Shown one piece after another: positions 1-42,528 of a stretch of DNA of 42,528 nt; within the stretch, counting starts at the first letter, position 1; the number at the start of each line of letters is the position of its first letter. The notes under the pieces were generated by a model, which did no database searches, had not been told where the DNA came from, and saw only the letters and a program-made list of their open reading frames with translations. Source of the DNA: an uncultured Erysipelotrichaceae bacterium. GTDB lineage: Bacteria; Bacillota_I; Bacilli_A; RF39; UBA660. The position numbers and the translations under genes were made by a program. The stretch spans positions 1-42,528 of the forward strand of contig CADAMI010000005.1 of assembly GCA_902788975.1 (NCBI GenBank), in the 5' to 3' direction.

Positions 1-18
1 AATATCTTAATAGTGCGA

Positions 19-882
19 TTAATTACTTTTTTCTTTTACGGTATATGTATCTCTCCTGATAGAAATATCGAATGTTATTTTATCGCCATCAGGTGATTCT
101 AGTATAAATTCAGTTTTACCGGCTTTTTTAAATTCTGCATGAACTTTCCAATCTTCAATACCACTTTCATATCTGATACTTAATTCACCATATTTATTAT
201 CAGTAAGATAAACTTTATAATTATCATCAAACTTATATTTTTCGCCATTGAATAATATATCCGTACTATATACTGGTGGATTTATTATACATATAATTGT
301 AAGTGCAATAATTATTATACTACTTATTACTACCCCAGTAATTTTTATTTTTTTATTATTAAATATAGCTAATGGATAGATTATTAATGCACTCATACAA
401 AAAATAGTAGTTAATAGATGTCTTGGAAAAGAAAACATCGTTTTAGATAAATAACCAGCACACTCTTCTCCAGTTAATAATAACATCGGAATAAGAATTA
501 ATAATCCCCACCATTTATCTTTTTTCATGTAATATCCTATAAAACCCATAGGAAGACAAGCTATTGTCCATAAAAACCAAAATCTATAATATGTATTAAA
601 TAAATTACTTTGTTTAATTATATCCTGAACTAAATATACTAATGGTTGACTAATTAAAAAGAAGATAAAACATTTTAATGCTGAATCTTTAGGAGATTTA
701 CTATTCATAATAATAAATATTCCAAAAAAGATCCATACTTCAAAGGTAACAGTTAAATCATTAAATGAAGTATCTTTTGCTATTGGTAACATTGCCATAA
801 CTGCTGTATATATACCTACAAATATTGAAAACACAACCAACTTTTTCCAAGTTAAATTAATTCCGCCAAATAATTTTTTCAC
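19..882 (-). CDS. Polytopic membrane protein of unknown function
   Basis: A 287-residue protein starting at GTG (882). Roughly seven hydrophobic stretches occupy residues 12-215: near 14-35, 47-60, 68-85, 98-117, 122-138, 155-173 and 181-203. A C-terminal soluble tail of about 75 residues rich in charged and beta-type sequence follows. I do not recognise a family. It follows the 71-aa gene by 16 nt, so the two are probably one transcript. A perfect hairpin (891-910) sits at their junction, and no strong Shine-Dalgarno is visible before the GTG, so expression may depend on translation of the upstream gene. It lies within the presumed mobile element as cargo. The real-gene call rests on length, membrane pattern and the shared operon. 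Confidence 0.7.
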   Translation of the reverse strand: MKKLFGGINLTWKKLVVFSIFVGIYTAVMAMLPIAKDTSFNDLTVTFEVWIFFGIFIIMNSKSPKDSALKCFIFFLISQPLVYLVQDIIKQSNLFNTYYRFWFLWTIACLPMGFIGYYMKKDKWWGLLILIPMLLLTGEECAGYLSKTMFSFPRHLLTTIFCMSALIIYPLAIFNNKKIKITGVVISSIIIIALTIICIINPPVYSTDILFNGEKYKFDDNYKVYLTDNKYGELSIRYESGIEDWKVHAEFKKAGKTEFILESPDGDKITFDISIRRDTYTVKEKSN

Positions 883-890
883 TTTATCAC

Positions 891-910
891 GTTAGAGCCT
901 AAGCTCTAAC
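891..910 (-). other. Intercistronic hairpin
   Basis: Two perfect 8-base arms (GTTAGAGC and its complement) around a 4-base loop. The hairpin overlaps the stop codon of the 71-aa gene and lies just before the GTG start of the membrane protein gene. There is no T-run after it in the leftward direction, so it is not an ordinary terminator. It could affect RNA stability or translational coupling. Confidence 0.5.
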
Positions 911-1114
911 AAAAAATTTTAAATGTTTGTTTTCATTTTCAATTTCATTTTTGACATGTTCAATAACTTTTTTTATAATTTTTTTCTTTGATTGACTATC
1001 TAAATTTAATTTTTCAATTTTATTTATTGTTAAAAAGGCATGAATTTCTGCAATTGCATCATCTAATTTTGCTTTCCCTACTTCATCAGTTGGATATTCA
1101 ACAAATACCCTCAT
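899..1114 (-). CDS. Small charged protein of unknown function
   Basis: A 71-residue protein rich in Lys, Glu and Ile, predicted mainly alpha-helical in its second half, with no transmembrane segment and no recognised motif. The ATG at 1114 is preceded by a strong GGAGG about 6 nt upstream, which supports translation. It is first in a two-gene leftward unit with the membrane protein at 19-882. It lies inside the presumed mobile element. Function cannot be deduced from the sequence; small helical proteins of this type are common cargo of integrative elements. Confidence 0.6.
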   Translation of the reverse strand: MRVFVEYPTDEVGKAKLDDAIAEIHAFLTINKIEKLNLDSQSKKKIIKKVIEHVKNEIENENKHLKFFVRA

Positions 1115-1196
1115 GCAAATCCTCCATATCTAATAAAGTATATTTTTAAATTATATAAATAATGATTAGAAATATGTATATTTAATTCGCTAAATT

Positions 1197-1688
1197 TTAA
1201 CATTTTTCTCTCCCATTTTTATATTCATCATATAGTCCATCTGGATCATTCAGCCAATCATAATCAAATATCTCATCTGTATCATTGTCTATAATTAATT
1301 TATTATTATTTTTATTATCATAATTACTATTATATAAAAACTCTTCTTCAACACTCATATTATCATTATGTTTAACACTTATATAAGAATAATTCCATAC
1401 ATCATTAACTAAAGTTAAATACCTGCGTTTAGAATTAATACTCATTTTCTCTATTTTTGAATTTAAAATATTTAATCTTACTAGTTTATTAATAGATTTA
1501 GATATTGATGTTTTACTAATTCCATAAATACCCATAAAATATCTATTTGTAGCAATACAATATCCATTTTTCTTACATAATGCTGTTATATGGCATAACA
1601 ACAATTTATCAGTAGAATTAAGTTTTGAATTATTCATATATTCTTTAGGAACAATTGAATAAATCGTTACATAATTCTTACTATTCAT
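1197..1688 (-). CDS. Helix-turn-helix replication/regulatory protein (HTH_36-like)
   Basis: A 163-residue soluble protein. Residues about 22-85 read as a winged-helix domain of the type found at the N-terminus of phage and conjugative-element replication initiators. Landmarks are 'LNSTDKLLLCHITALCKKNGYC', a recognition region around 'GISKTSISKSINKLVRLNIL', and a likely wing at 'NSKRRYLTL'. Residues 100-163 are Asn/Asp-rich and low in complexity. It is transcribed leftward, away from the repeat-rich region 1689-2359, so its binding sites may be the palindromes there. It could be a replication initiator, a repressor, or a recombination directionality protein for the neighbouring recombinase. 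The sequence does not decide. Confidence 0.6.
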   Translation of the reverse strand: MNSKNYVTIYSIVPKEYMNNSKLNSTDKLLLCHITALCKKNGYCIATNRYFMGIYGISKTSISKSINKLVRLNILNSKIEKMSINSKRRYLTLVNDVWNYSYISVKHNDNMSVEEEFLYNSNYDNKNNNKLIIDNDTDEIFDYDWLNDPDGLYDEYKNGREKC

Positions 1689-1729
1689 TTAAATCCTTTC
1701 TTTTAAACATCTAAAATTACTCCCTTCTA

Positions 1730-1752
1730 TTGCTCCATAGTTTATGGAGCAA
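1730..1752. repeat. Palindrome A, copy 1
   Basis: Perfect 10-bp arms TTGCTCCATA and TATGGAGCAA around a 3-nt centre. It lies about 40 nt upstream of the HTH protein start codon (1688). A second copy is at 1962-1980. This is a likely dyad binding site or hairpin in the control region. Confidence 0.7.
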
Positions 1753-1796
1753 GTTAATAAAAACCGTTAAAAATTAAAAAGCAGGATAAAGGATTT

Positions 1797-1848
1797 GATA
1801 TCATTGACATATTAAATTCCTTATCATATAATGACTAGCAATGATATC
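1797..1848. repeat. Spaced inverted repeat GATATCATTG
   Basis: Arms at 1797-1806 and 1839-1848 are perfect 10-bp complements separated by 32 nt. The right arm lies in a longer perfect palindrome, AATGATATCATT (1840-1851). It sits between the two copies of palindrome A and is a plausible operator pair. Confidence 0.55.
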
Positions 1849-1961
1849 ATTTCTCATTTTGCACTTGCAAAATCCACCATAAAAGCAGTTACAATACTCC
1901 ATAAATTTAAAAATATAACATCTAAAGTCGCATAAAATAAGAAAATCTACCCGTCGGACTT

Positions 1962-1980
1962 TGCTCCATAGTATGGAGCA
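1962..1980. repeat. Palindrome A, copy 2
   Basis: Perfect 9-bp arms TGCTCCATA and TATGGAGCA with a single central base. This is the same sequence as the copy at 1730-1752 with a shorter centre. The one-base centre makes a hairpin awkward, so a dimeric protein-binding site is the more natural reading. Confidence 0.7.
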
Positions 1981-2051
1981 TTACGTTGTAATAATAATGT
2001 TTCATATGTTAATACCTCCTTCCATTTTAAAATTAAAGAGAAATATGTCCC

Positions 2052-2089
2052 TTCACCCTTTAGTAGCGAAAATGGCAAAAAGTTAAGTC
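2052..2089 (+). repeat. 38-bp direct repeat, copy 1
   Basis: Begins TTCACC, has the core TTTAGTAGCGAAAATGGCAA, and ends AAGTC. It matches the copy at 2150-2187 over most of its length (both share GGCAAAAAGT and a final AAGTC). The third copy at 2207-2244 is more diverged. Confidence 0.6.
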
Positions 2090-2107
2090 AAAAAATCAAA
2101 AAAAATA

Positions 2108-2127
2108 AAATTTGACGTAAATTTGAC
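2108..2127 (+). repeat. Short tandem repeat AAATTTGAC
   Basis: AAATTTGAC at 2108-2116 is repeated at 2119-2127, giving an 11-bp period close to one helical turn. It lies between copies 1 and 2 of the 38-bp direct repeat and looks iteron-like. Confidence 0.4.
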
Positions 2128-2149
2128 ACTTAATCTTAAAAATATATCC

Positions 2150-2187
2150 TTCATATATTTGTAGTAAAATTGGCAAAAAGTAAAGTC
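2150..2187 (+). repeat. 38-bp direct repeat, copy 2
   Basis: It shares TTCA, GTAG, AAAATTGGCAAAAAGT and the final AAGTC with copy 1. The similarity extends about 10 bases further upstream (AAATATATCC against AAATATGTCCC). It starts 98 bp after copy 1. Confidence 0.6.
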
Positions 2188-2206
2188 TGCTTTTAATTTT
2201 TTTATC

Positions 2207-2244
2207 TTCACCATTTAGTACTAAAAACAGGGAAATAACAACCT
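2207..2244 (+). repeat. 38-bp direct repeat, copy 3 (diverged)
   Basis: The left half TTCACCATTTAGTA nearly matches copy 1, while the right half has diverged. It starts 57 bp after copy 2 and lies about 115 bp before the recombinase start codon. Confidence 0.5.
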
Positions 2245-2245
2245 A

Positions 2246-2290
2246 TGAAACCTAAAAAACTTAATAAACCAAATAGTTCATTAAGTTTCA
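2246..2290. repeat. Long imperfect inverted repeat before the recombinase gene
   Basis: Outer arms TGAAAC (2246-2251) and GTTTCA (2285-2290), and inner arms AAACTTAA (2257-2264) and TTAAGTTT (2281-2288), give overlapping alternatives for pairing. It lies just upstream of the recombinase promoter. It could be a recombinase or repressor site. Confidence 0.35.
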
Positions 2291-2319
2291 CAAAAAATAT
2301 ATTAATCAATTCCAAAAAG

Positions 2320-2328
2320 TGATATAAT
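2320..2328 (+). promoter_or_regulatory. Candidate promoter of the serine recombinase gene
   Basis: An extended -10, TG-A-TATAAT (TATAAT at 2323-2328), lies 31 nt before the start codon. The -35 is poor, so use of an alternative sigma factor cannot be excluded. Skin recombinases are known to be controlled by the mother-cell factor SigE, but I see no well-spaced SigE promoter here. Confidence 0.45.
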
Positions 2329-2359
2329 ATAAATAACATCACATATATGGAGGTGAAAT

Positions 2360-4063
2360 ATGGCTAAAACAAATAATGAAAGATTAAAACATATAATCTA
2401 TGGTAGAAAATCAAAATTTACTGGTAAAGGTGAAAGCGTTGAAAATCAAGTTGATCTATGTAAAAACGACATTATTTTGCATAATCCAAATGTAACTGAT
2501 GATGACATATTAGTTTTTATGGATGAAGGATTTACTGGTGCTAATCTTAATAGACCAGCATTTCAAGAAATGATGAACTACATAAAAAAATATGGGGCAA
2601 TAGATTTAAGATGCTACAGATTAGATCGTATAAGTAGAAATGTTGGTGATTTCTGCAACTTAATAAAAGAATTACAAAACTATGATGTTCCTTTTATTTC
2701 AATAAAAGAAAAATTTGATACCAGCACATCAATGGGAAATGCCATGATGATGATATCTTCTGTATTTGCACAACTAGAAAGAGATACCATTGCAGAAAGA
2801 ATTAGAGATAATATGATGGAACTTGCTAAAACAGGAAGATGGCTTGGAGGAACTACACCACTTGGTTATAAATCCGAAGAAATTAATAAAATTAATTATG
2901 ATGGCAAAAAGAAAAAACTATTTAAACTGGTTGAAGTACCATTAGAAAAAAGTGAAGTAGTTTTACTTAAAAATAAATACAAAGAAATAAAGTCACAAAC
3001 AGGACTAGAAACTTATACCATTAAAAATAATCTTAAGACAAGATTAGGTAAAAGATTTACAAGATGGAGTATCGTTAACATATTATCAAATCCAGTTTAT
3101 TCGGCAGCTGATAAAGATTCATTTGATTATTTTACAAAAAAAGGTGCCATTGTAGTCGGCGAAAGAAAAGATTACAATGGAAAATATGGACTTATGGTAT
3201 ATAATAAGACAAATCAACTAAAGAAAAAAGGTGCTGAAAGCAACCCAATAACTGAATGGATTGTAGCTATAGGTAAACATAATCCATTTTGGACAGGTAA
3301 AGAATTTGTCGAAGTACAAGAACTACTAGAGTTAGGAGCTAAAAAAAGATTTAGAAAGCCGACCGTAAATAATGCCCTATTATCAGGCATTATCAGATGT
3401 GAATACTGTGGTAATTTTATGAGGCCTAAATTATATAAAGAAAATAAGGATGGCACTAGAAATTTTGCCTATATGTGTGAATTAAAAGACAAAAGTAGAA
3501 AAACAAGATGTCAGTGTAAAAATATAAATGGTATAGAAGTAGATAAAAAAGTAATGGAAGTATTAAAAGAAAGAACTGCTAAAAATAGCAGTTACTTAAA
3601 GAAAATTCAATGCTTAGCAAATGGTACTGGAGAACACTTAACAAAAGAAGAAAATGAATATTATGCTCTTAATGCTGAAATAAAGAAAAATGAAAAAGAA
3701 ATAGAATTACTAATAGATAGATTAAAAATAGTACCTGTTGATATTGTTCCTGAAATTGCAAAAGAAATACAAAAACTAAAAGCAGCAAATAATCAAATAA
3801 CAGAAAGAATTAAAGAACTTAATGTAGATACACTATCTCTAATAAAAAATCAAGATGATGCTAAATTAGTAATGGAAGTAATAGAAAATAATATAATAGA
3901 TTTTAGTTCACTAGACTTAGTTCAAAAGAGATCACTAGTAAAACTATTTATATCATCCGTTTATAGTGATGGTAAAAACATTAGAGTTAAATTAACAGGA
4001 AGTAAAGAAAACTCGAAGACAATAGAATTACCCTCCCGCAGTGGCGGGGATGGAAATGAATAA
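2360..4063 (+). CDS. Large serine recombinase (SpoIVCA/skin-type candidate)
   Basis: A 567-residue site-specific integrase/excisionase. Order: an N-terminal resolvase catalytic domain (about 10-160) with 'YGRKSK' holding the nucleophile Ser18, 'YRLDRISRN' and 'QLERDTIAERI'; the long helix to 'GRWLGGTTPLGY'; a recombinase domain (about 200-300); a zinc ribbon beginning 'CEYCGNFMRPK' with later Cys residues ('MCELKDKSRKTRCQC'); and a C-terminal coiled coil (about 425-500). All catalytic landmarks look intact. ATG 2360 follows GGAGGTGAA. It lies directly against a SigK C-terminal fragment, which makes developmental excision its likely job. Its last codons form a GC-rich hairpin unlike the rest of the gene. 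An ordinary ICE or phage integrase that happened to target sigK remains the alternative. Confidence 0.92.
   Translation: MAKTNNERLKHIIYGRKSKFTGKGESVENQVDLCKNDIILHNPNVTDDDILVFMDEGFTGANLNRPAFQEMMNYIKKYGAIDLRCYRLDRISRNVGDFCNLIKELQNYDVPFISIKEKFDTSTSMGNAMMMISSVFAQLERDTIAERIRDNMMELAKTGRWLGGTTPLGYKSEEINKINYDGKKKKLFKLVEVPLEKSEVVLLKNKYKEIKSQTGLETYTIKNNLKTRLGKRFTRWSIVNILSNPVYSAADKDSFDYFTKKGAIVVGERKDYNGKYGLMVYNKTNQLKKKGAESNPITEWIVAIGKHNPFWTGKEFVEVQELLELGAKKRFRKPTVNNALLSGIIRCEYCGNFMRPKLYKENKDGTRNFAYMCELKDKSRKTRCQCKNINGIEVDKKVMEVLKERTAKNSSYLKKIQCLANGTGEHLTKEENEYYALNAEIKKNEKEIELLIDRLKIVPVDIVPEIAKEIQKLKAANNQITERIKELNVDTLSLIKNQDDAKLVMEVIENNIIDFSSLDLVQKRSLVKLFISSVYSDGKNIRVKLTGSKENSKTIELPSRSGGDGNE
4034..4049 (+). 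other. GC-rich hairpin at the 3' end of the recombinase gene
   Basis: CCCGC (4035-4039) pairs with GCGGG (4044-4048) across an AGTG loop, extendable by one G-T pair. The surrounding 20 bases are about 80% G+C in a gene near 30%. No T-run follows, so it is not a standard terminator. Its place just inside the element end suggests an attachment-site, RNA-stability or acquired-sequence role. Confidence 0.5.
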
Positions 4064-4077
4064 AAAGTTTCCACGAG

Positions 4078-4467
4078 GTGAATATTGCAAATGAAATTCT
4101 TATGTACTTTAGAGCGGATAAGAAGAACAGTAAAAATGTCAGCCTTTATGAAGAAATTAGTTATGATAAAGAAGGTAATAAAATAACCATTATGGATATT
4201 TTAAAAACTAATGATATTGATTATGTTGAAGATATATATAAAAATGACAGTATTAAATTACTTAAAGAATATATGAATATATTGACTCCTAGAGAAAGAG
4301 AAATAATTGAATCTCGTTATGGATTAAATGATCAAGATGAAGCAACCCAAAAAGAAATTGCCAAAAAATTAAAAATATCACGTAGTTATGTTTCTAGGCT
4401 AGAAAAAAGAGCTACAACTAAAATATTACGAGAATTTATGAAAAGAGAGCAAAAATCAAAGAAATAA
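4078..4467 (+). CDS. sigK: 3' (C-terminal) part of an interrupted sporulation sigma factor, SigK type
   Basis: From Asn at 4090 the frame gives about 126 residues: 'NEILMYFR', 'VSLYEEISYDKEGNKI', 'DILKTND', then sigma region 4 with 'LTPREREIIESRYGL' and the HTH 'TQKEIAKKLKISRSYVSR', ending 'LEKRATTKILREF'. These are the landmarks of SigK after its skin junction; SigE shares NEILMY but differs at the DKEGN and SRSYVSR blocks. Region 2 and a true start are absent. The GTG at 4078 is only the first in-frame start and may never be used. The missing N-terminal half should lie left of the window beyond the element, and excision would restore the gene. The rpmB promoter begins immediately after its stop codon. 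A fragment of SigE rather than SigK is less likely. Confidence 0.85.
   Translation: MNIANEILMYFRADKKNSKNVSLYEEISYDKEGNKITIMDILKTNDIDYVEDIYKNDSIKLLKEYMNILTPREREIIESRYGLNDQDEATQKEIAKKLKISRSYVSRLEKRATTKILREFMKREQKSKK
4090..4094 (+). other. Candidate recombination core AATGA (right attachment site)
   Basis: AATGA spans the Asn-Glu codons at the point where the SigK similarity starts. In B. subtilis the skin crossover core is AATGA at the same codons. A second AATGA lies at 4055-4059 in the last recombinase codons, so the exact site is uncertain without the other end. Confidence 0.55.
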
Positions 4468-4496
4468 TTGACATTGCCTAGATTTTATAGTAAAAT
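4468..4496 (+). promoter_or_regulatory. Promoter of rpmB
   Basis: TTGACA (4468-4473), a 17-nt spacer, then TAAAAT (4491-4496). The -35 begins directly after the sigma fragment's stop codon, so rpmB is transcribed independently of the interrupted sigK. Confidence 0.8.
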
Positions 4497-4524
4497 TATG
4501 AATTGTAATTTGAGGAGGGATATT

Positions 4525-4698
4525 ATGGCAACAAAAGTAACAAGTAAAAAATCTAAAAGTGTTAACAATAGACCAAACTGTTTAAAAATAACTAAAAGAA
4601 TGCAAAAAGTTAATTTACAAACTGTAACAACTGCTGACGGTAAAAAAATTAAAACCAGTGCTAGAGAAGCAAGAAGCATGAAAAAGAATAGTAAATAA
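4525..4698 (+). CDS. rpmB: Ribosomal protein bL28, divergent
   Basis: A 57-residue basic protein. The order 'NNR...KR...NLQTV...DGKK..K.SARE.RSMKK' matches the bL28 core (NNRSH...TRR...NLQKV...NGK...VSAR..RTLKK), including the length. The usual 'SH' after NNR is replaced by 'PN', and there is no zinc-type Cys pair, as in many Bacilli and Mollicutes forms. ATG 4525 follows GAGGAGGG with good spacing. It has its own promoter at 4468 and a strong terminator after it, so it is a single-gene unit. bL28 binds 23S rRNA in the large subunit near the E site. Identification is from the motif pattern only. Confidence 0.75.
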   Translation: MATKVTSKKSKSVNNRPNCLKITKRMQKVNLQTVTTADGKKIKTSAREARSMKKNSK

Positions 4699-4705
4699 CG
4701 AAAGT

Positions 4706-4735
4706 AAAAGTGTTATGAATAATCATAACACTTTT
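4706..4735. terminator. Bidirectional terminator between rpmB and the LTA-synthase-like gene
   Basis: A perfect 13-bp stem (4706-4718 with 4723-4735) with loop ATAA and T-runs on both strands. It ends rpmB rightward and the converging gene leftward. Confidence 0.9.
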
Positions 4736-6633
4736 TATTTATTAAATAATTTTCGATAATAATCATTACTAACTATCATTCTACTAATAGCAACTCTATT
4801 ATTTACAATGTTATTAATATTATCAACGTATCCATCAGGTATCGCCTCGGTACTAGAGACAAATCTACCAGTAGATGCATAGTATACTCCTTTATCAGTA
4901 ACCCATGATTTATCTTTAAATATTGCTATTCCCTCATTAGTACTAAGAATATCTTTACCCATAATAAGTCTTGAATCATAATCAATTCCAAATAGATTTA
5001 AAACCGTTGGCAAAACATCGATGCTCATTCCTACTTTTGAGACATCTATACTTTTCATTTTATTATTATAAATAATTAAATTATTACTATTAGCTTCAAT
5101 CAATTGATCTCTTTCATAACTAGATAGTTCATTGATAACATTAAGTGGTAAATCATACGGATAATGATCAGCTAGTAAAACAATAACCGTATCGTCAAGT
5201 TTATTATTTTCTTCTAATTTATTTAGTAATACTTCTACTGCTTTATCAAGTTCAATCTGTGTCGCTATATAAGCACTTGCTTCTTCTGAATAACCACTAT
5301 CTTTTACTAGATTTCTATTCTTAGCAGCTATAGAATTTCCTGAAAAATCATAATGCATATGACCAGATACTGTCATATAATAAGTCATAAATGGTTTATC
5401 ACTATCAATGTAATCCCCTACAGTTGCTTCCATCATTTCAACATCAGATTGTGGCCATTGTTCACAATTAATTAAGTTTTCTAATCCCATATAACATGCT
5501 TTAAAATTATCAAATCCTTGAGTTTTTAAATAAACATATCTATCTTGAAAATAACCACTATGGTCATGAAAAGCATATGTATTATAACCATTTTGCTTAA
5601 ACATTGTTCCAAGACCATACGGAAAGAATCTTACTCCATTGCGCCAATCACTAAGTATTGAATTATCGGCATATAATCCGGTTAAAGCTTGGAACTCACC
5701 ACCTATCGTTGATAAATTATTAGATGTATAAAAGTTTTCAAAATAAAATCCTTCATGTATCAATTTATATAATGTTGGTGTATATTTTTCAGATACCCCT
5801 AGCTCACTAAAGCTTTCAGCTACAATAAATATTAAATTCTTATCTTTAAACATTCCTGTATATTTATTTTTCTTAGAACCGGATTCATTTTTCATATAAT
5901 TATCAATTATTGAATTACCGGTATTAAAGTCTAATTCAGATAAATTATAATCATATTCAAATAAATCATCATTATCATTATCTTCTTCGTAATTAACAGC
6001 TTTAATTTTTTCATTAAATCCAAATATAATTCTTTTTATATCAAGATATGTTGCCGACATAACCCCGAGTCTTTCAATATTTAATGATACATTATTAGTT
6101 TCATAATAAAGATTATATATTGAACCGGTACTCTTATCTTGAATAAAAATATTACCAATAAATAGACCAATTGAAACAATAATAATTCCTAGGTATATTA
6201 ATATATCCTTAAAATTAACTTTATCAAATTTAATCTTCTCTTTAAATATAATTAACAATAGTATTGGTATAAAAAACAATAGTAAAATATGTAAATTACT
6301 TACAATTGCCCTAATTATTTCCCCACCAAATTGTAATGGTTGATCACTTTGTCTAAATAAGGCAATTGAAAATGGGGTAAGTAAAAATGTATAAAATATA
6401 TAATGTAATCCATACCAAAACCATAATAGTCCACTTATAACATAAGTTAATATTTTATTTACTTTAGCACTAAATAAACTAGTAATTAAGGTTATTATAC
6501 CTGCGTTTATCATATCAAAAAGAATTATATTAAATAATGAACTTCTTAAATATGTATCATACGCAAATAGATTAAATATCAAATCTAAATATAATAAAGA
6601 TAATAATATATATAAATATTTCTTTAACTTCAT
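4735..6633 (-). CDS. LTA synthase family phosphoglycerol transferase (sulfatase fold)
   Basis: A 632-residue membrane enzyme. Five hydrophobic segments lie in residues 5-175, then an extracytoplasmic sulfatase domain from about 260 to the end. Metal and catalytic landmarks: 'FIVAESFSELG' (metal-binding Glu), Thr near residue 307 in 'NLSTIGGEF' (the nucleophile position), 'FHDHSGYF', 'VSGHMHYDF' and 'LLADHYPYDL'. Family members transfer glycerol phosphate from phosphatidylglycerol to build lipoteichoic acid or to modify glycans. It has LtaS-like length and topology, but without a synteny partner the exact acceptor is uncertain. It lies 14 nt after pepF on the same strand with its own AAGGAAG site, so it is probably cotranscribed. 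Confidence 0.85.
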   Translation of the reverse strand: MKLKKYLYILLSLLYLDLIFNLFAYDTYLRSSLFNIILFDMINAGIITLITSLFSAKVNKILTYVISGLLWFWYGLHYIFYTFLLTPFSIALFRQSDQPLQFGGEIIRAIVSNLHILLLFFIPILLLIIFKEKIKFDKVNFKDILIYLGIIIVSIGLFIGNIFIQDKSTGSIYNLYYETNNVSLNIERLGVMSATYLDIKRIIFGFNEKIKAVNYEEDNDNDDLFEYDYNLSELDFNTGNSIIDNYMKNESGSKKNKYTGMFKDKNLIFIVAESFSELGVSEKYTPTLYKLIHEGFYFENFYTSNNLSTIGGEFQALTGLYADNSILSDWRNGVRFFPYGLGTMFKQNGYNTYAFHDHSGYFQDRYVYLKTQGFDNFKACYMGLENLINCEQWPQSDVEMMEATVGDYIDSDKPFMTYYMTVSGHMHYDFSGNSIAAKNRNLVKDSGYSEEASAYIATQIELDKAVEVLLNKLEENNKLDDTVIVLLADHYPYDLPLNVINELSSYERDQLIEANSNNLIIYNNKMKSIDVSKVGMSIDVLPTVLNLFGIDYDSRLIMGKDILSTNEGIAIFKDKSWVTDKGVYYASTGRFVSSTEAIPDGYVDNINNIVNNRVAISRMIVSNDYYRKLFNK

Positions 6634-6647
6634 ACTACTTCCTTCTT

Positions 6648-8426
6648 TTACTCAAAATATAATTTTTCAAATTCATCTATCGTTGATTCAAACATATCAA
6701 GCGCATTATTTATAACATTTTTATCAGTTAAATCAACTCCAGCGACTTTTAATGAATCAAGTGGGCTTTTACTCTTACCACATTTTAAAAATGCTTTATA
6801 ATCCTCTGGGTCTAAAGAGCCATCTAATAGTCTTGTCACAATTGAAGCTGCCGCTGACAAGCCAGTTGCATATTTATAAACATAGAAATTGTAATAAAAA
6901 TGTGGTATTCTTTCCCATTCATACCTTATTTCATCATCAATTACAACATCTTTACCAAAATATTCTTTATTTAACTCATAATAAATATCACTAAGAATAT
7001 CCGCTGTTACCGGCTCATCATTGCCAATTTTCTGATATATTTTTCTTTCAAATTCCGAAAACATTGTCTGTCTATATATAGTTGCTCTAAATAACTCCAT
7101 CATTCTATTCAGAATAAATAACTTTTCATTTTTATCGTTACTATTATTAATAACATATTTAGCCAGTAATAGTTCATTGACCGTAGATGCAACTTCAGCC
7201 ACAAATATTGCATAATACCCATATTGATATGGGTTATTCTCTCTCGTATAATGACTGTGCATCGAATGTCCTAACTCATGAGCTAACGTTGACATATCAT
7301 CATATTTATCTTGGTAGTTAAGCAAAATATATGGTTCTGTATCATAAGAACCCGAACTATAACCGCCAGTTCTTTTCCCTTTATTCGGATACACATCTAT
7401 CCATCTATTTTCAATACCAGCTTTTAAAGTATCAATATAATCTTTTCCTAAGATACTAAGAGCATTAATAACTGTCTCTTTAGCTTCGCTAAACGGATAT
7501 TTAAAATCATTATCATTAACCATATTCGCATATATATCATACAAGTGTATTTCATCTAATTTTAAAACTTTTTTCTTTAATTTATAATAACGATGTAATA
7601 CATTCATTCTATCTCTTATAACATTAACTAAATTATCATGTATACTAATATCAAGTTCATCTTTAAATAATGAAGCCTCAATAGCCCCTTTATAATTATG
7701 TATTATAGCTAATGATTCTTCTTCTTTTATATTAGAAGTAATTAAGTTAGCAAATACATTCTTATATTGTTTATATATGCCATATAAATCTAAAAATGCT
7801 GCTTTTCTAATTTCACGATTGTCATCTTCAATATATAAACTATACTTACTGCCATCCAATTGATATTCTCTACCTTCTACCATAAAATTAGGAAAAGATA
7901 AATCAGAATCTTTTAGAAGTTCATAAGTATCATAATTATTACCTAATGCCTTAGATAAATCTGCTAATAATTTTTCTTCTTTGTCACTTAAAATATGCTC
8001 TTTGTATCTAAACATATCTTTTAAATATATTTGATAATCTTTTAACTTATTATTTTTTTCATAAAAATCTTCAATTTCACTATAGTCTAATTTAAGAATA
8101 CTATTATCAACAAAATACGTTGCTTTAACATATTCACTATATAAGTTATTGACCATTTCTTTAAGTTCTTGATTCTTATTTATTCTTGTATCCTCATCAC
8201 ATAGTAAACTAACATAAGACTCTAGCTTATCAAGTATTCTATTCGTATTCATAACTAAAATAATAAGTTCATATAAACTATTTTCATCATAAGTAATACC
8301 TTCATACCTTGAAAATTCATTTAACTTTTCTTTAACATTAGTTATATCATTTTTAAATTCATCTATACTACTATAAATTTTATTTAAATCCCATTTATAC
8401 TGCGCATTAATACTATCTCTATCCAT
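6648..8426 (-). CDS. pepF: Oligoendopeptidase F (M3 family metallopeptidase)
   Basis: 592 residues, the usual PepF length. The zinc site is 'LAHELGHSMH' (HEXXH near residue 384) with the downstream Glu in 'AEVASTVNE'. The N-terminal half is the helical PepF domain, and the C-terminal 'HFYYNFYVYKYATG' substrate-binding region is present. It is a cytoplasmic enzyme that cleaves short peptides. ATG 8426 has GGAGG upstream and an extended -10 promoter at 8445. It is first in a two-gene unit with the LTA-synthase-like gene. Confidence 0.95.
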   Translation of the reverse strand: MDRDSINAQYKWDLNKIYSSIDEFKNDITNVKEKLNEFSRYEGITYDENSLYELIILVMNTNRILDKLESYVSLLCDEDTRINKNQELKEMVNNLYSEYVKATYFVDNSILKLDYSEIEDFYEKNNKLKDYQIYLKDMFRYKEHILSDKEEKLLADLSKALGNNYDTYELLKDSDLSFPNFMVEGREYQLDGSKYSLYIEDDNREIRKAAFLDLYGIYKQYKNVFANLITSNIKEEESLAIIHNYKGAIEASLFKDELDISIHDNLVNVIRDRMNVLHRYYKLKKKVLKLDEIHLYDIYANMVNDNDFKYPFSEAKETVINALSILGKDYIDTLKAGIENRWIDVYPNKGKRTGGYSSGSYDTEPYILLNYQDKYDDMSTLAHELGHSMHSHYTRENNPYQYGYYAIFVAEVASTVNELLLAKYVINNSNDKNEKLFILNRMMELFRATIYRQTMFSEFERKIYQKIGNDEPVTADILSDIYYELNKEYFGKDVVIDDEIRYEWERIPHFYYNFYVYKYATGLSAAASIVTRLLDGSLDPEDYKAFLKCGKSKSPLDSLKVAGVDLTDKNVINNALDMFESTIDEFEKLYFE

Positions 8427-8444
8427 ATTATAGCCTCCATATAA

Positions 8445-8453
8445 ATTATAACA
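8445..8453 (-). promoter_or_regulatory. Extended -10 promoter of pepF
   Basis: TG-T-TATAAT on the minus strand (TATAAT at 8450-8445), 19 nt before the start codon. No good -35 is seen, so the extended TGn probably carries it. Confidence 0.6.
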
Positions 8454-8489
8454 AATTTAACTATTAAAATCTATATCAATTAAATAAAA

Positions 8490-8523
8490 AAATAACTATA
8501 AATGTCGTTATTTATAGTTATTT
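8490..8523 (-). terminator. Terminator of the 64-aa orphan gene
   Basis: A perfect 13-bp stem (8490-8502 with 8511-8523) and 8-nt loop followed by a T-run leftward. It overlaps the gene's stop codon. Confidence 0.85.
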
Positions 8524-8716
8524 ATCTTACTTTCTTAGCTGTATATTCTTCTTCACCATATTTTGTTAAGCTATCCCTAATTTGATATAATTCTCTAACA
8601 GTATATCTATATGCGCTATCTCTTTGATTACAAGATACCATTCTAAAATGAATATCTAAAGGTGATAAGAATGTTGGTTCTTTAATTTGCACTCTGTTTT
8701 TAATTTCTTTATTCAT
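8522..8716 (-). CDS. Small protein of unknown function with its own promoter and terminator
   Basis: A 64-residue protein beginning MNKEIKNRVQ, with a mixed-charge sequence and a Tyr/Arg-rich centre ('DSAYRYTVRELYQIRDSL'). There is no membrane segment and no recognised domain. I chose ATG 8716 because GGAGGGGG lies 6 nt before it; the upstream in-frame TTG at 8731 would sit inside that site. A consensus-like promoter (8744-8772) and a perfect terminator frame it, so it is a true monocistronic gene that is probably well expressed. Function unknown. Confidence 0.75.
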   Translation of the reverse strand: MNKEIKNRVQIKEPTFLSPLDIHFRMVSCNQRDSAYRYTVRELYQIRDSLTKYGEEEYTAKKVR

Positions 8717-8743
8717 TATATCCCCCTCCAAAATCAGGAAAAT

Positions 8744-8772
8744 ATACTATCACACTTTTGTTCGTTTGTCAA
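8744..8772 (-). promoter_or_regulatory. Promoter of the 64-aa orphan gene
   Basis: TTGACA (8772-8767), a 17-nt spacer, then TAGTAT (8749-8744) on the minus strand; the extended TG is present. Confidence 0.8.
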
Positions 8773-8791
8773 CAAAGAAAAAGATTAATGC

Positions 8792-9892
8792 CTAAACATT
8801 AAACCTAAAATAGCAAATATCGCCATCTTGCATCAAATAATCTTTTCCTTCAAGTCTCATCTTACCATTCTCTTTTACCTCTTTTTCAGAGCCATATCTA
8901 ACTAAATCATCATAAGACATTACTTCTGCTCTAATAAAGCCTCTTTCAAAATCAGTATGAATTATTCCTGCGCATTGTGGCGCTTTCATACCTTTTCTAA
9001 ATGTCCAAGCTTTAACTTCATCAGATCCAGCTGTAAAGAAAGTAGCAAGCCCAAGTAATGAATATGTTTTCTTAATCAACTGATCCAATCCACTCTCAGG
9101 TATACCTAAATCTTGTAAAAAAGCCATCTTGTCAGAATCATTTAATTCCGCAAGTTCACTTTCAATCTTAGCACAAATCATTACTACTTCACTATTTTCA
9201 TTCTTGGCATATTCTTTAACTTTTTCATAGTATTCATTACCACCATTAATAATATCATCTTCACTAACATTAGCAACATATATAATTGGTTTTTCGGTAA
9301 TTAAATTAAATGATTTAATAACATCCAGCTCATCTTCTGATAAATCTAATTTTCTAACTGGAATATTTTGTTCTAATCCCATTTTAATTTTTTTTAGTGT
9401 ATTAATTTCTAACAATTCTTTTTTATCTTTAGTCATTTCTGCTTTCTTACCAATACGGTTTATACGATTATCGATAATTTCTAAATCAGACATAACAAGT
9501 TCAACATTAATAACCTCAATATCTCTAATTGGATCTACATTACCATCAACATGAATAATGTTTTTATCATCAAAGCATCTTACTACTTCAACAACCGCAT
9601 CTACTTCTCTAATATGCGATAAAAATTTATTACCTAATCCTTCTCCAGTACTAGCTCCTTTTACTAACCCCGCAATATCAGTAAATTCATAAGTCGTAGG
9701 AATTGTCCTTTCTGGCATATACATTTCTTCTAGCACTTCAACTCTTTTATCAGGAACAACTACTATTCCTACATTTGGATCAATAGTCGCAAACGGATAA
9801 TTAGCTGCTAATATATTTTTTTTAGTAATCGCATTAAATAAAGTTGATTTACCAACATTAGGCAAACCGACTATTCCAGCTGTTAAACTCAT
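8792..9892 (-). CDS. ychF: Obg-family nucleotide-binding protein YchF
   Basis: 366 residues. P-loop 'GLPNVGKST' near the N-terminus, switch region 'NYPFATIDPNVG', G3 'DIAGLVKGAS', a coiled-coil insertion around residues 130-200, and a C-terminal TGS domain ('TFFTAGSDEVKAWTFRKG' to the end). YchF/Ola1 proteins bind ribosomes and hydrolyse ATP in preference to GTP. I prefer ATG 9892 because the family begins M-(A/S)-L-x-x-G-I-V-G-L-P-N; an in-frame GTG at 9901 would add only three residues. It has its own promoter (9916-9944). Confidence 0.95.
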   Translation of the reverse strand: MSLTAGIVGLPNVGKSTLFNAITKKNILAANYPFATIDPNVGIVVVPDKRVEVLEEMYMPERTIPTTYEFTDIAGLVKGASTGEGLGNKFLSHIREVDAVVEVVRCFDDKNIIHVDGNVDPIRDIEVINVELVMSDLEIIDNRINRIGKKAEMTKDKKELLEINTLKKIKMGLEQNIPVRKLDLSEDELDVIKSFNLITEKPIIYVANVSEDDIINGGNEYYEKVKEYAKNENSEVVMICAKIESELAELNDSDKMAFLQDLGIPESGLDQLIKKTYSLLGLATFFTAGSDEVKAWTFRKGMKAPQCAGIIHTDFERGFIRAEVMSYDDLVRYGSEKEVKENGKMRLEGKDYLMQDGDICYFRFNV

Positions 9893-9915
9893 ATATATCA
9901 CTTCTTTCCTTACGT

Positions 9916-9944
9916 ATTATACCAAAATAACAATTATTTAACAA
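9916..9944 (-). promoter_or_regulatory. Promoter of ychF
   Basis: TTGTTA (9944-9939), a 17-nt spacer, then TATAAT (9921-9916) on the minus strand, with TG-G before the -10. Confidence 0.75.
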
Positions 9945-9950
9945 TAAAGA

Positions 9951-10370
9951 TTATTTACTTTTCTTAAAAACCATAAATTTACTAATAACATAGTTAGCAA
10001 TTACCACAACAACTTGTGAAAGAAGTTTAATTATTTTATCATTTATACCCATTAAAGATACAAACACAAACATAATTAGCATATCCATAAATAATGTTAA
10101 TAACCTAGCCGAATAAAATTTCATTCCTTCTTTTAAAACATTTTTATCATTACTTCTAAAAACATATTTACGATTAGTAAAATATGCAAAAGTAACTGAT
10201 AAAATCCATGATAAAACATTAGCTATTTGTAGTTCTATTGGTTTATCTGGATTAAGTATATAAGTAGTTAATAAATAATAACTTACTAAACTAACTATTG
10301 TCGTTAAAACTCCAATAATTAAATAACTAATAACTTCTCTTATATCAATTTTTTTTAATATTTTTTTCAT
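9951..10370 (-). CDS. GtrA-like membrane protein
   Basis: 139 residues with four hydrophobic helices (about 13-38, 46-65, 86-108, 113-133) and the GtrA signature near 'NVLSWILSVTFAYFTNRKYVFRS'. GtrA family proteins are thought to move or present lipid-linked sugars for glycosylation of cell-wall polymers. The protein is slightly divergent but of normal length. It lies downstream of the AbgT transporter gene, separated by a terminator, so it probably has its own promoter or depends on read-through. No glycosyltransferase gene is adjacent. Confidence 0.85.
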   Translation of the reverse strand: MKKILKKIDIREVISYLIIGVLTTIVSLVSYYLLTTYILNPDKPIELQIANVLSWILSVTFAYFTNRKYVFRSNDKNVLKEGMKFYSARLLTLFMDMLIMFVFVSLMGINDKIIKLLSQVVVVIANYVISKFMVFKKSK

Positions 10371-10402
10371 AAATAAAACATCCTTTTATAATAATTACAA
10401 AA

Positions 10403-10420
10403 AGGAGATATGTATCTCCT
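10403..10420 (-). terminator. Terminator of the AbgT transporter gene
   Basis: Perfect 8-bp stem AGGAGATA/TATCTCCT with a 2-nt loop, then TTTTT leftward; it overlaps the stop codon region. Confidence 0.8.
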
Positions 10421-11957
10421 AAAGCATAACTCCTGTATTAAAGCCAAGTGGTAACCCAACAATATAGAAAGCTAATACAATTAATAACCATAATATTGAG
10501 AATGCAACTGAATATGGAAGCATTAATCCCATTCCATCAGTTAAGGTTATAACATCACGTCTCTTACTATTATATATTTGTAAAAAACCAAGCAAAATAA
10601 CAAAATAAGTAAATAATGGCGTTACTCCCTTGGTAGCACTATCAGCTGCTCTAAATACCGCTTGTGAAAATTCTGGCGTAAAAGAACTTTGCATAAACAT
10701 AGGTACTAACACTGGTGACATAATTGCCCATTTCGTAGACAATGTAGGTACAAAAATAGTACTAATTGCTACGATTATAAATGTCAATATAATTAATACA
10801 ATCCCATTTAGTTGCATTCCTTCAAGCAATTCTGATAAACTTACAACAATAAATACTCCAATATTAGTCTCCTTAAATATCAAACAGAACTGTGCTGCAA
10901 AGAATATTAAAATAAGCAAAGAGGCAAATCCTTTTAAATAATAACTCATTGAGTTCATTAAATCTCTATTATTCTTTATTGTCCTTACTCTAATACCATA
11001 AACAAGTCCAGCAAATCCCATTAAGGCAGATATTATTAATACAGATCCCTGTCTAAAATAGGATCCTTCGCCAAATAATTGTGCTACGTATGAATTCTGT
11101 TTTAAATCAAGAAACAATCCCGAAAAAGGTAATCCTGGAATAATACAATAACCTAGTACTAAGCAAACAATAATTGTAAATAGTATGGCTACCCCCACAC
11201 CCTTTTTCTCCTTCTTAGTAACTTCAGCCTCTAAATCAATATCTTCTTCCTCTTCAAAATTATATTTACCTAATTTTGGAACAACATATTTTTCGGTAAT
11301 AATCATACCTAAATAAGATATTGCAAATGATGCAAATATCATAAATATTAAATTACCAGTCATACTTACATGATAGTTTTGATCAAGTATTTTGGTTGCA
11401 TTTTGCGTATATGTAAGTAAAGTATTATCAACACCATTCACAATTATATTCGCACCATATCCAAAAGATATTCCCGCAAAAGCCGCACTAACGCCAATAG
11501 ACGGATGTCTACCTAAATTCATAAATAGTATTGCTGCTACCGGCAATAAAACAACATAACCAGCCTCAAAAAACATCGAAGATATTACCCCAAGTAAAAC
11601 AACAATAAATGTAAATAATTTTTTAGGTTTATCTTTAGTAACAATTTTAAAGAATGAATTTAAAAAGCCAGATTTATAAGCTACCCCTACTCCCATTAAT
11701 CCAACAATTAATGAACCAAGTGGCGCAAAACTAGTAAAATTATTAAGCATATTACTAACAAGATATTGTAGTCCAGTTCTATTAAATAGATTATTTATCA
11801 TAACAACTTGCGTTTCTAATTCTCCAGTAACTGGATTAACGTTATAATAAGTAGTCTCTAAATTTAAAATACTACCTACACTACTTATAACCATTACAAT
11901 AATTGTTAAAATAAATAAAACTATCGCTGGATGTAATTTAAACTCTCTCTTTTTCAT
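10419..11957 (-). CDS. AbgT family transporter
   Basis: A 512-residue polytopic membrane protein with about 11-12 hydrophobic helices. It resembles AbgT (p-aminobenzoyl-glutamate transport) proteins: 'APLGSLIVGLMGVGVA', 'FFEAGYVVLLPVAAILF', 'GANIIVNGVDNTLLT', and the second-half repeat 'VPTLSTKWAIMSPVLVPMFM' followed by 'RAADSATKGVTPLFTYFVI'. Family members move p-aminobenzoyl-glutamate or, in some, export antimetabolites. An acidic loop is near residues 230-245. ATG 11957 is chosen because AGAAGGTGG precedes it; the upstream TTG-type start at 11996 lies well inside the DUF951 gene. The gene overlaps the DUF951 stop by 20 nt, indicating coupling. Confidence 0.85.
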   Translation of the reverse strand: MKKREFKLHPAIVLFILTIIVMVISSVGSILNLETTYYNVNPVTGELETQVVMINNLFNRTGLQYLVSNMLNNFTSFAPLGSLIVGLMGVGVAYKSGFLNSFFKIVTKDKPKKLFTFIVVLLGVISSMFFEAGYVVLLPVAAILFMNLGRHPSIGVSAAFAGISFGYGANIIVNGVDNTLLTYTQNATKILDQNYHVSMTGNLIFMIFASFAISYLGMIITEKYVVPKLGKYNFEEEEDIDLEAEVTKKEKKGVGVAILFTIIVCLVLGYCIIPGLPFSGLFLDLKQNSYVAQLFGEGSYFRQGSVLIISALMGFAGLVYGIRVRTIKNNRDLMNSMSYYLKGFASLLILIFFAAQFCLIFKETNIGVFIVVSLSELLEGMQLNGIVLIILTFIIVAISTIFVPTLSTKWAIMSPVLVPMFMQSSFTPEFSQAVFRAADSATKGVTPLFTYFVILLGFLQIYNSKRRDVITLTDGMGLMLPYSVAFSILWLLIVLAFYIVGLPLGFNTGVML

Positions 11958-12132
11958 ATAATTCCACCTTCTTAATCTTTTTATTAAATTCAACACGGGG
12001 CATCATAACTAATCTTCCACAATTTAAACATTTAATTTTTATATCAGCACCCACTCTAACTACTTCAAATCTATTAGTTTTACACGGATGTTCTTTCTTC
12101 ATTATTACAATACTACCCAATTTATAGTCCAT
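11938..12132 (-). CDS. DUF951 family protein
   Basis: 64 residues, matching the DUF951 pattern: 'YKLGSIVIMKKEHPC', 'EVVRVGADIKIKCLNCGRLVMMPR' and 'FNKKIKKV'. The CxxC pair plus the upstream HPC suggest a small metal-binding beta fold. The family is widespread in Bacillota, often beside ychF or rpsF, with no settled function. ATG 12132 is preferred over 12138 because GGAGAG then has normal spacing. It has a near-consensus promoter (12156-12184). It is first in the unit with the AbgT transporter gene. Confidence 0.9.
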   Translation of the reverse strand: MDYKLGSIVIMKKEHPCKTNRFEVVRVGADIKIKCLNCGRLVMMPRVEFNKKIKKVELYEKERV

Positions 12133-12155
12133 ATACATCTCTCCAATATATATTA

Positions 12156-12184
12156 ATTATAGCAAACTATTGCAACTTATGCAA
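12156..12184 (-). promoter_or_regulatory. Promoter of DUF951-AbgT unit
   Basis: TTGCAT (12184-12179), a 17-nt spacer, then TATAAT (12161-12156) on the minus strand, with TG-C before the -10. Confidence 0.8.
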
Positions 12185-12189
12185 TAAAA

Positions 12190-12201
12190 AAGACTAGTCT
12201 T
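12190..12201 (-). terminator. Terminator of trmL
   Basis: Palindrome AAGACTAGTCTT followed by a T-run leftward, overlapping the trmL stop codon. It is short but well placed. Confidence 0.6.
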
Positions 12202-12703
12202 CAAGTAACCAATCTTCTCCCTTAAAAGGCTCATATCTTAATAACTTTGGATAATCTTGCTGTCTCATTACTTCATATAATGCAATAGCTACACTGTTAG
12301 CAACATTCAAACATCTAACATTATCGCTGCATGGTATTCTGATACATCTCTCTAAATTATTTCTAAGTATTTCTTTAGGTATTCCTGTACTTTCTTTACC
12401 AAATATTAAATATATATCTTTACTATTATCAGTAAAATCAAATTCACTATGTGCTTTCTTTCCATATCTAGTAAAAAAATAATATTCACCATTATTTTTA
12501 TCTAAAAAGTCATCAAAATCATCATATAAAGTATAATTAACTTTATCAATATAATTAACACCGCTTCGTTTAACTACACTATCAGATAAAGCAAAGCCAA
12601 GTGGCCTAATTAAATGTAATTTAGCGTTCGTTGCAGCACAAGTACGCATAATATTACCAGTGTTTTCTGGTATTTCTGGTTCAAATAAAACAACATTAAC
12701 CAT
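12194..12703 (-). CDS. trmL: tRNA (cytidine/uridine-34-2'-O)-methyltransferase TrmL
   Basis: 169 residues, a SPOUT methyltransferase of minimal TrmL (YibK) type. Landmarks: 'EPEIPENTGNIMRTC' at the N-terminus, 'RPLGF', 'LIFGKESTGIP', and the knotted SAM site 'RIPCSDNVRCLNVANSVAIALYE'. It methylates the 2'-OH of the wobble nucleotide of tRNA-Leu. Its start overlaps the 3' end of the upstream membrane protein gene by 8 nt, so the two are translationally coupled. Confidence 0.95.
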   Translation of the reverse strand: MVNVVLFEPEIPENTGNIMRTCAATNAKLHLIRPLGFALSDSVVKRSGVNYIDKVNYTLYDDFDDFLDKNNGEYYFFTRYGKKAHSEFDFTDNSKDIYLIFGKESTGIPKEILRNNLERCIRIPCSDNVRCLNVANSVAIALYEVMRQQDYPKLLRYEPFKGEDWLLED

Positions 12704-13232
12704 TTACTTCACCATCACTATTAAAACTAATATTATTAATAAACAACTTAAATCTTTCAATATCATAATCGTTATTCTTAATATTATAAATGCTCTTTAG
12801 TGTCCCATCTTCAAAAACTGCAATTACTGGTACATTGGCAATACTTAATGAATTTATAGCATACTTTTCATTTATTTCTTTAAATACTATCTTATCTTTA
12901 ATATCATCGGTAATATTCATATAAAGAATATCTTTATCAATTTCTTTCTTTTTTAATGCTGATTTAAATTGCTTTTCAAAATCTCTAATTTTACTATTTT
13001 CTAAAACTGATACATAAATAATCGTATCTTGGTTTTCTATCAAATAATCCTCTAACTCATTATAATTAATTACGTCTAAATACTTATCTAATATTGGTCT
13101 ATTTAATTTAGTTTCATTATAAGCATCTATCCACATATAAAAATAATATAATAACAGTAAAGTAACAAATATAACTATTCCTAATATAATATAATTTTTT
13201 TTAGGAATTACTCTAAAATTATCATTCTTCAT
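12696..13232 (-). CDS. Membrane-anchored protein with a possible thioredoxin-like domain
   Basis: 178 residues. One N-terminal transmembrane helix (about 14-35, basic residues before it), then a soluble domain that would be outside the cell. 'DTIIYVSVLENSKI' followed later by 'IANVPVIAVFEDGTLKSIYNI' resembles the beta strand, cis-Pro and strand of thioredoxin folds, but there is no CxxC active site. Any redox role is therefore unsupported; it may be a redox-inactive relative. ATG 13232 has GGTGAT upstream and a promoter at 13255-13283. It is cotranscribed with trmL. Confidence 0.65.
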   Translation of the reverse strand: MKNDNFRVIPKKNYIILGIVIFVTLLLLYYFYMWIDAYNETKLNRPILDKYLDVINYNELEDYLIENQDTIIYVSVLENSKIRDFEKQFKSALKKKEIDKDILYMNITDDIKDKIVFKEINEKYAINSLSIANVPVIAVFEDGTLKSIYNIKNNDYDIERFKLFINNISFNSDGEVNG

Positions 13233-13254
13233 AATGTATCACCATCCATTATTA

Positions 13255-13283
13255 ATTTTAACAATTAATTGTTATTTTGTAAA
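13255..13283 (-). promoter_or_regulatory. Promoter of the membrane protein-trmL unit
   Basis: TTTACA (13283-13278), a 17-nt spacer, then TAAAAT (13260-13255) on the minus strand with TG-T before the -10. It is divergent from the rlmN promoter. Confidence 0.7.
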
Positions 13284-13293
13284 TATAATATAC

Positions 13294-13322
13294 TTTAAAA
13301 TATTAAGTATTTCTGTTATAAT
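13294..13322 (+). promoter_or_regulatory. Promoter of the rlmN operon
   Basis: TTTAAA (13294-13299), a 17-nt spacer, then TATAAT (13317-13322) with the extended TG-T. Start codon is 26 nt downstream. Confidence 0.7.
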
Positions 13323-13347
13323 TATATATAGAAATTATGGTGATTTT

Positions 13348-14364
13348 ATGAAAAATATTTTTAGTGAAACATATGAGTCTTTAGAAAACTATTTTCTAAG
13401 TATTGGTGATAAAAAATTTAGAGCTACTCAACTATATGACTTTTTATATAAAAAAAGAATCTACAACTTAAATGTAATGAATAATATTCCAAATACCGTC
13501 AAAGATAAAATACATGAAGACTATGACTTTTCATTTATTAAAATCCTTAAAAAGCAAGAAGATATCGATGTCAAAAAATATCTTTTTGAATTAAATGATG
13601 GTAATCGTATCGAATCTGTTTTAATGTATCATAACTATGGAATAAGTTTATGTGTATCTAGTCAAGTCGGTTGCAATATGGGATGTAAATTCTGTGAAAG
13701 TGGCAGACTAAAAAAAGTAAGAAACCTTGAGACATATGAAATTGTTGAACAATTATTATTAATTGAAAAAGATTTAGGAATCCATATTACTCACATTGTT
13801 GTTATGGGAATTGGAGAACCATTTGATAATTATGATAACGTTATGAATTTCATCAGAATAGTAACTTCCAATAAAGGAATTGATTTAGGTTCTAGACATA
13901 TAACTGTATCAACCTGTGGTATAGTTCCAGGAATAGAAAAATTTATGAATGATTTTAATCAAGTAAATCTAGCTATCTCTCTTCATGCTCCAAATGATGA
14001 AATTAGAAATAAAATTATGCCAATCAGTAAAGCATATAAATTAGATGAATTAATAAATGTTATAAAAAAATATATTAAGAAAACAAATCGCCGAGTAACT
14101 TTTGAATATATAATGTTAGATGGTGTTAATGACTCTTTAGAATGTGCCAAAGAATTATCAAGTCTACTAAAAGGAATAAACTGTTACGTAAATTTAATTC
14201 CATATAATGAAACTGAAAATATTCAGTTTAAACGTTCAAATAAGGTGCAAATTTTAGCATTTTATGATATACTTAAGAAGAATGGTATCGCAGTTACTAT
14301 CAGAAAAGAATTTGGTGGTAAAGTAGATGCCGCATGTGGACAACTAAGAGCAAAGTCCTATTAG
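13348..14364 (+). CDS. rlmN: 23S rRNA/tRNA adenine-C2 methyltransferase RlmN
   Basis: 338 residues, a radical SAM enzyme. The cluster motif 'CNMGCKFC' (CxxxCxxC) is near residues 109-116. The methyl-carrying Cys and the second catalytic Cys are in 'DAACGQL' and 'STCGIVPG'. 'VMGIGEPFDNYDNV' and 'ISLHAPND' are typical. It methylates A2503 of 23S rRNA and A37 of some tRNAs. I chose ATG 13348, preceded by GGTGAT, because the upstream in-frame extension has no family match and would include the promoter. It is first in the tight unit with prpC, prkC, rsgA and rpe. Confidence 0.95.
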   Translation: MKNIFSETYESLENYFLSIGDKKFRATQLYDFLYKKRIYNLNVMNNIPNTVKDKIHEDYDFSFIKILKKQEDIDVKKYLFELNDGNRIESVLMYHNYGISLCVSSQVGCNMGCKFCESGRLKKVRNLETYEIVEQLLLIEKDLGIHITHIVVMGIGEPFDNYDNVMNFIRIVTSNKGIDLGSRHITVSTCGIVPGIEKFMNDFNQVNLAISLHAPNDEIRNKIMPISKAYKLDELINVIKKYIKKTNRRVTFEYIMLDGVNDSLECAKELSSLLKGINCYVNLIPYNETENIQFKRSNKVQILAFYDILKKNGIAVTIRKEFGGKVDAACGQLRAKSY

Positions 14365-14375
14365 GGAGGTTGTAT

Positions 14376-15116
14376 ATGCAAACATTTTATTTTACTGACC
14401 CTGGAAAAGTAAGGTCTCATAATGAAGATAGTGTTGTAATTATAAATAACGATCATAATGAATTTGTTATAGCAGTAGCCGATGGCATGGGCGGTCATAA
14501 AGCTGGCGAAGTTGCTTCAGCTATTGCTATTGAACACATAAGAGAAAGTTTCTATTCCTTAGAAACAATCGGCACTAAAGAAGAAGCTATTGATTGGCTA
14601 CGCATGATTGTGAAAGAAATAAATGAAAAAATTTTTGAATATGCTGATAAAAATCCTGAAAGTAAAGGATTAGGCACAACATTGGTAATTGCTATTAAAA
14701 CAGATGATTATATTTTATATGGTAATATTGGTGATTCATCTGGATATGTTATAAAAAATAACACTCTACACAAAGTTACTAAAGATCATACCTATGTCGG
14801 CATGTTATTAAATAATGGTAGATTAACCGAAGAAACTGCTAAAAATCATCCAGGAAAGAATCTATTAACCAGAGCTCTTGGAGCTAACGATCCAATAGAA
14901 ATTGATATTTTTGATATAGATACCTCAGTTAAAGGATTATTTCTATGTAGTGATGGCCTAACTAACATGTTAACTGATGAACAAATCGAAAAAACATTAA
15001 ATAGTAACTTACCAATTGAAGAAGTTGTGGTTAAATTAATTAAAAAAGCAAATGCTCGTGGTGGAACTGACAATATCTCTATTGCTTATCTAAAAAAAGA
15101 AAGTGGTGATGACTAA
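14376..15116 (+). CDS. prpC: PP2C-type Ser/Thr protein phosphatase (PrpC/Stp)
   Basis: 246 residues, with the metal-binding PPM motifs 'SHNEDS', 'VADGMGGHKAGEVAS', 'GDSSGYVI', 'LCSDGLTNMLTDEQI' and 'GGTDNISIA'. It removes phosphates placed by the adjacent PrkC-type kinase. ATG 14376 has GGGAGG upstream. Its TAA shares a base with the kinase ATG (TAATG), so the pair is translationally coupled, as is usual for this phosphatase-kinase pair. It is cytoplasmic. Confidence 0.95.
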   Translation: MQTFYFTDPGKVRSHNEDSVVIINNDHNEFVIAVADGMGGHKAGEVASAIAIEHIRESFYSLETIGTKEEAIDWLRMIVKEINEKIFEYADKNPESKGLGTTLVIAIKTDDYILYGNIGDSSGYVIKNNTLHKVTKDHTYVGMLLNNGRLTEETAKNHPGKNLLTRALGANDPIEIDIFDIDTSVKGLFLCSDGLTNMLTDEQIEKTLNSNLPIEEVVVKLIKKANARGGTDNISIAYLKKESGDD

Positions 15117-16969
15117 TGTTATCAAAGGGGCAAAAAATTAATGATCGATATGAGATTATTAAAAATATTGGCGAAGGTGGTATGGCAAATGTCTACTTAG
15201 CACAAGATACAATTTTAGATCGTAAAGTTGCTGTTAAAGTATTACGTGGTGATCTAGCTAGCGATGATAAATTTATTCGACGTTTTCAACGAGAAGCATT
15301 ATCCGTATCAAATTTATCACATCCTAACATTGTCGAAGTATACGATGTTGGTGAAGAAAATGGCAGTCATTACATCGTTATGGAATATATTGAGGGAAAA
15401 ACTCTTAAACAGTTATTGAAAAAACGTGAATCATTAACCTTAACCGAAGTAATTGATATAATGACTCAATTAACTGACGGAATATCTCATGCTCATGAGT
15501 CTTATATTATACACCGCGATATTAAACCGCAAAACATTATGATCGAAGATGACGGAAGAATTAAGATAACTGATTTTGGAATAGCCATGGCTCTAAATGC
15601 TACCCAATTAACTCAAACTAATTCTGTAATGGGAAGTGTTCATTATCTTCCACCAGAACAAGCCAGTGGTAAAGGAGCAACCATTAAAAGTGATATTTAT
15701 TCATTAGGCATTTTAATGTACGAGTTACTTACTGGTAATGTACCATTTAAAGGCGATAATGCTGTTGAAATAGCTCTAAAACATATGAAAGATAAAATAC
15801 CAAGTATCCGAAAACAAGATCCATCAATTCCACAATCAGTTGAAAATATTATTCTAAAAGCATGCGCTAAAAACCCACGAAATCGATTTGATACTGCTAA
15901 AGAAATGCACGAAGAATTAGTACACTGCCTTGATGAAGAACATGCTAATGACAAAAAAATAGTTTTTGAATATCCCGAAAATGATTTAGATTCAACAGTA
16001 CCAATTCCAACTGTTACATCAAAAAAGAAAATTACTAAGCCAGAAAAGGAAAAAGCAGCTGAAGATACTGATGAATTAGTCAAAGAAATAAAACCAGAAG
16101 ATATCGAAAAAGATGAAGATGATGACGAAGAATTCTTTGAAGAACCCAAAAGAAAAAATACTTTAATTACTATTTTAGCTATCTTCTTCTTATTACTACT
16201 AATTACAGGAGCAGTTTTCTGGTTAATTACAACTCGTGAAGTAAAAGACGTAACTGTTCCTAACGTCGTAGGTTCTACAACTGAAGAAGCTATTGAAAAA
16301 CTTACCAAGGCTGGCTTTACATATACAACAGAGCAAAAAAACAGTGATGAAGTTGAAGAAGGATATGTTATTAAAACCACTCCAAAAGCTGGTAGTACTA
16401 GAAAAAAGGGAGACACCATCACAATTGTCGAATCAATTGGTGGTACATATCATTATCTAGAAGATTACACCGGGAAAAATTATACTGAAGTAAAAGCAAA
16501 ATTAGAGTTATTTAAAATAAATGTCTTGATTGAAAAGAAAGATGTTGAAGATAAAGAAAAATATAAAGGAAAAGAAAATATAATTATTGATCAAAACCCT
16601 AAATTTGATAAAGACGCTGAAGAAAAAACAAAGATTGAAGAAGGTGACTCCATAACTTTATATATACCTAATATCGTAAATGAATATCCAGATATGGTTG
16701 AAGAAGGCTGGAGTTTAAGTGACACGCTTGCCTTTACTAAAGAATATAAATTAAATATTCTTGTTGTCGATTCAAACAGTACTACTATTCCTGTAGATAA
16801 ATATAATGACTTTTCTAATAGTAAAATAATTGAACAATCAAGACCTAAAGGTGATGCGATTATTGAAGGTATTACCATTAAAGTTAAAATCAATGCAACC
16901 TATGAAAAGCCTAAAACTGATAATGAAACATCGCAAACACCAAACGATCAAACGCCAACAAATGAATAA
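15116..16969 (+). CDS. prkC: PASTA-domain Ser/Thr kinase (PrkC/Stk)
   Basis: 617 residues. A cytoplasmic kinase domain (about 10-270) has the glycine loop 'IGEGGMANVYLA', catalytic Lys in 'VAVKVLR', 'HRDIKPQNIM', 'DFGIAMA' and the activation segment 'GSVHYLPPEQASG'. An acidic juxtamembrane stretch (about 320-345) and one transmembrane helix (about 350-374) follow. Outside the cell are three PASTA-like repeats, of which only the first (from 'VTVPNVVGSTTEEAIEKL') is close to consensus; the second and third are diverged. A Thr/Pro/Asn tail closes it. The family senses muropeptides or lipid II and controls cell-wall synthesis, and in spore formers germination. Confidence 0.95.
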   Translation: MLSKGQKINDRYEIIKNIGEGGMANVYLAQDTILDRKVAVKVLRGDLASDDKFIRRFQREALSVSNLSHPNIVEVYDVGEENGSHYIVMEYIEGKTLKQLLKKRESLTLTEVIDIMTQLTDGISHAHESYIIHRDIKPQNIMIEDDGRIKITDFGIAMALNATQLTQTNSVMGSVHYLPPEQASGKGATIKSDIYSLGILMYELLTGNVPFKGDNAVEIALKHMKDKIPSIRKQDPSIPQSVENIILKACAKNPRNRFDTAKEMHEELVHCLDEEHANDKKIVFEYPENDLDSTVPIPTVTSKKKITKPEKEKAAEDTDELVKEIKPEDIEKDEDDDEEFFEEPKRKNTLITILAIFFLLLLITGAVFWLITTREVKDVTVPNVVGSTTEEAIEKLTKAGFTYTTEQKNSDEVEEGYVIKTTPKAGSTRKKGDTITIVESIGGTYHYLEDYTGKNYTEVKAKLELFKINVLIEKKDVEDKEKYKGKENIIIDQNPKFDKDAEEKTKIEEGDSITLYIPNIVNEYPDMVEEGWSLSDTLAFTKEYKLNILVVDSNSTTIPVDKYNDFSNSKIIEQSRPKGDAIIEGITIKVKINATYEKPKTDNETSQTPNDQTPTNE

Positions 16970-16987
16970 TAAAATACAGGAGTAAAT

Positions 16988-17812
16988 ATGAGAGGAAGAA
17001 TTATTAAAAATATTAGTAATGATTACACAATAAACAATAATGGTAAATTATATACATGTAAGCCTAGAGGTAAATTTCGTTTAAATAACCAAATTCCACT
17101 TGTAGGTGATATTGTTGAATTTGACGAAATAAATAATTATATTTTAAAAATTGAACCAAGGAATAATGAATTAATTAGACCTAGTATTGCTAATGTCGAT
17201 ATAGCTGTTATTGTTACCAGTGTCAAAAATCCTAATTTTGATACCAATTTACTTGATAAATCACTAACGATAATATCCTATAATAATATAACTCCTGTTA
17301 TTTATTTTACTAAATTAGATTTATTAACAAAGGAAGAATTAAAAGACATTGACGAATATATAGAATACTATAAAAAAATTGGTTACTACGTAGCCAAAAC
17401 CAAAGAAGAATTAATGGCGATTATCAAAGATAAAACTGTCGTATTCACTGGTCAAAGCGGTGCTGGGAAATCAACTTTATTAAATAAAATAAATCCAGAA
17501 TTAGCCCTAAAAACTGATGAAATATCATTAGCTCTTGGTAGAGGAAAACATACAACTAGACATACCGAATTATACCATATTAACAATACTTATATTGCAG
17601 ATACTCCAGGCTTTTCAAAATTAGATTTTATTGGAATGAATCCAATTGATATTAGAGACAATATGAAAGAAATGTTTGACAACTTGGATAATTGTAAATA
17701 TGATGACTGTATGCACGTTAATGAAGATGGTTGTTACATAAAAAAATTAGTTGAAAAAAAAGAAATATTAGAAAGCCGATACAATAATTATCGAAACTTT
17801 ATAAACAGGTGA
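16988..17812 (+). CDS. rsgA: Ribosome small-subunit-dependent GTPase A
   Basis: 274 residues with the circularly permuted GTPase order: OB fold at the N-terminus, then 'FTKLD' (G4), 'TGQSGAGKST' (G1) and 'DTPGFS' (G3). A C-terminal zinc motif C-x5-C-x-H-x5-C is in 'NCKYDDCMHVNEDGC'. It assists late maturation of the 30S subunit. It begins 18 nt after prkC and ends 4 nt before rpe. The same prpC-prkC-rsgA-rpe order is found in many Bacillota. Confidence 0.95.
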   Translation: MRGRIIKNISNDYTINNNGKLYTCKPRGKFRLNNQIPLVGDIVEFDEINNYILKIEPRNNELIRPSIANVDIAVIVTSVKNPNFDTNLLDKSLTIISYNNITPVIYFTKLDLLTKEELKDIDEYIEYYKKIGYYVAKTKEELMAIIKDKTVVFTGQSGAGKSTLLNKINPELALKTDEISLALGRGKHTTRHTELYHINNTYIADTPGFSKLDFIGMNPIDIRDNMKEMFDNLDNCKYDDCMHVNEDGCYIKKLVEKKEILESRYNNYRNFINR

Positions 17813-17816
17813 TTAT

Positions 17817-18440
17817 ATGATTAAAATAGCTACATCGATTTTATCATCAAAAAATAGAAAAGAATGTATTGAGAAATTAAATAAAACGGATACAGATTAC
17901 ATTCATATTGATGTTATGGATAATATTTTTGTTCCTAACTACCAATTACCAATTGAAGAAGTAAACGAGTTAGGAAAGAATTCAAAAAAACCGCTTGATG
18001 TTCATCTAATGGTTGAAAACCCAGAATCATTTATAAAAAATATAGCTATTAATAACATAAAATCAATAACCATACATTTAGAAATTAATAAAAATATTAA
18101 TAATTTAATAGAACTAATTAAGAAATATAATTATCAAGTTGGAATAGCCATTAAACCAAATACCGATATTAATAAAATAGATAAATATATTAATCTAATC
18201 GATAAAGTTATTATCATGAGTGTTGAGCCGGGATTCGGTGGACAAACATTTATTGACAGTTCTGTTGATAAAATTAAAAGCATTCGAAGCAAACGAAAAA
18301 ATATAATCATCGAGGTAGATGGTGGCATAAATAATGAAACAATCAAAAAAATTAGTAATGATGCTGACATAGCAGTAGTTGGTTCATATATAATAAATAA
18401 TAATGATTATCAAGAAGCAATTAATAGTCTAAAAAATTAG
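17817..18440 (+). CDS. rpe: Ribulose-phosphate 3-epimerase
   Basis: 207 residues, a TIM barrel. Landmarks: 'IHIDVMDNIFVPN' (metal-binding Asp), 'LDVHLMVENP', 'MSVEPGFGGQTF' (phosphate loop) and 'IEVDGGINNETI'. It interconverts ribulose-5-phosphate and xylulose-5-phosphate in the pentose phosphate pathway. ATG 17817 follows an AGGTGAT site that overlaps the rsgA stop. It is last in the operon, and its stop codon lies within the terminator hairpin. Confidence 0.95.
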   Translation: MIKIATSILSSKNRKECIEKLNKTDTDYIHIDVMDNIFVPNYQLPIEEVNELGKNSKKPLDVHLMVENPESFIKNIAINNIKSITIHLEINKNINNLIELIKKYNYQVGIAIKPNTDINKIDKYINLIDKVIIMSVEPGFGGQTFIDSSVDKIKSIRSKRKNIIIEVDGGINNETIKKISNDADIAVVGSYIINNNDYQEAINSLKN

Positions 18441-18450
18441 TTGCTTTTTT
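18416..18450 (+). terminator. Terminator of the rlmN-rpe operon
   Basis: A 10-bp stem (18416-18425 with 18436-18445, one G-T pair) around a 10-nt loop, followed by a run of T. Confidence 0.8.
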
Positions 18451-18512
18451 GCTGTTTTAAAATTGCATTATTACACCATAATATTCATAGAATACTCTAG
18501 AAAGGTGATAAA

Positions 18513-20777
18513 ATGATAAGCAATTTTAATGAAGAAGCACAAGAAATATTAATTAAAGCCAAATTAGAAATGTTAGAATTACACCACCCTTACGTTGGAA
18601 CAGAACATCTTGTATTAGCTATCTTACACACAAATAACGAATTAACAGAAAAATTAGCTAAATACAATTTAACATATACAAAATTTAAAAAAGAAATAAT
18701 AAACATTATTGGAAAAGGTTCTAAAAAAAGTGAATTTTTTCTTCATACACCATTACTAAAAAAAGTAATTGAAAATGCCATTATGGATAGTAAAGACAAT
18801 AATAATGGTATTGTAACAACCAACCATCTTTTTGCAGCTCTTTTAGATGTTGGCGAAGGCATCGCTATAAGAATATTTATGGGAATGCACATCGATTTAG
18901 ATGATATGTATGATGAATTTACATCTAAAGTATATGAAAGAAAAGAATCTAAAAAAAAATTACTAATTGAAGAATTAGGCGTAAATATAAATAATAAAGT
19001 TAAAAACAATGAGGTAGATCCCGTAATAGGAAGAGAAAAAGAAATAAATAAACTTGAAGAAATATTATGTCGAAGAACAAAAAATAATCCATTATTAATT
19101 GGAGCTCCTGGTGTAGGTAAAACAGCAATTGTCGAAGGCTTAGCAACTTTAATTGAAAATGATAGTGTTCCGGACAAATTATCAGGTAAAAAAATTATAT
19201 CATTAGATATGGCATCAGCCGTTGCAGGGACAAAATACCGTGGTGAATTTGAAGAAAGAATGAAAAAAATTCTTGAAGAAATTGAAGAAAATGAAGAAAT
19301 AATTCTATTCATCGATGAAATACATACTTTAATTGGTGCTGGAGGCGCTGAAGGTGCAATCGATGCATCAAACATATTAAAACCAGCCCTTGCTAGAGGA
19401 AAAATTAGATGTATTGGTGCAACAACAATTGATGAATATAAAAAACATTTTGAAAAAGATAAAGCACTAGATAGAAGATTCCAAATTATTAATGTTGAAG
19501 AACCAACCATTGAGGAAACAAAAAATATTTTATACAAATTAAAACCATTATATGAAGAATATCATCATGTTAAATTAAGTAATGATATTATTGATAAAAT
19601 AATAACATTAACTGAGAAATATATATATAATCGTTATCGACCGGATAAACAAATTGATGTACTTGATGAAGTATGTAGTAAAGTAGGCATTAGAAAATGT
19701 AATAACTATGATAAAATACATAATAATTTAAAAGAGATAAGAGACAAGAAAGAACTATATATTAAAGAAAATAATATTAAAAAAGCCTATGAATATAAAA
19801 TAAAAGAAACAAAATATAAAAATATCGTATCAAATAAAAATGAAATTAAGGAAGTTAATATTGAAGATATAGCTAATGTAATTACTAATAAAACTGATAT
19901 TCCATTATATGAAATATTAAAAGATAATAAAAAAATAATTAACAATATAGAAAACAAATTAAAAGAAAATATAATTGGTCAAAATGAGGCCATAAAAAGA
20001 TTAATGAATATTACCAAAAGAATCAAATTTGGATATAAAGATAATAAATGTATTTCCCTTTTATTTATTGGGCCAACAGGCGTAGGCAAAACAAAACTAG
20101 CATCTATCTATGGTGAAACCATTTCCAAACAAAAAGTAATTAAATTAGATATGTCAGAATATTCAGATAGCTCATCTATTAGTAAATTTATTGGTTCAAA
20201 TCCTGGTTATGTTGGTTATGAAGATAACAAATATGTCTTAAACACAATCAAAGATAATCCTAATTGTGTTATTATCTTAGATGAAATTGATAAAGCACAT
20301 CCAAAAATTATTAATTTACTATACCAAATACTTGAAGATGGCAAAATTAAAGATTCAAAAAATAATATAATATATTTTAATAATAATATTATAATTATGA
20401 CCTCTAACAAAGGAAAAGAAAAGAAAAATATTGGTTTTAACACTTATAATGATAGTATTAATACAGAACTATTAGAAACATTTAATATTGCCTTCATTAA
20501 TCGTATAGACGAAATAATATCTTTTAATCAGTTAAATGAAAAAGATATTATCAAAATAATAAATAAAGAATTAAAAATAATAAAAGATAAATACAATAAC
20601 ATCGAAATAAATATTGATAATAATGTAATAAAAGAAATTGTTGAGGAATCTAAATACAAAGAATATGGTGCTAGAAAAATAAACAAAATAATTAATAATA
20701 AAATAGAAAATATTATAATTGATAATATAATAGATGAAGTTAAAGTAATTAATATCGATTCCATTTTTATAAAGTAA
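18513..20777 (+). CDS. clpC: ATP-dependent Clp protease ATP-binding subunit ClpC
   Basis: 754 residues. An N-terminal double Clp-N domain ('HPYVGTEHLVLAIL', 'VTTNHLFAALL') precedes AAA1 with Walker A 'GAPGVGKT' (about 197) and 'LFIDEIHTLIGAG'. A short UVR/M-like helical region (about 410-440) follows, then AAA2 with 'GPTGVGKT' (about 519) and 'ILDEIDKAHP'. 'KKNIGFN' provides the IGF-type loop that docks ClpP. It is shorter than typical ClpC (about 810), with an AT-driven Lys/Asn/Ile-rich C-terminus. It unfolds substrates for ClpP. No mcsAB or ctsR is adjacent and I see no CtsR operator, so regulation differs from Bacillus. ATG 18513 follows AAAGGTGAT. Confidence 0.92.
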   Translation: MISNFNEEAQEILIKAKLEMLELHHPYVGTEHLVLAILHTNNELTEKLAKYNLTYTKFKKEIINIIGKGSKKSEFFLHTPLLKKVIENAIMDSKDNNNGIVTTNHLFAALLDVGEGIAIRIFMGMHIDLDDMYDEFTSKVYERKESKKKLLIEELGVNINNKVKNNEVDPVIGREKEINKLEEILCRRTKNNPLLIGAPGVGKTAIVEGLATLIENDSVPDKLSGKKIISLDMASAVAGTKYRGEFEERMKKILEEIEENEEIILFIDEIHTLIGAGGAEGAIDASNILKPALARGKIRCIGATTIDEYKKHFEKDKALDRRFQIINVEEPTIEETKNILYKLKPLYEEYHHVKLSNDIIDKIITLTEKYIYNRYRPDKQIDVLDEVCSKVGIRKCNNYDKIHNNLKEIRDKKELYIKENNIKKAYEYKIKETKYKNIVSNKNEIKEVNIEDIANVITNKTDIPLYEILKDNKKIINNIENKLKENIIGQNEAIKRLMNITKRIKFGYKDNKCISLLFIGPTGVGKTKLASIYGETISKQKVIKLDMSEYSDSSSISKFIGSNPGYVGYEDNKYVLNTIKDNPNCVIILDEIDKAHPKIINLLYQILEDGKIKDSKNNIIYFNNNIIIMTSNKGKEKKNIGFNTYNDSINTELLETFNIAFINRIDEIISFNQLNEKDIIKIINKELKIIKDKYNNIEINIDNNVIKEIVEESKYKEYGARKINKIINNKIENIIIDNIIDEVKVINIDSIFIK

Positions 20778-20794
20778 GTGATATAATACTTACT
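20773..20794 (+). promoter_or_regulatory. queH promoter inside an inverted repeat
   Basis: An extended -10 TG-A-TATAAT (TATAAT 20782-20787) lies in the centre of perfect 7-bp arms AGTAAGT (20773-20779) and ACTTACT (20788-20794). The dyad centred on the -10 could be an operator. It overlaps the clpC stop codon. Confidence 0.45.
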
Positions 20795-20804
20795 GGTGAT
20801 TTAA

Positions 20805-21416
20805 ATGCAGGAATCATATTATAATTTATGTTTAAAAGAATTATCTAAATTTAAAGAAAGAAAAAAAATATTATTACATAGTTGTTGCGCTCCATGCAGT
20901 TCACATGTAATAACATTTTTAACTAAATATTTTGATATTACTATATTATACTATAATCCAAATATATCTCCTATTGAAGAATATGATAAAAGAAAAGAAG
21001 AACAAATTAAATTAATAAAAGAAATTGAAACAGAAGGAAAAATTGATATAATAGATTGTGACTATGATAATGATATATATGAAAGTAGAATCAAAGGATA
21101 TGAACAATGTCCCGAACGTGGAGCAAGATGTACTATATGTTTCAATCTACGATTAGAAAAAACAGCCAAAATAGCAAAAATAAACAATTATGATTATTTT
21201 TGCTCTACTCTTACTGTTAGTCCTTATAAAAATTCCCATCTTATTAATCAAATTGGTGAAGATCTAAGTAAGAAATATGATATAAAATGGTTATACTCTG
21301 ATTTTAAAAAAGCCGATGGGTACAAAAAATCTATTGAGTTATCTAAAAAATATAATTTATATCGTCAAGATTATTGCGGATGTATTTATTCAAAAAGAAA
21401 AAATATTCTAGATTAA
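20805..21416 (+). CDS. queH: Epoxyqueuosine reductase QueH
   Basis: 203 residues. Landmarks: 'LLHSCCAPCSSHVI' (Cys pair), 'YNPNISPIEEYDKRKEEQ', 'QCPERGARCTICFNLRLEKTA', 'STLTVSPYKNSHLINQIG' and 'YCGCIYSKR'. The conserved Cys residues bind an Fe-S cluster and a second metal. It performs the last step of queuosine synthesis in tRNA, replacing the unrelated QueG. No other que gene is in the window. ATG 20805 follows GGTGAT. Confidence 0.93.
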   Translation: MQESYYNLCLKELSKFKERKKILLHSCCAPCSSHVITFLTKYFDITILYYNPNISPIEEYDKRKEEQIKLIKEIETEGKIDIIDCDYDNDIYESRIKGYEQCPERGARCTICFNLRLEKTAKIAKINNYDYFCSTLTVSPYKNSHLINQIGEDLSKKYDIKWLYSDFKKADGYKKSIELSKKYNLYRQDYCGCIYSKRKNILD

Positions 21417-21443
21417 AAAAAGGAAATAAAATTTCCTTTTTTT
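21415..21443. terminator. Bidirectional terminator after queH
   Basis: A perfect 13-bp stem of AAAAAAAGGAAAT with its complement across a 3-nt loop. A and T runs serve both queH rightward and the converging gene leftward. Confidence 0.85.
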
Positions 21444-21444
21444 A

Positions 21445-22476
21445 TTATCCAGCTATTTGAAAATATTGAAATGCCTCATATCCTAAAAAAACACAGGCAG
21501 CTACGAAGAACGCAATAGCTATAACCATAAAGAACTTATTATTTGCAAATCCTTTAGAACGTGTTAAAATTTTTACATCTTTTTGCGCAGGTAATACCGT
21601 TTCTTGTGGTGGAAGAACAGGTTCATCACTGCCAAATTGACGCAATGCCTGAACACCTTCACTTTCAGTAGTCATAGTTTTTTCTTCACTAACTTCACCA
21701 AGTGCCATATTTAAATTTGTTTCTTTTGAACCATCAAAGAATAATTTGGGGGTAGAATTATCTACTTTAGAAATTGATTCTGATGAAACAACTGGTGCAG
21801 TTGAAGCTGTTGATTCAACACTTTGAATAGGTTCTGCCGGAAGAATCGGTTCTATCTTAGGTATTTCAATAGGTTGTTGAATTGATGGTGTTATTGGTTC
21901 TAATATGGGCTTTACTTCAGGTTCTACCACATTTGTTACAGGTAAAATAGCACTTTCATTTTGAACCACAGATGCTTCTGGATTATTATTATTAATTACT
22001 TGAACATTTTCCAAATTTTCATTTGTGATTTGAGCATTTGACGCTGCTGGAACATCCGCAATTGGAGATTTAATTTCAGGTTTAATTACATTTTGAACGG
22101 TTGGGATATCCAATTTAATATTATCAACAGCCTTATTATTGTCTTGATTAATATTTTCTACTGACATCGTAGGTAAAATAGGTTCAACTTTTGTTAATTC
22201 AGGAACTACCGTTTTGATAGATACATTTGTTTCTAAAACAGGTTGCTCAGTAACTACAGGTGTTTCAAAAACGTTATCTTTCATCGCTTCAAATAATTGT
22301 GAAGCAGGTTCTTCTTTTTTATCGTCAGTTACTTTATAAAAGTCTCCGCTTACTTTAGTAACTGCTTTTTTTACAGTAGTAACATATGTCTTACTAACAT
22401 TAATATTTTGTTCCTTATTTAATAAAACACTAGAAATATCAACATTTTTCCCATCAGGTAAAACAACTTTAGCCAT
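21445..22476 (-). CDS. Pro/Val/Glu-rich protein with C-terminal membrane anchor, unknown function
   Basis: 343 residues. An N-terminal 'MAKVVLPDGKNVDISSVLL' segment is followed by a long low-complexity region (about 60-300) rich in Pro, Val, Glu and Asn, probably disordered. A single hydrophobic helix (about 316-336) is followed by only a short tail ('YEAFQYFQIAG'). The topology suggests a tail-anchored protein whose bulk is cytoplasmic. It overlaps the 3' end of the DUF1292 gene by 8 nt and is probably translated with it. No family recognised. Confidence 0.7.
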   Translation of the reverse strand: MAKVVLPDGKNVDISSVLLNKEQNINVSKTYVTTVKKAVTKVSGDFYKVTDDKKEEPASQLFEAMKDNVFETPVVTEQPVLETNVSIKTVVPELTKVEPILPTMSVENINQDNNKAVDNIKLDIPTVQNVIKPEIKSPIADVPAASNAQITNENLENVQVINNNNPEASVVQNESAILPVTNVVEPEVKPILEPITPSIQQPIEIPKIEPILPAEPIQSVESTASTAPVVSSESISKVDNSTPKLFFDGSKETNLNMALGEVSEEKTMTTESEGVQALRQFGSDEPVLPPQETVLPAQKDVKILTRSKGFANNKFFMVIAIAFFVAACVFLGYEAFQYFQIAG

Positions 22477-22750
22477 TTAAAACACCTTCTTCACTATTTA
22501 TTGAATATGTAATTAATTCTTTTATAACTTCGTTAATTCTATTTTTTTCCATACTATCTTCAATATTAACCATATTTGAAGTTCCATCGTTATTATTAAC
22601 TAATTTAGAAACAAACAAGTTATCATTTTCATTATCTCTTTCTATTGCATATAGAACATAATCTTTATCATCAATAGAAAATTTACATATAATATTAGCT
22701 TCCCTATCAATACCATGTTCATCAATTACTTTAACTTTTCTACTTTCCAT
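22469..22750 (-). CDS. DUF1292 family protein
   Basis: 93 residues, acidic, one small beta-rich domain. 'VLYAIERDNENDNLFVSKLV' matches the DUF1292 pattern, a widespread Bacillota family usually found near ruvX or mltG and without known biochemistry. Here it instead precedes a tail-anchored protein gene with which it overlaps by 8 nt. ATG 22750 follows TTAGGAGG. The promoter at 22803-22831 drives the pair. Confidence 0.75.
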   Translation of the reverse strand: MESRKVKVIDEHGIDREANIICKFSIDDKDYVLYAIERDNENDNLFVSKLVNNNDGTSNMVNIEDSMEKNRINEVIKELITYSINSEEGVLNG

Positions 22751-22802
22751 ATTTCCTCCTAAATAGACATATTACTATGCCTACACTCCTACTATTAAAA
22801 CA

Positions 22803-22831
22803 AGTATATCATATTATCAGTGAATATTCAA
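22803..22831 (-). promoter_or_regulatory. Promoter of the DUF1292 unit
   Basis: TTGAAT (22831-22826), a 17-nt spacer, then TATACT (22808-22803) on the minus strand. Confidence 0.75.
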
Positions 22832-22848
22832 CATATTTATACAAAAAA

Positions 22849-22870
22849 AGAAAATCATTTATGATTTTCT
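22849..22870 (-). terminator. Terminator of the coiled-coil gene
   Basis: A 10-bp stem AGAAAATCAT/ATGATTTTCT with a 2-nt loop, followed leftward by a T-run. It contains the stop codon. Confidence 0.85.
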
Positions 22871-24393
22871 TTCTCATTTAGCTTCTTAACCAACATTAAC
22901 TTCTTATCATTAGCTCGTTTTTGATCCAATGCACGTTTCTTCATCATCTCAATTTTAATCTTATTACCTAATATTTTATTTTCCATATCATTAATCTTAT
23001 GCATTGTCTCACGATATTCTAAAAAATCACCCTGATACTTTTTAAAGTTATCATTATATTTCATTTTTAAACGAACAATATCGTCTAGTGTTGAATCAAC
23101 AATACGACTTGTTCCATCTAAATCACTTATTGCATTGCTTATAATACTTGAATAATCAATTGCTTCATAAACCTTTTTTCTGTTTTCTTCCCATTCAAGA
23201 TTTTTATATAAATTTTTAATAAGATTACCAGTAATTAAAGTTTCTGTTGCAATAGATGGAATAATCCCTTTGAGAGGGCTTACCATTAGTAAGCCAAAAT
23301 ACTTAAAACTATTTCTAAATAATTCATTAAAACCTTTTAGATGTAAATCAACGTGCTCATACGAATTAATTTTATTAACATTTTCATCTATTTCTCTTAA
23401 CAATTCATTTTGACTCTTAACAAAACTATCATAATTCCTATTTATATAATCAACATTATAAACGTCACGTTTCAACTTTTCAAAATCAATATCTCTTTCT
23501 TTTAATTTGAGTTCTTCATCTTTTTTTCTTTCTTCAAACAAACTAGTTTTTTCTTGTAAATCATCAATCTTTAAATACAAATATTTATATACATCTAAAA
23601 GTTTATAATCTTCAGAAACAGCCTTTAACTCATTATTACCAAAAGTATCTTTCAATTCAATTATTTTATCAACTAAATCATTATTATCAACTTCAAGTAA
23701 ATATTCAAAATCAAAATTATCTCTTAGAAAATCATATTTTTCCTTCAATTTGTCAATTTTGCAAATCATTGCTTTTACTTGATCTAATTCTCTTTGACAA
23801 TCTTTAAGTACTTTACTTTCCCCATTTACTTCACTTAAAATATATAAATCACTTTGTAATATTTCCATCTCATTAACAATCCTGATAAGATCTTTCTTAA
23901 TTAAATTAATAATGCTTTTCTCTAATTCTTTTGCACGTTCAATTTTATTAACATTATCACTTGTATGTAAAGCATTTTTTTCTTTATCAAACTTATCATT
24001 CAATTTTATGCCAGCATCCATGAAAAACACTTCTTGATTTTTTCTAATTAAATCAACATTAATATTACTTATTTTATCTCTATTCTTTTTCTTAATATCA
24101 TCATTTTTTAATAATTTAAACTCATTTGCTTTACCATTAATATTATTTAAATCACTTACTACTGAAGAATTAATATTTAGATGTTGATTATCTTTATTAT
24201 CTCGTGTATTCTTATCAGCAATAGCACCATAAACAAATCCAGGAATAGCTGCCGCTACTTTTAAAAAATTAATATATATTTTATTTGAATCTTGAATTTC
24301 TATATTTTCAAGATCATTTTTCTTTTTTCTTTTAAATAATAATATTTTCTTCATTCTTTCACTAAATTTTCCTCTGTTTCCAGTCGAAGCCAC
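22855..24393 (-). CDS. Long coiled-coil protein of unknown function
   Basis: 512 residues, Lys/Glu/Asp/Asn-rich, with heptad-like stretches over about 110-330 and 410-510. There is a short basic N-terminus ('FSERMKKILLFKRKKK') and two moderately hydrophobic patches: near 45-58 ('FLKVAAAIPGFVYGAIA') and near 365-390 ('FGLLMVSPLKGIIPSIATETLITG'). These could touch the membrane. The start is GTG 24393 after GAGGTGAT. It is monocistronic, with an extended -10 promoter and a terminator. It could be a structural or envelope-associated filament-type protein, but nothing identifies it. Confidence 0.75.
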   Translation of the reverse strand: MASTGNRGKFSERMKKILLFKRKKKNDLENIEIQDSNKIYINFLKVAAAIPGFVYGAIADKNTRDNKDNQHLNINSSVVSDLNNINGKANEFKLLKNDDIKKKNRDKISNINVDLIRKNQEVFFMDAGIKLNDKFDKEKNALHTSDNVNKIERAKELEKSIINLIKKDLIRIVNEMEILQSDLYILSEVNGESKVLKDCQRELDQVKAMICKIDKLKEKYDFLRDNFDFEYLLEVDNNDLVDKIIELKDTFGNNELKAVSEDYKLLDVYKYLYLKIDDLQEKTSLFEERKKDEELKLKERDIDFEKLKRDVYNVDYINRNYDSFVKSQNELLREIDENVNKINSYEHVDLHLKGFNELFRNSFKYFGLLMVSPLKGIIPSIATETLITGNLIKNLYKNLEWEENRKKVYEAIDYSSIISNAISDLDGTSRIVDSTLDDIVRLKMKYNDNFKKYQGDFLEYRETMHKINDMENKILGNKIKIEMMKKRALDQKRANDKKLMLVKKLNEKENHK

Positions 24394-24416
24394 AGTATCA
24401 CCTCAAATCACTATAT

Positions 24417-24425
24417 ATTATAACA
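24417..24425 (-). promoter_or_regulatory. Extended -10 promoter of the coiled-coil gene
   Basis: TG-T-TATAAT on the minus strand (TATAAT 24422-24417), 23 nt before the GTG start. The -35 is weak and would lie in the rpoC terminator. Confidence 0.55.
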
Positions 24426-24435
24426 TATGCATAAG

Positions 24436-24462
24436 AAAAAGGCCTAATAATTAAGCCTTTTT
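24436..24462 (-). terminator. Terminator of rpoBC
   Basis: An AAAAAGGC/GCCTTTTT stem around an 11-nt loop followed by a T-run on the minus strand, 7 nt past the rpoC stop. Confidence 0.85.
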
Positions 24463-24468
24463 TCATCA

Positions 24469-27400
24469 TTAATCTAAGAATTTTTCTTCAAGTACTTCTG
24501 CAGGTTCATCATCAAAGAATTCTTTCTCTAATGAATATCCAATATCCATATATTCTTTAGCACCTGTTCCAGCTGGTATTAGTTTACCAATAATAACATT
24601 TTCCTTAAGTCCATGTAAATTATCAACTTTACCTTTTACAGCAGCTTCAGTAAGAATACGAGTTGTTTCTTGGAACGATGCAGAAGCTAAGAACGAATCA
24701 GTTTGTAAACTTGATTTTGTAATACCAAGTAAAATTGGTTGTCCAATTGCCGGTTTCTTGCCTTGTAAAATAACATCTCTATTACCTTCAGCAAATTTGT
24801 TAATTGAAACAACAGTACTTGGCAAGAAGTTTGTATCTCCAGAATCCATAATTCTAATTTGAGATATCATTCTTCTAGCTATAAGTTCAACGTGTTTATC
24901 ATTAATATCAACACCCTGTGATCTATAAACTTTTTGAACTTCCTTAAGGATATATTGTTGAACAGTATTAGGATCTGTTACCATTAATAATTCTTTAGGA
25001 CTAACGTTACCTTCAGTTAATCTGTCACCTGCTTGAACCTTATCGCCCTTTTCAACTCTAAGTTTAGCACCATAAGCTGATAAATGTTCTCTAACTTCGT
25101 TAGCATTCTTAATAAATATCTTAGTTCTTCCTTTTTGATCTTCAATTTTAGAAACAGTACCATCAATTTCTGCAATTAATGCTTTTCCTTTTGGAGTTCT
25201 AGCTTCAAATAATTCTTCAACACGAGGAAGACCTTGCGTAATATCTTCGCCACCAGCAACTCCACCAGTGTGGAATGTTCTCATAGTTAACTGAGTACCA
25301 GGCTCACCAATTGATTGAGCACCCATTGTACCAACAGCTTCACCAATTTCGACAATATTACCAGTTGCTAAATTACGTCCATAGCACTTACAACATACAC
25401 CATGATCAGTTCTACATGTAAGTACAGTTCTAATTTCTACTTCTTCAATACCAGCAGCAATAATCTTATCAGCAATATTCTCTGTTATAAGTTCATTAGC
25501 TCCAATAATTACTTCTTTTGTATTAGGATCAATTACTTTCTTATTAGTAAATCTTCCTAAAATTCTATCATAAAGTGGTTCAATAATACCATCTTTATCA
25601 TCCTTAAATGCAGATACTCTAACACCTTCAGTAGTTCCACAATCATCTTCTCTAACAATCAAATCTTGAGCAACATCAACAAGACGTCTTGTCATATAAC
25701 CAGAGTCAGCTGTCTTTAAGGCTGTATCAGCACTACCTTTTCTAGCTCCGTGAGTTGATAAGAAGAATTCAGATACTGATAATCCATCTCTAAATGATGA
25801 TTTAATAGGAATTTCTACTGGTTCACCATTTGGTTTAGCCATTGTACCACGCATACCAGCTAACTGTACAAAGTTTGAAATAGATCCACGAGCTTTAGAG
25901 TTCATCATTATGAAAATTGGATTGTCTTCATATTCTTCACTCTTTGCATATGATTCAAGTTCTTTTTCAATATCTTTCTTAGCTTTATCCCAAATAGCAA
26001 TTACTAAGTCAAATCTTTCTTTATCAGTAATTAAACCTCTTTGATATTGTTTATTAATCTTCTTAACCTCAGCTTCACTAGCTTCAATAATAGCATCTTT
26101 GTTCTTACTTGTTACAACGTCTGATGCCGCAATTGTAATACCAGAATAAGTTGAATATTTAAATCCTAAATCTTTTAATTTATCAAGCATAATTGAAGTT
26201 TCAGTAGTTTTATACTTCTTAAACATTTGAGCAATTATTTTCTCTAAAGTACCTTTCTTAAATGCATCAGCTTTAGGAATTTCTTTTATCTTTTCAGGAA
26301 TATTTTCTCCTGGAGCAATAAAATATTTATTTGGTGTATATTTTTCAATATTTTCATCTGTAGGTTCATTAACATATGGGAATGAATCTGGTAAGATTTC
26401 ATTAAATATTAACTTACCCACAGTTGTAACTAAATATTGATTCTTATGACTATCCAAGAATACTTTATGTTTGAATGAATTTACAGGAACAACAATTCTT
26501 GTATGTAAATCTACTTCACGTCTATTGTAAGCCATTAATGCTTCATTAGAGTTCTTAAATATTCTACCTTCACCTTCATGACCAGGTTTTTCCATTGTAA
26601 TATAATAGTTACCTAAAATCATATCCTGGCTAGGTGTAACGATTGGTTTACCATCTTTAGGGCTTAAAATATTATTTGCACCTAACATTAAAATTCTAGC
26701 TTCGGCTTTAGCTTCTTCAGAAAGTGGTACGTGTACTGCCATCTGGTCTCCATCAAAGTCAGCATTAAATGCTGTAGTAACCAATGGATGAAGTCTGATA
26801 GCTTTACCTGATACAAGTTTTGGCTCAAACGCTTGAATACCTAATCTATGAAGAGTTGGAGCACGGTTTAACATAACTGGATGCTCTTTAATTACTTCTT
26901 CAACTACATCCCAAACTTTTGGATCTCTTGTATCAATCATCTTTTTAGCAGATTTAATATTATTAGCAATCTCTTTACTTACTAAGCCATTAATAACATG
27001 TGGTTTAAACAATTCAAGAGCCATTTCTTTTGGAATGCCGCATTGATACATCTTAAGGTCTGGTCCAACAACAATAACTGAACGGCCTGAGTAGTCAACA
27101 CGTTTTCCAAGTAAATTTTGACGGAAACGTCCTTGTTTACCTTTTAACATACTAGATAAAGATTTTAATGCTCTATTTCCAGCACCAGTTACACTTCTAC
27201 CTCTTCTACCATTATCAAATAATGAATCAACCGCTTCTTGAAGCATACGTTTTTCATTTTGAATAATAATTGATGGAGCATTTAATTCAACTAATTTCTT
27301 TAAACGATTATTTCTATTGATTACTCTACGATATAAATCATTCAAATCTGATGTTGCAAATCTACCACCATCAAGTTGAATCATAGGTCTTAATTCTGGT

Positions 27401-28104
27401 GGAATAACTGGAAGAGCTTCTAAGATCATCCATTCAGGTTTATTTCCAGATTTAGCAAAAGAATCAAGTACATCTAATCTCTTTACTAACCTTAGTTTCT
27501 TTTGACCGGTAGCCCCTTCTAATTCTTTTTGAAGATTTTCTAATTCCTTATTAACATCTAATTCTGATAACAATTCTTTAATTGCTTCAGCACCCATACC
27601 AACTCTAAATGTGTTTCCATACTTTTCGTAGTATGCTCTGTATTCTTTATCAGATAAAGTTTGTTTCTTAACAAGTGTAGTTGCTCCGGGATCTAGAACA
27701 ACATAAGATACAAAATAAATTACTTCTTCTAGATCTCTTGGAGACATGTCAAGGCATAATCCTATATAAGAAGGAATGCCTTTAACAAACCAAATGTGAG
27801 ATACTGGAGTAGCAAGTTCGATATGTCCCATACGTTCACGACGTACTTTTGACTTCGTAACTTCTACACCACATCTGTCACATACAATATTTTTATATCT
27901 TAATCTCTTGTACTTACCACAACTACATTCATAGTCACGTGTAGGACCAAAGATTTTTTCACAGAACAAACCATCTCTTTCAGGCTTTAATGTTCTATAA
28001 TTTATAGTTTCTGGTTTTAATACTTCACCATAACTCCATGCTCTAATATCATCAGGTGAAGCAATTCCTATTTTTAAAGCTTTAAATTTATTTGCTTCTA
28101 ACAT
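24469..28104 (-). CDS. rpoC: RNA polymerase subunit beta'
   Basis: 1211 residues, normal for Bacilli. An N-terminal zinc finger 'CSCGKYKRL...CDRCGVEV' precedes the active-site motif '[12 protein letters not shown]' near residue 450 with its three Mg-binding Asp residues. The trigger-loop region is '[23 protein letters not shown]', and the second Cys cluster is '[13 protein letters not shown]'. The C-terminal tail is short and acidic. ATG 28104 shares its A with the rpoB stop (TAATG) and has GGGAGGTGAT upstream, so the two subunits are translated in coupled fashion. Confidence 0.99.
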
Positions 28105-31100
28105 TAGAAATCACCTCCCATATCATCATCGCTATAGTCTTCTAGACCGTCGCCATATTCATCTGGCAAATCCAAATCGTCTTCGTCATCTTCTTCGCCA
28201 AAATCAGATTCATCACTATAATCATCCTCTTCTGAATCAGCATCACCAAATAATTCTGGTTTTACAATTTCCTCAGCAAGTGGCATATCATCGTCATCAT
28301 CATCTTTTTCAAGATCAGTTATACTTACTGTTTCATCTTCATTATTAATTACTGAAATATTTAATCCAAGAGCTTGGAACTCTTTAATTAATACTCTAAA
28401 TGATTCAGGAATACTTGGATCAGGTAATGGTTGTCCTTTAACAATTGACTCGTAAACTTTAACCCTACCAATTACATCATCTGATTTATAAGTAAGTATT
28501 TCTTGAAGAACATGACTAGCACCATAAGCTTCAAGTGCCCAAACTTCCATTTCTCCGAATCTCTGTCCACCAAATTGTGCTTTACCACCAAGTGGTTGTT
28601 GTGTAACCAATGAATAAGGTCCCGTTGCTCTCGCATGTAACTTATCATCAACCATGTGGTGCAACTTAATCATATACATGACACCAACATTGATTCTATT
28701 GTCAAATGGTTCACCAGTACGTCCATCATATAATACAGTCTTACCATCAGGATCCATTCCAGCTTCAGCCATCATTTTTTCAATATCATCTTTCTTAGCA
28801 CCATCAAGTACTGGAGTAGCTATATGTACACCTAACTTCTTACAAGCCATACCCATATGAAGTTCAAGAATCTGTCCAATGTTCATACGAGATGGAACAC
28901 CTTGTGGATTTAACATAATATCAACTGGTGTACCATCTGGTAAATATGGCATATCTTCCTGTGGTAAAATAAGTGAAATAACACCTTTGTTACCATGACG
29001 TCCAGACATCTTGTCACCGACTTGAATCTTACGTTTTTGAATTATATATACTCTAATAACTTTTGATACGCCACTAGGCATTTCATCATTATCAGCCTTT
29101 GTGTAAATTTTAACATCGTGGACAATACCATCGCCACCATGTGGAACAGTAAGCGAAGAATTTCTAACTTCTCTAGTTTTTTCACCAAATATTGCATGTA
29201 ATAATTTTTCTTCACTAGTAAGATCAGCCATTCCTTTTGGAGTAACTTTACCAACAAGAATATCGCCCTCTTTAACTTCAGTACCAATTCTAATAATACC
29301 ATTTTCATCAAGGTTCTTTCTTGCATCTTCGCTAACATTAGGGATATCTCTGGTAATCTCTTCAGGGCCTAATTTAGTATCACGACATTGAATTTCATAG
29401 TCTTCGATATGTAATGAAGTATATACATCATCTTTAACTAATCTTTCATTCATGATAACGGCATCCTCAAAGTTGTAGCCATTAAATGTCATGAATGCAA
29501 CTACAACATTCTTACCAAGTGCAAGTTCACCCATATTAGTACTTGGTCCATCAGCAATGATTTGACCTTTCTTAACTTTATCTCCCGCTCTTACAATAGG
29601 AACTTGGTTTGTACATTCACCTTGGTTAGCTCTTTCGAATGTTGTAAGAGTATAAACATCTTCCGCTTTGGCATTTTTAACAACAATCTTTTTAGCATCA
29701 ACGTAATCAACAATTCCATCTGCTTTAGCTCTAACTACTGCACCACTATCACGAGCAGCTACATATTCAACGCCAGTTCCAACATATGGAGCTTCTGTCG
29801 TTAATAAAGGTAAAGCCTGACGCTGCATGTTTGCACCCATCAAAGCACGAGTAGCATCGTCATGTTCCAAGAATGGAATTAAACTTGTTGTAATAGATAC
29901 AACTTGTTGAGGCGATACATCGATATAATCTACTTTATCAGCAGGTATAATTACATTTTCACCATTAAATCTACCTGCAACTTGACTATCAGTAATCATG
30001 TCATTTTCATCAACATTAACAGTTGCTTGAGAAATATAGAAATCTTGTTCTTCTGAAGCTGTCAAATAATCAACTTGATCTAATAACTTTTTATTTTCAA
30101 CCTTACGGTATGGAGTCATAATAAATCCATATTCATTTATTTTTGCATAACTAGCAAGTGAAGTAATAAGCCCAATGTTTTGTCCTTCTGGAGATTCAAT
30201 CGGACAAATTCTACCATAGTGACTCGCATTAACATCACGTACCTCAACGCCAGCTCTATCTCTTGATAATCCACCAGGTCCTAATGCTGATAATCTACGT
30301 TTATGTGTAAGTTCTGCAATTGGATTAACCTGGTCCATAAATTGAGATAATTGGCTACTACCAAAAAATTCTTTAATAACAGCTGTTACTGGTCTAATAT
30401 TAATTAATGTTTTTGGAGTAACTGTTTCCATATCTTGGGTTGTCATTCTTTCACGAATAACCCTTTCCATACGACTGAAGCCAATCTTAAATTGATTTTG
30501 TAAAAGTTCTCCAACTTGTCTAATTCTTCTGTTTCCTAAGTGATCTATCTCATCATCATGTCCAATACCATCCATTAAATTTAAATAATAAGAGACAGAT
30601 GCATAAAAATCGGATATTGTTAAAGTCTTTACATCTATAGATTGATCGTTACCTATAACTTTAACTTTTTTCTTTGGATTAAGAGGTGAATATACATATA
30701 ATACTTGAATCATATTCTTATCATTTAAATCAGTATTAATCTTAGCTTCAACCATTCCATATCCATCTTTTAGATATTTATCTAATTCCATTACAACATC
30801 TTTAGTAAGTAATGTACCATCTGTAAATTTAGTTTCACCATCAATTACGATATCTTGAGCTAGTACTTTACCAACTAATCTGTCAGTAATATTTAATCTT
30901 TGATTAAATTTATATCTACCTACTTTAGCTAAATCATATCTAAAGTTATCAAAGAATCTTGTAATCAATTGGTTCTTTGAACTATCTAAAGTAGTTGGTT
31001 CCCCTGGTCTTAATTTTTCATAAATTTCAATTAAGGCTTCATCAGTATTCTTTGTTGAATCTCTTTCAATAGTATTCTTTAAATATTCATTATTATCAAA

Positions 31101-31730
31101 TAAATCTAATATATCTTTATCACTAGATAAACCAAATGCTCTAAGTAATGTTGTAAGAGGAACCTTTCTAGTTCTATCAATTCTTACATACAATACATCT
31201 TTGGCATCTGTTTCGTATTCTAACCAAGTACCTCTTGTAGGAATAACCTTTGAAGCAAACACTGGTTTACCATTTTTATCAATCTCACGGGAAAAATATA
31301 CACTTGGAGATCTAACTAATTGTGATACAACAACCCTTTCAGCCCCATTAATAATGAAAGTACCATAATCAGTCATTAAAGGCATATCACCTAAGAAAAT
31401 TTCTTGTTCCTTAACTTCACCAGTTTCATTATTGAAAAGTCTTGTTTGAACTTTTAAAGGTGCCGCATAAGTAATTTGTCTATCTTTACATTCTTTAATC
31501 GAATATCTTGGTGTATCAAATACATAATCATTAAATTCTAAAGATAAACTACCATTAAAACTTTCTACTGGAGAAAAATCTTTAAGTACTTCCCCAACCC
31601 CTTCTTGTACGAACCATTGATATGATTCCTTTTGAATTGCTAACAAATCGTCTAATTCCAACGAATTCTTAATCATAGAAAAGTTTCTTCTTTTTCTATA
31701 ATCGCCACTTTGCTTTAACTTATAAGCCAT
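28104..31730 (-). CDS. rpoB: RNA polymerase subunit beta
   Basis: 1208 residues from ATG 31730 (GGGGTGA upstream); the 22-residue in-frame extension runs into the leader and is not family-like. Landmarks: the rifampicin pocket '[30 protein letters not shown]', '[15 protein letters not shown]', '[15 protein letters not shown]' and '[34 protein letters not shown]'. The final 70 residues are strikingly acidic, with runs of Asp and Glu. It is transcribed with rpoC from a promoter at 31803-31831, separate from rplJL. Confidence 0.99.
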
Positions 31731-31802
31731 TAATTTTTCACCCCAATACCATATATTTTTTAACATTTTTCCACGCCTAAAAAGACGTGTTACCAATATA
31801 TA

Positions 31803-31831
31803 ATACTAACACCATAGCTGTAAAAAGTCAA
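31803..31831 (-). promoter_or_regulatory. Promoter of rpoBC
   Basis: TTGACT (31831-31826), a 17-nt spacer, then TAGTAT (31808-31803) on the minus strand, with the extended TG-T. A small 6-bp hairpin (CACGTC/GGCGTG) follows in the roughly 70-nt leader. Confidence 0.8.
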
Positions 31832-31949
31832 CGAAATATTTACTTTTTGTCATTTTTTTCACACTTTTTTTAAAATTATATTTATTTTAATAAAATTTAA
31901 CACATTTTTTTAATATAATTCAGTTATTATACAAAAAATATTAATTAAA

Positions 31950-31979
31950 AAAAATTATATAGCAAACTATATAATTTTT
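31950..31979 (-). terminator. Terminator of thyA-dfrA
   Basis: A perfect 13-bp stem AAAAATTATATAG/CTATATAATTTTT with a CAAA loop and T-run leftward; the dfrA stop is inside the stem. Confidence 0.85.
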
Positions 31980-32443
31980 CTCTCATATAAATACATTTTA
32001 AAATTAATATTATTTTGGCTACTTTCTTCAATAAATGTTTTATTCCATTCATTTTTATCAAATTCAGGAAAGAATGTATCAGCTTCATCATCCTCATCAT
32101 CTATTTCTGTTAAATATAATTTATCTGCATAAGGTAAAAATTGTTTGTAAATAGATGCCCCACCGCAAATAAATACTTCTTCTTCAGTATTTTGATATTT
32201 TTCAATAATTGGTTCTATACCGTTAACTGTATCGACTCCATCAATTAAATCATTCGAAACAACAATAATATGCCTTCCAGGCAAATCGCCAGGTAATGAC
32301 TTATAAGTATTAAGTCCCATAACTACTGTATGTCCCATTGTCGTTTCTTTAAAAAATTTCATATCTTCTTTAAAATGCCATATTAAGCTATTATTTTTAC
32401 CAAGTTCTCTATTCCTACCTACCGAAGAAATCATACTAATCAT
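31967..32443 (-). CDS. dfrA: Dihydrofolate reductase
   Basis: 158 residues with the DHFR order 'MISSVGRNRELGKNNSLIWHFKEDMKFFKETTMGHTVVMGLNTYKSLP', then 'VFICGGASIYKQFLPYADKLYLTEI'. The catalytic acidic residue is in 'HFKEDMKFF' and the NADPH glycines are in 'CGGASIY'. It regenerates tetrahydrofolate from the dihydrofolate produced by ThyA, whose gene ends 12 nt upstream on the same strand. The folate cycle pair is therefore cotranscribed. Confidence 0.95.
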   Translation of the reverse strand: MISMISSVGRNRELGKNNSLIWHFKEDMKFFKETTMGHTVVMGLNTYKSLPGDLPGRHIIVVSNDLIDGVDTVNGIEPIIEKYQNTEEEVFICGGASIYKQFLPYADKLYLTEIDDEDDEADTFFPEFDKNEWNKTFIEESSQNNINFKMYLYERKII

Positions 32444-32455
32444 ATTATCAACCTC

Positions 32456-33358
32456 CTATTGTGCAATTGGAAAACTAATTTTACCATGATGTTGATATTT
32501 TAATACTTTTATATCTTTTATATCTTTTGAATTATCTATCTTGAAGAAATCAGTAACTTCTGGATTAATCCAAAGTTCTGGAGCCGGTAAATCAGGCAAT
32601 GTTTCATATCTTTCAATTTGCTCTTTAATTCCATCAACTTGATTAACATAGATATGTGCATCTTTAATAGACCAATACATTTTACCTGGTTTAAGCCCAG
32701 TACAATGAGCTATTAAACATAAAAGAGTTGCATATTGTGTTACATTAAATGGTAGTCCCAAAGGTACATCACAACTTCTTTGATGAACCCAACAATTTAG
32801 TTTACCATCAGTAACATCCCATTCACTACTCCAAACACAGGATGGCAAAACCGCTGTTTTAATATAATCATCTTGCCACATAGTCATAAGCATTCTTCGA
32901 TCATTAGGATTATTCTTAATCGTATCAATTAATCTTTGAGTATTTTGAAATTTATTATTAATCCAACCGTATGCTGTGCCAATCGTATGAGCCCATTCTT
33001 TTCCAAAATCTTTAACTACATCTTGCTTAACTAATTTGCCATTCTCATCAGGTAACATCTGAGTTGCATACCACTTACCATCTTCTTGTATTTCCCATTC
33101 ATCCCAAATATGAACATTCCTATCTTGTAACCATCTAACATCATTAGATTGCGCTTGATATATCCATAACATTTCAATAATTGCCTGTCTAAAAAACAAC
33201 TGCTTCGTTGTTAAAGCGGGAAACTCTTTAGATAAATCAAATTCAAGTGTATACGCAGGTATTTTAATCGTATCAATCCCAGTCCTGTTTGGCACTCTTT
33301 TCCCATCTTTTAATATTTTCTTACATAATTTAATATATTCTTTATCCCATTTACTCAT
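32456..33358 (-). CDS. thyA: Thymidylate synthase (ThyA)
   Basis: 300 residues. 'RVPNRTGIDTIKI' (phosphate-binding Arg), 'EMLWIYQAQSNDVRWL', 'DIWDEW'-type 'HIWDEW', 'GTAYGW', catalytic Cys near residue 172 in 'LPSCVWSSEWDV' (LPPCH in the classical enzymes), then 'QRSCDVPLGLPFNVTQYATLL' and 'GDAHIY'-type 'KDAHIYVNQ'. It makes dTMP from dUMP with methylene-tetrahydrofolate. The variation around the active-site Cys matches a subgroup seen in Bacillota, but the Cys and the Arg residues remain. It is first in the unit with dfrA. Confidence 0.95.
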   Translation of the reverse strand: MSKWDKEYIKLCKKILKDGKRVPNRTGIDTIKIPAYTLEFDLSKEFPALTTKQLFFRQAIIEMLWIYQAQSNDVRWLQDRNVHIWDEWEIQEDGKWYATQMLPDENGKLVKQDVVKDFGKEWAHTIGTAYGWINNKFQNTQRLIDTIKNNPNDRRMLMTMWQDDYIKTAVLPSCVWSSEWDVTDGKLNCWVHQRSCDVPLGLPFNVTQYATLLCLIAHCTGLKPGKMYWSIKDAHIYVNQVDGIKEQIERYETLPDLPAPELWINPEVTDFFKIDNSKDIKDIKVLKYQHHGKISFPIAQ

Positions 33359-33393
33359 AGCTATACCTCCCTATCATAAGTATTATTAAATTA

Positions 33394-33422
33394 ATGATAT
33401 CATATTTAATTTTTTTATACAA
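33394..33422 (-). promoter_or_regulatory. Promoter of thyA-dfrA
   Basis: TTGTAT (33422-33417), a 17-nt spacer, then TATCAT (33399-33394) on the minus strand, with the extended TG-A. Confidence 0.7.
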
Positions 33423-33516
33423 CCAAGAATAGTAAAATAATATAGAGTTTTATCTAATTACTAGCATGTCTATTCTATTTAATGTATAATATTATTATAA
33501 GAAAGAAGATGATATT

Positions 33517-34215
33517 TTGAAAAAGTTAGTAATCGTTAGACATGGACAAAGTTTATGGAACTTAGAAAATAAATTTACTGGTTGGACCGACGTCGGTTTA
33601 TCAGATAAAGGTATTGAAGAAGCCAAAAATGCTGGTAAATTATTAAAAGAAAAAAATTACACTTTTGATATAGCATACACAAGTGTCTTAAAAAGAGCCA
33701 ATGATACTTTATATTACATTTTAGATGAACTTAATGAAAGAGATATTCCTATTAAATATAGTTATAAATTAAATGAAAGACACTATGGTGCATTGCAAGG
33801 ATTAAATAAAGATGAAACCAAAGAAAAATATGGTGAAGAACAAGTAAAATTATGGCGAAGAAGTGCTGATGTTAGACCACCAGAATTAACAATAGATGAT
33901 AAAAGATATCCCGGAAATGATCCAAAATATAAAGACCTATCAAAAAAAGAATTACCATTAACTGAAAATTTAATTGACACAATAAAAAGAGTAACTGAAT
34001 ATTGGCAAAGCGATATAGTTCAAACTATAAAAGAAGGCAAAAATGTTATTATCGTAGCACATGGTAATAGTTTGAGAGGATTGATTAAGTACCTAGATAA
34101 TTTATCAAATGATGAAGTAATTAAACTAGAAATAGATACTGGTAGGCCAATATGCTATGAATTAGATGATAATTTAAAACCAATTAAACATTATTACATT
34201 GATGAAACTAAGTAA
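33517..34215 (+). CDS. gpmA: 2,3-bisphosphoglycerate-dependent phosphoglycerate mutase
   Basis: 232 residues. The phosphohistidine motif '[17 protein letters not shown]', 'RANDTL', '[12 protein letters not shown]', 'RRSADVRPP' and the second His in '[10 protein letters not shown]' are all intact. It interconverts 3- and 2-phosphoglycerate in glycolysis. The start is TTG 33517, chosen because the family begins directly 'KLV(I/L)VRHG' and there is no ATG in frame. A TATAAT at 33485-33490 has only a weak -35. It is the only rightward gene within the leftward transcription/translation block, and is closed by its own terminator. Confidence 0.95.
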
Positions 34216-34229
34216 TTAGTTTCTTTTTT
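34204..34229 (+). terminator. Terminator of gpmA
   Basis: A perfect 8-bp stem GAAACTAA/TTAGTTTC with a 4-nt loop, then TTTTTT; it includes the stop codon. Confidence 0.85.
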
Positions 34230-34237
34230 ATATAAAA

Positions 34238-34257
34238 AAGAAGGATTAACCCTTCTT
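34238..34257 (-). terminator. Terminator of the 218-aa orphan gene
   Basis: A 7-bp stem AAGAAGG/CCTTCTT with a 6-nt loop, then a T-run leftward, convergent with the gpmA terminator. Confidence 0.75.
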
Positions 34258-34902
34258 AAAAAGCTTTCTTGTAACTATCTTTTTTTCTGAAACAGCATAT
34301 TTTTTGATATCATCTCTAGATAATATTTTGACATATCCAAGATTTATCCAACGACAATAATCGTCCGAATAATAAGATTCCTTACCAAAAATTTGTTTTT
34401 CTTCTTCGTCAACTGGAATTGTTTGAATCTTATATGCCCAATTGTATCTTTTATAATATTCTTCCGTCGGTTGACAAACAATCCCCATATATTCATCTTT
34501 ACCAGAATAAGATCTAATACCAAGATCATTCCATACCATATCCGGAACTCTTCTAGACTCAATAAATGCCACATTATCGGCATTTTTAATTAATGATGGA
34601 AGTATGACATCACTTGAAACATATTCTTCAGTTTCAAGTTTTTTAATTAATTCTTCTAAAGATAAATATTCATATTCGTCAAAATATATTTTATGGCCAA
34701 AAGACATAAAATAAAACCTATCAGCCTCTTTTAATACTGGAGATGAAAAATCTATTTCCATATCTTCATCATTAGTATCGGTTAAATATCCACTGACCGT
34801 CTTTTTCCAAGATTTTTCATGATTTTCCGCTTGCTCTTCTAATATATCATAATCAAAAATTTTAATATGACAACCATTTTTTAATTTATAACTTAAACGC
34901 AT
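34246..34902 (-). CDS. Soluble protein of unknown function
   Basis: 218 residues, acidic, many aromatic residues (Tyr, Trp, Phe), no membrane segment or signal peptide, no family recognised. The N-terminal 'MRLSYKLKNGCHIKIFDYDI' looks like a beta hairpin. Later there is a Trp/Tyr-rich stretch ('YYKRYNWAYKIQTI', 'YYSDDYCRWINLGYVKI'). A good promoter (34926-34954), GGAGGGA ribosome site and terminator show an independent gene. It lies between gpmA and rplL, where rpoB would usually follow. Confidence 0.75.
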   Translation of the reverse strand: MRLSYKLKNGCHIKIFDYDILEEQAENHEKSWKKTVSGYLTDTNDEDMEIDFSSPVLKEADRFYFMSFGHKIYFDEYEYLSLEELIKKLETEEYVSSDVILPSLIKNADNVAFIESRRVPDMVWNDLGIRSYSGKDEYMGIVCQPTEEYYKRYNWAYKIQTIPVDEEEKQIFGKESYYSDDYCRWINLGYVKILSRDDIKKYAVSEKKIVTRKLFKKG

Positions 34903-34925
34903 ATAAATCCCTCCTATATCTCTAT

Positions 34926-34954
34926 ATTATAGATAATAAAATCACTAAAGTCAA
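34926..34954 (-). promoter_or_regulatory. Promoter of the 218-aa orphan gene
   Basis: TTGACT (34954-34949), a 17-nt spacer, then TATAAT (34931-34926) on the minus strand. The -35 falls in the T-run of the rplJL terminator. Confidence 0.8.
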
Positions 34955-34976
34955 AAAAAAGAAGTATAAAACTTCT
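34952..34976 (-). terminator. Terminator of rplJ-rplL
   Basis: AGAAGT/ACTTCT stem (34960-34965 with 34971-34976), TTTAT loop and eight T leftward. It cuts rplJL off from rpoBC. Confidence 0.8.
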
Positions 34977-34992
34977 ATTTTTTTATTCTAGA

Positions 34993-35361
34993 CTACTTTA
35001 ATTCAACAGTAGCGCCAGCTTCTTCGAATTGTGCTTTAAGTTGTTCAGCTTCAGCCTTGTCAACGCCTTCTTTAACGTTTCCGCCATTGTCAGCGATATC
35101 TTTAGCTTCTTTTAATCCTAAACCAGTAATATCTCTAACAATTTTAATAACAGCGATTTTGTTAGGACCTGCAGCAGTTAATACAACATTAACTTTAGAT
35201 GGACCTTCTTCAACAGCAGCAGCAACTGGACCAGCAGCTACAGCTACAGCAGATGGATCAACACCAAATTCCTCCTTCATTGCATCAACTAATTCTTTAA
35301 TTTCAAGAATTGACATTTCTTTTAAAGCACTAATAAAATCTTCTTTATTTAATTTAGCCAT
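34993..35361 (-). CDS. rplL: Ribosomal protein bL12 (L7/L12)
   Basis: 122 residues. N-terminal dimerisation domain ('[28 protein letters not shown]'), an Ala/Pro/Val hinge ('[17 protein letters not shown]'), and the C-terminal factor-binding domain ('[22 protein letters not shown]', '[18 protein letters not shown]'). It forms the stalk that recruits translation GTPases. It lies 18 nt after rplJ and is the last gene of that unit. Confidence 0.98.
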
Positions 35362-35379
35362 TTTTATTTCCTCCTTTAA

Positions 35380-35874
35380 TTAATTATTTTCCTTTTCCTT
35401 AGCATATAAATCTAAGCATATAGATAAGTCTCTAACAGTTCCCATAAGACCAGCTGCTAATTGAGTTAGCAATGTATCTCTTGATGGAATTGCGGCATAT
35501 CTCTTCAAGTCGTCACAAGAAGCAATTTTACCTTCAACTATTCCGGCTTTAAGTTGTAATGCTTCATGATCTTTTGCAAAATCACTTAAAACTTTTACAA
35601 TTGAAAGTTCATCTGTACCAAATGATACTGCACTAGGTCCAGCTAAATATTCATTCATATCAATATTTAACTCATCAAGTGCTCTCTTAGTTAAAGTATT
35701 TTTGTATACCTTATAGTCAGCTCCATTTTCTCTTAATTTTTTTCTAAGTTCAGTAACTTCACCAACACTAAGACCACGATAGTCAAACAATACAACAGAT
35801 TTAGCATTTTCAAATTTATTTTTAATTTCAGATACTACTGTTGCTTTTTGTTCAAGAATCTTTGCATTTGCCAC
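35380..35874 (-). CDS. rplJ: Ribosomal protein uL10
   Basis: 164 residues. 'VVLFDYRGLSVGEVTELRKKLRENGADYKVYKNTLTKRAL' is the rRNA-binding domain, followed by 'LAGPSAVSFGTDE'. The C-terminal helix ('LMGTVRDLSICLDLYAKEKE') carries bL12 dimers. The start is GTG 35874 with AAAGGATG upstream, part of the conserved end of the L10 leader. It is autoregulated through that leader. Confidence 0.97.
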   Translation of the reverse strand: MANAKILEQKATVVSEIKNKFENAKSVVLFDYRGLSVGEVTELRKKLRENGADYKVYKNTLTKRALDELNIDMNEYLAGPSAVSFGTDELSIVKVLSDFAKDHEALQLKAGIVEGKIASCDDLKRYAAIPSRDTLLTQLAAGLMGTVRDLSICLDLYAKEKENN

Positions 35875-36000
35875 TTTTTACACATCCTTTCCTATGCCAT
35901 AAATAAAAGTCCCCATTACTGAGGACTAAAAAATACATTATTTTTTTATTCCTCGGTAAGATTTTTAAACTTCCGTCCTTACTGTCTTTGGCATAAATTC
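35875..36000 (-). promoter_or_regulatory. L10 leader with transcription attenuator
   Basis: On the minus strand the conserved GACAGTAAGGACGG (35975-35988 region) and CTTACCGAGG form the kink-turn that binds L10(L12)4, and GCCAAAG at one end pairs with CTATGCC-type sequence before AAAGGATG. Between them a 7-bp stem (35908-35914 with 35921-35927) followed by TTTATTT is a factor-independent terminator. The layout matches the L10 leader of Bacillota, in which excess L10 promotes termination. Confidence 0.85.
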
Positions 36001-36015
36001 TTCGTTTCGTTTTAC

Positions 36016-36044
36016 ATTATATAATATAATCTACTATTTGTCAA
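36016..36044 (-). promoter_or_regulatory. Promoter of rplJ-rplL
   Basis: TTGACA (36044-36039), a 17-nt spacer, then TATAAT (36021-36016) on the minus strand. It overlaps the rplA stop codon and gives the L10 leader its own start. Confidence 0.85.
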
Positions 36045-36729
36045 ATGAATTTAAATCTAATTTAACTCCAGGACCCATTGTAGATGATATTGAAATATTT
36101 TTTACATAATTTCCTTTAACACTAGCAGGTTTAAGTTTTAATATTGTACTTACAAAAGCATTTAAGTTTTCAACTAACTTAGCTTCATCAAAACTAGCTT
36201 TACCAATAATTCCATGAATATTGCCAAAACTATCAGTTCTATATTCAACTTTACCTTTCTTAGTATCTTCTACTGCCTTTTTAACATCAATAGTAACTGT
36301 TCCAGTCTTTGGATTTGGCATTAATCCCTTAGGTCCTAAAATTTTACCAATTTTACCAAGCATTGGCATCATTTCTGGAGTAGCAATAATTACATCATAT
36401 TCAAACCAATTTTCTTTTTCGATTTTTTCGATTAAATCTGCATCTCCAACAAAGTCAGCGCCAGCATCTTTAGCAGCTTTAGCTTGGTCACCTTTAGCAA
36501 GCACTAATACTTTATGACTTTTACCAGTACCATTAGGTAAAACTACAGCACCTCTTAATTGTTGATCTGCTTTTCTAGTATCTAAGTTCATATTCATAGC
36601 TACTTCTACAGTTTCATCAAATTTAGCACTTGATGCTTCTTTAACTAGCTTAACAGCTTCTTCTGCAGTATAAGCTTTTTTCTTATCAACTTGTGTTGCT
36701 AATGAAGCATATCTTTTACTCTTCTTCAT
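36034..36729 (-). CDS. rplA: Ribosomal protein uL1
   Basis: 231 residues. '[35 protein letters not shown]', '[14 protein letters not shown]' and '[12 protein letters not shown]' are diagnostic. It forms the L1 stalk at the E site and commonly represses its own mRNA. An L1-binding-like hairpin sits directly before it, overlapping its ribosome site. It is second in the rplK-rplA unit. Confidence 0.98.
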
Positions 36730-36732
36730 AAT

Positions 36733-36773
36733 TTCCTCCTTATGTGGTCTCGCGGACTAAATCCTTCCACATA
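36733..36773 (-). promoter_or_regulatory. L1-type autoregulatory hairpin between rplK and rplA
   Basis: Stem TATGTGG/CCACATA (36767-36773 with 36741-36747 on the plus strand), an asymmetric internal loop and a GTC/GAC inner stem mimic the L1 site of 23S rRNA. The rplA ribosome site AAGGAGG follows immediately, so L1 binding would block translation. Confidence 0.7.
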
Positions 36774-36800
36774 GGCATTAACCTATATGTATTAATTTTA

Positions 36801-37220
36801 TTATTCTTCTACTTTAATTCCCATGTTACGAGCAGTTCCTTCAACTATCTTCATAGCATGTTCAACGTCGTAAGCGTTTAAATCAGGTAACTTAGTTTCT
36901 GCTACTTCTTTAAGTTGATCCTTAGTGATTGTAGCAACAGTTTCTCCTTTTGCAGCCCCAGATTTAATTTTTGCTACTTTCTTAAGTAAGAATGCAGCTG
37001 GTGGAGTCTTTAATACGAAATCGAAAGTTCTATCTTCATATATAGAAATTTCAACTGGTAATACGTCTCCTCCCTTATCTCTAGTTGCATCATTGAATTT
37101 TGTACAAAATTCTTGTAAATTAATACCTGCTGGTCCTAATACAGTTCCAACTGGTGGAGCTGGTGTAGCTTTTCCTGCAGGAATTTGCAACTTAATTTTC
37201 TTTGTAATTGCTTTTGCCAT
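36801..37220 (-). CDS. rplK: Ribosomal protein uL11
   Basis: 139 residues. '[34 protein letters not shown]' (the proline-rich thiopeptide/GTPase-centre domain) and '[12 protein letters not shown]' at the C-terminus. It binds the 23S rRNA GTPase-associated centre. ATG 37220 follows AGGAGGTGTAATTCG. A promoter at 37327-37355 and a second L1-type hairpin precede it. Confidence 0.98.
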
Positions 37221-37252
37221 CGAATTACACCTCCTATATAATGTATTTCGCG

Positions 37253-37285
37253 AGTGGTCATAATAGCCGTCCGCAGCCTCCCACT
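37253..37285 (-). promoter_or_regulatory. Second L1-type hairpin, in the rplK leader
   Basis: AGTGG/CCACT stem with a 5' GGAGG-type internal loop and a GC-rich top resembles the element at 36733-36773 (both have a GTGG..A-rich bulge..GACCAC layout). It is about 33 nt before the rplK start codon. This is the usual L1 site of the L11-L1 operon leader. Confidence 0.6.
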
Positions 37286-37326
37286 AAACTCTTATTAACT
37301 ATATAATAATACACAATCGCGAAAGT

Positions 37327-37355
37327 AATATACCATAAACTTTATAATTTTGCAA
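37327..37355 (-). promoter_or_regulatory. Promoter of rplK-rplA
   Basis: TTGCAA (37355-37350), a 17-nt spacer, then TATATT (37332-37327) on the minus strand with TG-G before the -10. Confidence 0.8.
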
Positions 37356-37362
37356 GATATTT

Positions 37363-37689
37363 TTATCTTGTTTTACTTTTAGTTTTATCTTTTGACATTT
37401 TATCTAATTTATCGAATGCATGAACTAATTCCATCAAACCTTCTCCGTATGATGAACCATATACTAAAGCATCAGCATCTATAATAATACCTGAAGTTTG
37501 ACAAAACTTTAAAAATCTTGCAAATTTAAGTGGATCAAACTTACGATTAATTCCTTGACGATCAGTACCATGTGCAAAGTTAAAAGATACTCCACCATTA
37601 CCTATAATATATAACTGTTTTTCTTCAGCTATGCCATAAGTTTCAAATAGATCTAATGCTTCATTCATTTCTTCTCTTAAATTTTTCAT
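37363..37689 (-). CDS. Small protein of unknown function between nusG and rplK
   Basis: 108 residues. An N-terminal helix ('LREEMNEALDLFETYGIAEE') is followed by a Gly-rich segment ('LYIIGNGGVSFNFAHGTDRQGI') and a helix pair, then a Lys-rich tail. No family is recognised. AAGGAGA stands before ATG 37689, 26 nt after nusG, so it is transcribed with secE-nusG. The conserved-looking position among core transcription and translation genes suggests a related role, but nothing in the sequence shows one. Confidence 0.7.
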   Translation of the reverse strand: MKNLREEMNEALDLFETYGIAEEKQLYIIGNGGVSFNFAHGTDRQGINRKFDPLKFARFLKFCQTSGIIIDADALVYGSSYGEGLMELVHAFDKLDKMSKDKTKSKTR

Positions 37690-37715
37690 TCAACCAAATC
37701 TCCTTAACAATATTT

Positions 37716-38528
37716 TTATTTTAAATTTTCAATTTGTGAAAGTTCTACTTCAACAGAAGTTTCTTGGCCAAATAAATCCAGTAATAATTCTACTTGTTTT
37801 TTCTCTAAATCATACTTGCTAATCTTACCTGTCATGCCTTTAAATGGTCCATCAGTAATCTTAACTTGCTTTCCTTCTGCTAAATCATTAGCAAGATCTA
37901 ATCTAGACATACCCATATTAGATAGAATTCTATCAACTTCTTCAGGTAATAATGGAATAGGTTTAGCTCCTTTACCAGAAGATCCAATGAATCCAGTAAC
38001 TCCTTGTGTATTACGAACAATGAACCAAACTTCGTCTGACATTATCATTTCAACTAATACATAACCTGGAAACATCTTCTTAACTTTTTCCTTTTTAACA
38101 CCATCTTTATATTCAACAATAGTTTGTTCAGGAACAATTACTCTAAATATACTTTCCTGAATATCAGTTGAATTTTTAATCATCATATCAAGTTTTTCTT
38201 TAACTTTATATTCATATCCACTAACTGTATTAACAACATACCATTCTTTTTTCATTACTTTGCCAAACTCCTTAAAGTATATTCCAAAAAATAATACAAA
38301 TGCTACTGCTGCAACAGAATATTTAACTAGATCTTTACCACTAGTCCATTTAATTCTTTTAATTTCTTTCCCTACACCTTTGAAATATTTACTAATGCTC
38401 TTAAAGATATTAACTTTATTTTTTTTCTCCTTTTTAGTCTTCTTTACTTCAGCAATATAACTTTCTCTCTTTTTACTTCCCGTTTTTGTTGAAACATTTT
38501 TTATTTCTTTCTTTTCTTCCTTTTTCAT
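37716..38528 (-). CDS. nusG: SecE-NusG in-frame fusion (or secE and nusG without an intervening stop)
   Basis: 270 residues. Residues 1-40 are Lys-rich. Residues about 42-86 match SecE ('KYFKGVGKEIKRIKWTSGKDL' then a hydrophobic helix ending 'FFGIYF'). Met92 ('MKKEWYVVNTVSGYE') starts a complete 179-residue NusG, with NGN domain ('MFPGYVLVEM', 'GVTGFIGSSGKGAKPIPL') and KOW domain ('GKQVKITDGPFKGMTGKI'). The SecE part lacks the usual 10-15 residues after the helix. An AAGGAG lies 12 nt before the NusG ATG (38255), so NusG may also be made alone. ATG 38528 has GGAGG at 5 nt. SecE is part of the SecYEG channel; NusG binds RNA polymerase. Confidence 0.9.
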   Translation of the reverse strand: MKKEEKKEIKNVSTKTGSKKRESYIAEVKKTKKEKKNKVNIFKSISKYFKGVGKEIKRIKWTSGKDLVKYSVAAVAFVLFFGIYFKEFGKVMKKEWYVVNTVSGYEYKVKEKLDMMIKNSTDIQESIFRVIVPEQTIVEYKDGVKKEKVKKMFPGYVLVEMIMSDEVWFIVRNTQGVTGFIGSSGKGAKPIPLLPEEVDRILSNMGMSRLDLANDLAEGKQVKITDGPFKGMTGKISKYDLEKKQVELLLDLFGQETSVEVELSQIENLK

Positions 38529-38576
38529 TTTAACCTCCACATTAATTCAAAATAAAAACACCTTCGTGCTGACTAA

Positions 38577-38605
38577 AATATAGCATATCTTCATTCATTT
38601 GTCAA
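38577..38605 (-). promoter_or_regulatory. Promoter of secE-nusG
   Basis: TTGACA (38605-38600), a 17-nt spacer, then TATATT (38582-38577) on the minus strand. The short leader carries a CAC-GAAG-GTG mini-hairpin followed by T-rich sequence. Confidence 0.85.
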
Positions 38606-38626
38606 CAAAAACAGTGCTTTTTCTTA

Positions 38627-39121
38627 TTATTTAAGTTTCCTAATTAATTCTTTAACATGTTTTTCTTCTAATCCGCCATCATAAAAACTAGTTTTTACAA
38701 GCTTATTAATTATATCTTCTTCATAATCATCAAATATATCATCGTCTAAAACAACATATTGATCTACTTGATTTTCCATTAAATATTCTCTTATACCACT
38801 TCCTCGATTACTACCATTATCAATCGTGTATCCAATAATTGGAATACCTAGTCTAATTAATTCATCCATTATATATGGAAAAATATTTAATTTCTTCCAA
38901 GATGAAATAATAACCACTTGAGACTCGGTTTCATAAATAACATTTTTTAAAATATTTAGTTTTTCAAAATCAATATCCATCATTTGCCTTTTAACCAAAA
39001 AGTCAATATTATCTGAATCATATTCATTATCTTTATAAAATTGTTTTACTAAATCATGATTACCAGCAAAAAAAGCATCACTATTTAAAACACCATCAAT
39101 ATCTAAAAAAATTATTTTCAT
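38627..39121 (-). CDS. HAD-like phosphatase domain protein
   Basis: 164 residues from ATG 39121. 'IIFLDIDGVLNSD' holds the nucleophile and acid Asp pair of the HAD fold. 'VVIISSWKK' gives the Ser of motif 2, and 'VVLDDDIFDDYEEDIINKLVKTSFYDGGL' the acidic motif 4. This layout matches the HAD_SAK family, which includes domains tied to RNA repair. Substrate unknown. The upstream in-frame 24 residues are rejected because they include the gene's own promoter. It is a single-gene unit between csp and secE-nusG. Confidence 0.85.
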   Translation of the reverse strand: MKIIFLDIDGVLNSDAFFAGNHDLVKQFYKDNEYDSDNIDFLVKRQMMDIDFEKLNILKNVIYETESQVVIISSWKKLNIFPYIMDELIRLGIPIIGYTIDNGSNRGSGIREYLMENQVDQYVVLDDDIFDDYEEDIINKLVKTSFYDGGLEEKHVKELIRKLK

Positions 39122-39148
39122 AAAAATCACCACAAAAAATTTTTCATT

Positions 39149-39177
39149 ATTATACAATATTAAAAATAAAAAAACAA
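39149..39177 (-). promoter_or_regulatory. Promoter of the HAD gene
   Basis: TTGTTT (39177-39172), a 17-nt spacer, then TATAAT (39154-39149) on the minus strand. The -35 lies in the T-run of the csp terminator. Confidence 0.6.
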
Positions 39178-39196
39178 GAATTGAACAAATCAATCC
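39162..39196 (-). terminator. Terminator of the cold-shock gene
   Basis: A 7-bp stem GGATTGA/TCAATTC (39190-39196 with 39178-39184, one G-T pair) with a 5-nt loop, then a long T-run leftward. Confidence 0.7.
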
Positions 39197-39205
39197 TCAT
39201 TTATA

Positions 39206-39421
39206 CTACATAACTTTTTCAGATGTTGATGGTCTAACATTAATTGCTTGAAGTCCTTTGGGAGTTTCAATTAAATCAAATTCAACTCTTTGACCTTCGG
39301 ATAATGTTTTGTAACCATCTTGTTTAATTGCTGAATAATGAACAAAAATATCTTCGTTCTCTGCATAATCAATAAAGCCATAACCCTTTTCGTTGTTAAA
39401 CCACTTTACATTTCCAAACAT
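39206..39421 (-). CDS. Cold-shock protein (CspA family)
   Basis: 71 residues, a single OB fold. RNP1 'GYGFIDY' and RNP2 'DIFVHYSAI' after '[11 protein letters not shown]' are intact. It binds single-stranded RNA and DNA as a chaperone. A strong promoter (39460-39488) lies about 39 nt before ATG 39421, with GAGGTG as ribosome site. It forms a single-gene unit. The leader is short, unlike the long cold-box leader of E. coli cspA. Confidence 0.97.
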
Positions 39422-39459
39422 CTAATACACCTCACAATCTAGTAATCACTTACAAATAA

Positions 39460-39488
39460 ATTATAATATATGATAATTTGTTCTGCAA
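39460..39488 (-). promoter_or_regulatory. Promoter of the cold-shock gene
   Basis: TTGCAG (39488-39483), a 17-nt spacer, then TATAAT (39465-39460) on the minus strand. Confidence 0.85.
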
Positions 39489-39643
39489 CGAAATTTAAAC
39501 CACAAATTTCGACAATATTAATACTTTTTATATGTTTTGGAGCAAATTACCAAAAATATTTTATCATAATTTATATACTATATAGTAAATCGACCCCATA
39601 ATTATACTTTTTGTGCCCTATCATTATTTTTGACATAATTAAA

Positions 39644-39659
39644 AGAGCTTTAAAGCTCT
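39644..39659 (-). terminator. Terminator of parAB
   Basis: Perfect palindrome AGAGCTTTAAAGCTCT followed by TTTT leftward, overlapping the parB stop. Confidence 0.75.
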
Positions 39660-40542
39660 AATTAATTTTAATATTCATAATATCTAATAATCTATCCAAG
39701 TCATTATTATCAGAGAATATTATTTCAATTTTTTTACCACTAACCTTAACTTTAGTTCCAAAATGTTCTCTAAGTTCTTTTTCAATATAATAATATTCAT
39801 TATCATTGTTTTTATTAGTTCTAGTTATTGGATTCTTTCTTTTTATATCAGAAGTTTTACTTAATTCTTCAATATCCCTAACCGATAAGTTTTCATCAAC
39901 AATTTTTTTAGCATATTCTCTAACTTTTTCAGTATCATCAAGTTTACTAAGTTCTCTAGCATGTCCCATTGAAAGTTTCCCATCAAGTACCATATTTTGA
40001 ACCGATGTTGGTAAATTTAATAATCCTAAAATATTAGTTATACTACTTCTGCTTTTACCAAGTTTTAATGCTAGTTCATCTTGAGTAATATGCAAGCTAT
40101 CAATAATTCCTTTATATGCCCATGCAAGTTCAATCGCCGTTAAATTTTCTCTTTGTAAGTTTTCAAGTAAAGCAATTTCACGCATAAGTTCATCTGAAAA
40201 ATCTTTAATAATCGCCGGAATTTTTTCTAATCCCGCCAACTTAGATGCTCTAACACGCCTTTCACCTGCAATCAAATCATAGCCTTTTATACTTTTCTTA
40301 ACAATTATTGGTTGAAAGACACCATAGTTTTTTATTGATTCTGCTAATTCCCTTAAAGCTTCATCATTAAATGTCTTTCTAGGTTGATAAGGATTACTCC
40401 TAATTTCAGAAAGTGGTATTTCCTTAATATCTGATTCATTTGCTGAATCTAAAATACTAGATTCAAATGAATTAAAATCTAACACTTCACTATCAAATAA
40501 TTGTTCTAAACCCCTACCCAATGCTTTCTTCTTTTGATCCAT
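39658..40542 (-). CDS. parB: Chromosome partitioning protein ParB (Spo0J type)
   Basis: 294 residues from ATG 40542. N-terminal 'KKALGRGLEQLF' (the ParA-activating segment), CTP-binding core 'IRSNPYQPRKTF...LAESIKNYGVFQPIIV...LIAGERRVRASKLAG', arginine/parS region 'LLENLQRENL', HTH 'ITQDELALKLGKSRSSITNILGLLNLP', and a C-terminal dimer domain. It loads on parS sites and recruits SMC. A TTG at 40551 is a possible alternative start closer to AGGAGG. It overlaps the parA 3' end. I found no parS (TGTTTCACGTGAAACA) in the window. Confidence 0.95.
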   Translation of the reverse strand: MDQKKKALGRGLEQLFDSEVLDFNSFESSILDSANESDIKEIPLSEIRSNPYQPRKTFNDEALRELAESIKNYGVFQPIIVKKSIKGYDLIAGERRVRASKLAGLEKIPAIIKDFSDELMREIALLENLQRENLTAIELAWAYKGIIDSLHITQDELALKLGKSRSSITNILGLLNLPTSVQNMVLDGKLSMGHARELSKLDDTEKVREYAKKIVDENLSVRDIEELSKTSDIKRKNPITRTNKNNDNEYYYIEKELREHFGTKVKVSGKKIEIIFSDNNDLDRLLDIMNIKIN

Positions 40543-41329
40543 TTCTCTCAATTACCTCCTTAGCTAAATTAAGATATGCTTTCGTTCCTTTACCTCTTGG
40601 ATCATAATCTAATATTGTTTTCCCATGACTTGGAGCTTCAGCTAACTTAATTAATCTTGGTATAATGGTATCATATACTCTTTCTTTAAAGAATTCTTTT
40701 ATACTACTGATTACTTCCAGTCCTAAATTAGTATTAACACTAAGCATTGTCAAAAGTACTCCTTCAATATCTAAATTAGGATTTACTTTTCTTTGTGCAA
40801 GCATAACCGTATTAATTAGTTGCATAATACCTTCTAACGCATAATACTCACATTGTACAGGTATTAATACTGAATCAGCAGTGGCTAAGGCATTTGTAGT
40901 AAGAATTCCCAAAGAAGGCGGACAATCAATAAGTATATAATCATAATTATCTTTTACCTTAGAAAGTTCATCTCTTAATCTCATAACACGATTAAATTTA
41001 TTATTACTTTCTTTATACTTTCTTTCTAATTCAATAAGTTCCATTTCAACACCAGCTAAATTTAAATATGCTGGAATGACACTCAAATTAACACTCTTAG
41101 TCTTAACAATAGACTGCTCAATTGGTGCTTTCATTGTCAAAACTTCATAAATACTACTGCCAATATTTCTCTTATCTACCCCAACACCAGTTGTAGCATT
41201 TCCTTGTGGATCTAAATCAATCATTAATACTTTTTTACCTAAAACACCTAAAGAAGCTGAAAGATTAATACTTGTTGTAGTTTTACCTACACCACCTTTT
41301 TGATTAACAATTGCAATAATTTTACCCAT
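40514..41329 (-). CDS. parA: Chromosome partitioning ATPase ParA (Soj type)
   Basis: 271 residues. The deviant Walker A 'KGGVGKTTTSINL' has both signature lysines, with 'IDLDPQGNAT' (A') and 'YILIDCPPSLGIL' (Walker B). There is no N-terminal HTH, so it is the chromosomal Soj type. ATP-dependent DNA binding is reset by ParB, made from the overlapping downstream gene (29-nt overlap). In spore formers the pair is also linked to Spo0A control. ATG 41329 follows GAGGTGA. Confidence 0.96.
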   Translation of the reverse strand: MGKIIAIVNQKGGVGKTTTSINLSASLGVLGKKVLMIDLDPQGNATTGVGVDKRNIGSSIYEVLTMKAPIEQSIVKTKSVNLSVIPAYLNLAGVEMELIELERKYKESNNKFNRVMRLRDELSKVKDNYDYILIDCPPSLGILTTNALATADSVLIPVQCEYYALEGIMQLINTVMLAQRKVNPNLDIEGVLLTMLSVNTNLGLEVISSIKEFFKERVYDTIIPRLIKLAEAPSHGKTILDYDPRGKGTKAYLNLAKEVIERNGSKEESIG

Positions 41330-41563
41330 GTTACTTCACCTCATCTAGTATTTAATAAAATGTCAATACTATCAATTAATTTTTATATGTCATACATATT
41401 CATTATTTATTTTATCAAAATTTTTTTAAGTTGAAAAGACTAAATCTCTTTTTTATTAATAATTTAATTAAAACATTATATTATCTAATTAAAATAATAT
41501 AATAGTTATAAAATATAATATAATTTAAATGATACTATAATGGGCCAAGAAAGAGGGAATAAT

Positions 41564-41845
41564 ATGGAAAATATTACCAGTGCAATAAGTGTTCAAGTAG
41601 ATTCACAAGATAAAGAAATGGCAAACGATATCTTAAAAAGTTTAGGGCTAAACATGAGCACCTATGTAAATATGGCTATTAAACAATTATTATATACTAA
41701 CGGTCTTCCATTTGAAGTAAAGAATCCAAGTAACAATGAAACAGTAAATAACAGGCAAGATATAAATGAAATAATTAAAGAAAAAAGTACAAATAACCAT
41801 AGTGATTATGCTCCGATGCCTAATCTAGTAGAATTTTTAAAATAA
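41564..41845 (+). CDS. RelB/DinJ-family antitoxin
   Basis: 93 residues from ATG 41564 (AGAGGG upstream). The N-terminal ribbon-helix-helix pattern 'SAISVQVDSQDKEMANDILKSLGLNMSTYVNMAIKQLL' followed by 'GLPFEVKNPSN' is typical of RelB/DinJ antitoxins, which bind their own promoter and neutralise an RNase toxin. The C-terminal tail is charged and probably disordered until bound. The next gene begins 16 nt later but does not look like a RelE/YafQ toxin. The upstream 200 nt are very AT-rich with several possible -10 boxes; none is convincing. Confidence 0.85.
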   Translation: MENITSAISVQVDSQDKEMANDILKSLGLNMSTYVNMAIKQLLYTNGLPFEVKNPSNNETVNNRQDINEIIKEKSTNNHSDYAPMPNLVEFLK

Positions 41846-41861
41846 AAAGGAGAAATAAACA

Positions 41862-42230
41862 ATGAATCATAAATTATACAAGTATATGAGAATAAATATG
41901 AATCAAAATAATAATATAAATGAATTATATCGTATATTTTGGATTAATACTTTAAAACAATTTAAAGAGAACAATGAAGAAACAGGACTGTATTTTTGGT
42001 TACAAAAAGATAATGAAAACTATGTAATATTTCATCATGGAATACACGGATTAATCAAAGAAACAATTAAAATGACCGAAGAAGAAAAAGAAGTTGTTAT
42101 GAATAGATTAACAAATGATGGCTTTAAAATATCTAAAACTAAAAATAATAGTATTCTTTTAACAATCAACAAAAAAGCGATATTAGACTTCATAGAAAAG
42201 AAGCAAAGCAAGAAGAGATATCTACAGTGA
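41862..42230 (+). CDS. Protein of unknown function downstream of the antitoxin, end altered by a transposon
   Basis: 122 residues, basic, soluble, Asn/Lys-rich, mixed alpha/beta ('GLYFWLQKDNENYVIFHHGIHGLIKETI'). AAAGGAG stands before ATG 41862, 16 nt after the antitoxin gene, so they are cotranscribed. No RelE/YafQ residues are apparent. Its stop codon (42228-42230) lies in the TGAACTACCC sequence typical of the end of an IS200/IS605-type element, so the natural C-terminus may have been replaced. It could be an unfamiliar toxin or unrelated. Confidence 0.65.
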   Translation: MNHKLYKYMRINMNQNNNINELYRIFWINTLKQFKENNEETGLYFWLQKDNENYVIFHHGIHGLIKETIKMTEEEKEVVMNRLTNDGFKISKTKNNSILLTINKKAILDFIEKKQSKKRYLQ

Positions 42231-42342
42231 ACTACCCATCGTCTAAAGCCAACGGGCTTCTTGGTTCTCAGACTTCGTAACCTACAGTCTCCGCAAGCGT
42301 AAATTCGGGATGCTCCATCCCTACTAAATATTTATATTGTAA
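42231..42342 (-). ncRNA. Probable omega RNA / right end of a TnpB element
   Basis: The non-coding tail after tnpB, read leftward, is GC-richer than its surroundings. It has a GGGATGGAGCATCCC hairpin (loop-type, 42307-42322 region), further stems, and a terminal CCCGTTG/CGATGGG hairpin (42234-42255), ending near ACTACCC as do IS200/IS605 right ends. TnpB guide RNAs overlap this end in studied systems. Exact ends are inferred. Confidence 0.6.
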
Positions 42343-42528
42343 TTAAGACATTGTTCTTAATCCCTCTTGTAATATATTTATTGCTGCATTGATATCTCTA
42401 TCATGTTGTGTATGACAATTAGGACATTTCCAATTTCTGATAGATAAATTTTTTACTTCTTTAAACTGATATCCGCATACATGACATAATTGACTACTTG
42501 GATAAAATGCATCTATTTTTATTAATGT
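42343..42528 (-). CDS. tnpB: TnpB (IS200/IS605 family), C-terminal 61 residues, cut by the window edge
   Basis: The frame is open to the window edge. 'SQLCHVCGYQF' and 'WKCPNCHTQHDRDINAAINIL' give the CxxC...CxxC zinc finger and the last RuvC Asp ('DRD'), diagnostic of TnpB. It ends 'GLRTMS' with TAA at 42343-42345. TnpB is an RNA-guided nuclease encoded by IS200/IS605 and IS607 elements and the ancestor of Cas12. Whether the rest of the gene, or a TnpA transposase, is intact cannot be seen. Confidence 0.9.
   Translation of the reverse strand, partial: TLIKIDAFYPSSQLCHVCGYQFKEVKNLSIRNWKCPNCHTQHDRDINAAINILQEGLRTMS

Follow-up and report, generated by a model that had tools for sequence, protein, structure and literature searches.

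Excision of the skin element of C. difficile, as distinct from its integration, requires CD1234, a protein of 72 aa (PMC5025042), and excision of the skin element of B. subtilis requires Skr, of 64 aa (PMC6957869). The window analysed here (the entire contig C5 of 42,528 bases, from an assembly of 1.23 Mb that is 70.6% complete) shows the right junction of a skin-like element that interrupts sigK. Its intergenic region carries direct repeats, which we compare below with the recombinase, attachment sites and neighboring features of related elements.

The right junction and its recombinase

A large serine recombinase (LSR) of 567 aa (2360-4063, forward strand; Pfam Resolvase, Recombinase and Zn ribbon) is directly followed on its 3' side by a sigma-factor fragment, the C-terminal half of sigK (4090-4467, forward strand; best models NCBIfam SigK, with TIGR02846 matched over positions 112-226), an adjacency that places the element among the skin-like ones. 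At attR (4067-4093, forward strand), the element arm GTTTCCACGAGGTGAATATTGCA is joined to an AATG core in the sigK C-half. The left end of the window is the contig edge, and the N-half of sigK was not identified in the assembly, where of five region-2 matches the three whose frames were read belong to two intact factors, one of them SigE-like, and to a SigF/G-type factor; in relatives the N-half is present in place. No phage structural genes were seen in the visible part of the element. Excision of the element during sporulation would be predicted to restore sigK.

Related LSRs (43-62% identity) were found in 11 other genomes of the family, the closest in a Bacilli assembly from a goat omasum metagenome, and a wider contig scan returned this goat-omasum relative again and nothing else; the literature on sigK elements in rumen bacteria held nothing directly relevant. 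Both sigK halves were located in relatives, where attL and attR could be read, and attP was inferred in six of them. The att sites share an AATG core within the Asn codon of the ENEI motif, and in most of the six relatives the arms of the inferred attP read TTTCCA / TGGAAA on the outside and GGTGA / TCAC(C) on the inside, a layout with which the attR arm of the window agrees. Outside sigK, a related LSR occurs together with a homologue of the candidate directionality factor described below in genome G037 (L006, L113), where its neighbors, named by eye, resemble a transporter substrate-binding protein and a GerA-type germination protein.

Upstream of the LSR gene lies a conserved promoter box (GTGATATAAT...ATCAC; 2309-2353, forward strand), which is the best attP-like match in 1690-2359, with 17 of 22 positions in agreement (maximum of 15 in 20 shuffles). 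The GTGATATA box, often with a mirrored partner, was present at the promoter of seven of the eight LSRs verified in sigK (the window counted) and also at two other LSRs, and its expected chance occurrence is about 0.9% per upstream region. On one reading, the LSR would bind at its own promoter, possibly as autoregulation, which we treat as a lead only because the arms of the box stand two bases closer than those of attP; nothing directly relevant was found in the literature on recombinase autoregulation.

Neighboring genes and a covarying hairpin

On the reverse strand, a gene for a 71-aa protein (899-1114) without a significant Pfam or PHROG match has homologues of 57-74 aa in most LSR-carrying relatives (loci L194-L202 and L217-L226), several of which are no more than about 1 kb away from the N-half of sigK. 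Homologues were present in 7 of 8 LSR genomes compared with 3 of 235 others (243-genome sample, own genome included and LSR-genome membership taken from genome labels; Fisher ~1e-10). From this co-occurrence and from the position of the gene, we propose the protein as the directionality factor of the element, and it would stand for a candidate family of recombination directionality factors. At locus L116 (in G307), an ORF of about 61 aa lies between the GTGATATA box and the LSR, which is the position of skr in B. subtilis.

The same strand encodes a 163-aa HTH_36 protein (1197-1688) that resembles replication initiators (Pfam PF13730, 3e-10; PHROG replication initiation, 1e-11), in which no domain beyond the HTH passes the Pfam cut-off and which a comparison of related elements did not recover there.

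Between this gene and the repeats lies an oriT-like hairpin (1776-1882, forward strand) that forms part of a conserved element: window positions 1741-1982 are 81% identical to positions 18065-18306 of contig C17 of the same genome, where the hairpin copy itself spans 18165-18271 (L105), and further copies occur at L124-L139. By exact pattern the hairpin was found in 12 of 193 genomes, and an LSR gene lies within about 0.6 kb of most copies. When 15 copies were fitted to a common structure, 35 compensatory cells were counted compared with a shuffled mean of 11.2 (reached in 0 of 500 shuffles), a signal that collapses once the pairing is slid, and the blocks GCAGGATAA and TTTTGCACTTGCAAAA are invariant. 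In genome G108, a TraG-like ATPase and an M23 peptidase are encoded to one side of the hairpin and a MobL/MobP2-like relaxase to its other side, a position that an oriT could occupy. The hairpin is possibly an oriT or a structured RNA; Rfam gave no match over 1150-2700 at E values up to 1. The palindromes GCTCCATAGTTTATGGAGC and GCTCCATAGTATGGAGC (1732-1750 and 1965-1981) flank the hairpin in the window, and related palindromes flank the C17 copy, with CCCGTCGGAC also conserved. The part of C17 that holds this copy is a second mobile region of the genome and also carries three LSR genes and a MobV-like relaxase (assigned by motif).

The repeats and their distribution

Between the leftward HTH gene with its small neighbor and the rightward LSR, a sequence of about 40 bases is present twice in full and once in part. 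The sequence-only reading had described three imperfect 38-bp direct repeats starting at 2052, 2150 and 2207 between the divergent HTH and recombinase genes; the starts and the placement are confirmed, and the copies can be extended to 2050-2089, 2148-2187 and 2205-2244 (all forward strand). Copies 1 and 2 are good, with 31 of 40 ungapped positions identical, whereas the third copy is partial, being restricted to its first 23 bases (2205-2227), of which 18 match copy 1; its remainder (2228-2244) does not match copy 1, and over 40 positions it scores 24 with copy 1 and 21 with copy 2. Likewise, GGCAAAAAGT and AAGTC, which had been listed as common to all copies, belong to copies 1 and 2 only. 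The spacing of the copies is irregular (98 and 57), and their spacers and flanks are mutually unrelated.

When 1690-2359 was dinucleotide-shuffled 500 times, the best pair scored 25.6 on average and 30 at most, and none attained 31; a third copy at 24/40 turned up 59 times, i.e., copy 3 taken over its whole 40 nt is at chance level. The score of its first 23 bases was reached in none of 2000 first-order Markov shuffles, which gives copy 3 the appearance of a true partial copy, though the figure is optimistic as the stretch was picked after the match had been seen. For a background of natural sequence, 1133 tiles, each of 670 bases, were drawn from related genomes, and 14 of them (1.2%) contain a pair at 31/40 or better. 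This is a conservative yardstick since some of these pairs are probably coding repeats, and the pair formed by copies 1 and 2 is thus unusual, not extraordinary. Short ORFs overlapping the repeats exist and were set aside, as a convincing ribosome-binding site was seen for none of them, and a sigma-70 promoter scan stayed at chance level.

No equivalent of the repeats was found in relatives. The repeat consensus scores 27 and 25 of 30 in the window and at most 19 upstream of ten LSR relatives (the scoring script missed two further ones); for each of 12 LSR relatives, the best 40-base pair within the 400 upstream bases falls in the shuffle range, and ahead of the related LSRs of 43-62% identity the motif does not rise above noise. 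Its 17-base core, with up to one mismatch, gave 13 single matches in 386 family genomes outside the window versus 12 for a reversed control (our own count of the result table), and in its own genome the motif appears only as the two window copies. The motif is also absent at HTH-homologue loci, where two of the upstream regions tested carry marginal repeats of other sequence, in a test that is approximate owing to wrong frames at a couple of loci (at L035 and L039, for example, a recombinase frame was picked). Searches of IMG/VR with the LSR and the HTH protein returned no relatives, and its 37 exact-pattern matches to GGCAAAAAGTWAAGTC were rejected as scattered, one match each, and lacking the TTTAGTA block. 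Phage and plasmid collections held no match to the intergenic DNA, and a family-wide DNA search with this region gave mostly short AT-rich matches, the hairpin part excepted. The conservation in homologous elements on which the sequence-only reading had made its claim depend in part is absent among the LSR relatives. Judged by these comparisons, the repeats are private to one sigK-interrupting element among the genomes compared, and most likely they play no general part in the excision of the element.

What the repeats may be

We tentatively favor, at somewhat less than even confidence, the reading that the repeats, lying in a divergent control region, serve the HTH protein as operators private to the element; it is the most likely of the readings considered, with a functionless relic close behind. 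Directly shown are the existence and location of the repeats, the recombinase, the interruption of sigK and, in relatives, the att layout. Mechanistically, the element's own HTH protein would bind the repeats, the HTH gene and the small candidate directionality-factor gene would form one leftward operon, and binding would tune transcription on one or both sides of the control region, such that recombinase and directionality factor might be kept low until sporulation. The placement between divergent genes and the HTH_36 domain count in favor of operators, and that the motif lacks matches elsewhere agrees with its being a site for a protein specific to the element. Weighing against them, the motif is missing near HTH homologues, few of whose upstream regions are even marginally repetitive; the HTH protein resembles a replication initiator and not a repressor; the copies are long and irregularly spaced; and 1.2% of related-genome tiles carry an equal pair. 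Since no relative conserves the repeats, operators are without evolutionary support. Quite possibly, the repeats are a relic, i.e., a short sequence copied locally that has since drifted and has no present function, as would suit a motif found nowhere else in 386 family genomes, the lack of equivalents upstream of 12 related LSRs, and the frequency of such pairs in the tiles. A single tandem duplication, however, would not leave three dispersed, sharp-edged copies with shared blocks, and the ungapped likeness of these copies between unrelated spacers is better fitted by binding sites.

The other functions proposed for the repeats appear less probable than operators or a relic. Iterons of an element origin, as the sequence-only reading had suggested, would make the repeats the origin of an HTH replication initiator serving the excised circle; the HTH protein does match phage replication-initiation families and the oriT-like hairpin adjoins its gene, but there are only two good copies without the regular spacing of an array, neither the motif nor upstream repeats in general recur near HTH homologues, and the protein has no other domain at the Pfam cut-off, which leaves this reading weakly supported and unlikely. 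We consider a compact mobility and replication module, combining the oriT-like hairpin, repeats bound by an HTH initiator, and the directionality factor, doubtful to a similar degree; if it were true, replication or mobilization would be open to the excised sigK element, instead of simple disposal in the mother cell. Slightly less probable still are sites for a host sporulation regulator, for which the position of the repeats upstream of a conserved promoter box and the sporulation control of B. subtilis spoIVCA (PMC6957869) would speak, but such sites would be expected elsewhere in the genome, where none were found. Most improbable are accessory recombinase sites that set the direction of excision, another role suggested earlier: the repeats lie beside the recombinase, and TTCACC, carried by two copies, resembles the inner attP arm; yet it is all that they have in common with the attP layout of the same recombinase family, the best attP-like match falls in the promoter box instead, every related element compared is without the repeats, and known skin elements rely for direction on protein factors (PMC5025042; PMC6957869), a candidate for which is present here at 899-1114.

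Comparison with known systems

As they stand, the repeats are a private detail, and their surroundings are more useful; should they be operators, they would illustrate how the recombinase of one element is fitted to the timing of its host. The surroundings provide a set of att sites for a sigK-interrupting group of elements in small-genome Bacilli, a family of candidate directionality factors, and a covarying hairpin common to many recombinase-bearing elements.

As in the iteron origins and repressor operators known from mobile elements, the locus has direct repeats next to an HTH gene, but its copies are too few, irregularly spaced, and not conserved. The skin element of B. subtilis (spoIVCA, skr) is similar in that sigK is split with an LSR beside one junction, and its published directionality factor is also a small protein (64 aa; PMC6957869). 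In contrast to that element, the candidate factor here lies apart from the recombinase and on the other strand, and the description consulted makes no mention of direct repeats; the visible part of the present element also differs in showing no phage structural genes. In C. difficile (CD1231, CD1234), sigK is likewise split by an LSR element, whose excision depends on a small protein of 72 aa (PMC5025042).
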